This document shows positions 1-39,913 of a stretch of DNA of 39,913 nucleotides, one piece after another. Position 1 is the stretch's first letter. Every line of letters starts with the position of its first letter. The stretch lies in contig DUML01000007.1 in NCBI GenBank assembly GCA_012839895.1, positions 1-39,913 on the forward strand. The letters are read 5' to 3'. The position numbers and the translations under genes were made by a program. The notes below the pieces were generated by a model, which saw only the letters and a list, made by a program, of their open reading frames with translations, was not told the DNA's origin and ran no database searches. The DNA is from Peptococcaceae bacterium. Lineage in GTDB: Bacteria > Bacillota > Desulfitobacteriia > Desulfitobacteriales > Syntrophobotulaceae.

Positions 1-20
1 AAGGAACTTTAAACCTATCT

Positions 21-203
21 GTCATTCTGAGCGCAGCGAAGAATCTTGCGAAGCCCTATTATAGATGTCATCCTGAGGGTGGAACACATTGTCATCCTGA
101 GGGCGGAACACATTGTCATCCTGAGGGCGGAACACATTGTCATCCTGAGGGCGGAACACATTGTCATCCTGAGGGCGAAGCCCGAAGGATCTGTATGAAG
201 GAT
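21..203 (+). repeat. GTCATCCTGAG-family repeat block with a 24-bp tandem array
   Basis: One copy of the dispersed repeat starts at 21 (GTCATTCTGAGCGCAGCGAA). From 67 to 162 there are four consecutive 24-bp units, GTCATCCTGAGGGCGGAACACATT, the first differing by one base (GGGTGG). A final copy at 163-192 reads through to GCGAAGCCCGAAGGATCT. All copies point the same way. The array probably arose by slippage or unequal exchange within one dispersed element. Open frames crossing it on the minus strand merely encode the repeat and are not genes. The rest of the 339 bases before fabD shows no gene or clear promoter. Confidence 0.9.
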
Positions 204-339
204 CTTCACAATAGAGGATTACAAGTCTGTATTGATTATCTGATTCAAACCAGATAGGTATAGGCAATAAACAGTTTGCACAAAGATAAAACATTTCTCT
301 GGAAAAGAGAGGAGCATCCAAATAAAGACGGAGGAAAAT

Positions 340-1275
340 ATGAAAAAAATTGCTTACCTTTTTGCAGGTCAGGGCTCCCAGTATGTGGGGATGGGTAAGG
401 ATTTGTACGACCACAGCCCATCAGCCCGTGAGATTTTTGCCTTAGCCGACGGGGAATTGGGCTACTCTTTAAGCAGCTTATGTTTTGAAGGGCCGCAAGA
501 GGAGTTAGATAAAACAGAAAACACTCAACCTGCGATACTCGCAGTCAGTATTGCCGCTTACCAAGCTCTAAGCGCGGAGGGCATTGTCCCCGCTGTTGTG
601 GCCGGCCTTAGCCTGGGGGAATATTCAGCCTTGGTCTGCAGTGGGGTCTTAGATTTTGCAGAAGCAGTGAAACTCGTCCAAAAAAGAGGCCGCTTCATGC
701 AGGAAGCGGTCCCTCAAGGTGTAGGAGGGATGGCTGCAATCCTGGGCCTTGAGACTGCCAAAGTGGAAAAGGCTTGTCAAGGAGCCCAAGGGGTAGGAGT
801 TGTCCAAGTGGCTAACTATAATTGCCCGGGGCAAGTAGTTATCTCCGGTGAGACCCAAGCCTTAGAACTGGCTGCGGCGAAGGCTAAGGAATTAGGAGCC
901 AAGAGGGTAATTCCTTTACCGGTCAGCGGCCCTTTTCATACGGAACTCCTCAAACCGGCTGCGGCCAGGCTTGCTCAGGAACTGGCAACTCTGGAACTGG
1001 AAGAACCGCGCATCCCGGTAATAGCTAATGTCACTGCCGATTACTTTAAAGACGCTGCCGAAATCCGTGACCTCCTCCCCAAACAGGTGATGAGTCCGGT
1101 TAAATGGGAAATGACCATTCGCAAAATGCTGGCGGCGGGTGTGGATACTTTTATTGAAATTGGCCCGGGCAATGCCTTGAGGGGATTTGTGAAAAAGATA
1201 GAACGCCAGGCCAATCTGCTTAATGTGGAGGACACGGAATCCTTGGCTAAGACTATAGACTTTTTAAACAAGTAG
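340..1275 (+). CDS. fabD: Malonyl-CoA:ACP transacylase
   Basis: FabD moves the malonyl group from malonyl-CoA to acyl carrier protein, giving the extender unit for type II fatty acid synthesis in the cytosol. The 311-aa protein has the family's usual length. It shows GQGSQ at residues 10-14, the nucleophile motif GLSLGE with Ser91, the conserved Arg116, and the catalytic His200 in SGPFH. The start follows a GGAGG at 330-334. It is the first gene of the fab-acc series in this window; the upstream partners (fabH, fabK, acpP, plsX) would lie to the left, outside. A repeat-bearing gap of about 230 bases separates it from fabG, so co-transcription is likely but not proven. Confidence 0.96.
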   Translation: MKKIAYLFAGQGSQYVGMGKDLYDHSPSAREIFALADGELGYSLSSLCFEGPQEELDKTENTQPAILAVSIAAYQALSAEGIVPAVVAGLSLGEYSALVCSGVLDFAEAVKLVQKRGRFMQEAVPQGVGGMAAILGLETAKVEKACQGAQGVGVVQVANYNCPGQVVISGETQALELAAAKAKELGAKRVIPLPVSGPFHTELLKPAAARLAQELATLELEEPRIPVIANVTADYFKDAAEIRDLLPKQVMSPVKWEMTIRKMLAAGVDTFIEIGPGNALRGFVKKIERQANLLNVEDTESLAKTIDFLNK

Positions 1276-1305
1276 GAGTATTGCTCATGTTGTCTGAATG
1301 ACCCA

Positions 1306-1440
1306 TGTCACCTTGAACGTTCCATGTCACCCTGAGCGTAGCGAAGGGTCTTACTAAGTGAAGAAAAGGCTTGTCCTGAATGAAATGACGGAGCTAATGC
1401 TTGAAAAAAGATCCTTCGCCATGGCTCAGGATGACAAGAG
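1306..1440. repeat. Head-to-head pair of GTCATCCTGAG repeats between fabD and fabG
   Basis: A plus-oriented copy (TGTCACCCTGAGCGTAGCGAAGGGTCTTAC, from about 1324) faces a reversed copy (GATCCTTCGCCATGGCTCAGGATGACA, 1410-1436). In RNA the two arms could fold into a long hairpin within the operon. A weaker copy precedes them at about 1306. No ORF of its own is visible. Confidence 0.8.
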
Positions 1441-1507
1441 CAGGTGAAGAATCTTTGCATGGATCAAGACAGGTTTTATGAATTTTTATACTTGCCAGGA
1501 GGTTATC

Positions 1508-2248
1508 ATGCTAAAAGGAAAAACGGCCTTAATCACCGGAGCCAGCCGGGGAATCGGCAAAGCTATCGCTTTAAAGCTTGCATCCGAAGGAGCCAATGTT
1601 GTCTTGAACTATGTTCATAATGAAGCCGCTGCCGCTGAAATAGTAGGGCAAATTGAGAATGCCGGTGGGCAAGCTTTGGCTGTCAAAGCTGATGTCAGTC
1701 TTTTTGAAGAAGCCGGGGAATTAGTGTCTAAAGCTAAGGATAAATTCGGATCGCTGGATATTCTGGTTAACAATGCCGGGATAACCCGGGACGGCCTCTT
1801 AATGCGAATGACGGAAGAAGATTTTGACCGGGTCTTAGAAGTTAACCTGAAAGGCGCTTTCAATTGTTGCCGTCATGCAGTGCCTATAATGGTTAAACAA
1901 CGTTCCGGCCGGATAATAAACATTACTTCTGTCGTCGGGCTTGTAGGCAATGCCGGGCAGGCCAATTATGCAGCTTCCAAAGCAGGCCTCATAGGTTTTA
2001 CGAAAGCTTTGGCCAAAGAGATTGGCAGCCGGTCGATTACCGTCAATGCTGTAGCCCCTGGTTTTATCGAGACTGATATGACTTCAGCCCTCTCAGAGGA
2101 AATTATCCAGGCGGCAAAAAATAGCACAGCTTTAAAAAGGCTGGGCCAACCGGAAGATGTTGCCGAACTGGTCTGTTTCTTGGCATCCCCCAAGGCCGGA
2201 TATATTACCGGCCAAGTCCTAAGCGTCGACGGAGGAATGGCTTTTTAG
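1508..2248 (+). CDS. fabG: 3-oxoacyl-ACP reductase
   Basis: FabG carries out the NADPH-dependent reduction of 3-oxoacyl-ACP to (R)-3-hydroxyacyl-ACP. It is a classical short-chain dehydrogenase of 246 aa, the standard FabG length. Visible motifs are the cofactor loop TGASRGIG (residues 10-17), NNAG (88-91), Asn113, and the catalytic Ser141, Tyr154 and Lys158. I start at ATG 1508 because AGGAGG at 1497-1502 is correctly spaced and the protein then begins [11 protein letters not shown] like its relatives. An in-frame ATG at 1478 would add ten non-homologous residues with no ribosome site. The stop overlaps the ribosome site of fabF, so the two are tightly coupled. Confidence 0.96.
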
Positions 2249-2261
2249 GAGGAATAATGAA

Positions 2262-3506
2262 ATGAAAAAAAGAGTAGTGATAACCGGGTTGGGAGCTGTC
2301 ACCCCTCTCGGTAATGATGTCCAGAGCTTGTGGCAGGCTGTTAAAGAAGGGAAAAACGGTATCGCTGAAATTACCGCTTTTGATACCACAGGTTTTAAAG
2401 CAACTTTAGCGGCGGAGGTTAAAGACTTTGAGCCGGAGAATTACCTGGATAAAAAAGAAGTTAAGCGCATGGATCGCTATTGCCAGTTTGCGCTGGCGGC
2501 TGCGGAAGAAGCCTATCGAGATGCCGGACTGGATAATGCCGAAATCGATCGGGAGAAGTTTGGGGTTATGGTCGGCTCGGGGATTGGCGGCCTCTTAACT
2601 ATTGAAGAACAGCACTTCCGCCTTTTGGAAAAGGGTCCCGGAAGGATTTCCCCTTTCTTTATTCCCATGGCGATAAGCAACATGGCTGCCGGCAATATTG
2701 CAATTAAGTTACAGGCCAGAGGGCTCTGCACCTCAATGGTCACAGCTTGTGCCACCGGTACCCACTCCATAGGGGAAGCTTTTCAAAAGATTCGGGACGG
2801 GCAAGCGGATATTGTTATCACCGGCGGAGCGGAAGCCCCGATTACCCCTTTGGCGGTAGCCGGCTTTAGCTCCATGACCGCTTTAAGCAGCAGTTCCGAC
2901 CCTTTGAGGGCGTCTATTCCTTTTGATAAGGAAAGAGACGGTTTTGTGATGGGGGAAGGGGCAGGGATATTGGTGCTGGAATCCTTGGAACATGCCCTAA
3001 AACGCGGAGCCAGGATTTATGGTGAACTGGTTGGCTATGGCGCTACTTGCGATGCCTATCATATGACGGCGCCCGCTCCCGGCGGGGAAGGCGGGGCGAG
3101 AGCCATGAAGCTGGCTTTAGCTGAAGCAGGCTTAAAACCCCAGGATATTTCCTACATTAACGCGCATGGCACCAGCACACCTTATAACGATAAATTCGAA
3201 ACAGATGCCATTAAGACCGTTTTCGGTCAAGCTGCTTATAATATTCCCGTAAGTTCCACCAAGTCCATGACCGGCCACCTGCTGGGAGCGGCCGGCGCAG
3301 TGGAAGCGATAATTTGCGTTAAAGCAGTTGAAGAAGACTTTGTTCCGCCTACCATCGGCTATAAGTGCCCGGATGAAGAATGCGACTTAGATTATATTCC
3401 AAATACCGGGCGTCATCACCGGGTAAACTATGCCCTATCTAATTCTTTGGGTTTTGGTGGGCACAACGCTACTATCATCTTTAAAAAATGGGTAGAGGAT
3501 AATTAA
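2262..3506 (+). CDS. fabF: Beta-ketoacyl-ACP synthase II
   Basis: FabF condenses malonyl-ACP with a growing acyl-ACP in the elongation cycle. The 414-aa length is typical. The Cys-His-His thiolase-fold site is complete: Cys163 in TACATGTHS, His302 in NAHGTST, Lys334, and His339 in [10 protein letters not shown]; the C-terminal glycine-rich NSLGFGGHN is also present. An AGGAGG at 2247-2252 overlaps the fabG stop codon and sets the start. It sits between fabG and accB with almost no spacer, so it is probably made from the same message. Confidence 0.96.
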
Positions 3507-3507
3507 A

Positions 3508-3966
3508 ATGAATTTTAAAGAAATTCAGGACTTAATTAAAATACTGGATGAATCAAGCTTAACTTACCTGGAACTGGAGCAGGATGGATTAAAAATAATA
3601 CTCAAGAAAGAGTCGGAAAAGGCCGCCGTTAAGGAGCAAACTTCAGTAAGCCCCCTTTCTTCCCCGGAGCAAATCATTTCCACCGGATCAGGCGGGGGGC
3701 AGGAGGCCGGAGAACAGCAACTTGAAGGAGAAGTTATCAAGTCGCCGCTAGTCGGAACCTTTTATGCCGGGCCAGCCCCCGGTGCTGAGCCGTTTGTGAA
3801 GGTGGGCAGCAAGGTAAAAAAAGGGGATACCTTATGTATCATTGAAGCCATGAAACTGATGAACGAAATCGAAGCGGAACAAGACTTGGTAATTTTGGAC
3901 ATCTTCGTCCAAGACGGGCAGATGGTGGAATACGGCCAACCTCTTTTTTGCACCAGCCAGGCATAA
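3508..3966 (+). CDS. accB: Biotin carboxyl carrier protein of acetyl-CoA carboxylase
   Basis: AccB carries the biotin that shuttles carboxylate between AccC and the AccDA transferase. The 152-aa protein has an N-terminal helical segment, a flexible Ser/Gly/Gln-rich linker at about residues 40-75, and a C-terminal biotinyl domain from about 76. The biotinylation motif EAMKLM places the modified lysine at Lys116. It begins one base after the fabF stop. The biotin ligase (7982) and biotin transporter (9236) that would supply the cofactor are in the same gene series. Confidence 0.96.
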
Positions 3967-4043
3967 ATTGCCGGGCAAAAAATGGGACAAAAACAGAGTT
4001 AAAAATAAAAGCTGTCAAAAGCAAGAAGGAGTCTAATAATAAA

Positions 4044-4466
4044 ATGCTGGGAATTAAAGAAATTCAAGAAATAATACCCCATCGCTATCCTTTTCTGCTG
4101 ATTGATAAAATCGAAGAATTGGAAGAAGGCCAAAGGGTAGTGGCTTCCAAAAACGTTACTATGAACGAATACTTCTTTCAGGGCCATTTCCCTCAGGAAC
4201 CTGTCATGCCGGGAGTATTAATAATCGAAGCTTTGGCTCAAGCCGGAGCGGTGGCAATTCTAAAAATGGAAAAAAACCGGGGCAAAACAGCCTATTTTGC
4301 GGGTATTAATAATGCCAAGTTCAGAAGAAAAGTTGTTCCCGGCGACGTCCTCAGGCTGGAAGTACAAATAATTAAAATGAAAGGCCCAGCCGGAATAGGC
4401 AAAGCTAAAGCTACCGTAGACGGACAAACCGCGGCCGAAGCTGAATTAATGTTTTTTATCGGTTAA
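4044..4466 (+). CDS. fabZ: 3-hydroxyacyl-ACP dehydratase
   Basis: FabZ dehydrates (R)-3-hydroxyacyl-ACP to trans-2-enoyl-ACP and has a hot-dog fold. From ATG 4044 the protein has 140 aa and starts [21 protein letters not shown], like known FabZ proteins. The catalytic His48 lies in [11 protein letters not shown] and Glu62 follows in the central helix. The frame is open further upstream to 3948, overlapping accB, but that extension is lysine-rich and unlike the family. AAGGAG at 4026-4031 lies about 12 bases before the chosen ATG, a rather long spacing. The placement between accB and accC is common in Clostridia. Confidence 0.94.
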
Positions 4467-4477
4467 GAGGTGAAATC

Positions 4478-5824
4478 TTGTTCAATAAAATCCTTATAGC
4501 CAACAGAGGGGAGATAGCAGTTCGAATTATCAGAGCCTGCCGGGAATTAGGTATTCAGACCGTTGCTGTTTATTCCGAAGCTGACCGGGAGGCTTTGCAT
4601 GTTGATTTGGCCGATGAGGCCGTGTGCATAGGCCCGGCCAGAGCCAAGGAAAGCTATCTTAACACCGAAAACATCATCAGTGCCACAGTTTTAACCAGAG
4701 CGGAAGCTATCCACCCCGGCTTTGGCTTTCTGGCTGAGAACAGCAAATTTGCTGAAATGTGCCGGGAATGCAATATTACTTTTATTGGCCCTGCCCCGGA
4801 AGTGATTGAACGTATGGGTAACAAAGTCAAAGCCAGGCAATTAATGAGTGAAGCGGGAGTGCCGATAGTGCCTGGGGCGGAAGGGGAATTGCAGGATTTA
4901 AAACAAACGGCGAAAGCTGCCAAAAGCCTTGGCTACCCTGTAATGCTCAAAGCCTCGGCCGGCGGCGGTGGCAAAGGGATCAGAATAGTGAGGAGCGCCG
5001 AAGAGCTGAGGAAGGCCTACGATACCGCTAAATCTGAAGCCAAAGCCGCTTTCAATAACGATTGCCTCTATTTGGAGAAATATATCGAGGAGCCCAGGCA
5101 TATTGAGTTTCAGATTTTGGCCGATAATTATGGGCATATAGTTCATTTGGGAGAGAGGGATTGTTCCATACAACGCCGTAACCAAAAAGTGATTGAAGAA
5201 GCCCCTTCCACGGTCTTGAGTCCCAAACAAAGAGAAAAAATGGGAGAAGCAGCGATTCGGGCAGCAAAAGCGGTTGGTTACCAAAGCGCCGGTACGATTG
5301 AATTCCTGGTGGATAAGAACGGCTCCTTTTACTTCATGGAAATGAATACGCGGATTCAGGTGGAGCATCCGGTAACGGAAATGATTACAGGCATAGATAT
5401 TGTCAAGGAGCAAATTAAAATCGCTGCCGGGGAAAAACTGAACATTAAACAAGAGGATGTCCAAATTAAAGGGCATGCCGTGGAATGCCGGATTAATGCC
5501 GAAAATCCTTTTTTAGGGTTCAGGCCTTCTCCCGGCAAAGTCAATATCCTGCTTTGGCCGGGGGGAAGCGGGGTACGTGTTGACAGCGCTCTTTATAATG
5601 GTTATACTATCCCACCCAATTACGATTCTATGATTGCCAAGCTAATTACCCACGGAAAAGATCGCTATGAAGCTCTTAACAAAATGCGGCGGGCTTTGGC
5701 GGAATTCGTTATCGAAGGGATTGACACCAACATCGAATTCCTTTTCCAGATCCTTAATAACGAAAATTTTATTAACGGGAAAATTGATACTTCTTTCCTT
5801 GCCAAGGAATTTAATTTAAAATAA
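4478..5824 (+). CDS. accC: Biotin carboxylase subunit of acetyl-CoA carboxylase
   Basis: AccC uses ATP and bicarbonate to carboxylate the biotin of AccB. The 448-aa length is standard. It has the N-terminal domain (KILIANRGEIAVRIIRA), the ATP-grasp glycine loop KASAGGGGKG (158-167), Lys116, the EFQ and RDCSIQRR segments, and EMNTRIQVEHPVTE (287-300) holding catalytic Glu288, Asn290 and Arg292. The start codon is TTG at 4478, supported by AAGAGGTGAA eight bases upstream and by the exact match to the family N-terminus (MFNKILIANRGE). It follows fabZ by 11 bases. After it the operon is interrupted by an AT-rich gap. Confidence 0.97.
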   Translation: MFNKILIANRGEIAVRIIRACRELGIQTVAVYSEADREALHVDLADEAVCIGPARAKESYLNTENIISATVLTRAEAIHPGFGFLAENSKFAEMCRECNITFIGPAPEVIERMGNKVKARQLMSEAGVPIVPGAEGELQDLKQTAKAAKSLGYPVMLKASAGGGGKGIRIVRSAEELRKAYDTAKSEAKAAFNNDCLYLEKYIEEPRHIEFQILADNYGHIVHLGERDCSIQRRNQKVIEEAPSTVLSPKQREKMGEAAIRAAKAVGYQSAGTIEFLVDKNGSFYFMEMNTRIQVEHPVTEMITGIDIVKEQIKIAAGEKLNIKQEDVQIKGHAVECRINAENPFLGFRPSPGKVNILLWPGGSGVRVDSALYNGYTIPPNYDSMIAKLITHGKDRYEALNKMRRALAEFVIEGIDTNIEFLFQILNNENFINGKIDTSFLAKEFNLK

Positions 5825-6028
5825 AATATCTAACATTAGTCACCTTTTAACTTTAGTTGGCATACTATATTGATTTAGCATTTTTATATTAATTTAATTA
5901 TTTACATTACTATTATTGACGAAAATACAACTTAAGAACGTGCAACTGAAGTATGTGCCATTGAGGAATGTACATTTAAAAATACAAGAAAAACATACAA
6001 TTTGAAAAACATACAATGGTTGATGCCA
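5825..6028. other. AT-rich gap between accC and accD
   Basis: About 200 bases, much richer in A and T than the flanking genes. I see no ORF, no convincing terminator and no Shine-Dalgarno motif near accD. Two weak promoter-like starts (TTTACA at 5901 and TTGACG at 5916) lack a good -10 partner. The string AAAACATACAAT occurs twice close together at the 3' end. It could contain a secondary promoter for accDA. Confidence 0.4.
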
Positions 6029-6904
6029 ATGTTTAAAATTAATCATTTTTTTAAAAAACCACGCTATTTAGTTCTAGAACAGAATAAACCCAGGGAGGGG
6101 GCAGTTGAAAAAAACAACCTGCCCGCTATCCCTAACGGGCTTTGGCTTAAATGTGATCAATGTGGGGAAACCATTTACAAAAAGGATCTTAGCCAAAACA
6201 ACAAGGTTTGCCCTAATTGCGGTTACCACTATCGTCTTACGGCCTGGGAAAGAATTGATTTAATAATGGATACCGGGACTTTTAAAGAGATTAATGCCCG
6301 GCTTACAAGCCTGAATCCTCTGTCTTTTCCCGGTTATGAGGAAAAGATTCAAATAAACCAAGAAAAGACTGGGCTTATGGAAGCAGTAGTGACCGGTTAC
6401 GGTAAAATTCACGGCCTTGATGCCGTAGTAGTTGTCATGGACAGTAGGTTTATGATGGGAAGCATGGGTTCTGTAGTTGGAGAAAAAATCACCCGGGCTT
6501 TTGAACTGGCTACAGCCAAAAGCATACCGATAATTGTATTTACCGCTTCAGGCGGCGCCAGGATGCAGGAAGGAATGCTGTCACTCATGCAAATGGCCAA
6601 AACCTCTGCCGCAGTAGCCAGGCATAATCAAGCCGGAGGTCTCTATATCACGGTCCTTACAGATCCGACCACCGGAGGGGTGACAGCCAGTTTTGCCATG
6701 TTAGGGGATATAATCCTTGCAGAGCCGGGTGCCCTGATCGGGTTTGCCGGCAAAAGAGTCAGCGAGCAAACCATTGGCCAAAAGCTCCCGGAAGGTTTTC
6801 AGACCGCTGAGTTTTTACTGGAACATGGCTTTATTGATAAAATAGTCGCCAGAGAGCACTTGAAACTGACTTTGTCCAGATTATTAAAGATGCACTATCA
6901 CTAA
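6029..6904 (+). CDS. accD: Acetyl-CoA carboxylase carboxyltransferase subunit beta
   Basis: AccD forms, with AccA, the carboxyltransferase that moves CO2 from biotin to acetyl-CoA. From ATG 6029 it has 291 aa. It carries the N-terminal zinc ribbon with Cys42, Cys45, Cys61 and Cys64 and a crotonase-fold core with [29 protein letters not shown] and [12 protein letters not shown]. The start is uncertain: TTG 6002, ATG 6023 and ATG 6029 are all in frame and none has a good ribosome site. I prefer 6029 because the protein then starts [10 protein letters not shown], like other AccD. It is followed after a repeat element by accA. Confidence 0.93.
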
Positions 6905-6947
6905 CAAACAGCACTATTAGCAGTTTCTGTTATATGGATAATACTCT

Positions 6948-7023
6948 TGTCACTTCGTGAAGGCTTTGAAACGCCTTCACGCGCAGCGAGGGGTCTTCCG
7001 GGCAGAGCCTTCAGGATGACAAA
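6948..7023. repeat. GTCA...GATGACA repeat element between accD and accA
   Basis: A rearranged copy of the dispersed repeat, starting TTGTCACTTCGTGAAGGC and ending AGCCTTCAGGATGACAA. It contains a perfect 8-bp inverted repeat, GTGAAGGC (6957-6964) and GCCTTCAC (6973-6980), with an 8-base loop. The outer ends TTGTCA and TGACAA are also complementary, so the whole 76-bp unit could fold. It lies directly upstream of the accA ribosome site. Confidence 0.7.
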
Positions 7024-7040
7024 GGACAAGGAGATGTACC

Positions 7041-7985
7041 ATGCTGGAGCGGGAGAAAGATATAATGGAATTAAGCCAAAAGATTGAAGACTTACGCCGG
7101 TTTGCGGAAGAAAAGCAAGCAGATTTCGCCGCTGAAATTCAAATCCTGGAAGAGAAATTGGCAAAAATGAAAAAAGAAGCAGCGGAAAACTTAAGTCCTA
7201 TGGATAAACTAACCCTTTCCAGGATGATTGAAAGGCCTACAGCCTTGGATTATATCGAAACAGTTTTCAGCGGTTTCATTGAATTGCACGGTGACCGGAA
7301 GTCCCGGGATGACCCCAGTATAATCGGCGGATTGGCCAGGCTGGGTGACCGGCCGGTTACTGTTATTGGCCAGCAAAAAGGGAGAAATCTCAAGGAAAAC
7401 GTCAAAAGAAATTTTGGCATGCCCAGCCCCGAAGGTTTCCGCAAAGCCCTAAGGTTGATGAAACAAGCCGAAAAGTTTAAAAGGCCTGTTATTTGTTTTA
7501 TCGATACACCAGGAGCAGACCCGGGAGTAGGGGCGGAAGAAAGGGGGCAGGGCGAAGCTATCGCCACAAACCTCATGGAAATGGCTGCTTTGCGCACCCC
7601 GATAATCGCTATTGTTATCGGAGAAGGAGGCAGCGGCGGTGCTTTGGCTCTCTCTGTAGCCGACCAAATCTGGATGCTAGAGCATTCGGTCTATTCCGTG
7701 CTTTCACCGGAAGGTTTTGCCAGCATTCTTTGGAAAGACGCTACCCGGGCCAAAGAAGCAGCTGGGCTTATGAAAATAACAGCCCAGGATTTAAAGGAAC
7801 TGGGGATAATAGATAAAATTTTGCCTGAACCTCCTGGAGGTGCCCATAAGGATTTGAAGGAGATGGCCAAAGTGATTAAAGAAAATCTCCTGCAGGTCCC
7901 GTTTCAGAGTTTAAGCGCCAATATTAAGGAAGTAGTAGAGCAAAGGTATGCCAAATACCGTAGAATAGGGGCTTATTTGGAATGA
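7041..7985 (+). CDS. accA: Acetyl-CoA carboxylase carboxyltransferase subunit alpha
   Basis: AccA is the partner of AccD in carboxyl transfer to acetyl-CoA. The 314-aa length fits. Residues 1-55 form a charged helical N-terminus typical of AccA. The crotonase-type core includes GDRKSRDDPSIIGG, NFGMPSPEGFRKALRLM, FIDTPGADPG, AEERGQGEAIA and the oxyanion-loop region IGEGGSGGALAL. An AAGGAG at 7028-7033 supports ATG 7041. The last codons overlap the birA start (ATGA at 7982-7985), indicating translational coupling. Confidence 0.96.
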   Translation: MLEREKDIMELSQKIEDLRRFAEEKQADFAAEIQILEEKLAKMKKEAAENLSPMDKLTLSRMIERPTALDYIETVFSGFIELHGDRKSRDDPSIIGGLARLGDRPVTVIGQQKGRNLKENVKRNFGMPSPEGFRKALRLMKQAEKFKRPVICFIDTPGADPGVGAEERGQGEAIATNLMEMAALRTPIIAIVIGEGGSGGALALSVADQIWMLEHSVYSVLSPEGFASILWKDATRAKEAAGLMKITAQDLKELGIIDKILPEPPGGAHKDLKEMAKVIKENLLQVPFQSLSANIKEVVEQRYAKYRRIGAYLE

Positions 7986-8788
7986 AGCAGGAAGTTATCG
8001 CCCGCTTAACCCGGACGGAATTTATCGGCAAGAAAATAATCATTCACCAAAACATAGATTCCACTAACTGCGAAGCCAAACGCCAGGCAAGTCATTTAGA
8101 AGAGGGCACTGTTATTATCAGTGAAGTGCAAACAGCAGGCCGAGGGCGTCTCGGCCGGGAATGGGCTTCCCCTGCCGGTAAAGGTATTTGGCAGACAATA
8201 GTTTTAAAACCTAACCTGTCCCCGCCGAAGGTTCCTCAGCTTACCCTGGTGGCTGCTGCTGCGGTATACTTGGCTGTAGAAAAAGTAGACCCGAATCTTG
8301 GCAAGATCCTCAAAATAAAATGGCCAAATGATATTTATCTTAGAGAGAAAAAAGCCGGGGGAATACTGACCGAAATGCAGGTCAGCGCAGATCAAGTCCG
8401 GTGGGTAGTCGTAGGTATAGGTTTAAATGTTAACCTTACAGAGAATGATTTCCCGGAGGATTTAAGGGGGAAAGCTACTTCTTTTCTTCTCGAAACTGGC
8501 CGGTCATATGACCGCAATATAATAACAGCTGAGATCTTTAATGCCTTTGAGCCCCTCTATCTGGAATTCCTGGAAACGGGTGAGTTGGGAACTTCACTGG
8601 AAATTTGCCGGCAACATTCGGCAGTTATTGGCCGGAAAGTGATACTAAGCCACGGAGGGTCGGAAAAAGAAGCTCAAGTCTTAGACCTCGGCCCGCAAGG
8701 GGAATTAATAATCCGTCTGATTGAAGGCGATATCACTTCTGTCGTCTCCGGGGAAGTTTCCCTTAAAGTGTCCGATCACACTTATTAG
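7982..8788 (+). CDS. birA: Biotin-[acetyl-CoA carboxylase] ligase, catalytic type without DNA-binding domain
   Basis: The enzyme makes biotinyl-AMP and transfers biotin to the AccB lysine. The 268-aa protein starts almost directly with the catalytic domain: GRGRLGR (53-59), KWPNDIY (113-119), KAGGIL (124-129), GIGLNVN (145-151), and a small SH3-like C-terminal domain from about 212. The N-terminal winged helix of BirA repressors is absent, so it is a group I ligase and should not itself regulate biotin genes. It overlaps accA by four bases, joining cofactor attachment to synthesis of the target enzyme. Confidence 0.93.
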   Translation: MKQEVIARLTRTEFIGKKIIIHQNIDSTNCEAKRQASHLEEGTVIISEVQTAGRGRLGREWASPAGKGIWQTIVLKPNLSPPKVPQLTLVAAAAVYLAVEKVDPNLGKILKIKWPNDIYLREKKAGGILTEMQVSADQVRWVVVGIGLNVNLTENDFPEDLRGKATSFLLETGRSYDRNIITAEIFNAFEPLYLEFLETGELGTSLEICRQHSAVIGRKVILSHGGSEKEAQVLDLGPQGELIIRLIEGDITSVVSGEVSLKVSDHTY

Positions 8789-9192
8789 AACGTAGTGAAG
8801 AATCTTTAACCCATTTGTCATCCTGAGCGCAGCGAAGGAACCTTACATCCATTTGTCATTCTGAGCGAAGCGAAGGAACCTTACATCCATTTGTCATTCT
8901 GAGCGAAGCGAAGAATCTTTTGAGCTAAGAAAAGGATCTTTATATAGATTCTGTTATTTACATTCAGGACAAGATCCTTCGGGCTTTGCCCTCAGGATGA
9001 TACGGGGAAAGAATGCAGTGTAGGTCTGTCCAAAACGTAATAACGTAATAAAGGTATGTTCTGAGCGAAGAACTTTACAAACTCTAAAGACCCTTCGCTT
9101 CGCTCAGGGTGACCTAGCTCATGAAGAAGGCTTTTCGCTTCGCTCAGGGTGACCTAGCTCATGAAGAAGGCTTTTCGCTTCGCTCAGGGTGG
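8789..9192. repeat. Repeat block between birA and bioY
   Basis: The block has several parts. Plus-oriented copies form a 38-bp tandem unit (TTGTCATTCTGAGCGAAGCG... ending ACATCCAT) at 8815-8852 and 8853-8890, with a partial third copy from 8891. A reversed copy lies at 8971-9000 (GATCCTTCGGGC...CAGGATGA). From 9096 a 40-bp unit beginning CGCTTCGCTCAGGGTGACCT is repeated at 9096-9135 and 9136-9175, with a partial copy to 9191. The first and last sets are in opposite orientations, so arms far apart could pair. An ORF starting at 9121 is a repeat artefact. Confidence 0.85.
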
Positions 9193-9235
9193 CAATTGAA
9201 TACTAAAGCTATAATTCTATTGGAGGTATCACCTT

Positions 9236-9862
9236 ATGGAACAAGCGTTAAAACTATTGGATGTTTATCGCCGGAAAAAACTGTCTTATTATCGATGGCG
9301 TACCCAGGCAACCCTTTTAGCCAAAATTACTTTGGCTTTATGTCTAGCCTGTCTGACAGGCTTGCTCGCCCAAATTAAAGTTTACCTGCCCTGGACCCCT
9401 GTCCCGATTGTTGCTACGCAATTGGGAGTAATCCTGGCAGCAGTGTTGTCGGGCAGGCGCTGGGGCGGAATAAGCATGCTTTTTTATGCCCTGGGCGGTG
9501 CGGCAGGGATACCCTGGTTTGCCGGTTTTCAAGGGGGATTAACAGCTTTGGCCGGTCCCACAGGAGGATACATCTTGGGCTTTATCCTGGCGGCTTTATT
9601 TATGGGCAACCTTTTCGATCGAGTGTTGGAGTCTCGTCGCTTTGTGCCGCTTACTGCTGCGATCCTTTTTGCTCAATTGGTCTTGGTCTATATTCCGGGG
9701 TTAATCCATTTATCTTTATGGCTAAAATTTGTGAGCGGTCAGGCCATTACCTTGTCGAGTGTGCTCTGGATGGGCTATATCCCGTTTCTGGCGGGAGATG
9801 TCCTTAAATCTTTTATTGGTGCAGGGGTAGCCAAAGCCCTTGTTTCGATGGACAAATATTAA
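9236..9862 (+). CDS. bioY: BioY family biotin transporter (ECF substrate-binding component)
   Basis: BioY is the membrane S-component that binds biotin and works alone or with an ECF energising module (EcfA/A'/T), which is not seen here. The 208-aa protein has a polar N-terminus of about 28 residues and roughly six hydrophobic segments. It shows family signatures, including the PWTPVPIVATQLGV region and GPTGGYILGF. GGAGG at 9222-9226 supports the start. It is downstream of birA and the AccB gene series, consistent with biotin supply, but a large repeat block and a following terminator make it the last gene of the run. No BirA-type operator is visible. Confidence 0.9.
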   Translation: MEQALKLLDVYRRKKLSYYRWRTQATLLAKITLALCLACLTGLLAQIKVYLPWTPVPIVATQLGVILAAVLSGRRWGGISMLFYALGGAAGIPWFAGFQGGLTALAGPTGGYILGFILAALFMGNLFDRVLESRRFVPLTAAILFAQLVLVYIPGLIHLSLWLKFVSGQAITLSSVLWMGYIPFLAGDVLKSFIGAGVAKALVSMDKY

Positions 9863-9919
9863 TTTGCCGGCTAAGGTTTCCTAAGTGCATACGATTATCT
9901 GATTAAACTTCCAAATAAT

Positions 9920-9963
9920 AGGCTAAGCTCATCTCCAAGCGGGAGGAGCTTAGCCTTAATTTT
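9920..9963 (+). terminator. Intrinsic terminator after bioY
   Basis: AGGCTAAGCTC (9920-9930) pairs perfectly with GAGCTTAGCCT (9946-9956). Inside it CTCC pairs with GGAG around a 5-base loop. A short T-rich tail (TAATTTTAAT) follows. It most likely ends the fab-acc-bio transcript. Confidence 0.85.
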
Positions 9964-10046
9964 AATGTAATACCGGTATCTTCAAAAAGGATTATTTAAC
10001 TGAAGTTATCCTCGGACATTAGGACGAAGGATTATAGGAATTAGAA

Positions 10047-10092
10047 AGATTCTTCACTTCGTTCAGAATGACTAAAATGCGTTCAGAATGAC
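10047..10092 (-). repeat. Reversed copies of the dispersed repeat
   Basis: AGATTCTTCACTTCGTTCAG... (10047-10073) followed by a second partial copy, GCGTTCAGAATGACTAAA. Both are in the reversed orientation and lie just beyond the 3' end of the micropeptide gene. Confidence 0.7.
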
Positions 10093-10105
10093 TAAACAGA
10101 ACCGA

Positions 10106-10195
10106 TCAAAAAATTAACCCTAAAATAAAGAGCAAGAGAAAAATAACCGTAAGTATGGCACTGCTTAGACTGTAATGGAAATTGTAGGCATACAT
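10106..10195 (-). CDS. 29-aa membrane micropeptide, YjcZ-like
   Basis: A short frame of 29 codons with a strong AAGGAGG (plus-strand CCTCCTT at 10204-10210) correctly spaced before ATG. The product begins with a Tyr/Asn-rich stretch, MYAYNFHYSLSS, and then one hydrophobic segment of about 17 residues, ending LLLFILGLIF. This resembles the YjcZ-type micropeptides (short Tyr/Gly-rich head, then an ALxxVxFxLLxILG-like helix) annotated as sporulation proteins in spore-formers. Function is unknown beyond likely membrane insertion. It stands alone, convergent to bioY and divergent from the kinase. A diverged copy of its leader (AAAGAGGTTTGCATAG on the minus strand) occurs near 10500 without an attached gene. 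Confidence 0.65.
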   Translation of the reverse strand: MYAYNFHYSLSSAILTVIFLLLFILGLIF

Positions 10196-10221
10196 TGTGC
10201 AAACCTCCTTAAGACAGTATA

Positions 10222-10468
10222 GTTCCTTCGCTACGCTCAGGACATGCTTTCGGTTTCCTAAGATCCTTCGCTATCGCTCAGGATGACATGGGCAGGACAG
10301 GCATTCGCTGCGCAAGATCCTTCGGGTTTCGCCCTCAGGATGACAAGTAAGTTGTCAATTCCTTTGCTACACTCAGGACATGTTTTCGGGCTTCGCCCTC
10401 AGGCTGGCAAAGAATTGTCAGTTCTTTCGCTGCGCGTGAAGCGTTTGGATGCCTTCATGGGGTGACAA
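10222..10468 (-). repeat. Cluster of reversed dispersed repeats
   Basis: Four to five degenerate copies in reversed orientation: TTCCTTCGCTACGCTCAGGA (about 10223), GATCCTTCGCTATCGCTCAG (10262), GATCCTTCGGGTTTCGCCCT (10317), TTCCTTTGCTACACTCAGGA (about 10359), then GGGCTTCGCCCTCAGGCTGG and a diverged last copy ending GGGGTGACA. GGGTTTCGCCC and GGGCTTCGCCC are internal small hairpins. The region separates the micropeptide gene from the histidine kinase. Confidence 0.8.
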
Positions 10469-10662
10469 TAATCTCTTTATTCTCTTCTCTTAATAAGCTA
10501 TGCAAACCTCTTTGCCTGGGTTCTCGACAAAAAAGGAAGAAAAACCTAAATAAATGCCATATACTCTCTTTAAGGAAAATTTAAGGCTATTTTACTACAC
10601 ATTTGCTAAAATTATATAAATTATCTTGCCTAATACTATTTTTAAGAGCATTAAATTCTATG

Positions 10663-10668
10663 TATAAT
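10663..10668 (+). promoter_or_regulatory. Possible -10 element of the histidine kinase gene
   Basis: A perfect TATAAT preceded by TG lies 28 bases before the kinase start. The -35 region at normal spacing (TTTTAA) is poor, so this is only a candidate. Confidence 0.35.
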
Positions 10669-10695
10669 AAAGCTAATAAAATGAAGGAGTAAAGT

Positions 10696-12159
10696 ATGCT
10701 TGGCAAAATTTCCCCTTATTTTATTAATTCCGTAGAAACAAAAAAGTCGGATAACTACATTGAACAAATAGAGAATTTCAAAAAATTGCTCTATTTGACA
10801 GATGACATTTTTTTTCAAACAGATCTTGAAGGCCGCTTTAAATGGATTAATCAGGCTCTGAAAGATTTTCTTCGGCAAAGCGAAGAACAAATATCGGGCA
10901 AGGAAATCTTCGCTTTCATTCATCCGGAAGATAAGTCCTCTGTTCGGGAACTTATGCAGAGCATACTGCCCTATGAGAAAAGCTCAGCTTTGGAGCTAAG
11001 GTTTTTGCGGCCGGATGGGGATTATTGTTTTTTTGAATGCCGTTTGTCTTTAGACCCTCAAAGAGAAAGCTATTATTTTGCTGCTTCCGATATCAGTGAA
11101 AGAAAAATCTACCAGGAAGAGTTACTAAGGCTTGAGTCGATTATCGAAGCGTCCTTGGACGGTATATACGCTATTGATTGCGAGGGACGAATCCAGAGCT
11201 GGAATAAAGCTGCCGAGAAAATCTTTGGGTTCAGCAAGGATGAAATCATAGGCCAAACTATTCATCTCCTGGCTTTCCCGGATCAACGGGAGGAAATGGA
11301 TAATCTCATTAACATTATCCGTAGAGGCGAGACTTACAGCTATGAAACTATTAGGCAAAAAAAAGACGGCGAGACTGTTGCGGTCTTTATTACCTTGGCT
11401 CCCATCAGGGACTCGTCGGGAGAAGTGCTGGGCAGTTCGGCTGTTGCCAGGGATATTACCAGTCACCGCAGGCTGGAAAAAGAAATAGCCCAGCTGGATA
11501 AACTCAATACCATCGTGGAACTTGCTTCGGTCATCAGCCACGAAGTTCGTAATCCCATGACCACTGTCAAGGGATTCCTTCAACTGTTGTACCATAAGAT
11601 TAAAGATAAAGTATTTAGAGAATACTTCGAAATAATGATTGAAGAGATGGACCGGGTCAATTCCATCTTACAGGAATTTAATACTATTGGTAAAAAACAC
11701 AAAGAAAGTACCCGGATGAGGCATAATCTTAAAACCATTATCAAAAGCATGGCTCCCCTTCTGGAGGCCGATGCTGTTTCCCAAGGTAAAACCATTAAAT
11801 TCCTATTGCGGGAAACTCCTGACTTAATGGTTGACGGTAATGAGATTCGCCAATTAATCTTAAACCTAACTCGTAATGCTTTAGAAGCCATGGAGCCAAA
11901 CGGCAGTGTGCTGATTAAAACTTTTGTCGAAAACGGGCAAGTTATTTTGGCAGTTCAAGACTTCGGAAAAGGGATAGCAGAAAGTGACCTTGAAAAACTT
12001 GGAACGCCCTTTTTCACCACCAAAGAAAGCGGCACAGGCCTGGGACTCTATGTATGTTATGAAATTGCTCAGCGGCATGAAGCGCAAATCAAAGTAAATA
12101 CCGGTCCGAAAGGGACGACTTTCTCGGTAATCTTTCCCCAGCATGCAATATTACCATAG
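10696..12159 (+). CDS. Soluble PAS-domain sensor histidine kinase (sporulation-kinase type)
   Basis: The 487-aa protein has no membrane segments. Domains in order are PAS at about 30-135 (ending FAASDISERK), a second PAS at about 145-260 (WNKAAEKIFGFS...ARDITSHRRL), a HisKA dimerisation domain with His282 in SHEVRNPMTTVKGFLQLL, and the HATPase domain with the N box around NLTRNA (390-395), DFGKGI (422-427), PFFTTK (438-443) and GTGLGL (446-451). The HEVRNPMTTVKGFLQLL form is typical of the Bacillus/Clostridia kinases that feed phosphate to Spo0F or Spo0A. No response regulator is adjacent, which also fits an orphan sporulation kinase. AAGGAG at 10684-10689 sets the start. The signal sensed is not evident. 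Confidence 0.88.
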   Translation: MLGKISPYFINSVETKKSDNYIEQIENFKKLLYLTDDIFFQTDLEGRFKWINQALKDFLRQSEEQISGKEIFAFIHPEDKSSVRELMQSILPYEKSSALELRFLRPDGDYCFFECRLSLDPQRESYYFAASDISERKIYQEELLRLESIIEASLDGIYAIDCEGRIQSWNKAAEKIFGFSKDEIIGQTIHLLAFPDQREEMDNLINIIRRGETYSYETIRQKKDGETVAVFITLAPIRDSSGEVLGSSAVARDITSHRRLEKEIAQLDKLNTIVELASVISHEVRNPMTTVKGFLQLLYHKIKDKVFREYFEIMIEEMDRVNSILQEFNTIGKKHKESTRMRHNLKTIIKSMAPLLEADAVSQGKTIKFLLRETPDLMVDGNEIRQLILNLTRNALEAMEPNGSVLIKTFVENGQVILAVQDFGKGIAESDLEKLGTPFFTTKESGTGLGLYVCYEIAQRHEAQIKVNTGPKGTTFSVIFPQHAILP

Positions 12160-12167
12160 AAACTTGC

Positions 12168-12323
12168 AAATGCCTCCACGCGAAGGGGGCAAGTACATAG
12201 GCAAGATTGTGCAGCCTTAACCGTAAATATCCATTTATGACGTAAAAACACACTTTTGCCGTTAATACCCACTGAAAAAAAGGCACAGCATCCCCCCTCC
12301 TTTAATATTGTGTTTGAGGAGGG
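12168..12323 (+). promoter_or_regulatory. Structured leader of the TerC-family gene, hairpin over the ribosome site
   Basis: GCATCCCCCCTC (12288-12299) can pair with GAGGAGGGATGC (12316-12327): 11 of 12 positions pair, with one C-A mismatch and a 16-base loop. The 3' arm contains the whole Shine-Dalgarno sequence and an ATG. Upstream, GCCTCC and GGGGGC (about 12177-12196) form a second possible hairpin. TerC relatives are often controlled by the yybP-ykoY manganese riboswitch, but I could not match its conserved core here, so the ligand, if any, is unknown. Confidence 0.45.
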
Positions 12324-12329
12324 ATGCAA

Positions 12330-13157
12330 GTGGAATTCAATTTAAACTTTTGGAGTTCTCTTTTCGAAATTTTTGTGATCAATCTTATCTTAAGCGGTGA
12401 TAATGCCGTAGTGATTGCCTTAGCAACCCGGGACTTGGACGAGAAGGACCGGCGGAAAGGTATATTCTGGGGAACTTTTGGTGCAGTAACCTTAAGGATT
12501 ATATTAACTACCGGAGCCGCTTTAGTTCTTACAATTCCGTATTTGCAAGCTTTAGGGGCAATTCTTTTACTTGGGATTGCAGTCAAACTGTTTAACGGGG
12601 AAGAACAACAAAGCGAGCGTATGCAGGCTCCTGCTAACCTAACCAAAGCTATTTCGATCATAATCCTGGCCGACCTCTTAATGAGCTTGGATAATGTTTT
12701 GGCCGTAGCGGGAGCCGCCGGGGGAAATCTTGCCTTACTGGCAATAGGCCTGGCTATCAGCGTTCCTATAGTCATTTTTGGTAGCTCATTTTTGGCAAGG
12801 CTGATGGATAGATGGCCTTGGATTATTGCAGTTGGTTCCGGGCTTTTAGGTTATACAGCAGGAGAGATGATCCTTAATGACCGGGCTTTGGTGTTTCTCC
12901 GGGAAATAGGGCCTTTGGAGCATGTTTTGCCTTGGCTGCTTGCTTTAGCCGTTATCCTGTTCGGTAAGCTATTCGTACAGTTGAAGTTTCTAAGGCAGAA
13001 CGTTAAAGAAGTAAATCCCAAAAGCAATTTGATCCGGCAAAGTAGTAACTCTCCCCAACAAATAAAAAGACATAAGGAAGATTTGCTACAAGAAACTTTC
13101 GTACAGGCTCTGGCCGGGAAAGACCGGTCCGGGGTCCGGAGATTGGAGAAGATATAA
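12330..13157 (+). CDS. TerC-family integral membrane protein (YjbE/YkoY type)
   Basis: TerC-family proteins of this type are linked to metal ion export, notably manganese, in Bacillus. From GTG 12330 the protein has 275 aa. It has about seven hydrophobic segments up to residue 215 and a charged tail of about 60 residues. Conserved acidic pairs lie in membrane segments: Asp24-Asn25 in LSGDNAVVIAL and Asp121-Asn122 in MSLDNVLAVAG. I prefer GTG 12330 to ATG 12324 because GGAGGG (12318-12323) leaves six bases before the GTG but none before the ATG. It stands alone between the kinase and a terminator. The substrate is inferred from the family only. Confidence 0.82.
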   Translation: MEFNLNFWSSLFEIFVINLILSGDNAVVIALATRDLDEKDRRKGIFWGTFGAVTLRIILTTGAALVLTIPYLQALGAILLLGIAVKLFNGEEQQSERMQAPANLTKAISIIILADLLMSLDNVLAVAGAAGGNLALLAIGLAISVPIVIFGSSFLARLMDRWPWIIAVGSGLLGYTAGEMILNDRALVFLREIGPLEHVLPWLLALAVILFGKLFVQLKFLRQNVKEVNPKSNLIRQSSNSPQQIKRHKEDLLQETFVQALAGKDRSGVRRLEKI

Positions 13158-13268
13158 TAGAACATTATTATTGGATTCTATCATATCTTTAAATTATTAT
13201 TATCATTATCCTCATTGCCTGAGGTTAAATAGCAAACAGGTAATTTAATACTTAACTCTGATAGAATT

Positions 13269-13298
13269 AACGGGCTTGGTGTAGCCCGTTATTTTTTT
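13269..13298 (+). terminator. Intrinsic terminator after the TerC-family gene
   Basis: AACGGGCT (13269-13276) and AGCCCGTT (13283-13290) form a perfect 8-bp stem with a 6-base loop, followed by ATTTTTTT. The rest of the 13158-13566 gap is AT-rich and holds only this terminator and the promoter below. Confidence 0.93.
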
Positions 13299-13473
13299 GG
13301 ATTGACAGTTGATTCCAAACAAAATTAAAAGTACCTTTTGGGGCGGTAAATTAATGGAGTGATATGAGAGCAGCGATAAACTGTAAAAAATAAAATATTT
13401 AGTATAAGAAGTATTATATTAAAAATTAAAGCAATCGCTAATACTCTTGAATAATTTTGAAATTATTTTAAGA

Positions 13474-13502
13474 TTGGAGTTTACTTAAGAAGGTGTTACA
13501 AT
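13474..13502 (+). promoter_or_regulatory. Predicted sigma-A promoter of the Crp/Fnr gene
   Basis: TTGGAG (13474-13479) and TACAAT (13497-13502) are separated by 17 bases, giving a transcript start near 13509 and a leader of about 60 bases. Confidence 0.6.
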
Positions 13503-13566
13503 AAAAATAAAGCTTATTAGCGTAAATATTTAATTACCAGATAGCCTTAACCAAAGGGACAGGGAT

Positions 13567-14268
13567 GTGAGCCCAATGTCTAAAAATAAAGCTACCGATT
13601 ACAATAAACTGCTTAGGGCTAATATTGACCAAAAAGCTTGGGAAACCCTTATAAGCGTAGGGAACTTCAAGACTTATGGACCCGGAGAAGCTATCTATGT
13701 TCAGAACCAACCTAGTATAGGCCTGGTTTGTGTATTAAAGGGCAAAGTAAAAACTTCCATACTGTTCACCGATGGTACGGAAAAAATTTTTAATATTTTA
13801 GAAGCGCCGGCGATAATCGGCGAGACGGCAGCTATTGACGGCGGGCCGGGCATATGTTCTGCAACTGCCTTGACCAAAGTAGAAATCGTAGCAGTGCCAC
13901 CTGATAAGGCCAGAGAAGTTTTGTTACAGCACCCGATAGTAGCCTTGTCTCTCTTGGAGACGGTTGGCAAGAAGCTTCGGTGTATGGCTCTGCAGGCTGA
14001 AGATTTATCTTTACATAATATTTCCACAAGATTAGCCAGGTTGATTTTAAACTTTGAACAGTACGGCGTTTTCACCCATCAGGATGAAGAACATTGTTTG
14101 CAAATAACCCATGAGGAGCTTGCCAGCTTTGTTGGCACTACTCGCCCTAACGTTACTACTTTTTTAAATGAATTTGCCCGTAAAGGATTAATCAAAATTA
14201 AAAGAGGCAAAATAATAATTTTGGATTATGAGGGACTTTGCCGACACGCAGAGTCTGAAATAGTGTAA
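13567..14268 (+). CDS. Crp/Fnr-family transcriptional regulator
   Basis: The 233-aa protein has a cyclic-nucleotide-binding-like beta-barrel at about 25-135 (IIGETAAIDGGPGICSATA corresponds to the effector pocket), a dimerisation helix at about 125-150, and a winged helix from 150 (HTH about 181-209, THEELASFVGTTRPNVTTFL). Cysteines are scattered and do not form an Fnr-type N-terminal cluster, so oxygen sensing by an Fe-S cluster is unlikely. The recognition helix (TTRPNVTT) lacks the Glu and second Arg that CRP uses for TGTGA. The start is either GTG 13567 (AAAGGGA upstream) or ATG 13576. Its position directly before the TRAP operon makes it a candidate regulator of that operon, but this is inference. 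Confidence 0.88.
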   Translation: MSPMSKNKATDYNKLLRANIDQKAWETLISVGNFKTYGPGEAIYVQNQPSIGLVCVLKGKVKTSILFTDGTEKIFNILEAPAIIGETAAIDGGPGICSATALTKVEIVAVPPDKAREVLLQHPIVALSLLETVGKKLRCMALQAEDLSLHNISTRLARLILNFEQYGVFTHQDEEHCLQITHEELASFVGTTRPNVTTFLNEFARKGLIKIKRGKIIILDYEGLCRHAESEIV

Positions 14269-14293
14269 AAGTCGAAATGTCTATAGCCCCCAC

Positions 14294-14317
14294 AAAAAGC
14301 CTTTTAAAGGCTTTTTT
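14294..14317 (+). terminator. Intrinsic terminator after the Crp/Fnr gene
   Basis: AAAAAGCC and GGCTTTTT pair around a TTTTAAA centre that can itself pair further, with T-rich sequence after it. Confidence 0.85.
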
Positions 14318-14326
14318 ATATTTAGA

Positions 14327-14358
14327 AGCACTTTTCTATTATGAAAAGCGCTTTTTTA
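14327..14358 (+). terminator. Second terminator-like hairpin
   Basis: AGCACTTTTC (14327-14336) pairs with GAAAAGCGCT (14343-14352) with one mismatch, followed by TTTTTATT. It lies 10 bases beyond the first terminator, so the regulator and the TRAP operon are insulated from each other. Confidence 0.7.
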
Positions 14359-14416
14359 TTATCCCAATGTTCAAAACAAGACATAAAAAAAGAGAAAGAA
14401 AATTTAGAATATTACC

Positions 14417-14441
14417 AATTGTAATTCAATTCTGTACAATT
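14417..14441. promoter_or_regulatory. Inverted repeat upstream of the first TRAP operon
   Basis: AATTGTA (14417-14423) and TACAATT (14435-14441) are a perfect inverted repeat with an 11-base spacer. They lie about 215 bases before dctQ in an otherwise gene-free stretch. It could be a regulator site, or chance in AT-rich DNA. Confidence 0.3.
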
Positions 14442-14596
14442 AAAAACAATCGCATTTACACACAGCAATTAGCGAGGGCAAATTGCACATTGTAGATAAA
14501 AAGGAACAGGTGGGCGAGAAAAGGGTAAAAAGTTTATTTAAGTAATGTCTAAATCTGAACATAACTTACAAAAAAGAACATATAAAATTAAAAGTG

Positions 14597-14620
14597 AAAT
14601 CATTGTGATTTATTGCACAA
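14597..14620. promoter_or_regulatory. Overlapping palindromes before the first TRAP operon
   Basis: AAATCA-TTG-TGATTT (14597-14611) is a perfect inverted repeat. It overlaps TTGTG-N8-CACAA (14603-14620, TTGTGATTTATTGCACAA), which resembles a Crp-type site. The element ends 34 bases before the dctQ start codon. A Crp/Fnr-family regulator is encoded immediately upstream. Confidence 0.4.
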
Positions 14621-14654
14621 AGTATTTAGCAAAAGTATAAGGGGGGAAAGTAAA

Positions 14655-15161
14655 ATGCAGTACATTAATCGGGTCATTGATTTCATTATCAATCTAATGG
14701 CCGGGATTGCGGCAGTAATCATGGCTGCTCTCCTGGTTGGTATCTGCTATGCCACTTTTTCACGGTTTGTGTTTAATGAACCGCTGGCCAGAATTGTGGA
14801 GTTGGCAGCCTACAGCCTAATCTATATCACTTTTTTGGCAGCGCCTTGGCTGTTAAAGCAACGAGGGCATATTAATGTCGATTTAATTCTTTTGGCTTTA
14901 AAGGGAAGAGCAAAAAGAGGCTTGATTCTTTTTACCGATTTTATAGGTGCAATTCTTTCCGCAGTACTCTTTTATTTCAGTTATCTTATCACTTTAAGCA
15001 ATTTTATGAATAATGTCAGGATTATGGACTCTTCCAATACTCCCCAATACCTGCTCTTAATTGCCATACCAATCAGCAGTTTTTTCCTGGCAATTCAGTT
15101 TATTCGCTTTATAAAGGAAGACATTGTCGCACTTAAAGAAGGGAAGGAAGGTGAACAGTAA
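14655..15161 (+). CDS. dctQ: TRAP transporter small membrane subunit (DctQ family), cassette 1
   Basis: DctQ is the four-helix membrane partner of DctM in tripartite sodium-coupled uptake of organic acids. The 168-aa protein has four hydrophobic segments and the family segment FSRFVFNEPLARIVELAAY. I start at ATG 14655 because an AAGGGGGGAAAG precedes it; the frame is open to TTG 14613, but those 14 residues have no counterpart in the second cassette's DctQ. The stop overlaps the dctM start by one base (TAATG). It is strongly similar by eye to the protein at 21866. Confidence 0.93.
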   Translation: MQYINRVIDFIINLMAGIAAVIMAALLVGICYATFSRFVFNEPLARIVELAAYSLIYITFLAAPWLLKQRGHINVDLILLALKGRAKRGLILFTDFIGAILSAVLFYFSYLITLSNFMNNVRIMDSSNTPQYLLLIAIPISSFFLAIQFIRFIKEDIVALKEGKEGEQ

Positions 15162-16468
15162 TGGAATGGTATATTGTACTTCTGCTTATATTTGTAGGTT
15201 TAATAGCCCTGATGTTTACCGGACTTCCTATTGCTTTTAGCTTTCTTGGTTTATCTTCGATAGTCATGTTTCTCCTTATGGGTGAGTTTGGCATCAGGCA
15301 GCTTGTCTTGGGGATGTACGATAGCCTTAACAGCTTTCCGTTTACGGCCATACCCTTTTTTATGATTCTCGGCGAAGTATTCTATCAATCGGGTATTGTC
15401 ACTAAAACCTTGGATACCCTGTCTCTTTTCGTCCGGAGAATCCCGGGGCGCCTCAGTGTTATCACTTTATTGGCAGGCGGGGTCTTTGCTGCCTTAAGCG
15501 GCTCAGTCGTAGCCAATGTGGCCATGTTCGGAGCGTTAATGTTGCCGGAGATGATGAGGAGAGGTTATAACAAATCATTGATCTCAGGTTCGATTATGGC
15601 TTCCGGGGCCTTGGCCATGGTTATTCCCCCCAGTGCCATTGCGGTGCTTTTGGGTGGCATAGCTCAGATCTCGGTCGGTAAGATTCTCATTGGTTCAATC
15701 TTACCAGGTGTATGTTTGGTAGTATTTTATATTGGCTATGTTGTTATTTCCTGCTTGCGTAAACCTTCTTTGGCTCCTACTTACGAAATAAATAAAGTTT
15801 CAACTAAAGAAATGTTTAAGGCAGCCGCAGTGGATATCCTACCCTTGCTCTTTATCTTCGTGCTGGTTATGGGGCTGATCTTTTTCGGAGTAGCCACACC
15901 GACAGAAGCGGCGGCTCTCGGAGCGCTTGGCGCTTTTGTTCTAACCATATTCTACCGCAGGTTTTCCCTGAAATTAGTCTACAATTCACTTATGAGTTCT
16001 TTAAAAGTAACAGCGATGATCCTAATGATTATTGCCGGTTCGGCAGGTTTCAGCCAGATCCTCGCTCTTACCGGCGCCAGCAGGGAAGCAGTGGCGGCAA
16101 TTCTGGCCCTACCTGTATCGCCGATGGTTATCTTATGGTTAATGCTTGGGGTTACCATCCTTCTTGGTTTCTTCATGGAACAAACTGCCATTATGATGAT
16201 TACTTTGCCATTATTTATGCCTATAGTCAATGCTTTAGGCTTTGATCAAGTCTGGTTTGCGGTCCTGATTCTGATTTGTTTACAAATTGGTCAGCTGACC
16301 CCGCCTGTAGGTCTGGCCCTCTTTACTATGAAAGGTGTATCGCCGCCGGAAGTTACCATGGGGGATATCTATAGAGGTGCGATACCTTATGTAATTTTGG
16401 ATATCGTAGTTTTAGCTCTCCTCGTGCTGGTTCCGCCGATCATTACTTTCCTGCCCAACTTCATATAA
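15161..16468 (+). CDS. dctM: TRAP transporter large membrane subunit (DctM family), cassette 1
   Basis: DctM forms the transport channel. The 435-aa protein has about 12 to 13 hydrophobic segments. Family motifs include GLPIAFSFLGL near the N-terminus, AALSGSVVANVAMFGALMLPEM, GSIMASGALAMVIPPSA, VATPTEAAALGALGA and LICLQIGQLTPPVGLALF. It is translationally coupled to dctQ. Near-identical to the protein at 22372 by eye, apart from scattered conservative changes. A gap of 174 bases without a terminator separates it from the binding-protein gene. Confidence 0.95.
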   Translation: MEWYIVLLLIFVGLIALMFTGLPIAFSFLGLSSIVMFLLMGEFGIRQLVLGMYDSLNSFPFTAIPFFMILGEVFYQSGIVTKTLDTLSLFVRRIPGRLSVITLLAGGVFAALSGSVVANVAMFGALMLPEMMRRGYNKSLISGSIMASGALAMVIPPSAIAVLLGGIAQISVGKILIGSILPGVCLVVFYIGYVVISCLRKPSLAPTYEINKVSTKEMFKAAAVDILPLLFIFVLVMGLIFFGVATPTEAAALGALGAFVLTIFYRRFSLKLVYNSLMSSLKVTAMILMIIAGSAGFSQILALTGASREAVAAILALPVSPMVILWLMLGVTILLGFFMEQTAIMMITLPLFMPIVNALGFDQVWFAVLILICLQIGQLTPPVGLALFTMKGVSPPEVTMGDIYRGAIPYVILDIVVLALLVLVPPIITFLPNFI

Positions 16469-16642
16469 TTAGAAACCGTAGGCTGTCTTTAAAAGCCGAA
16501 TATTAAGGGTGTTTCAAATCGTGAGGCAGGATAAGTTAATTCGGAACAAGCAGGGAGGTGATAGAGCAAAGGTACTATAAGTAAAAGGTTTTGTTTAAGT
16601 CATTAAAGAGAAAGGGAAATTAAGAAAGGGGATTTACGGTTT

Positions 16643-17662
16643 ATGACTAAAATGAAAAAGATTCTTATTGTTTTCTTTAGTGTACTCCTCGTGCTCTCTT
16701 TGGCGGGCTGCGGCGGTGGAGGAGCCCAAACCCCTCCTGCAAATGAGGAAGGAAAAGTAGTTAAATTAAAAGTTTACAGTGCTTGGGCTGAAAACAACGC
16801 CATGAATGTTCATCTGCAGCCTTTTATTGAAAAAGTAAAGGAAAAATCCAACGGCACACTTGAAATTGTCTGGGGCGGCGGACCGGAAGCAATCCCAACT
16901 CAACAATTAGCTGAAGCTATCAAAAATCAGATGGTTGATATAGCCTGGACAGCCCATACCTATAATATTTCCCATATCCCTGTCTTGGAAGGCGTCAAAC
17001 TGTCAACCTATGATTTCGATGAATTGAGGACATCGGGCGGTTTTGATTTCCTTGATAAGCTCTATCAGGAAAAAATGAATAACCATTTGCTCGGCCATAC
17101 CATGGGCGGGTTGGAATACAATCTCTATACCACCCAGAAAGAAGTCAAATCTATTGCAGACTTTAAAGGAATGACCATCCGGGGTACTCCCGCTTATCAG
17201 GCTTTCGTTGAAGGCCTTGGAGCTGCTGTTGTAAATACGGCTCCCGGTGAAGTATATCAGGCTCTTGAGCGTAATGTTGTTCAAGGCTATGGCTGGCCTA
17301 GTGTAGGAATTATTGACTTTGGTTGGCATGAAGTAACCGGGTATTGTATCGAGCCCTCTTTCTATAAAGTTGACGGCGCAATTCTGGTCAGTGATAAAGT
17401 CTGGCAGACTTTAAATGATACTCAAAAAGCGGCTCTAACCGATGCTGCGAAGGAAATCGAAATCGAAACCAAAGAATACTACGCAAAGAAAATTGCCGAA
17501 GAACGTCAAATTATTGAACAAACCGGAGTAAAAACTATTACTTTGCCTGATGATGTTGCGGCAGAGTATCTGAAAATTGCTTATGACAGCGCCTGGAATA
17601 ATGTTATCAAGAATGCACCTGAAGACGGACCTAAACTTCGTGAGCTGATTACTAAGAAATAA
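16643..17662 (+). CDS. dctP: TRAP transporter substrate-binding lipoprotein (DctP family), cassette 1
   Basis: This is the extracytoplasmic receptor that captures the substrate. The 339-aa precursor has a signal peptide with lipobox LAGC (lipidated Cys23) and a Gly/Ala/Pro linker, so it is anchored to the outer face of the membrane. The DctP fold is recognised from QQLAEAIKNQMVDIAW and from FKGMTIRGTP, where Arg180 is the conserved carboxylate-binding arginine. ALERNVVQGYGWP follows. AAAGGGG at 16625-16631 supports ATG 16643. The substrate cannot be read from the sequence; the conserved arginine argues for a carboxylate. Confidence 0.93.
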   Translation: MTKMKKILIVFFSVLLVLSLAGCGGGGAQTPPANEEGKVVKLKVYSAWAENNAMNVHLQPFIEKVKEKSNGTLEIVWGGGPEAIPTQQLAEAIKNQMVDIAWTAHTYNISHIPVLEGVKLSTYDFDELRTSGGFDFLDKLYQEKMNNHLLGHTMGGLEYNLYTTQKEVKSIADFKGMTIRGTPAYQAFVEGLGAAVVNTAPGEVYQALERNVVQGYGWPSVGIIDFGWHEVTGYCIEPSFYKVDGAILVSDKVWQTLNDTQKAALTDAAKEIEIETKEYYAKKIAEERQIIEQTGVKTITLPDDVAAEYLKIAYDSAWNNVIKNAPEDGPKLRELITKK

Positions 17663-17696
17663 ACTTAAATCAGCGTCGGCATTTCCGTTTTGAAAC

Positions 17697-17750
17697 AGAG
17701 TTTCCCCTGGAAAGTAACGGATTCAAGGTGCTTCTCAGGGGATTCTCTAT
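17697..17750 (+). other. Imperfect hairpin between dctP and the reductase gene
   Basis: AGAGTTTCCCCTG can pair with CAGGGGATTCTCT, with mismatches in the middle of the stem, around a loop of about 28 bases; AAAAAAG follows. It may be a weak terminator or an RNA-processing point that sets the level of binding-protein message. Confidence 0.35.
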
Positions 17751-17820
17751 AAAAAAGCGAAAATTGGAAATAGTAACAGGTAGTAAAGCAAAACAGACCA
17801 AACAATAAGGGATGATGAAC

Positions 17821-18756
17821 ATGAAAATTGCAATCATTGGTTCAGGGGCCATGGGAAGCCTATTTGGAGGATTACTAGCCGGAGTTACTGACACCTGCCT
17901 GTACGATGTCAATGAAGCACATATTGAGGCCATAAACCGCAATGGCCTGATCATGTCCCAAGGAGATCAGAAAAACATTGTCAAGGTGAGAGCGACCACC
18001 AACCCTGCTGAAATAGGCCGGATGGATGCTGTTATTATCTTCGTTAAATATCCATTTACCAGAAAAGCTATGATGGACGCTATGGTATCCTCCATTGGCC
18101 CTGACACCCTGGTTCTCACCGTTCAAAACGGCATAGGCAATGTAGAGATCATTAAGGAGTTTGTTCCTGAATCACAGATTGTTTATGGGCTTAGCACGTT
18201 AACCAGTGATATGGTAGGCCCAGGTCATATTGAGATGACTACCAAAAAGAAAGTACCCACCTGCATTTGGCCTCTAAACGGGGAAGTTACAAATAAATTA
18301 AGGAAGTTATGTGATTTGATGAATGAGGCCGGACTTAATACGGAAATCACTAAAGACGTGGACAGACAGATTTGGCAAAAACTGATGGTCAACGCTTCCG
18401 AAAATACCCTCTGTGCCCTTCTCAGACAAAATGTCTCAAGTATAATTGATACTCCTGCATCTTTTGAGATCGCCAAGCAGATTATCTTTGAAGTCGCGGA
18501 TGTTGCCCAGGCTAAAGGCATTAACATCAGCAGGGAAGAAGGGCTGGAACATGTTATCAAGGTAACCCGTTCCGTTCCGGAGCATGTACCGTCAATGGCG
18601 ATAGACATTAAAAATAAAAAACCGACTGAGATTGCCTGTTTGAATGAGGCTATCGCAGCTGAGGGGAAACGGCTTGGTGTACCGACCCCTATGACTGAAA
18701 CCGTAGCTAGAATGATCAAAGCCATCGAGTCTAATTACGATAAACTCGTTTATTAA
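17821..18756 (+). CDS. Ketopantoate reductase-like (ApbA/PanE family) oxidoreductase
   Basis: A 311-aa protein with an N-terminal Rossmann fold (GSGAMG at 7-12), FVKYPFT at about 74-80, VQNGIGN (101-107), and a C-terminal helical domain where Lys187 and Asn191 (QKLMVNASENT) match the catalytic region of PanE. PanE reduces 2-oxopantoate with NADPH, but many family members act on other 2-oxo or 2-hydroxy acids. The location between a TRAP transporter and M24 hydrolase-like genes suggests a catabolic role rather than coenzyme A synthesis. ATG 17821 is chosen because AAGGG at 17807-17811 is well spaced; ATGs at 17812 and 17815 sit too close to it. Its C-terminus is the template of the fragment at 24910. 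Confidence 0.85.
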   Translation: MKIAIIGSGAMGSLFGGLLAGVTDTCLYDVNEAHIEAINRNGLIMSQGDQKNIVKVRATTNPAEIGRMDAVIIFVKYPFTRKAMMDAMVSSIGPDTLVLTVQNGIGNVEIIKEFVPESQIVYGLSTLTSDMVGPGHIEMTTKKKVPTCIWPLNGEVTNKLRKLCDLMNEAGLNTEITKDVDRQIWQKLMVNASENTLCALLRQNVSSIIDTPASFEIAKQIIFEVADVAQAKGINISREEGLEHVIKVTRSVPEHVPSMAIDIKNKKPTEIACLNEAIAAEGKRLGVPTPMTETVARMIKAIESNYDKLVY

Positions 18757-18801
18757 AAATATATCCGCTCATTTAGGCAGTTCAGAAATGCAGCCAACTC
18801 G

Positions 18802-18830
18802 GAAAATAATCACATTTTAGGATTATTTTC
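18802..18830. other. Perfect 10-bp inverted repeat before the first M24 gene
   Basis: GAAAATAATC (18802-18811) and GATTATTTTC (18821-18830) flank a 9-base loop. Outside it, TTCAGAAA (18781) and TTTCTGAA extend the symmetry imperfectly. No long T run follows. It could be a partial terminator, an mRNA-stabilising stem or a regulator site between the reductase and M24 genes. Confidence 0.5.
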
Positions 18831-18878
18831 TGAAAATTACTTACAATATAAAAAAACTAAAACAAAGGAGGATAATAA

Positions 18879-20069
18879 ATGGGAGAAGTATTTCATGAAA
18901 GACTGAAATCGCCAATTCCCACCAGAGAATTGGAAAGACGTTCCCAAGAGTTGCTAAAAGTCATGAAACGGGAAAACCTTGATTGCATCCTGGCCCAGAA
19001 CATTACCCTGTACATGGGCGGAGCCAATCGTTGGTTGACGGATACCACTGCGGAAATTCACTATCCTCAGTCATCCTTCCTTACCAAGGATGGGGATATC
19101 GGCTACATTGCCTGCAGCGGACCGCCTCTTGATCTCTATCCCCCTTCCCACTTGTTGAGGATTGGCCAGCCCTGGGACGCAGCGCCATATTTTTCAGTTT
19201 TTAATTTTACCTGGGATTGGGAAGGCAAACTGTTTGAAAGATGGATTAAAGAAAACAACCCCAAAAGAATCGGTATTGCCGGAATGGAAATGTTCCATTG
19301 GAACTACTATGACTATTTGGAAAAGAACTTCCCCTACGTAGAATTTATTGATGTTTCTTCATTAATTGACGAAATCAAGGCAGTAAAAAGTGAAGACGAA
19401 ATTAATTTCTTGGAAAAATCCGCTTTTGTCCTGGATAAAGTCATGAATTACCTGCCTGCGGTGGCTCAGCCCGGTGTGCGGGAATACGAAGTCAGGTCCA
19501 AAGCCATGCAGTTGGCTTCAGATTTGGGTGGGGAAGAAGCGATTGTTATTATCGGGAGCGCCCCGAGAGATGAGAAGTTTGATTTAATGCCAAGCTTTTT
19601 CCAGAACAGGGAACTGCAAAAAGGAGACCAAATGTATGTCAAATTGCAGTGCAGCGGTCCAGGGGGCATGTACACCACTCTTGGCCGGATGTTTTCCATT
19701 GGTACCGAACCTTCCGCCAGCATGCAGCAAAGCCTGCAGGAGGCTATAGCTGCCCAGGATAAACTCGTAAGCATGCTTAAAGTTGGCATGGATCCCCAGG
19801 TTATTTTTGCCCAATACAACGAATACCTGGTTGCTCAAGGCTATAAACAGGAGACAGGCTTGTTCGCTTACGGACAGGGCTATGATCATATTGAAAGGCC
19901 CAGTATCCAGCCGGGTGAAACTTTGCCTCTGGCCAAAGATATGTGTATGGCTGTCAATACCAATTTAGTATCCGCTACAAGAACATTCTATCTTGCCGAT
20001 AGTTTCTTGCTTAAACCAAACGGTCCCCAAAGAATGAGTAAAACACCTTTAGCAATACTGCGCACTTAA
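18879..20069 (+). CDS. M24-family (creatinase/aminopeptidase P fold) protein, metal ligands not conserved
   Basis: A 396-aa protein with an N-terminal creatinase-like domain (about 1-165) and a C-terminal pita-bread domain from about 170 (EIKAVKSEDEINFLEKSA). The usual metal ligands of M24 peptidases are replaced: the segment normally carrying two Asp reads VKLQCSGPGGMYTTLGRMF, the usual GHGxG position reads AYGQGYDHIERP, and the usual Glu position reads MCMAVNTN. It is therefore unlikely to be a dinuclear metallopeptidase. Creatinase itself is a metal-free member of this fold, so a hydrolase acting on a small C-N bonded substrate is possible. AAAGGAGGA at about 18865 sets the start. It is paralogous to the next gene. 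Confidence 0.82.
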   Translation: MGEVFHERLKSPIPTRELERRSQELLKVMKRENLDCILAQNITLYMGGANRWLTDTTAEIHYPQSSFLTKDGDIGYIACSGPPLDLYPPSHLLRIGQPWDAAPYFSVFNFTWDWEGKLFERWIKENNPKRIGIAGMEMFHWNYYDYLEKNFPYVEFIDVSSLIDEIKAVKSEDEINFLEKSAFVLDKVMNYLPAVAQPGVREYEVRSKAMQLASDLGGEEAIVIIGSAPRDEKFDLMPSFFQNRELQKGDQMYVKLQCSGPGGMYTTLGRMFSIGTEPSASMQQSLQEAIAAQDKLVSMLKVGMDPQVIFAQYNEYLVAQGYKQETGLFAYGQGYDHIERPSIQPGETLPLAKDMCMAVNTNLVSATRTFYLADSFLLKPNGPQRMSKTPLAILRT

Positions 20070-20090
20070 TATGGGAAAGGAGTGACAAAA

Positions 20091-21275
20091 ATGAGTGTAG
20101 CCGAAAGAATTAGAAGACAGATTTCCGATAAAGAATTGCAGCGCCGCTGGCAGGCGACGAGAGAATTATTGAAAAAACATAACCTGGATTGTGCTTTAAC
20201 TCAAGGCAGTAATATGTTTTTGGGAGGGTATGTCCGCTATCTTACGGATATACCGGCTGAATACAATTATCGCATGACCGTGCTTTTCCCGGTAGATGAT
20301 GAAATCACTCTGGTCAGAACCAGCGCTTCGCCAATTCCGGCCTGGGCTTTAAGAGGAGTCAAAGAAGTATTGTATGCGCCCTTCGCTCCCACTCTCAATT
20401 ACACAGCTGAATCCGAATCCGGATTGGTTATTGACTACCTGCGCCGCAGAAATCCGAAAAGGGTAGGTTGGATTGGTAAAGCCATGCTCAGTGCCGGACT
20501 TATGCTAAGGCTAAGGCAAGCTTTCCCTCAGGTGGAATTTGTGGACATTACTGATGAATTCGATATGATCAAAGCACTTAAAAGCGACGAAGAAATGGAA
20601 CTCATCAGAGAAACCGCCCGCATCCAGGATGCTCTGTGGGCAGCTTTGCCGGCTATTGTTAAGGTCGGTATGACTGAATACCAAATCCGGGCCGAAGTTA
20701 TGCAGCTTCTTATTAACATGGGCAGTGAAGAACAATTGCTTTTCATAGGCACGGCTGAACCCGGTAAAGCTTGCGGGATGTCAACTTTCCAGTATGCTAA
20801 CCGGAGAGTTAAAGAAGGTGATTATGGCGTGCTCCTGGTGGAAGTTAACGGTCCTGGCGGTTATTACTGCGAATCAGCCCGTAACTTCTGCTTTGGCGAA
20901 CCTTATAAAGAATTGCAGGATGCCTGGGATGTAGCTGTAGAAGGCCAGCAATTAACTGCCGATCTTTTAAAACCCGGTACCCCGGCTAAGGAAATCGTCG
21001 CCAAGTACAATGAATTTGTGGCAGCCAAAGGTTACAGCCAGGAAGGCCGTCTCTATGGTCATTCCCAGGGCTATGACTTAATTGAACGTCCTGCCTTCAT
21101 GGCCTACCATAAATTTGGGGAAGAAACCATGACTATCGAAGCCGGTATGAATATCTCCCTGCATCCCTATTTAATTGATAAGGTTCAAACCGTCTACGTC
21201 AACGATAATTACTATGTAACAGAAAAGGGTGCCGAGAAAATCCATAAAACTCCGCCCGAAATAATTATTCTCTAG
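20091..21275 (+). CDS. Second M24-family (creatinase-like) protein
   Basis: A 394-aa paralogue of the preceding gene. The N-terminal domain is about 1-160. The pita-bread domain starts near DMIKALKSDEEMELIRETAR. In the ligand positions it has VEVNGPGGYYCESARNF (Glu for Asp) and GHSQGYDLIERP (His kept), and NISLHP replaces the usual Glu-Pro. The two paralogues therefore differ from each other at putative active-site positions and may form a hetero-oligomer or act on different substrates. AAAGGAG (20076-20082) supports ATG 20091, with 8-base spacing; GTG 20082 is within that ribosome site. Last gene of cassette 1 before a hairpin at 21434. Confidence 0.82.
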   Translation: MSVAERIRRQISDKELQRRWQATRELLKKHNLDCALTQGSNMFLGGYVRYLTDIPAEYNYRMTVLFPVDDEITLVRTSASPIPAWALRGVKEVLYAPFAPTLNYTAESESGLVIDYLRRRNPKRVGWIGKAMLSAGLMLRLRQAFPQVEFVDITDEFDMIKALKSDEEMELIRETARIQDALWAALPAIVKVGMTEYQIRAEVMQLLINMGSEEQLLFIGTAEPGKACGMSTFQYANRRVKEGDYGVLLVEVNGPGGYYCESARNFCFGEPYKELQDAWDVAVEGQQLTADLLKPGTPAKEIVAKYNEFVAAKGYSQEGRLYGHSQGYDLIERPAFMAYHKFGEETMTIEAGMNISLHPYLIDKVQTVYVNDNYYVTEKGAEKIHKTPPEIIIL

Positions 21276-21865
21276 ACCATATGAACCAGAAAAATATAAT
21301 CCTAAGCTAATAAATACAGTGCAATTAAGATTATTTTGCGTACAAAAGCAAATTTTCCGGCAAATTAAAAATGAAAGTGTAAAATTAAATAAAGTAAAAT
21401 ATTAAATTATCGTAATATCGATTAACAAATGTTTAAGGGGGTAATTGTGATTTATTCACATTAACCCCTTATCTCTTTTCTAATGCTAATTTTAATTTCA
21501 ATTCTAAATCAAAATCAAAAGCTAATTCAAAACTAATTCAAATTCTAATTTAAATTCTATACTAATTCAATTTTTAATGACTCAAACCAACTAACTAACA
21601 AAAATTACATACTTACCAATTTGCATAGGTTAAAGCTAAAACTGACCATACTGATATTGCAAAGATTAAAAATTTTAAACAGAAAAAACTGTTCCATATT
21701 TCACATTCCAACCGCCATTAGCGCTAAGATCGATCATTCCTTGCCTCCGGGGTGACAACGAGAAGCTCAAAGAAATAGAAGAGTCTTGGATATTATATGG
21801 GAACTATTCTTAAAGCATCATCATGCAACCTAAAGTATAAAGTGTAAGGGGGTACAGTAATAGAA
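21276..21865. other. AT-rich region between the M24 genes and the second TRAP cassette
   Basis: About 590 bases without a supportable gene. It holds the hairpin at 21434-21471, a low-complexity stretch at 21480-21580 in which CTAATT/ATTCAAA-like words recur irregularly, and a faint relic of the dispersed repeat at about 21735-21758 (CATTCCTTGCCTCCGGGGTG). I did not find a convincing promoter for dctQ2, though one is expected here. Confidence 0.6.
21434..21471 (+). terminator. Long hairpin after the second M24 gene
   Basis: TAAGGGG pairs with CCCCTTA, then TAAT with ATTA, then GTGA with TCAC around TTTAT, with single unpaired bases between. TCTCTTTTC follows. It probably ends the cassette 1 transcript. 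Its centre, TTGTGATTTATTCACA, also matches the palindrome at 14603, so a regulatory role is possible. Confidence 0.65.
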
Positions 21866-22372
21866 ATGGGACCCGTTAACCGAGTCATAGATTTCCTGAT
21901 TAATATCTTAGCCGCAATTGCAGCGGTAATCATGGGGCTGTTACTGATAGGCATCTGTTATGCAACTTTTTCCCGTTTTGTTTTCAATGAACCCTTGGCC
22001 AGAACAGTCGAACTGGCAGCTTACAGTTTGATTTATATTACCTTCCTTTCTGCACCTTGGCTGTTAAGGCAGAGGGGACATATCAATGTTGATTTAATCC
22101 TTCTGGCTTTAAAAGATAGAGCCAAAAGGGCGCTTTTGCTCTTCAACGACATTTTAGGAGTCATTATTTCTGTTTTCTTTTGTTATTTCAGTTATCTGGT
22201 AACCATGAGCAATATCAAAGAAGATGTTAGGATTATGGATTCTTCCAATACCCCCCAATGGTTGCTTCTGTTTGTTATACCCATCAGTTTTCTGTTTTTG
22301 ACCATTCAATTTTTACGCTTTATCCGGGAAGACATTATTCTGCTTAAAAAAGGGAAAGAAGGTGAACTGTAA
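21866..22372 (+). CDS. dctQ: TRAP transporter small membrane subunit (DctQ family), cassette 2
   Basis: 168 aa, the same length as the DctQ of cassette 1 and very similar through the whole chain, including FSRFVFNEPLAR, the QRGHINVDLILLALK segment and VRIMDSSNTPQ. Four hydrophobic segments. AAGGGGG at 21846-21852 is 13 bases before ATG, a long spacing, but no other start is available. It overlaps the next gene by one base, exactly as in cassette 1. Confidence 0.93.
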   Translation: MGPVNRVIDFLINILAAIAAVIMGLLLIGICYATFSRFVFNEPLARTVELAAYSLIYITFLSAPWLLRQRGHINVDLILLALKDRAKRALLLFNDILGVIISVFFCYFSYLVTMSNIKEDVRIMDSSNTPQWLLLFVIPISFLFLTIQFLRFIREDIILLKKGKEGEL

Positions 22373-23682
22373 TGGAATGGTATATGGTACTTTTGCTCAT
22401 TTTTGTAGGCCTCATCGCCATTATGTTTACCGGACTTCCCATTGCTTTTAGTTTTTTATTGGTATCTTCGATTGTAATGTTTTTCCTGATGGGGGAATTT
22501 GGTATTAGACAGCTTGTTTTAGGAATGTACGACAGCCTAAACAGCTTTCCTTTTACGACGATTCCCTTCTTTATGATTATGGGGGAAGTATTTTACCAAT
22601 CAGGGATAGTTACAAAAACCCTGGATACCCTATCACTTTTTGTGCGCCGCATTCCCGGCCGCCTGAGCGTCATAACCCTCATAGCAGGCGGGGTTTTTGC
22701 CGCCTTAAGCGGCTCGGTAGTAGCTAATGTAGCTATGTTCGGGGCTCTGATGCTACCGGAAATGATGCGCAGAGGTTATGATAAATCTCTAATTGCAGGT
22801 TCCATCATGGCTTCCGGTGCCTTGGCCATGGTTATCCCTCCCAGCGCAATAGCCGTTTTGCTTGGGGGAATAGCGCAGATTTCGGTAGGAAAGATCCTTA
22901 TCGGCTCAATCCTTCCGGGAGTTGTGTTAGTAATTTTCTATATTGGCTACGTTGTGATTTCAACTGTGCGGAAGCCTTCTTTGGCTCCGGTTTATGAAGT
23001 GGGGCATGTCTCCACGAGCGAGATGTTCAGAGCGGCTTTGGTTGATATCCTGCCCCTGTTCTTCATTTTTTTGTTGGTTATGGGTTTAATCTTTTTAGGT
23101 GTGGCTACCCCGACCGAAGCCTCTGCTCTGGGTGCCCTGGGAGCCCTTATATTAACCGTATTTTACAGGAGATTTTCCCTTAAGCTTGTATATGACTCTC
23201 TTTTAAACTCCTTGAAAGTAACGGCCATGATTTTAATGATTATTGCCGGCTCCGCCGGATTCAGCCAGATTCTTGCCCTGACAGGGGCCAGCCGGGAAGC
23301 GGTGGCTGCTATTTTGGCCTTGCCAGTATCCTCCATGGTAATTCTCTCGTTAATGCTCTGTATTACCATCCTGTTGGGCTTCTTCATGGAACAGACCGCG
23401 ATTATGATGATTACCTTGCCTTTGTTTATGCCCATCGTCAACGCCTTGGGATTTGACCAGGTCTGGTTTGCAGTTCTTATCTTAATCTGCCTGCAAATTG
23501 GCCAGCTTACACCGCCGGTGGGTTTAGCCCTCTTTACCATGAAAGGTGTTGCACCGCCTGAAGTTACCATGGGCGATATTTACCGGGGAGCTGTCCCCTA
23601 TGTTATCCTGGATATTATAGTTCTTGTTCTATTAGTGTTGGTTCCATCCATTATTACGTTCCTTCCAAATTTAGGAACGTAA
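22372..23682 (+). CDS. dctM: TRAP transporter large membrane subunit (DctM family), cassette 2
   Basis: 436 aa with the same segment order as the protein at 15161 and only scattered substitutions. Conserved blocks include AALSGSVVANVAMFGALMLPEMMRRG, MASGALAMVIPPSAIAVLL and LTPPVGLALFTMKGV. Such high similarity of channel subunits suggests a recent cassette duplication. Transport partner of the DctQ and DctP encoded on either side. Confidence 0.95.
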   Translation: MEWYMVLLLIFVGLIAIMFTGLPIAFSFLLVSSIVMFFLMGEFGIRQLVLGMYDSLNSFPFTTIPFFMIMGEVFYQSGIVTKTLDTLSLFVRRIPGRLSVITLIAGGVFAALSGSVVANVAMFGALMLPEMMRRGYDKSLIAGSIMASGALAMVIPPSAIAVLLGGIAQISVGKILIGSILPGVVLVIFYIGYVVISTVRKPSLAPVYEVGHVSTSEMFRAALVDILPLFFIFLLVMGLIFLGVATPTEASALGALGALILTVFYRRFSLKLVYDSLLNSLKVTAMILMIIAGSAGFSQILALTGASREAVAAILALPVSSMVILSLMLCITILLGFFMEQTAIMMITLPLFMPIVNALGFDQVWFAVLILICLQIGQLTPPVGLALFTMKGVAPPEVTMGDIYRGAVPYVILDIIVLVLLVLVPSIITFLPNLGT

Positions 23683-23794
23683 TATATAGTAAGAACAGGC
23701 AAACCAAAGTACCAAAGAGACTCAAGCCAAAGGAACGTTAAACCAAAATGACGTCATACCAAAAAAAATATCAAATTAGGAGGATTGGAGTATA

Positions 23795-24805
23795 ATGAAC
23801 AAAATGAAAAAGCTTTTGGTCATTGCTTTAAGTTTACTTGTTGCCATTACTTTTGCCGGCTGTGGTGGAGGCACCAAAACTCCGGCGGGTGAAGGGGAAA
23901 CAGTTACCCTGAAAATCTACAGTGCCTGGGCTGAGAATAATAGCATGAATGTCCACCTGAAACCTTTTGTGGACAAAGTAAACCAAAAGTCTAACGGTAC
24001 CTTGAAAATTGAATGGGGAGGCGGGCCGGAAGCTATCCCAACTCAACAATTAGCTGAAGCTATCAAAAACCAAATGGTTGATATTGCCTGGACAGCTCAT
24101 ACCTATAATATTTCCCATATCCCTGTTTTAGAAGGGGTTAAACTTTCGACTTATGATTTTGATGAGCTGAGGACCAACGGTGGCTTTGATTATCTCGACC
24201 AATTGTACCAGGAAAAAATGAATAACCGTTTATTGGGGCATACCATGGGCGGTTTGGAATACAATCTCTACACCACCCAGAAAGAAATTAAATCAATTGC
24301 CGACTTTAAAGGTTTGACCATCCGGGCAACACCTGCTTACCAAGCCTTTGTGGAAGGGTTAGGGGCAGCTGTGGTAAATACCGCCCCCGGTGAAGTCTAC
24401 CAAGCCCTGGAGCGTAATGTTGTACAAGGGTACGGTTGGCCCAGTGTGGGAATTGTGGATTTTGGCTGGCATGAAGTAACCGGCTATATGATTGAGCCAT
24501 CCTTCTATAAAGTAGACGGTGCAGTATTAATTAGTAACAAAGCCTGGAATAAATTAAACGATACCCAAAGAAAAGCTTTAACCGAAGCAGCTAAAGAAAT
24601 AGAATTGGAAACCGAAGAGTATTATAAAACTAAAATTGCTGAAGAACGCAAGGTAATTAAGGACGCAGGGGTAAAAACTACTACTTTAACCGGCGCTGTG
24701 GCCGATGAGTATTTAAAAATTGCTTATGAAAGTGCCTGGAACAATGTCATAAAAAATGCACCGGAAGAAGGCCCCAAACTTCGCGACCTCATTACCAAAA
24801 AGTAA
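23795..24805 (+). CDS. dctP: TRAP transporter substrate-binding lipoprotein (DctP family), cassette 2
   Basis: A 336-aa precursor with lipobox FAGC (lipidated Cys23) and a short linker. The mature part is closely similar to the receptor of cassette 1, with Arg177 in FKGLTIRATP as the carboxylate-binding residue. The ligand-contact region differs slightly (RATP instead of RGTP, GYMIEPS instead of GYCIEPS), so the two receptors may prefer related but different ligands. AGGAGG at 23778-23783 sets the start. It is followed by a small hairpin repeat and a gene remnant. Confidence 0.93.
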   Translation: MNKMKKLLVIALSLLVAITFAGCGGGTKTPAGEGETVTLKIYSAWAENNSMNVHLKPFVDKVNQKSNGTLKIEWGGGPEAIPTQQLAEAIKNQMVDIAWTAHTYNISHIPVLEGVKLSTYDFDELRTNGGFDYLDQLYQEKMNNRLLGHTMGGLEYNLYTTQKEIKSIADFKGLTIRATPAYQAFVEGLGAAVVNTAPGEVYQALERNVVQGYGWPSVGIVDFGWHEVTGYMIEPSFYKVDGAVLISNKAWNKLNDTQRKALTEAAKEIELETEEYYKTKIAEERKVIKDAGVKTTTLTGAVADEYLKIAYESAWNNVIKNAPEEGPKLRDLITKK

Positions 24806-24836
24806 AACAAGTGCTCAAAGTTTAAAAAGGGGATAG

Positions 24837-24891
24837 TATGGGACAAGAAGACGGTTCTTTTGGGAAAAAGGGACGGCTCTTCTGTCCCATA
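24837..24891. repeat. 55-bp GGGAC...GTCCC hairpin element
   Basis: TATGGGACA...GAAGA (from 24837) pairs with TCTTC...TGTCCCATA (to 24891), with one bulged base. Inside are the words ACGGTTCTTTTGGG and GGGACGGCTC. Similar GGGACA/TGTCCC elements containing GAACCGTCCC-like cores are, from general knowledge, dispersed in Clostridia genomes. Here it sits directly before the truncated reductase remnant. Confidence 0.7.
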
Positions 24892-24906
24892 TTCTGCTTA
24901 GGCAGA

Positions 24907-24999
24907 ATGAAACGCCTAAGGATTTCTACGCCAATGCTGGAGACAGTAGCCAGGATGATTAGGGCAATTGAAACAAATTACGATAAACTAGTCTATTGA
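24907..24999 (+). pseudogene. 3' remnant of a ketopantoate reductase-like gene
   Basis: Only the last 28 codons remain, reading KRLRISTPMLETVARMIR then AIETNYDKLVY and a stop. The intact gene at 17821 ends KRLGVPTPMTETVARMIK then AIESNYDKLVY and a stop, so about five residues differ. The fragment occupies the same place relative to dctP2 as the intact gene does relative to dctP1. The 5' part is missing and the hairpin repeat at 24837-24891 lies at the break. An in-frame ATG at 24907 exists but has no clear ribosome site. Confidence 0.9.
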
Positions 25000-25027
25000 T
25001 TGAGCCTAAATTGATACCCGGAATATT

Positions 25028-26023
25028 TTAGTTTAAATCTATAAGCTTGTAATTTCTGCTGCCCAAACCGATTTTTTCAGCATATACTAACTGAATAGTG
25101 GCATCCACCGAAGGATATAGAGCCTTAAATCTATCTTTTTCGGTATATTTTTCGCCTAGTTGCGATTCAGGATTTCCAGGAGCATGATTAACTAAATCAA
25201 GAGCGGCTTGGTCAATAGCCACGGGATCTTTAGAAGCCAAAATGCCTATATCCCCTACAATAGGAACGTCATTCCAACCAAAACAATCACACACAGGGGA
25301 GACGTTTGTAATAAAAGTTATAAATCCTACCTTATCTGCTTTCCCGTAGAGAGCACCCGCGGCATATTCTACGGTCTTTTCTTGAATTTTAGTTAGATCG
25401 GACTTCCACTCCATCACAATAGCCTGGTGAGGGCATGTTACAGAGCATTCAGCGCAACCTATACATATTTCTTCTAAAATCTTAGCTTTATTCTCCACTG
25501 TAATGGCATCGGCTGGGCATACCGTAATACATTTGCGACATCTTTTACACTTGTTTTCTTCAACATAAGGTAAGACATCCGAATGTTGCTGTAGCTTGCC
25601 TGCTCGGCTGCCAAAACCCATTCCTAAATTCTTTAAGGCTCCTCCAAATCCATGAAGATTGGCACCTTTAAAATGGGAAACAGTTAATATAAAGTCACTC
25701 AGGCAAGCTGTACTAGCGATTTTCACTTCTTGAAAATGTTTTAATTTTACGGGGATGGAAATATAATCTTTTCCTTTAAGACCGTCAGCAATTATTAAAG
25801 GAACTCCAACAACTGAAAAATCAAATCCATTTAAAATTGCCGTCTCAAGATGATCGACAGCGTTGCTTCTGGTTCCCACATAGAGAGTATTGGTATCGGT
25901 TAGGAAAGCTTTACCGCCTTTTTCCTTGATCAGGTCAACCAAACATCGGATATACTGAGGACGAATATAAGCAAGATTGCCGCGTTCTCCAAAATGTATT
26001 TTTATTGCTACAAAATTTTGGGG
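25028..26023 (-). pseudogene. 5'-truncated DUF362 / 4Fe-4S ferredoxin-domain protein gene
   Basis: The frame encodes most of a DUF362 protein with two CxxCxxCxxxCP iron-sulfur motifs (CKRCRKCITVCP and CIGCAECSVTCP). Homology begins abruptly at about 26020 with QNFVAIKIHFGERGN; the normal beginning of the family (about 40 residues before LVAIKLHFGE) is absent. No ATG or GTG precedes the homology in frame, and a TAG lies at 26033-26035. The only in-frame start is TTG 25942, without a ribosome site and inside the conserved domain. The rest of the frame is intact, so the truncation may be recent. Upstream sequence belongs to another broken gene. Confidence 0.75.
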
Positions 26024-26024
26024 T

Positions 26025-26168
26025 TCAATGGCCTACACGCAAAATTGTTGGAACTGCAGCCATTAAGTCATCATGAAGCTTAACTGCCTTAGTCCATTGT
26101 TCAATTTCCCATTCAGACTTAACCGCTTTGATCCTATCCATCATATCAGTGGCATCAACAAATTCGAC
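26025..26168 (-). pseudogene. Internal fragment of a third M24-family gene
   Basis: On the minus strand the frame reads VEFVDATDMMDRIKAVKS, EWEIEQWTKAVKLHDDLM, AAVPTILRVGH, then TGA (26025-26027). The gene at 20091 has VEFVDITDEFDMIKALKS and AALPAIVKVGM at the same spacing, so this is the domain junction of an M24 protein. Both ends are cut off: upstream it joins the methyltransferase fragment (opposite strand) near 26160-26168, downstream the DUF362 fragment near 26020. Confidence 0.75.
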
Positions 26169-26648
26169 GTCTCAAACGCTGCTCTGCATTGGGTCAAAGA
26201 TCATGAGAAGTTGCTGCAGAATTGTTATAGAGCGCTAAAGGCTGGTGGTGTAATACGGTTTAATTTTGCGGGAGACGGAAATTGTTCCAATTTTATCGAG
26301 ATAATTCATGATGTTATGAATTATCCACATTACAAGGTGTATTTTAATAATTTTGTATGGCCATGGTTTATGCCACGGATAAGTGAGTACGAAAGATTAT
26401 TAAACCAACAAAAATTTAAAGAATTGCGCTGCTGGGAAGAAAATGCAGATAGAAATTTTAGAACAAAAGATGAAATTGTTAAATGGATTGACCAGCCTTC
26501 TATTGTACCGTTTTTAGAGGTTCTTCCCAAAGAAAAACAACCAGGGTTCAGAGATGAAGTTGTGAATAGAATGGTTTATAAAACCAAAAACTCGGATGGA
26601 ACTTATTTTGAAACTTTTAGAAGGATAAATGTTTTTGCAAGAAAATGA
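26160..26648 (+). pseudogene. 5'-truncated class I SAM-dependent methyltransferase gene
   Basis: From KFDVSNAALHWVKDHEKLLQ onward the frame matches the C-terminal two-thirds of trans-aconitate methyltransferase-like proteins (the FSNAxLHW motif, then LKAGGVIRFNF, and a helical C-terminal half ending FRRINVFARK). The SAM-binding start with its GxGxG motif is missing. The open frame extends back to 26073, but those residues are the reverse complement of the M24 fragment and bear no relation to the family. It is probably non-functional. Confidence 0.75.
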
Positions 26649-26651
26649 ATT

Positions 26652-26756
26652 TTGACAGAAAACCCTGCTATTGTGATTTATGAACCGTTGTCCCAAGATG
26701 GTCATGAAATGTTGGAACAAAATTCTGAGTGCGGATATCTTGGATTTATTGTTTGA
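26652..26756 (+). pseudogene. Possible N-terminal fragment of a 2-hydroxyacid dehydrogenase gene
   Basis: A 34-codon frame contains NPAIVIYEPLSQDGHEMLEQ, which resembles the first strand and helix of D-isomer-specific 2-hydroxyacid dehydrogenases (form KxxVVIYEPLxxxGxELLEE). It diverges after NSEC and stops. No ribosome site is seen. The resemblance is short, so this is tentative. The remaining sequence to 27046 holds nothing I can support. Confidence 0.35.
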
Positions 26757-27046
26757 TAAAGGAATACATTAGGGAGCATTCATTAACATGAATGAAGTTG
26801 TTTTTAATAAGTATTTTGATGTTTTCTTTTTGTTCTGGGGTAAATCTCTTCTCCTTTCCATGGTCTCGTTCTAACTTATTTTCTCTGTTTCGTCTGTCTT
26901 GTTTTCTGGGTCCATTAACTCAGAATCCTCTGTTGAATTTAATACAAAAAAGTCTGGTATAAAAAATTCAACGGAGTTGAAAATAAAACTTAACTATGGT
27001 AGCCTTAAAGTAGAATTTTCCAGGAACAAGAAGGAGGAAATACCAT

Positions 27047-27394
27047 ATGGAAAACAGATTTTTTTACGTAAAAGATTATACGAACCCTGCTCCGGAAAAA
27101 GCTACCAAGAATATACTCTATGAAAATGAACGTACAAATGGCGTGATTTGGGTAATCCCTCCCGGTGAAGAACTTCCTGCCCATTATCATCCGGATACTG
27201 ATGACGTCTGGGTTATCCTCCAAGGCAAAGGCGAATATTTCATGGGCAAAGGCAAAACACGTACCATTGAAGCAGGCATGGTCATTCCTGCTGAAAAAAC
27301 GGATGTCCATGGCGTCAAAAATACGGGTGATGAATTGCTCGTTTTCGCAGCCGTTTCTGCTCCCATGCCGTCAGTAATGATTAAAGAAGAATAA
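27047..27394 (+). CDS. Small single-domain cupin protein
   Basis: A 115-aa protein with one cupin barrel. Motif 1 is PAHYHPDTDDVWVILQG (His46, His48, with Asp52/Asp53 where Glu is usual), followed by the second motif region GMVIPAEKTDVHGVKN (His88). Three histidines could bind one metal ion. AAGGAGG at 27031-27037 sets the start. Single cupins of this kind may be sugar or organic-acid binding, isomerases or dioxygenases, and the sequence does not say which. It stands alone after the gene-fragment zone and before a bidirectional terminator, apparently intact. Confidence 0.8.
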   Translation: MENRFFYVKDYTNPAPEKATKNILYENERTNGVIWVIPPGEELPAHYHPDTDDVWVILQGKGEYFMGKGKTRTIEAGMVIPAEKTDVHGVKNTGDELLVFAAVSAPMPSVMIKEE

Positions 27395-27501
27395 TAAATA
27401 AGAATAATAAAGGAGTATAATATCCAGATTAACGGTAAAAAACACAAAAAATACTTCAAATAATGCTTAAAAATAATACTTCCTAAAGATAATATTTAGT
27501 T

Positions 27502-27568
27502 AAAAAAAACGGAAGCCGCCTTTCTGACAGATTAGCAATGAGGACTAAAGTCAGAATGGCGGCTTTTT
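27502..27568. terminator. Bidirectional terminator between the cupin and CapA-like genes
   Basis: AAGCCGCC (27513-27520) pairs with GGCGGCTT (27558-27565), and inside it CTGAC pairs with GTCAG. T5 follows on the plus strand and an A8 run (T8 on the minus strand) precedes. It serves the convergent cupin and CapA-like genes. Confidence 0.9.
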
Positions 27569-27578
27569 GTTATTTTGG

Positions 27579-28934
27579 TTAGTGGGAGTTGGTGAGCCCT
27601 GAAGTGATCTGCTTGACAGTATCCCGGCAGAAACGGATCCGTTCCAAATCTTTTTCTACGAGCATTGGGAATTTATCCGGAGTATCCAAGGCTTCCTCCG
27701 CCGGTATCACTTCATAGAAAAAGCGGTTACCGCGGATTTTTTTATTAACCCAGGTGGGAAGGCCTTGGGCTTCAATTACCTCTTTGCTAAGTATCCGGGA
27801 ATAAAACTTTGTGTCCCTTTCAGGTTGGAGGGAATCGACTCGGGGAGATAACTCGTGTCTATTCTCAGGCTGTTGTAAAGTATCTTCTGGTCCTACTTTG
27901 ATGCGGAAAGTAATTTTGGCGATAAGGCCTTGTTCCGTATAAATATCGTCAACAGTTTCCAAGCGTTGGTCGGAGATAAAGTTCCCCAGGGAATAAAAGA
28001 CCGGAACTTTGGAGCCGGCAGGGGAAGTAAGATAAACTGCGGGCTGCAGCACATGAGGATGACCGCCGAAAATAGCGTCTACCCCCAAAGAAACCAGCTT
28101 AGATGCCAGTTCTTTCTGAAAGTTATTAGGCTGCCGGTGGTATTCGTCCCCCCAGTGCAAGAAAAGAATAATAATCTCGGCACCGTCAGCGCGAGCATCT
28201 TTTATGCTTTCTTCTATACTAAGTAGGGATTTTTCAACATCTTGGGGATCAAAGCTAGCCAGCAAGCCGGCCATTTCCGCCGGCAGGATTAAGCCGTTAA
28301 CATCTAGACTGCCGTCCCAGCGGGGATAGGTATACCCGTAATTCAGAAAAGCAATCTTTACCCCTTTAATATCTTTAATGACATAGGTTTTCTCTTTTTC
28401 TTCCGCTTTCACCCCGATAATATCGAGACCTTCGTTTCTGACTACTTCGATGGTCCTGTAAAAGCCGGATATCCCTTGGTCCATCCGGTGGTTATTTGCC
28501 GCTGTCAGGATATCCACTCCGGCATCTTTCAATGCAGTGACAATGGAATCAGGGGTATTAAATCTGGGGTAACTGGCATAGCCTTTTTCCGGGCCGGCTA
28601 GGACTGTTTCCAAGTTGGCTACCGTAATATCAGCTTGCTCCAAATAAGGTTTGACATATTGAAATTGACTTTTAAAGTCATAATTTCCGGTTGCCGGATC
28701 ATAGGCTGCAAAATATAAAGTATTATGGATCAAAATATCGCCGACAGAAGCGATGGTAATATCTACAATTTCCGGCTGAGTTGGCGACGGGCTTTCAGGT
28801 GAATCACCATTCTGATTTGGAAGAGAGGGGTCGTCTGCTATTCTATCCGGCAGAAGCAAATAACCGGCCAAAAACAAAAAGAAAATAAAGATTACCGCTA
28901 GGAATGGTCTTTTCCTGCCCTTTGTTTTAACCAT
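27579..28934 (-). CDS. CapA/PgsA-family membrane-anchored phosphoesterase-like protein
   Basis: A 451-aa protein with one N-terminal membrane anchor (about 10-28) and a Ser/Pro/Asp-rich linker to about 55, so the catalytic domain is outside the cell. The metallophosphoesterase-like CapA domain shows VGDILIH (64-70), NLE (107-109), AANNH (145-149), HWGDEY, FGGHPHVLQP and YSLGNF. In Bacillus, PgsA takes part in poly-gamma-glutamate export, but many members have undefined envelope roles, and no pgsBC genes are present. An AGGGGTGAT precedes the ATG. A short hairpin (CCTAAG/CTTAGG on the minus strand) overlaps that ribosome site. Confidence 0.85.
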   Translation of the reverse strand: MVKTKGRKRPFLAVIFIFFLFLAGYLLLPDRIADDPSLPNQNGDSPESPSPTQPEIVDITIASVGDILIHNTLYFAAYDPATGNYDFKSQFQYVKPYLEQADITVANLETVLAGPEKGYASYPRFNTPDSIVTALKDAGVDILTAANNHRMDQGISGFYRTIEVVRNEGLDIIGVKAEEKEKTYVIKDIKGVKIAFLNYGYTYPRWDGSLDVNGLILPAEMAGLLASFDPQDVEKSLLSIEESIKDARADGAEIIILFLHWGDEYHRQPNNFQKELASKLVSLGVDAIFGGHPHVLQPAVYLTSPAGSKVPVFYSLGNFISDQRLETVDDIYTEQGLIAKITFRIKVGPEDTLQQPENRHELSPRVDSLQPERDTKFYSRILSKEVIEAQGLPTWVNKKIRGNRFFYEVIPAEEALDTPDKFPMLVEKDLERIRFCRDTVKQITSGLTNSH

Positions 28935-29127
28935 TTTATATCACCCCTAAGCCGTTTACTTAGGCTTTAGCTTCCAATCAGAAGTAAGGCAGAGGAACCG
29001 GCCCCTTACTCTTTAGACCGACTAGTTAGTTCTGCCGATATGCCGTCCTTGTCGCTTTCGAAGCGAGGGAACTCAAGCAAATGCCATTGTAACCGGTATT
29101 TAATACACTCCGAAGGACTTAATGAAT

Positions 29128-30261
29128 TTAAACAGAGGACATACTTTTTTCCCTGGAAATTTTATAGTTATAAATCAGCCGTTCTGTCAATTCAAGAATT
29201 GAATCAGGTGACAATTCCCGGGCAAGTTCTGCCGCTTTTTGGCGCATATCTGAGAGTAGTTTGGGATTCTCCACAAAACGGTCAATAAGCAGGTTCAATT
29301 CCGTAGTATTATGGGCCCGGACAGCTAAACCGGCTTTAACTAAAATTTCAGTGTTTTCTTCTTCTTGTCCGGGAATAAAAAAGGGAATAATAATCGGGAT
29401 ATTTTTATTAATAGCTTCGGTAACAGTCAGCCCTCCGGGTTTGGTGACAATAACATCGGATTCGTCCATCAAATCCGGAATATTTCGTGTAAAGCCATAT
29501 ATTTTTACTTCTTTGCCGTTAAGTATTGAATCGGCTAATTTATTTTCCAGAGAAGTTTTAAGTCTTTGGTTATTGCCGCATACGACCAGAATCCTTAAAT
29601 TGTGTTTGTTGGTTAGCAGTTTATCCAGGCATTTGCGCATATAAGGGACACCCATGCCTCCACCCATTAACAGGATGGTAAAGGTGTCGTTCTTATGCTC
29701 CCGCCGCGGCTGGCGAAATTCTTTGCGAATGGGTATACCATAAACATAAATCTTACTTTCAGCAACACCTTTTTCAGTTAAAGTATCTTTAGTATAACGG
29801 GAACCCACAATATAAGCATCCACATATTTATTGACATAAAAGAGATGGGCCATGTAATCCGTGACTATAGCAATAAACGGTAAGTTTATCTTCCTATCAG
29901 CTTTTAATAAGGAGACAACATTCACAAACAGTGGATGGGTAACAATCAGCAAATCCGGCTTATGTTCCTGAATAAGTTGGTAAATAGTAGTACTGAGGGT
30001 TAAGTTTAAGAAGGTGACGACGCCTTTGTTGACATACTTATGATAGGTTATCTTGTAAAGTTTGCCATACATTTTTGGCAGTCGGCTGGCAAGGAGCTGG
30101 TAACCGTCGTCAACCAGCTTTTCCATCAGCTTGCTTTCTTCCTTCACAGGTTCGGCAATACTGACAGAGTAACCGGATGCTTCGAGATCCTCTTTTAAGC
30201 ACTTGGCAACTTGATTATGCCCTTGACCTGTTGAAGCCGAAAGAATCAAAACCTTTGCCAT
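29128..30261 (-). CDS. MGDG synthase / UgtP-like glycosyltransferase (GT28)
   Basis: A 377-aa cytoplasmic-face glycosyltransferase. The N-terminal MGDG-synthase domain starts with ILSASTGQGHNQVAK (GQGH at 12-15), and the C-terminal GT28 domain holds LLMGGGMG and the nucleotide-sugar motif TKPGGLTVTEA. Relatives add glucose or galactose from the UDP-sugar to diacylglycerol, making membrane glycolipids and, in many Firmicutes, the lipoteichoic-acid anchor. The UDP-glucose-forming gene galU is at 35434. AAGGAGG (plus-strand 30271-30277) sets the start. It is in line with the sugar-nucleotide gene upstream and CapA downstream. Confidence 0.88.
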   Translation of the reverse strand: MAKVLILSASTGQGHNQVAKCLKEDLEASGYSVSIAEPVKEESKLMEKLVDDGYQLLASRLPKMYGKLYKITYHKYVNKGVVTFLNLTLSTTIYQLIQEHKPDLLIVTHPLFVNVVSLLKADRKINLPFIAIVTDYMAHLFYVNKYVDAYIVGSRYTKDTLTEKGVAESKIYVYGIPIRKEFRQPRREHKNDTFTILLMGGGMGVPYMRKCLDKLLTNKHNLRILVVCGNNQRLKTSLENKLADSILNGKEVKIYGFTRNIPDLMDESDVIVTKPGGLTVTEAINKNIPIIIPFFIPGQEEENTEILVKAGLAVRAHNTTELNLLIDRFVENPKLLSDMRQKAAELARELSPDSILELTERLIYNYKISREKSMSSV

Positions 30262-30348
30262 CTACTTTCCCCTCCTTGTAAAGTATTTGCTTATTACTTC
30301 TACTCTATTTATATTTGGGCAAATAATTAAAATTTAATTACTAACAAA

Positions 30349-31416
30349 CTATGCTAAGTCAGCTTTTCCCGAGACCATTATGCTGTTTGGTTCAATAGAA
30401 CAATTCTTTAAAATTGTGTTGCGGCCAATGACAGCATTGCTGCCCACCAGGGTTCCTTCGCTAATAAAGGCATTAGCCCCAATTTGGCAGTTGGAAGCAA
30501 TGACGGCATTTTCCACTACGGCATTCTCCATGAGAATACAATTATCCCAGATAACACAGTTATTCAAATAGACATTACTGCCAATAACGCAATTTCTTCC
30601 GATAAAAACGTTTTGACCCAGGATGGTGCTTAAATCCAAAGTGGAATTAATCCCGGTCAGGCAGCTGTTGTGGAGTAAATAAACCCCGTCTTTGGCGGCG
30701 TTTTCTTTTAAACTGGGGCGTTGAAGAGCATCGACCTGGGCTTGTTGGTAAAAAGCGGGCGACCCGATGTCGCACCAATAATCTTCCGTAACATAGCCGT
30801 AAAAGTCCAACTTTAAATCGATTAGCTTTGGAAAAAGCTCCCGCCCGAAGTCATAGTAACCATCCGGAATTAGCTGAAATATTTCCGGTTCCATAAGGTA
30901 AATACCGGTATTAACAACATTGCTTAAAGCTTCATCCGGCCTTGGCTTTTCCTGAAAAGCAACAATTCTGCCGTCTGTTTCGGTTACTACTACTCCATAT
31001 TGGGAGACTTCCCTGAAAGGTTTTAGAGCAATGGTGACTAAAGCCTTTCTCTTTTTATGAAAATTATACATGGCAGTAAGATTAATGTCTGTTAAGGCGT
31101 CACCGCTTAAGATAAAGAAAGTTTCATCCAGAAAATGGCGGTTATTTTTCACTCCACCGGCAGTTCCAAGTAGCTTTGGTTCATAAGAATATTGCAAATA
31201 TACTCCCAAATCTTCTCCCTGTTGGAAATAATTACATATATAATGAGGATTATAATGGGTATTGGCAATAATATCTGTAATGCCGTGTTTCTTCAGAAGT
31301 TTAACGGAATACTCCATAACAGGTGTGTTAAGGACGGGCACCATGGGTTTAGGAAGCGGATTAGTCAAAGGCCTGAGTCTTGTGCCGGTTCCAGCGGCCA
31401 TGATCATCGCTTTCAT
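30349..31416 (-). CDS. Sugar-nucleotide pyrophosphorylase with hexapeptide-repeat domain
   Basis: The 355-aa protein begins with the nucleotidyltransferase signature AAGTGTRLRPLTNPLPKPM and contains LGTAGGVK, LSGDALTDI and FQEKPRP. From about 250 a left-handed beta-helix of hexapeptide repeats follows (ILGQNVFIGRNCVIGSN...). This resembles mannose-1-phosphate guanylyltransferase and glucose-1-phosphate thymidylyltransferase-like proteins; the sugar and nucleotide cannot be fixed by eye. I start at ATG 31416. TTG 31428, GTG 31425 and TTG 31419 are in frame upstream, but a weak TTGGTGA is best spaced for 31416. It lies in the envelope-carbohydrate block on the minus strand. Confidence 0.82.
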   Translation of the reverse strand: MKAMIMAAGTGTRLRPLTNPLPKPMVPVLNTPVMEYSVKLLKKHGITDIIANTHYNPHYICNYFQQGEDLGVYLQYSYEPKLLGTAGGVKNNRHFLDETFFILSGDALTDINLTAMYNFHKKRKALVTIALKPFREVSQYGVVVTETDGRIVAFQEKPRPDEALSNVVNTGIYLMEPEIFQLIPDGYYDFGRELFPKLIDLKLDFYGYVTEDYWCDIGSPAFYQQAQVDALQRPSLKENAAKDGVYLLHNSCLTGINSTLDLSTILGQNVFIGRNCVIGSNVYLNNCVIWDNCILMENAVVENAVIASNCQIGANAFISEGTLVGSNAVIGRNTILKNCSIEPNSIMVSGKADLA

Positions 31417-31634
31417 CAAATTCACCAACTTTTTTCAGCTTGGGGCCGAAGAAAATATTCCTAGTCTATATTATGTTCTTAAACAAAGATCTTACGACCT
31501 AAAAAAACTAAAGTCATTATAACAGGTCGTACATCTATTTTACACCAGAATAAAACATTGGTCTAATACCACGTCAAAAGTTTAACGCCAATAAAGCTGG
31601 ATCATCATTTTCAAATGGCTTTTCAAAGTCTTTA

Positions 31635-33509
31635 TCAAAGGCCTTCCAGGCCTTTTAAATTTATTATCAGCAGGTTTAGTTCGTCAAGCATCCCGGTATA
31701 AGGCTTTTTACTGGGAACCACAGCATAGCTCAGATCAGGGGAAAGCTTTATTCCCGGGAGGAAATGCTCGTTATCTTTGGCTTTATGCAGAATTCGTGTG
31801 TTTTCACCGACTTGCAAGTAGATTCCGTTCTCAGTTATATAGAAAATCTTATCTTCTAACCAGCCTGCACAGAGTAAAGGCTCCGAAACTTCTAACTCAT
31901 GGCAGGTTAGGCTGTTAAGATCAAAAACATAGCAGGAATCTTCCTCGGGCAGGAGAAGGGCTTGATTATTGACGGAAAGCAAACGCCCGCTTAGGAGAAT
32001 TGCCCTGCTTTCCGGCTTAGACCAGAAAGGCTTGAGGAAGACCGCCTCTTTTGTGGTAAGGTCTACCCGGCCATATAAGGCATAAGCCCGGACGCTGTTA
32101 GGGGTAGCAGCCTTGCCATGGAGAAAAAGATATTTGTTATCGGTGGTTTTGAAGGCTTCAAAGAAAAGAGTATGAATACTATCCAGCTCCAGACCGCACT
32201 TCACCAAGGCAGGTTTAAGATCCAGGGTGAACTCGGTTGCCCCGTCATCGGAGAGGAAATTGAGGCTCGTCGCCTGGAATCTGGCTCCGCTGTCTAAACG
32301 GTAAGCTCGGAATTCATTTTGCTCTTGTCTCAGGAGCGGGTCAATGAATTCAAATTTGTTGGCGAGTCTGGGTACCACTTGCCTTTTGCTGGAACGGCTC
32401 CAGGTAAAATCATAATGAGTATTGAATTTTTCCTTTGGAGCCAGGGCATAAATTCTTTGCGAGCGCATATCCAGCAAATTCCACTGGCCGCGGAAATCGT
32501 CACTAAAGGGTTTGAAAACTTCTCTAACTACTGCTTGGTTGCCGTCCGGAGACCAGACCGGGTCTAAAAAAGAATGGGTTAGACGGGCGTTAAAGGGAGA
32601 TATCCGGCCGGTTTGGAGATCCAATACCCAGAGCTTGGCAAGGTAATGGTTATAGTAAGCAAAATTAGAGCCCAGGATAAATCGGCCATTGGGAGACCAA
32701 CTTAACAATTCAGTAGAACAGGTAGCAAAAGTTTGCTCGGAGGGGTTCTTGGTCAAAGGCCATTTCTGGCTCTTACCGGTTTGCAGGTTATGAACAACTA
32801 AATACCCCTGCTCAATATAGGCAATTTTTAAGCCGTCAGGGGACAGCGCTAGGCTTGTCTCATTATAAAAGTTAATAATAGGCTGAGAAATAGTTTCCGC
32901 GTTTTTAAAACTGATAAGTTTTACTCCTTGGGGCCGGGCAAAACACCACAAAGTATCGGGTCCCGCCCAAGCATAAAGGCTTTCGCCGTTATAGGCATCA
33001 TCGCGCCCGCAAATAAAGGGGCCTGTCTGCTGGATAAACTCAGAGAGGGAGTGAATTGTTATTTTTTTCTCTTGCATAGTTAAAGCTAAGGATCCTAGGT
33101 CGATTGGTTCGGAAAGATTAAAATCTTTGAAGGAGAATTCCTGGGGTTCATAAAAAGGGCTGACCAACCAAAAACTATCGGGAAGAAAGGCGCTCTTACC
33201 CAAAATCTGATCCAGGCGGACAACATCACTGGAGCCATCCAACCTTTCAGAGCCGGAAGAGGCTTGAGGTTGCAGGGTTTTACCGCCGACAACAATCTCA
33301 AACATCGGTGGAAGGTTTTTAAGGGAAAAGCTAATTTCGCTCAGCTTAAGAGATTCCGAAGAAGCGGATTCAGCTTGGGTTTGCCCCCAGTTTTTGAAAG
33401 CGGTTTTAACGGCAGTAGGATGATGGCGGGTATAACCCAAAGTTAAAAGGGTCAAACCCAACAAGAAGATAAAAATTAGGTAAAAGAAAAAAACTTTCCT
33501 ATTCATCAT
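31635..33509 (-). CDS. Membrane-anchored beta-propeller (TolB/WD40-like) protein
   Basis: A 624-aa protein with one N-terminal membrane helix (about 7-26) and a large extracellular part. Repeated blade signatures are LALSPDGLKIAYI, LSWSPNGRFILG and PVWSPDGNQAVVR, typical of TolB/PD40-type beta-propellers. No enzyme domain is visible. The start is ATG 33509, seven bases after AAAGGT; TTG 33512 lies just before. It is separated from the sugar-nucleotide gene by about 220 bases with no visible feature. The function is unknown; a scaffold or sensor in the envelope is a fair guess. Confidence 0.72.
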   Translation of the reverse strand: MMNRKVFFFYLIFIFLLGLTLLTLGYTRHHPTAVKTAFKNWGQTQAESASSESLKLSEISFSLKNLPPMFEIVVGGKTLQPQASSGSERLDGSSDVVRLDQILGKSAFLPDSFWLVSPFYEPQEFSFKDFNLSEPIDLGSLALTMQEKKITIHSLSEFIQQTGPFICGRDDAYNGESLYAWAGPDTLWCFARPQGVKLISFKNAETISQPIINFYNETSLALSPDGLKIAYIEQGYLVVHNLQTGKSQKWPLTKNPSEQTFATCSTELLSWSPNGRFILGSNFAYYNHYLAKLWVLDLQTGRISPFNARLTHSFLDPVWSPDGNQAVVREVFKPFSDDFRGQWNLLDMRSQRIYALAPKEKFNTHYDFTWSRSSKRQVVPRLANKFEFIDPLLRQEQNEFRAYRLDSGARFQATSLNFLSDDGATEFTLDLKPALVKCGLELDSIHTLFFEAFKTTDNKYLFLHGKAATPNSVRAYALYGRVDLTTKEAVFLKPFWSKPESRAILLSGRLLSVNNQALLLPEEDSCYVFDLNSLTCHELEVSEPLLCAGWLEDKIFYITENGIYLQVGENTRILHKAKDNEHFLPGIKLSPDLSYAVVPSKKPYTGMLDELNLLIINLKGLEGL

Positions 33510-33649
33510 CAAGTAGACCTTTCAATACTAAAATTTAGGAAGATAAAGGGGCTTATCCTGCCCTCATAAAGGCTTGCTGTTCCCGTTTTTTGGGTATGAA
33601 ATAGCATGGACAACCGGGCAAGCCGTTATAATATATGCTTTATAGACTT

Positions 33650-33750
33650 TCCTTATGTCATCCTGAGGGCGAAGCCCGAAGGATCTTGCGAAGCGAAGGC
33701 ATGTCCTGAGCAAAGCGAAGGCTTGTCCTGAACGAAGTGAAGGAACTTAA
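33650..33750 (+). repeat. Dispersed repeat copies between the propeller and Hsp20 genes
   Basis: One complete plus-oriented copy (GTCATCCTGAGGGCGAAGCC... at 33657) is followed by two shortened copies, TGTCCTGAGCAAAGCGAAGG and TGTCCTGAACGAAGTGAAGG, separated by a few bases. Confidence 0.8.
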
Positions 33751-33751
33751 A

Positions 33752-33860
33752 AAAATAAAAGGAAGTATCACCAGCTAATTCTGCTTTTTAAACAGCGGAT
33801 TACTTCTTGGATTACGTCTTGAACCGAATGTTTAAAGCAGAACTTGCGTGATACTTCCTT
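33752..33860 (-). terminator. Long hairpin downstream of hsp20
   Basis: AAGGAAGTATCAC (33759-33771) is a perfect inverted match of GTGATACTTCCTT (33848-33860). Inside, TTCTGCTTTTTAAACA pairs with TGTTTAAAGCAGAA with a 2-base bulge. Read on the minus strand, the stem is followed by TTTTATTTTTTT, so it can act as a terminator for hsp20. It is unusually large (102 bases), so it may also be a small mobile or regulatory repeat. Confidence 0.7.
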
Positions 33861-33881
33861 GAAAGCCAAAAGCTATGCCTT

Positions 33882-34331
33882 TCAATGCTCAAATTTAATT
33901 TCAACGGATTTTTTACCGGGTGAGCTTTCTTTAGGCAGGAAAATATTTAAGACCCCATTCTTATAAATAGCGCGCACATTTTCGCTGGAAACCCTGGCGG
34001 GAAGAGTGACTGAACGCCTGAATTGCCCTGTATACCTTTCTTTTTTATGCATTCTGTCTTCTTGGATAACATGCTGCTCCCGGTTCAAAGTACCGCTAAT
34101 TGTTAAGACATTGTTCTCAATATCGATGGAGACATCTTCTTTCCTTTGGAGCCCGGGCAAATCGCAGGAAACGATGATTTGTTCATCTGTTTCATAAATA
34201 TCCATAAAAGGAAGAGTTAAATTTGGCGAGAACTCCTCTTCAAAGAAAGAAAAAGGAAGACGGTAGATCCTGTCAATTTCTCTTCTCAGGTTATCAATAT
34301 TACGCATAGTATGGTAGGGAATCAAATTCAT
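33882..34331 (-). CDS. hsp20: Small heat-shock protein (Hsp20/alpha-crystallin)
   Basis: An ATP-independent chaperone that holds unfolding proteins. The 149-aa protein has a short N-terminal arm, an alpha-crystallin domain at about 42-140 (MDIYETDEQIIVSCDLPGL, then VLTISGTL, RRSVTLPARV and YKNGVLNIFLPK), and the C-terminal VEI motif (I-x-I type) for oligomer contacts. AAGGAGG (34339-34345 on the plus strand) sets the start. It is divergent from clpP, and the shared 280-base region carries a CtsR box nearer to clpP. Confidence 0.93.
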   Translation of the reverse strand: MNLIPYHTMRNIDNLRREIDRIYRLPFSFFEEEFSPNLTLPFMDIYETDEQIIVSCDLPGLQRKEDVSIDIENNVLTISGTLNREQHVIQEDRMHKKERYTGQFRRSVTLPARVSSENVRAIYKNGVLNIFLPKESSPGKKSVEIKFEH

Positions 34332-34525
34332 ATCATGACCTCCTTTTGGTACTTTTTATAACTGGATTATTATGGACATACAGCGGCACAAAAATCCGCA
34401 AGTTTATTTTTCCCGCCGGGCAAAAATATATGTAGCTTCTGTAGAAATGTTTAATTGCACCAAGGAATGGCAAAGTAATAAACAAAGCGATAAAAGTCAA
34501 GCTGAAAAAGATTTTTACACAGGTA

Positions 34526-34555
34526 TTTGACCTTTATTGACCTTTGTACTAAAAT
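34526..34555 (+). promoter_or_regulatory. clpP promoter with CtsR operator
   Basis: The reverse strand of 34526-34542 reads GGTCAAT-AAA-GGTCAAA, differing in one position from the CtsR heptad repeat RGTCAAA-NAN-RGTCAAA. It covers a -35 element TTGACC (34527-34532), which is 17 bases from TAAAAT (34550-34555). Repressor binding here would block transcription, matching CtsR control of clpP in Firmicutes. Confidence 0.75.
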
Positions 34556-34609
34556 AAAACTAACTTAAAAAATAATTTAAGTTGTTAATTAAGTATTGGG
34601 GGTAAAAAT

Positions 34610-35233
34610 ATGAGCTATTTAATACCAATGGTAGTTGAACAAACTAATCGCGGGGAGCGCTCCTATGATATCTATTCCAGGCTATTAAAGGACCGCATAA
34701 TTTTTCTGGGAGGCCCGATTGATTCCAATGTGGCCAACCTGGTAGTCGCCCAGCTTCTTTTTTTGGATGCAGAAGACCCGGAAAAAGACGTCTCACTCTA
34801 TATCAACAGCCCTGGCGGGTCAATTACAGCCGGCATGGCCATCTATGATACCATGCAATACATTAAATCCGACGTGCAGACTATTTGCGTGGGCACAGCA
34901 GCCAGTATGGCAGCATTTCTCTTGGCTGCCGGGACCAAAGGCAAAAGAATAGCTTTGCCTAATTCCGAAATTTTGATTCATCAGCCCTTAATAGCCGGCT
35001 CAGGACTTTCCGGCCAAGCTACCGAAATAGAAATACACGCTCGCCAGCTTCTTAAAATTAAGGCTAAGCTGAATAGGATTCTCGCCGAAAAGACAGGCCA
35101 ACCATTAGAGAAGATAGAACGCGATACCGACCGTGATTATTATATGTCGGCTGAAGAAGCTAAAGAATACGGGATTGTCGACCTAATCCTGGAAAAGGCC
35201 GTAAACCTCGATTCCAAAAAGAAAACCCGCTAA
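34610..35233 (+). CDS. clpP: ATP-dependent Clp protease proteolytic subunit
   Basis: ClpP forms the tetradecameric serine protease chamber used by ClpC, ClpX or ClpE. The 207-aa protein shows the full core and the catalytic triad: Ser99 in GTAASMA, His124 in LIHQPL and Asp176 in RDTDRD. It carries a three-residue insertion after HQPL relative to Bacillus ClpP. GGGGGT at 34598-34603 sets the start. It is monocistronic, with a CtsR-regulated promoter before and a terminator after; tig and clpX, often neighbours, are not present here. Confidence 0.96.
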
Positions 35234-35262
35234 AAATTAAAAGGATATCCTGCCATATAGCC

Positions 35263-35313
35263 GGGGGTGTTGCATAACTACTTTAAAGTAGTAACAGCAA
35301 CACTCCCTTTTTT
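35263..35313 (+). terminator. Intrinsic terminator after clpP
   Basis: GGGGGTGTTGC (35263-35273) and GCAACACTCCC (35297-35307) make an 11-bp stem with one G-T pair. An inner ACTACTTT/AAAGTAGT palindrome lies in the loop. TTTTTT follows. Confidence 0.92.
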
Positions 35314-35433
35314 AGTTAACAAAGAATCATAAAAAATGTATTAATTGCCATACTAATTAAAGCAGCCAATAATGGCGAGTTAAAACGCTCACAAGAAATT
35401 ACGGAAAAGAAGCCAAAAAAGGAGGAAGTATCC

Positions 35434-36399
35434 TTGAAAAAAATTCGCAAAGCCGTGATACCTGCGGCTGGGCTGGGGACAAGATTTCTTCCTGCCACCA
35501 AAGCTCAACCTAAAGAAATGCTTCCTATCGTTGATAAGCCTACTATTCAATACATTGTGGAAGAAGCGGTTCAATCGGGAATCGAAGATGTAATTATTGT
35601 CACCGGGCGGAGCAAAAGGGCTATTGAAGACCATTTTGACCGCTCTGTTGAATTGGAGGTTTATCTGGAAAAAAACGATAAATTAGAGCTCTTGGCACTG
35701 GTCAAAAATATCGGCGAAATGGTTGATATTCATTATGTCCGTCAAAAAGAGGCTTTAGGCTTAGGGCATGCTGTGTACAGTGCCAGGAGGTTTATTGGCA
35801 ATGAACCTTTTGCGGTGCTGTTAGGCGATGATATTATCTATTCTGCCGAACCCTGCCTGAAACAAATGATCAGGCATTATGAACTGTACGGCAGTAACAT
35901 TATCGGTGTCCAGGAAGTACCTCTTCAGGATGTATCCAAGTATGGGATCATAAGCGGCCGCAAAATTGGAGCAAGGTTATTCAAAGCGGAAAACCTGGTT
36001 GAAAAGCCCCGCCCGGAAGAAGCCCCTGAAGTACCTTTAGCTATCATGGGTCGCTATATCCTTATGCCTGAAATATTTGATATTCTTGGAGAATTGCCTC
36101 CCGGAAAAGGCGGGGAAATCCAGTTGACGGACGGGCTCTTGGTGTTAAGCAAAACGCAGGATGTTTTGGCCTACAATTTTGAAGGCAAAAGATACGATGT
36201 TGGCGATAAATTAGGGTTTGTTCGGGCTACCATAGAATTTGCCTTAAGACACGAAGAAATTGCTGAGCCCTTGATGGACTATTTGGAAGAATTAGTTACC
36301 AGGTATCAGCAGGAAGGCCAGGGATTACGCCTGATTGCAACAAAGGGTCAAGAAGCCCGGGCAGGGTTTTCTCTGGCCAATAAAGCTGTTTTTCGTTAG
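35434..36399 (+). CDS. galU: UTP-glucose-1-phosphate uridylyltransferase
   Basis: GalU makes UDP-glucose from UTP and glucose-1-phosphate, feeding glycolipid, teichoic-acid and capsule synthesis. The 321-aa protein contains the full GalU pattern: [19 protein letters not shown] at the N-terminus, [40 protein letters not shown] and [12 protein letters not shown]. The start codon is TTG, placed eight bases after AAGGAGG (35419-35425). It is probably transcribed alone. The UgtP-like gene at 29128 is a possible consumer of the product. Confidence 0.95.
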
Positions 36400-36587
36400 A
36401 AATAATAGTAAAAAAAGAAGAAAGCGAGGTTCTGGGCGCTAATTCATCGTTTTAAATGGAAAATGTTGGCGGATATGGACGTACCTTCACCGAAAATAGG
36501 TTGTTGGACATCCCCAATGTGACAAGCTTTTTCCCTAATTATTGGTAATCTTATACAGAAAATACCTAACAGTAAGGAGGGAAAAAG

Positions 36588-37358
36588 ATGATTTTCAGCC
36601 GCAAAAGCATACTTACCCTGGTAGGAGCGATTGTTCTTGCCGGGGTAATAATTGTCGGCGGTATTTATGGGCCAACAGCCTGGAAAGTTTTCCGCGGTCA
36701 GGTAGAAAACCCGGAAGATCAGGTAGTAATTCAAACCCCGCCAGTCAATTACGCTGAGCAGACGGGGGAGGAAAATGATGAAGGCACATCCACGGAGGTA
36801 GAAAACAAAGGTACTTCCTCCGGGGGAGAAGCGGCAGAACCTACTACCGGATCTCAACAGCCTTCCGATAGCGGAAGCAATTCCAATTCGGAAATCGACC
36901 CCAACGGGATCAAAAAATACCGGGAGCCTGACCTGAGTTTACTGAATCTTGCCCCTTCGATAGAAGGATATTTCGGGGAAGGGGCCTTAAGTGATGCTGC
37001 CAGGACTCTCGCATTTGGAGCTGCCTGGAACATTCACCAATATACTGACGGCTACTTATTTGGGATCACGGCCGGACCCCAAATGAATGAGCCGGATATC
37101 AAGAGATACATTGTATTCCACAAAACTTTATGGGAAAAGCAAATGGAAAATGAACAAAACCTCAGCAAAGCGGCTACCTTTGATGTTTATTTCCGCAACC
37201 TTCTTAACAGAGGGATCGATGCCTTTGACTCTAAAGACAAAATCCGTATAGAACAGTTCCATCAAGAAATCCATGACCTGGATTGCCATCTCTTCCGAGA
37301 TGACATCAGCTCAAAGGTCTATGGTGCAACCCCCTTTGCCACTAAACGGTCGGAGTAA
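36588..37358 (+). CDS. Membrane-anchored protein of unknown function
   Basis: I do not recognise a family. The 256-aa protein has one N-terminal hydrophobic helix (about 9-29) after a short Arg/Lys head. A low-complexity linker rich in Glu, Ser, Thr, Gly and Asn runs to about 105. A conserved-looking C-terminal domain (YREPDLSLLNLAP...GYFGEGALSDAARTLAF) looks globular and contains Trp, Tyr and His residues. It therefore faces the outside. AGGAGGG (36575-36581) sets the start. It lies between galU and a strong hairpin at 37587. Architecture resembles many envelope accessory proteins of Clostridia. Confidence 0.7.
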   Translation: MIFSRKSILTLVGAIVLAGVIIVGGIYGPTAWKVFRGQVENPEDQVVIQTPPVNYAEQTGEENDEGTSTEVENKGTSSGGEAAEPTTGSQQPSDSGSNSNSEIDPNGIKKYREPDLSLLNLAPSIEGYFGEGALSDAARTLAFGAAWNIHQYTDGYLFGITAGPQMNEPDIKRYIVFHKTLWEKQMENEQNLSKAATFDVYFRNLLNRGIDAFDSKDKIRIEQFHQEIHDLDCHLFRDDISSKVYGATPFATKRSE

Positions 37359-37586
37359 AGGGATTACTTGCATTATTCCTAATTGGTCAAAAAAAGAAGA
37401 GGCTTAAAGGTTAAAAGACAAAAGAGCCTTGTAAGAAAAAAGACGCGTAAAAGGGAAAGACGCGCAAAAAAAACCAATGAATAAAATAAAAAAAATAAAA
37501 GAGAAAATAACAAATAAATTAAAGAAGAACTGTAAAGAAAAAGAGAAAAAACCTCACTGGAGAAGATTGACTGAAATGACTTAAAG
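37359..37586 (+). other. Purine-rich gap
   Basis: The plus strand is dominated by A and G through 37389-37560 (runs such as GAAAAAAGACGCGTAAAAGG). An open frame of 33 codons starting at TTG 37383 would give a highly basic peptide (MVKKRRGLKVKRQ...), but it has no ribosome site and such a frame is expected from A-rich DNA. No promoter is seen. Confidence 0.5.
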
Positions 37587-37637
37587 AAAAATGTTATTCT
37601 TCCTCGCTACCTCCTCGAGGACATGAATAACATTTTT
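37587..37637 (+). terminator. Perfect 13-bp stem hairpin
   Basis: AAAAATGTTATTC (37587-37599) and GAATAACATTTTT (37625-37637) pair fully around a 25-base loop; the 3' arm ends in T5. It works as a terminator for genes from either side. Confidence 0.8.
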
Positions 37638-37687
37638 CATTATGTTCTTCATGCTTATGTTTTATTTAAACTGCATTTCTTCAGCCC

Positions 37688-37716
37688 TTGACAGCATTTT
37701 GGAGCTGTGGGATAAT
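37688..37716 (+). promoter_or_regulatory. Sigma-A promoter of the sdpR-sdpI operon
   Basis: TTGACA (37688-37693), 17 bases, then GATAAT (37711-37716): close to consensus. The start would be near 37723, leaving a leader of about 108 bases. Confidence 0.8.
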
Positions 37717-37748
37717 ATATTTAGATTATTAGAATATTGTCTAAATAT
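37717..37748. promoter_or_regulatory. Candidate SdpR operator
   Basis: ATATTTAGA (37717-37725) and TCTAAATAT (37740-37748) form a perfect 9-bp inverted repeat with a 14-base spacer, starting at the edge of the -10 element. Its position over the transcript start fits an autorepressor of the ArsR type. Confidence 0.55.
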
Positions 37749-37830
37749 CGAAACAAGCTCTACTGTCTTTATGTCTTACCGGCCCATATTTCCAGAGTTC
37801 TTATTGCCAAACCAAGGAAGTGAGTAATTA

Positions 37831-38160
37831 ATGTCACCTTATAACGATACCTTTAAAGCTCTGGCCGATCCCACCAGGAGGAGGATTATCCGTTATCTTA
37901 AAGAGCGAAGTATGACGGCCGGAGAAATTGCTGAAAAATTTAATATTTCTAAACCAAGTATCTCCCATCACTTAAATATCCTAAAGCAAGCCGGATTGAT
38001 CGATGATGAAAGGAAAGGGCAAAACATTGTCTATTCCCTAAATACTTCAGTTTTTGAAGAAGTAATGCGAATGCTACTGGATTTCTTTGACAAGGATAAG
38101 AAAGACGAAAATCTAAACTTAAGGGAAGGTGATTTAGATGATGGAAAAGAAAAATCCTAA
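37831..38160 (+). CDS. sdpR: ArsR/SmtB-fold transcriptional repressor, SdpR type
   Basis: A 109-aa winged-helix repressor: FKALADPTRRRIIRYLKERS (8-28), then TAGEIAEKFNISKPSISHHLNILKQAGLI for the recognition helices and ERKGQNIVYSLNTSV for the wing. Metal-binding CxC residues of ArsR are absent, as in SdpR. In Bacillus, SdpR represses sdpR-sdpI, and SdpI captures it at the membrane when the toxin SdpC is present. It overlaps the next gene by 23 bases and has a strong promoter with an inverted repeat. Confidence 0.85.
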   Translation: MSPYNDTFKALADPTRRRIIRYLKERSMTAGEIAEKFNISKPSISHHLNILKQAGLIDDERKGQNIVYSLNTSVFEEVMRMLLDFFDKDKKDENLNLREGDLDDGKEKS

Positions 38161-38818
38161 TATGCGCCTAATAATAATCGTTGGCGGACTCTTATGCTTA
38201 ATAAACTTTGTGATCGGGTTTTTAGCCTATCCTCATCTTCCGGACAAAGTCCCTATGCACTGGAATTTGGCCGGTGAAGTAGACGGCTGGGGAACTGCAT
38301 GGCAGGGCGCTTTTATGCTGCCGCTCATTGTTACTGGAGTATTTTTGCTACTGGTTTTGCTTCCAAAAATAGATCCCAAAAGGAAAAACTACGCCAATAT
38401 GGGTAAAGCTTATACGACTATAGTTTTGGTATTGATAATTTTCTTTACGGTTATATATCTAGGTACGCTGGGAACCAGCCTTGGCTACCTGGAGAACATT
38501 CCCAACTTAGTTCAACTTGGTATCGGAGCTTTATTTATAATCCTAGGCAATTACATGGGCAAGCTGAAGCATAATTACTTTATGGGTATCCGGACACCTT
38601 GGACTCTGGCCAGTGAAGAGGTCTGGTACCGGACCCACAGGATGGCCGGCCCCTTTTGGGTTATAGGCGGGCTGCTCTTTATGCTTTCCAGCTTATTTGC
38701 CGGCGAAGTGTTCTTTAAAGCAATGTTGGTGATAGTATTTGTTTTAGTAGCTATTCCGACAGTTTATTCTTTTATTATCTTTAAAAAGCTGGAGAAAGAA
38801 AGCCAAAAAGAAAGCTAG
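38138..38818 (+). CDS. sdpI: SdpI-family immunity / signal-receptor membrane protein
   Basis: A 226-aa protein with about six hydrophobic segments. The N-terminal DUF1648 region has YPHLPDKVPMHWNLAGEVDGWG, and the SdpI region has LGNYMGKLKHNYFMGIRTPW then EVWYRTHRMAG. In Bacillus, SdpI protects from the SdpC cannibalism toxin and sequesters SdpR. Here no sdpABC toxin genes are in the window, so it could be an orphan immunity protein or respond to another membrane stress. Start ATG 38138 (a second ATG at 38141) follows AAGGGAAGGTGA. Confidence 0.88.
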   Translation: MMEKKNPNMRLIIIVGGLLCLINFVIGFLAYPHLPDKVPMHWNLAGEVDGWGTAWQGAFMLPLIVTGVFLLLVLLPKIDPKRKNYANMGKAYTTIVLVLIIFFTVIYLGTLGTSLGYLENIPNLVQLGIGALFIILGNYMGKLKHNYFMGIRTPWTLASEEVWYRTHRMAGPFWVIGGLLFMLSSLFAGEVFFKAMLVIVFVLVAIPTVYSFIIFKKLEKESQKES

Positions 38819-38932
38819 AAGTAATAACTTAGAAAGAACTAAAAGTAGTGATTAGCAATATTATATAGTAAACAAAAATTAATAAGCATTTTTTAGTATT
38901 TAACAAAGAAGCAATTATAACAATTAAAAAGC

Positions 38933-38947
38933 AAACGTTGAACGTTT
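38933..38947. promoter_or_regulatory. 15-bp palindrome before the last gene
   Basis: AAACGTT-G-AACGTTT is a perfect inverted repeat, 62 bases before the start codon at 39009. It could be a regulator site. Confidence 0.4.
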
Positions 38948-38949
38948 AA

Positions 38950-39000
38950 AATCCTCTCCTTTAGGAAATAATGATCATATATTCCTTTAGTGGGAGGATT
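38950..39000 (+). promoter_or_regulatory. Leader hairpin over the ribosome site of the last gene
   Basis: AATCCTC (38950-38956) is exactly complementary to GAGGATT (38994-39000), which contains most of the GGGAGGA ribosome site. Between them, AGGAA...ATGATCAT...TTCCT is partly self-complementary. The fold would hide the ribosome site. Confidence 0.4.
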
Positions 39001-39008
39001 GTGATTTT

Positions 39009-39662
39009 ATGGATAAAAGATTCTGGCTAGTGACGGTCTTAGTCTTTGGCCTGGGAATAGTAGTAGGAGTATTTGGGCATATGTACTGGGGTACAATTCA
39101 GCCCGGCGCCAACCAACCTACAGAAAAAGAAAATGCTACAAAAGTCGATGGCCGGGAGTTAACCCCGTCTGAGAATATACTGATTGATTCTTCTGTAACG
39201 GGGCATGATGCCGGAATTGGCAGCATTATACAACAGAATAAAGAAGAAGGAAAGCCAATTACTCTGTCCCAGACCGAGCAGGATAAACTTATATCTGATT
39301 ACAAACAAGCTTTAGGTATTCTCTTTGATGCTTGGAAGGCCAAGGATATGCCGACCTTCCGTTCGATTTTAGCAAATGCTTATTATGGGGACATCTTGGA
39401 AAGTCATATTCGCAAAGCAGAGAAATACCTCCCTCGTGGGATTGGCCTTTATGTCAGCGAAATAAACTTTGACGACATAGACATTGAATCAGCCGATAAA
39501 CATTCTGCTACAATTAACGCTATTTATCGCTACACTGTCCAGGATTATGACCTTGACGAAGAATATCCTTATGGCGAAAAACACAGCCATTTTGTCCACG
39601 TCAGGGCCGATTTGATCAAAATAGACTCCCGCTGGCTGATAACAGGCGAGACCGTTATCTAA
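39009..39662 (+). CDS. Membrane-anchored protein of unknown function, NTF2-like C-terminus possible
   Basis: A 217-aa protein with one N-terminal membrane helix (about 5-27), a polar linker to about 85, and an extracellular domain with DYKQALGILFDAWKAKDM near the start and SHFVHVRADLIKIDSRWLIT at the end. Helix first, then strands with a final W-x-I strand, recalls NTF2-like/SnoaL folds, but I cannot confirm this. GGGAGGA at 38992-38998 lies ten bases before ATG. It is followed by a terminator-like hairpin, so probably transcribed alone. Confidence 0.68.
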   Translation: MDKRFWLVTVLVFGLGIVVGVFGHMYWGTIQPGANQPTEKENATKVDGRELTPSENILIDSSVTGHDAGIGSIIQQNKEEGKPITLSQTEQDKLISDYKQALGILFDAWKAKDMPTFRSILANAYYGDILESHIRKAEKYLPRGIGLYVSEINFDDIDIESADKHSATINAIYRYTVQDYDLDEEYPYGEKHSHFVHVRADLIKIDSRWLITGETVI

Positions 39663-39696
39663 TAGCAAGGCAGGAAATAGTAAAACAATGGCGAAT

Positions 39697-39735
39697 AATA
39701 ACAACTTGAGGAAACACTCTTAAGTTGTTATTGTT
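39697..39735 (+). terminator. Terminator-like hairpin after the last gene
   Basis: AATAACAACTT (39697-39707) pairs fully with AAGTTGTTATT (39722-39732) around a 14-base loop. The tail is only moderately T-rich (GTTGTC). Confidence 0.65.
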
Positions 39736-39748
39736 GTCATCCTTTTTT

Positions 39749-39913
39749 GTCATCCTGAGGGCGAAGCCCGAAGGATCTTTTCTCCGTGTCATTCTGAGCG
39801 AAGCGAAGAATCTTGCGAAGCGAAGAATCTTGCGAAGCGAAGAATCTTGCGAAGCGAAGGCTTGTCCTGAGTGAAACGAAGGAACTTGACCTAAAATAAA
39901 GACCCTTCGCTCC
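39749..39913 (+). repeat. Dispersed repeat block with a 17-bp tandem array, running to the window end
   Basis: It starts with a full copy, GTCATCCTGAGGGCGAAGCC..., from 39749, then a second copy at 39788. From 39800 to 39850 a 17-bp unit, GAAGCGAAGAATCTTGC, is repeated exactly three times, with a diverging fourth. A reversed partial copy (GACCCTTCGCTCC) closes the window. Confidence 0.88.

Follow-up and report, generated by a model that had tools for sequence, protein, structure and literature searches.

The M24 family includes prolidases (e.g. PDB 1pv9 and 3q6d) as well as creatinase (1chm) and the ectoine hydrolase EutD/DoeA (6yo9), which share the pita-bread fold but lack the canonical metal set. 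Creatinase and EutD cleave a C-N bond with no dinuclear metal centre of the peptidase type. Ectoine catabolism pairs a TRAP importer with an M24 hydrolase in one pathway, and the locus analysed here, in a 39,913-nt stretch of DNA (the window) from a Peptococcaceae bacterium, likewise combines TRAP importers with M24 proteins. The closest solved relative of its solute-binding protein DctP1, in both sequence and fold, is Bpro_4736 of Polaromonas (4mnc, 4mni). Its reductase belongs to the ketopantoate reductase family, in which it scores 126-136 bits against the D-mandelate dehydrogenase branch (3wfi, 3wfj, 5x20). To our knowledge, a context of TRAP and M24 genes has not been described for the enterococcal D-mandelate dehydrogenases. 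The first-pass annotation could not name a pathway for this combination, and no description of the M24/TRAP gene set was found in the open-licence literature. The substrate class, though, can be narrowed to 2-oxo/2-hydroxy acids. The features of the locus are the following.

13567..14268, + strand: CRP/FNR-family regulator gene, upstream of cassette 1; Pfam cNMP_binding and HTH_Crp_2 above cut-off
14603..14620: CRP-like palindrome, site 1, TTGTGATTTATTGCACAA, 35 bp 5′ of the dctQ1 start; 11/12 consensus positions
14655..15161, + strand: dctQ1, TRAP small membrane subunit (PF04290, 6.6e-23)
15161..16468, + strand: dctM1, TRAP large membrane subunit (PF06808, 9.1e-79; TIGR00786 above cut-off)
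16643..17662, + strand: dctP1, TRAP solute-binding lipoprotein with conserved Arg180 (PF03480, 3.8e-32)
17812..18756, + strand: PanE-like 2-oxoacid reductase / D-2-hydroxyacid dehydrogenase (TIGR00745, 231 bits, cut-off 141)
18879..20069, + strand: M24a, degenerate creatinase-like paralogue (PF00557, 5.9e-17)
20091..21275, + strand: M24b, creatinase/EutD-like with altered ligand set (PF00557, 9.4e-29)
21445..21461: CRP-like palindrome, site 2, TTGTGATTTATTCACAT, in the gap 5′ of cassette 2; 11/12 consensus positions
21478..21572: AT-rich short-period repeat between site 2 and dctQ2 (TRF period 12 and 6)
21866..22372, + strand: dctQ2, 74% identical to dctQ1
22372..23682, + strand: dctM2, 90% identical to dctM1; sister, support 100/99
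23795..24805, + strand: dctP2, 81% identical to dctP1; sister, support 100/100
24910..24999, + strand: remaining 3′ end of a second panE, of 30 codons including the stop; 24 of them encode the same residue

The Pfam models DctQ, DctM, DctP, ApbA/ApbA_C and Peptidase_M24 all scored above their cut-offs, and the TRAP subunits DctQ, DctM and DctP (PF04290, PF06808 and PF03480) are encoded by separate overlapping genes of one operon. The examined sequence gave no Rfam match.

Both M24a and M24b contain a Peptidase_M24 domain (PF00557), are 33% identical to each other and fall into two clades that are each 100% supported. Their best sequence matches are the prolidases (1pv9, 3q6d), and their identity to creatinase and EutD is 17-22%. 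The initial description of the pair as metal-free and creatinase-like is exact for M24a, which keeps none of the five canonical ligands (T267, Y331, N360 and A373 stand at ligand positions), but not for M24b, in which one of the five is retained and two further positions are occupied by E and H. That is, the canonical D, D, H, E and E correspond in M24b to L249, E261, H324, H358 and N371. Compared with prolidase 1pv9, E261, H324 and H358 lie at D220, H284 and E313, only the H284 equivalent being kept, and M24b has L, H and N in place of the ligands D209, E313 and E327, and E in place of D220. Every member of the clade has three of the five metal ligands missing or substituted by residues of another kind, and in most M24a proteins this applies to all five. 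The E/H-H-H ligand set is invariant in 75 of the 75 non-M24a members. The invariant residues of the clade (E261, H324, Q326, D329, R333 and H358) are unlike those of creatinase and EutD, and the two proteins score far under the NCBIfam cut-offs for DoeA (43.4 and 41.3 bits, against 575 and 613). The predicted model of M24b matches EutD 6yo9 (Z 37.3), creatinase 1chm (Z 36.8) and prolidase 5cde (Z 36.7).

DctP1 matched 4mnc/4mni at 168.8 bits, and its fold matched 4mni with a Z score of 36.5, the next entry reaching 32.4 (Foldseek 3.9e-27 against 4e-20). The two proteins have stretches of the binding region in common, e.g. PGEVYxALExxVVxGYGWP, and Arg180 is invariant in all 11 DctP proteins of the alignment as well as in 4mnc. 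However, Bpro_4736 (4mni) is only 33% identical to DctP1, a lipoprotein from an anaerobic member of the Bacillota. We take the 4mnc/4mni structures to be benzoylformate-bound, a ligand for which no confirmation was found in the open-licence literature. The PanE-like protein, which has the ApbA and ApbA_C domains, probably lies near the D-mandelate-type dehydrogenases, as its closest solved sequences (2ew2, 8wl3 and 3wfi) scored 126-136 bits compared with 41 for E. coli PanE (1ks9). An enterococcal D-mandelate dehydrogenase of the same family is highly active on 2-ketoisovalerate and benzoylformate (PMC4230899).

In other genomes the M24 clade adjoins genes for 2-hydroxyacid dehydrogenases and carboxylate transporters across several phyla. 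Dehydrogenase genes of this type make up 31 of the 138 immediate M24 neighbours, compared with 11 of 639 distant genes (Fisher 2e-16). The same PanE clade lies beside M24a/M24b in the relatives L021, L022 and L138, and many relatives carry an unrelated D-2-hydroxyacid dehydrogenase instead, the two never occurring in one gene run. The M24 clade is also found with other transporters, together with CitE/CitF/malic enzyme or IDH-type genes, which indicates that substrates differ between lineages. A search based on DctP showed that the same TRAP clade adjoins PorG-GltD-PorA-PorB in L012, L169, L171 and L176, the PorA/PorB proteins scoring well, yet below cut-offs, against 2-ketoisovalerate-type models. 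An assignment of the L012 genes as phenylglyoxylate dehydrogenase was rejected, as their PadG/PadI scores were lower than those for the PorA and 2-ketoisovalerate models. Since all models tested were below cut-offs, the Por genes are named only as 2-oxoacid oxidoreductase. It is possible, if rather doubtful, that the M24 clade, with its QGYD-ERP motif and invariant E/H-H-H set, constitutes a new subfamily, either mononuclear-metal or metal-free, that would free D-2-hydroxyacids or 2-oxoacids from conjugates in anaerobes, would form an obligate active/inactive heterodimer in Bacillota, and would be linked with a 2-hydroxyacid dehydrogenase from any one of three unrelated families.

CRP-like palindromes matching 11 of the 12 consensus positions occur twice in the whole window, once before each cassette, against a Markov expectation of 0.15, and sites 1 and 2 share ATTGTGATTTATT. 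CRP-family genes adjoin M24a/M24b in L019, L020, L022, L024, L129 and L138. No CRP-like site scoring 11 was found upstream in the relatives, and the case for a regulatory link therefore comes from this genome.

From these comparisons we lean, if only slightly, towards reading the locus as a catabolic operon under CRP/FNR control that acts on a carboxylate of the 2-oxo/2-hydroxy-acid class. The substrate would probably be such an acid with a side chain that is bulky or branched at C3, or else an (amide-like) conjugate of it. DctP1 or DctP2 would take the acid outside the cell via Arg180 and pass it to DctQM. M24b, with the degenerate M24a as a partner subunit as the recurring tandem pair suggests, would then cleave a C-N (or similar) bond, either without a dinuclear metal centre, like creatinase and EutD, or with one metal at E261-H324-H358. 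Finally, the PanE-like enzyme would interconvert a D-2-hydroxyacid and a 2-oxoacid, and the 2-oxoacid would go on to acyl-CoA formation elsewhere.

The dctQ-dctM-dctP set is indeed present twice, with the TAATG stop/start overlap of dctQ and dctM in both cassettes. The channel subunits had been called near-identical, which is true of the protein (393 of 435 residues identical for DctM, 125 of 168 for DctQ and 273 of 336 for DctP) but not of the DNA, where identity is 72, 76 and 77% for Q, M and P and the intergenic sequences are unrelated. This DNA divergence, together with a DctQ tree that leaves the pairing of Q1 and Q2 as sisters unsettled, would fit separate arrival of the cassettes by horizontal transfer. 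Such an origin is improbable, however, as M1/M2 (100/99) and P1/P2 (100/100) are sisters with full support and the genes of both cassettes follow one order, down to the panE tail, beside the shared palindrome. The presence in cassette 2 of only the tail of the reductase gene was borne out (24910-24999, 24 of 30 codons with the same residue including the stop, tblastn 3e-11). Relative to the full panE, this remnant carries 15 silent changes, with third positions identical at 10 of 30 codons, and a check of the break for a repeated element found its junction to be single-copy in the genome. The duplication was thus probably local, the copies being each other's sisters and not those of other lineages, but it is old and not recent, since silent sites between the cassettes are saturated (dN 0.07-0.17).

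The extent of the duplication was also smaller than the whole uptake-plus-catabolism unit proposed by the first-pass annotation, as only QMP and panE were doubled and M24a and M24b represent two old clades. The M24a-M24b tandem pair occurs in 8 genomes, plus one contig that ends after M24a, and lies upstream of a single QMP set in two relatives, in the order M24a-M24b-QMP-panE in L022 and crp-M24a-M24b-QMP in L024, panE thus following in one of them. Because relatives carry M24a-M24b-QMP-panE, the M24 pair is older than the duplication. An M24 relic at 26028-26198 was rejected as a lost cassette-2 copy, being on the wrong (minus) strand and adjoining another gene. Nor do the receptors appear to be diverging now. 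That is, the central 167 residues of the DctP pair (79-245), which include the carboxylate-binding arginine, are 95% identical, and the differences lie in the signal peptide and the C-terminus. An ancestral M24a-M24b-QMP-panE operon may have gained a tandem QMP-panE copy, purifying selection would have kept both copies until silent sites were saturated, and the downstream panE would have been lost later, so that a single reductase and a single M24 pair remain beside two importers, probably for the same or very similar ligands. The long retention of two importers with a near-frozen receptor centre speaks for a role in dosage or regulation and against a new specificity.

The PanE-like enzyme could instead serve coenzyme A synthesis, since it is the sole TIGR00745 member above cut-off in a genome that has panB. 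It is nevertheless unlikely that the gene lies in the TRAP operon by chance, given that PanE proteins of this clade occur with M24a/M24b in L021, L022 and L138 and that a second panE was doubled with QMP and was long under selection. Moreover, IlvC can also reduce ketopantoate. The gene could also take part in the use of pantothenate, with M24a/M24b as a pantothenate amidohydrolase and PanE working backwards, so that D-pantoate would yield ketopantoate and then 2-ketoisovalerate. Pantoate, a D-2-hydroxyacid with a branch at C3, is bound as an amide, and the single PanE-like gene and the 2-ketoisovalerate-type scores of the PorA/PorB proteins by related TRAPs are in line with this route. However, the cluster has no pantothenate-specific gene and many relatives have the unrelated dehydrogenase in place of PanE, so we consider such a route quite unlikely. 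The M24 proteins might, finally, be prolidase-like peptidases that scavenge peptides or amino acids, next to a TRAP that imports an unrelated acid. Prolidases do rank first in sequence searches, and fold scores do not separate prolidases from creatinase and EutD. Scavenging nonetheless seems hardly probable for proteins that no longer have at least three of the five metal ligands in their original kind and whose clade accompanies carboxylate transporters and 2-hydroxyacid dehydrogenases across phyla.

The reading as a catabolic operon makes a testable module of a cluster that had no name. The module is built on a creatinase-like subfamily that is widespread, has an altered active site and is associated with 2-hydroxyacid chemistry by gene neighbourhood. 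The neighbourhood of this M24 clade spans several phyla and includes gut and termite bacteria. Once known, the substrate would name the catabolic pathway and correct the peptidase labels that such genes tend to bear.

The window is one complete contig (C59) of a 2.84-Mb draft genome, and the two TRAP cassettes described in the first-pass annotation, both in the order dctQ-dctM-dctP (QMP) and beginning at 14655 and 21866, were confirmed, each with its TAATG overlap. Between cassettes 1 and 2, the proteins are identical at 125/168 (DctQ), 393/435 (DctM) and 273/336 (DctP) positions, the DNA identity being 72%, 76% and 77%, respectively. When the window was compared with itself by blastn, 14632-16461 paired with 21839-23672, 16643-17663 with 23795-24806 and, at the panE tail, 18697-18754 with 24940-24997 (E 6e-6). 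Apart from these segments, no kinship was found between the intergenic stretches of the two cassettes. The likeness of the cassettes is far beyond chance.

Silent sites between the copies have reached saturation (dS 1.7 to infinite), against a dN of 0.07-0.17, which points to old copies under strong purifying selection. The trees place DctM1/M2 and DctP1/P2 as sisters (support 100/99 and 100/100, respectively); the DctQ tree gave no resolution of Q1 and Q2. In the panE tail, 24 of the 30 codons (stop counted) keep their meaning, with identical third positions in just 10, suggesting that the second panE probably spent the greater part of its history under selection before it was broken. Given the gene orders M24a-M24b-QMP-panE in an Oscillospiraceae genome (L022) and crp-M24a-M24b-QMP in Gracilibacter (L024), the window is best read as [QMP-panE]-M24a-M24b-[QMP-panE remnant], in which the added copy would be the upstream QMP-panE block. 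The M24 pair itself is older than the duplication, since M24a and M24b (33% identical) form two fully supported clades and recur in tandem in 8 genomes, plus one contig ending after M24a.

Downstream of cassette 2, the region around an M24 relic looks like a deletion scar:

26028-26198, minus strand: M24 gene relic, 43% identical over 53 aa, one internal TGA
25028-25942: DUF362/4Fe-4S gene adjoining the relic
26073-26648: apparently 5′-truncated methyltransferase ORF, also adjoining the relic

The two best CRP-like palindromes of the 40 kb, each matching 11/12 consensus positions, lie 35 bp upstream of dctQ1 and in the M24b-dctQ2 gap; a CRP/FNR-family gene precedes cassette 1 at short distance. 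A Markov model expects 0.15 such sites per window, and the two-site outcome arose in 0 of 400 simulated gap pairs. The regions upstream of the operons in the relatives showed no CRP-like site of equal quality. One feature now stands between the second palindrome and dctQ2:

21478-21572: AT-rich repeat

DctP1 and DctP2 are 51% identical over the signal peptide and lipobox linker, 74% over residues 41-78, 72% over 246-339 and 95% over 79-245, the part holding Arg180 and the conserved PGEVYQALE stretch; the simplest reading would be two copies for the same ligand. The DctP1 model (pLDDT 89) aligned best with 4mni and 4mnc (Z 36.5 and 36.3; following entry 32.4), as did the protein by phmmer (168.8 bits; runner-up 54), and both entries are presumably benzoylformate complexes. 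The closest solved relatives of the PanE-like protein are 2ew2, 8wl3 and 3wfi, the last presumably a D-mandelate dehydrogenase of the ketopantoate-reductase family; E. coli PanE is distant. The window's PanE-like gene is the only member of this family over the cut-off in the genome, where panB is present (contigs C19 and C59). The enterococcal D-mandelate dehydrogenase of the family acts strongly on both 2-ketoisovalerate and benzoylformate (PMC4230899).

A DctP profile search of 398 genomes of the phylum matched 9, the window's own included. Among the loci inspected from this search, TRAP genes adjoin a gene set for a 2-oxoacid oxidoreductase (PorG-GltD-PorA-PorB; substrate unspecified) in L169, L171 and L176, as they also do in L012, and a Moorella locus (L168) reads M24-D2HDH-QMP (D2HDH, D-2-hydroxyacid dehydrogenase-type gene). 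L012, in genome G045, has this TRAP clade between the 2-oxoacid:ferredoxin oxidoreductase set, a group of xanthine-dehydrogenase-like genes and a D-hydantoinase-like gene.

A scan of the genome collection based on the M24 alignment found 78 loci, spanning Bacillota, Deltaproteobacteria, Chitinivibrionales, Spirochaetales, Pseudomonadota, Bathyarchaeota and others. The QGYD-ERP motif is carried by 84 distinct M24 copies. For 38 of them, the co-directional run also includes a gene of the 2-hydroxyacid dehydrogenase type (D-isomer-specific, PanE-like or isocitrate/isopropylmalate type), and for 34 it includes a component of a TRAP or TTT transporter. Such dehydrogenase genes make up 31/138 immediate M24 neighbours vs 11/639 distant genes (Fisher p 2e-16, which overstates independence because the loci were collected via M24 and are partly related). 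No run among the M24 loci contains both D2HDH and PanE, suggesting that they substitute for one another. The adjacent transporters differ (several TRAP types, TctC, a Na/sulphate-type symporter, MFS), and the clusters of Clostridium thailandense and Eubacterium ramulus also have CitF, CitE and malic-enzyme genes, so substrates vary by lineage. In these two species (L027, L034), citrate-lyase alpha and beta, malic enzyme and two D-2-hydroxyacid dehydrogenases adjoin M24. On contig C129 of the window's own genome, a second TRAP cluster is accompanied by M24-like, isocitrate-dehydrogenase-like and hydantoinase-like genes, and contig C33 carries a further DctP-M24 pair.

At the positions of the prolidase 1pv9 metal ligands (D209, D220, H284, E313 and E327), the residues of all 75 non-M24a members are, in order, L or M; E or H; H; H; and one that is not acidic. 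M24b therefore falls outside the canonical dinuclear metalloenzymes. Its invariant E/H-H-H set might hold one metal or serve a creatinase-like action; EutD, creatinase and prolidases tied at Z 36-37 against the M24b model (pLDDT 89). In M24a members, the first of these positions is non-acidic and the others are T; Y/F/H; N; and A. M24a has thus lost the E/H-H-H set and probably acts as a partner in a structural or regulatory role.

In term searches of the open-licence literature for this gene set, the sole parallel found was the ectoine pathway, which also joins TRAP with an M24 hydrolase (DoeA). DoeA models score far under cut-off on the window's M24 proteins. The protein families are known, in a recurring combination for which those searches yielded no description, and the M24 subfamily within it has a changed active site.
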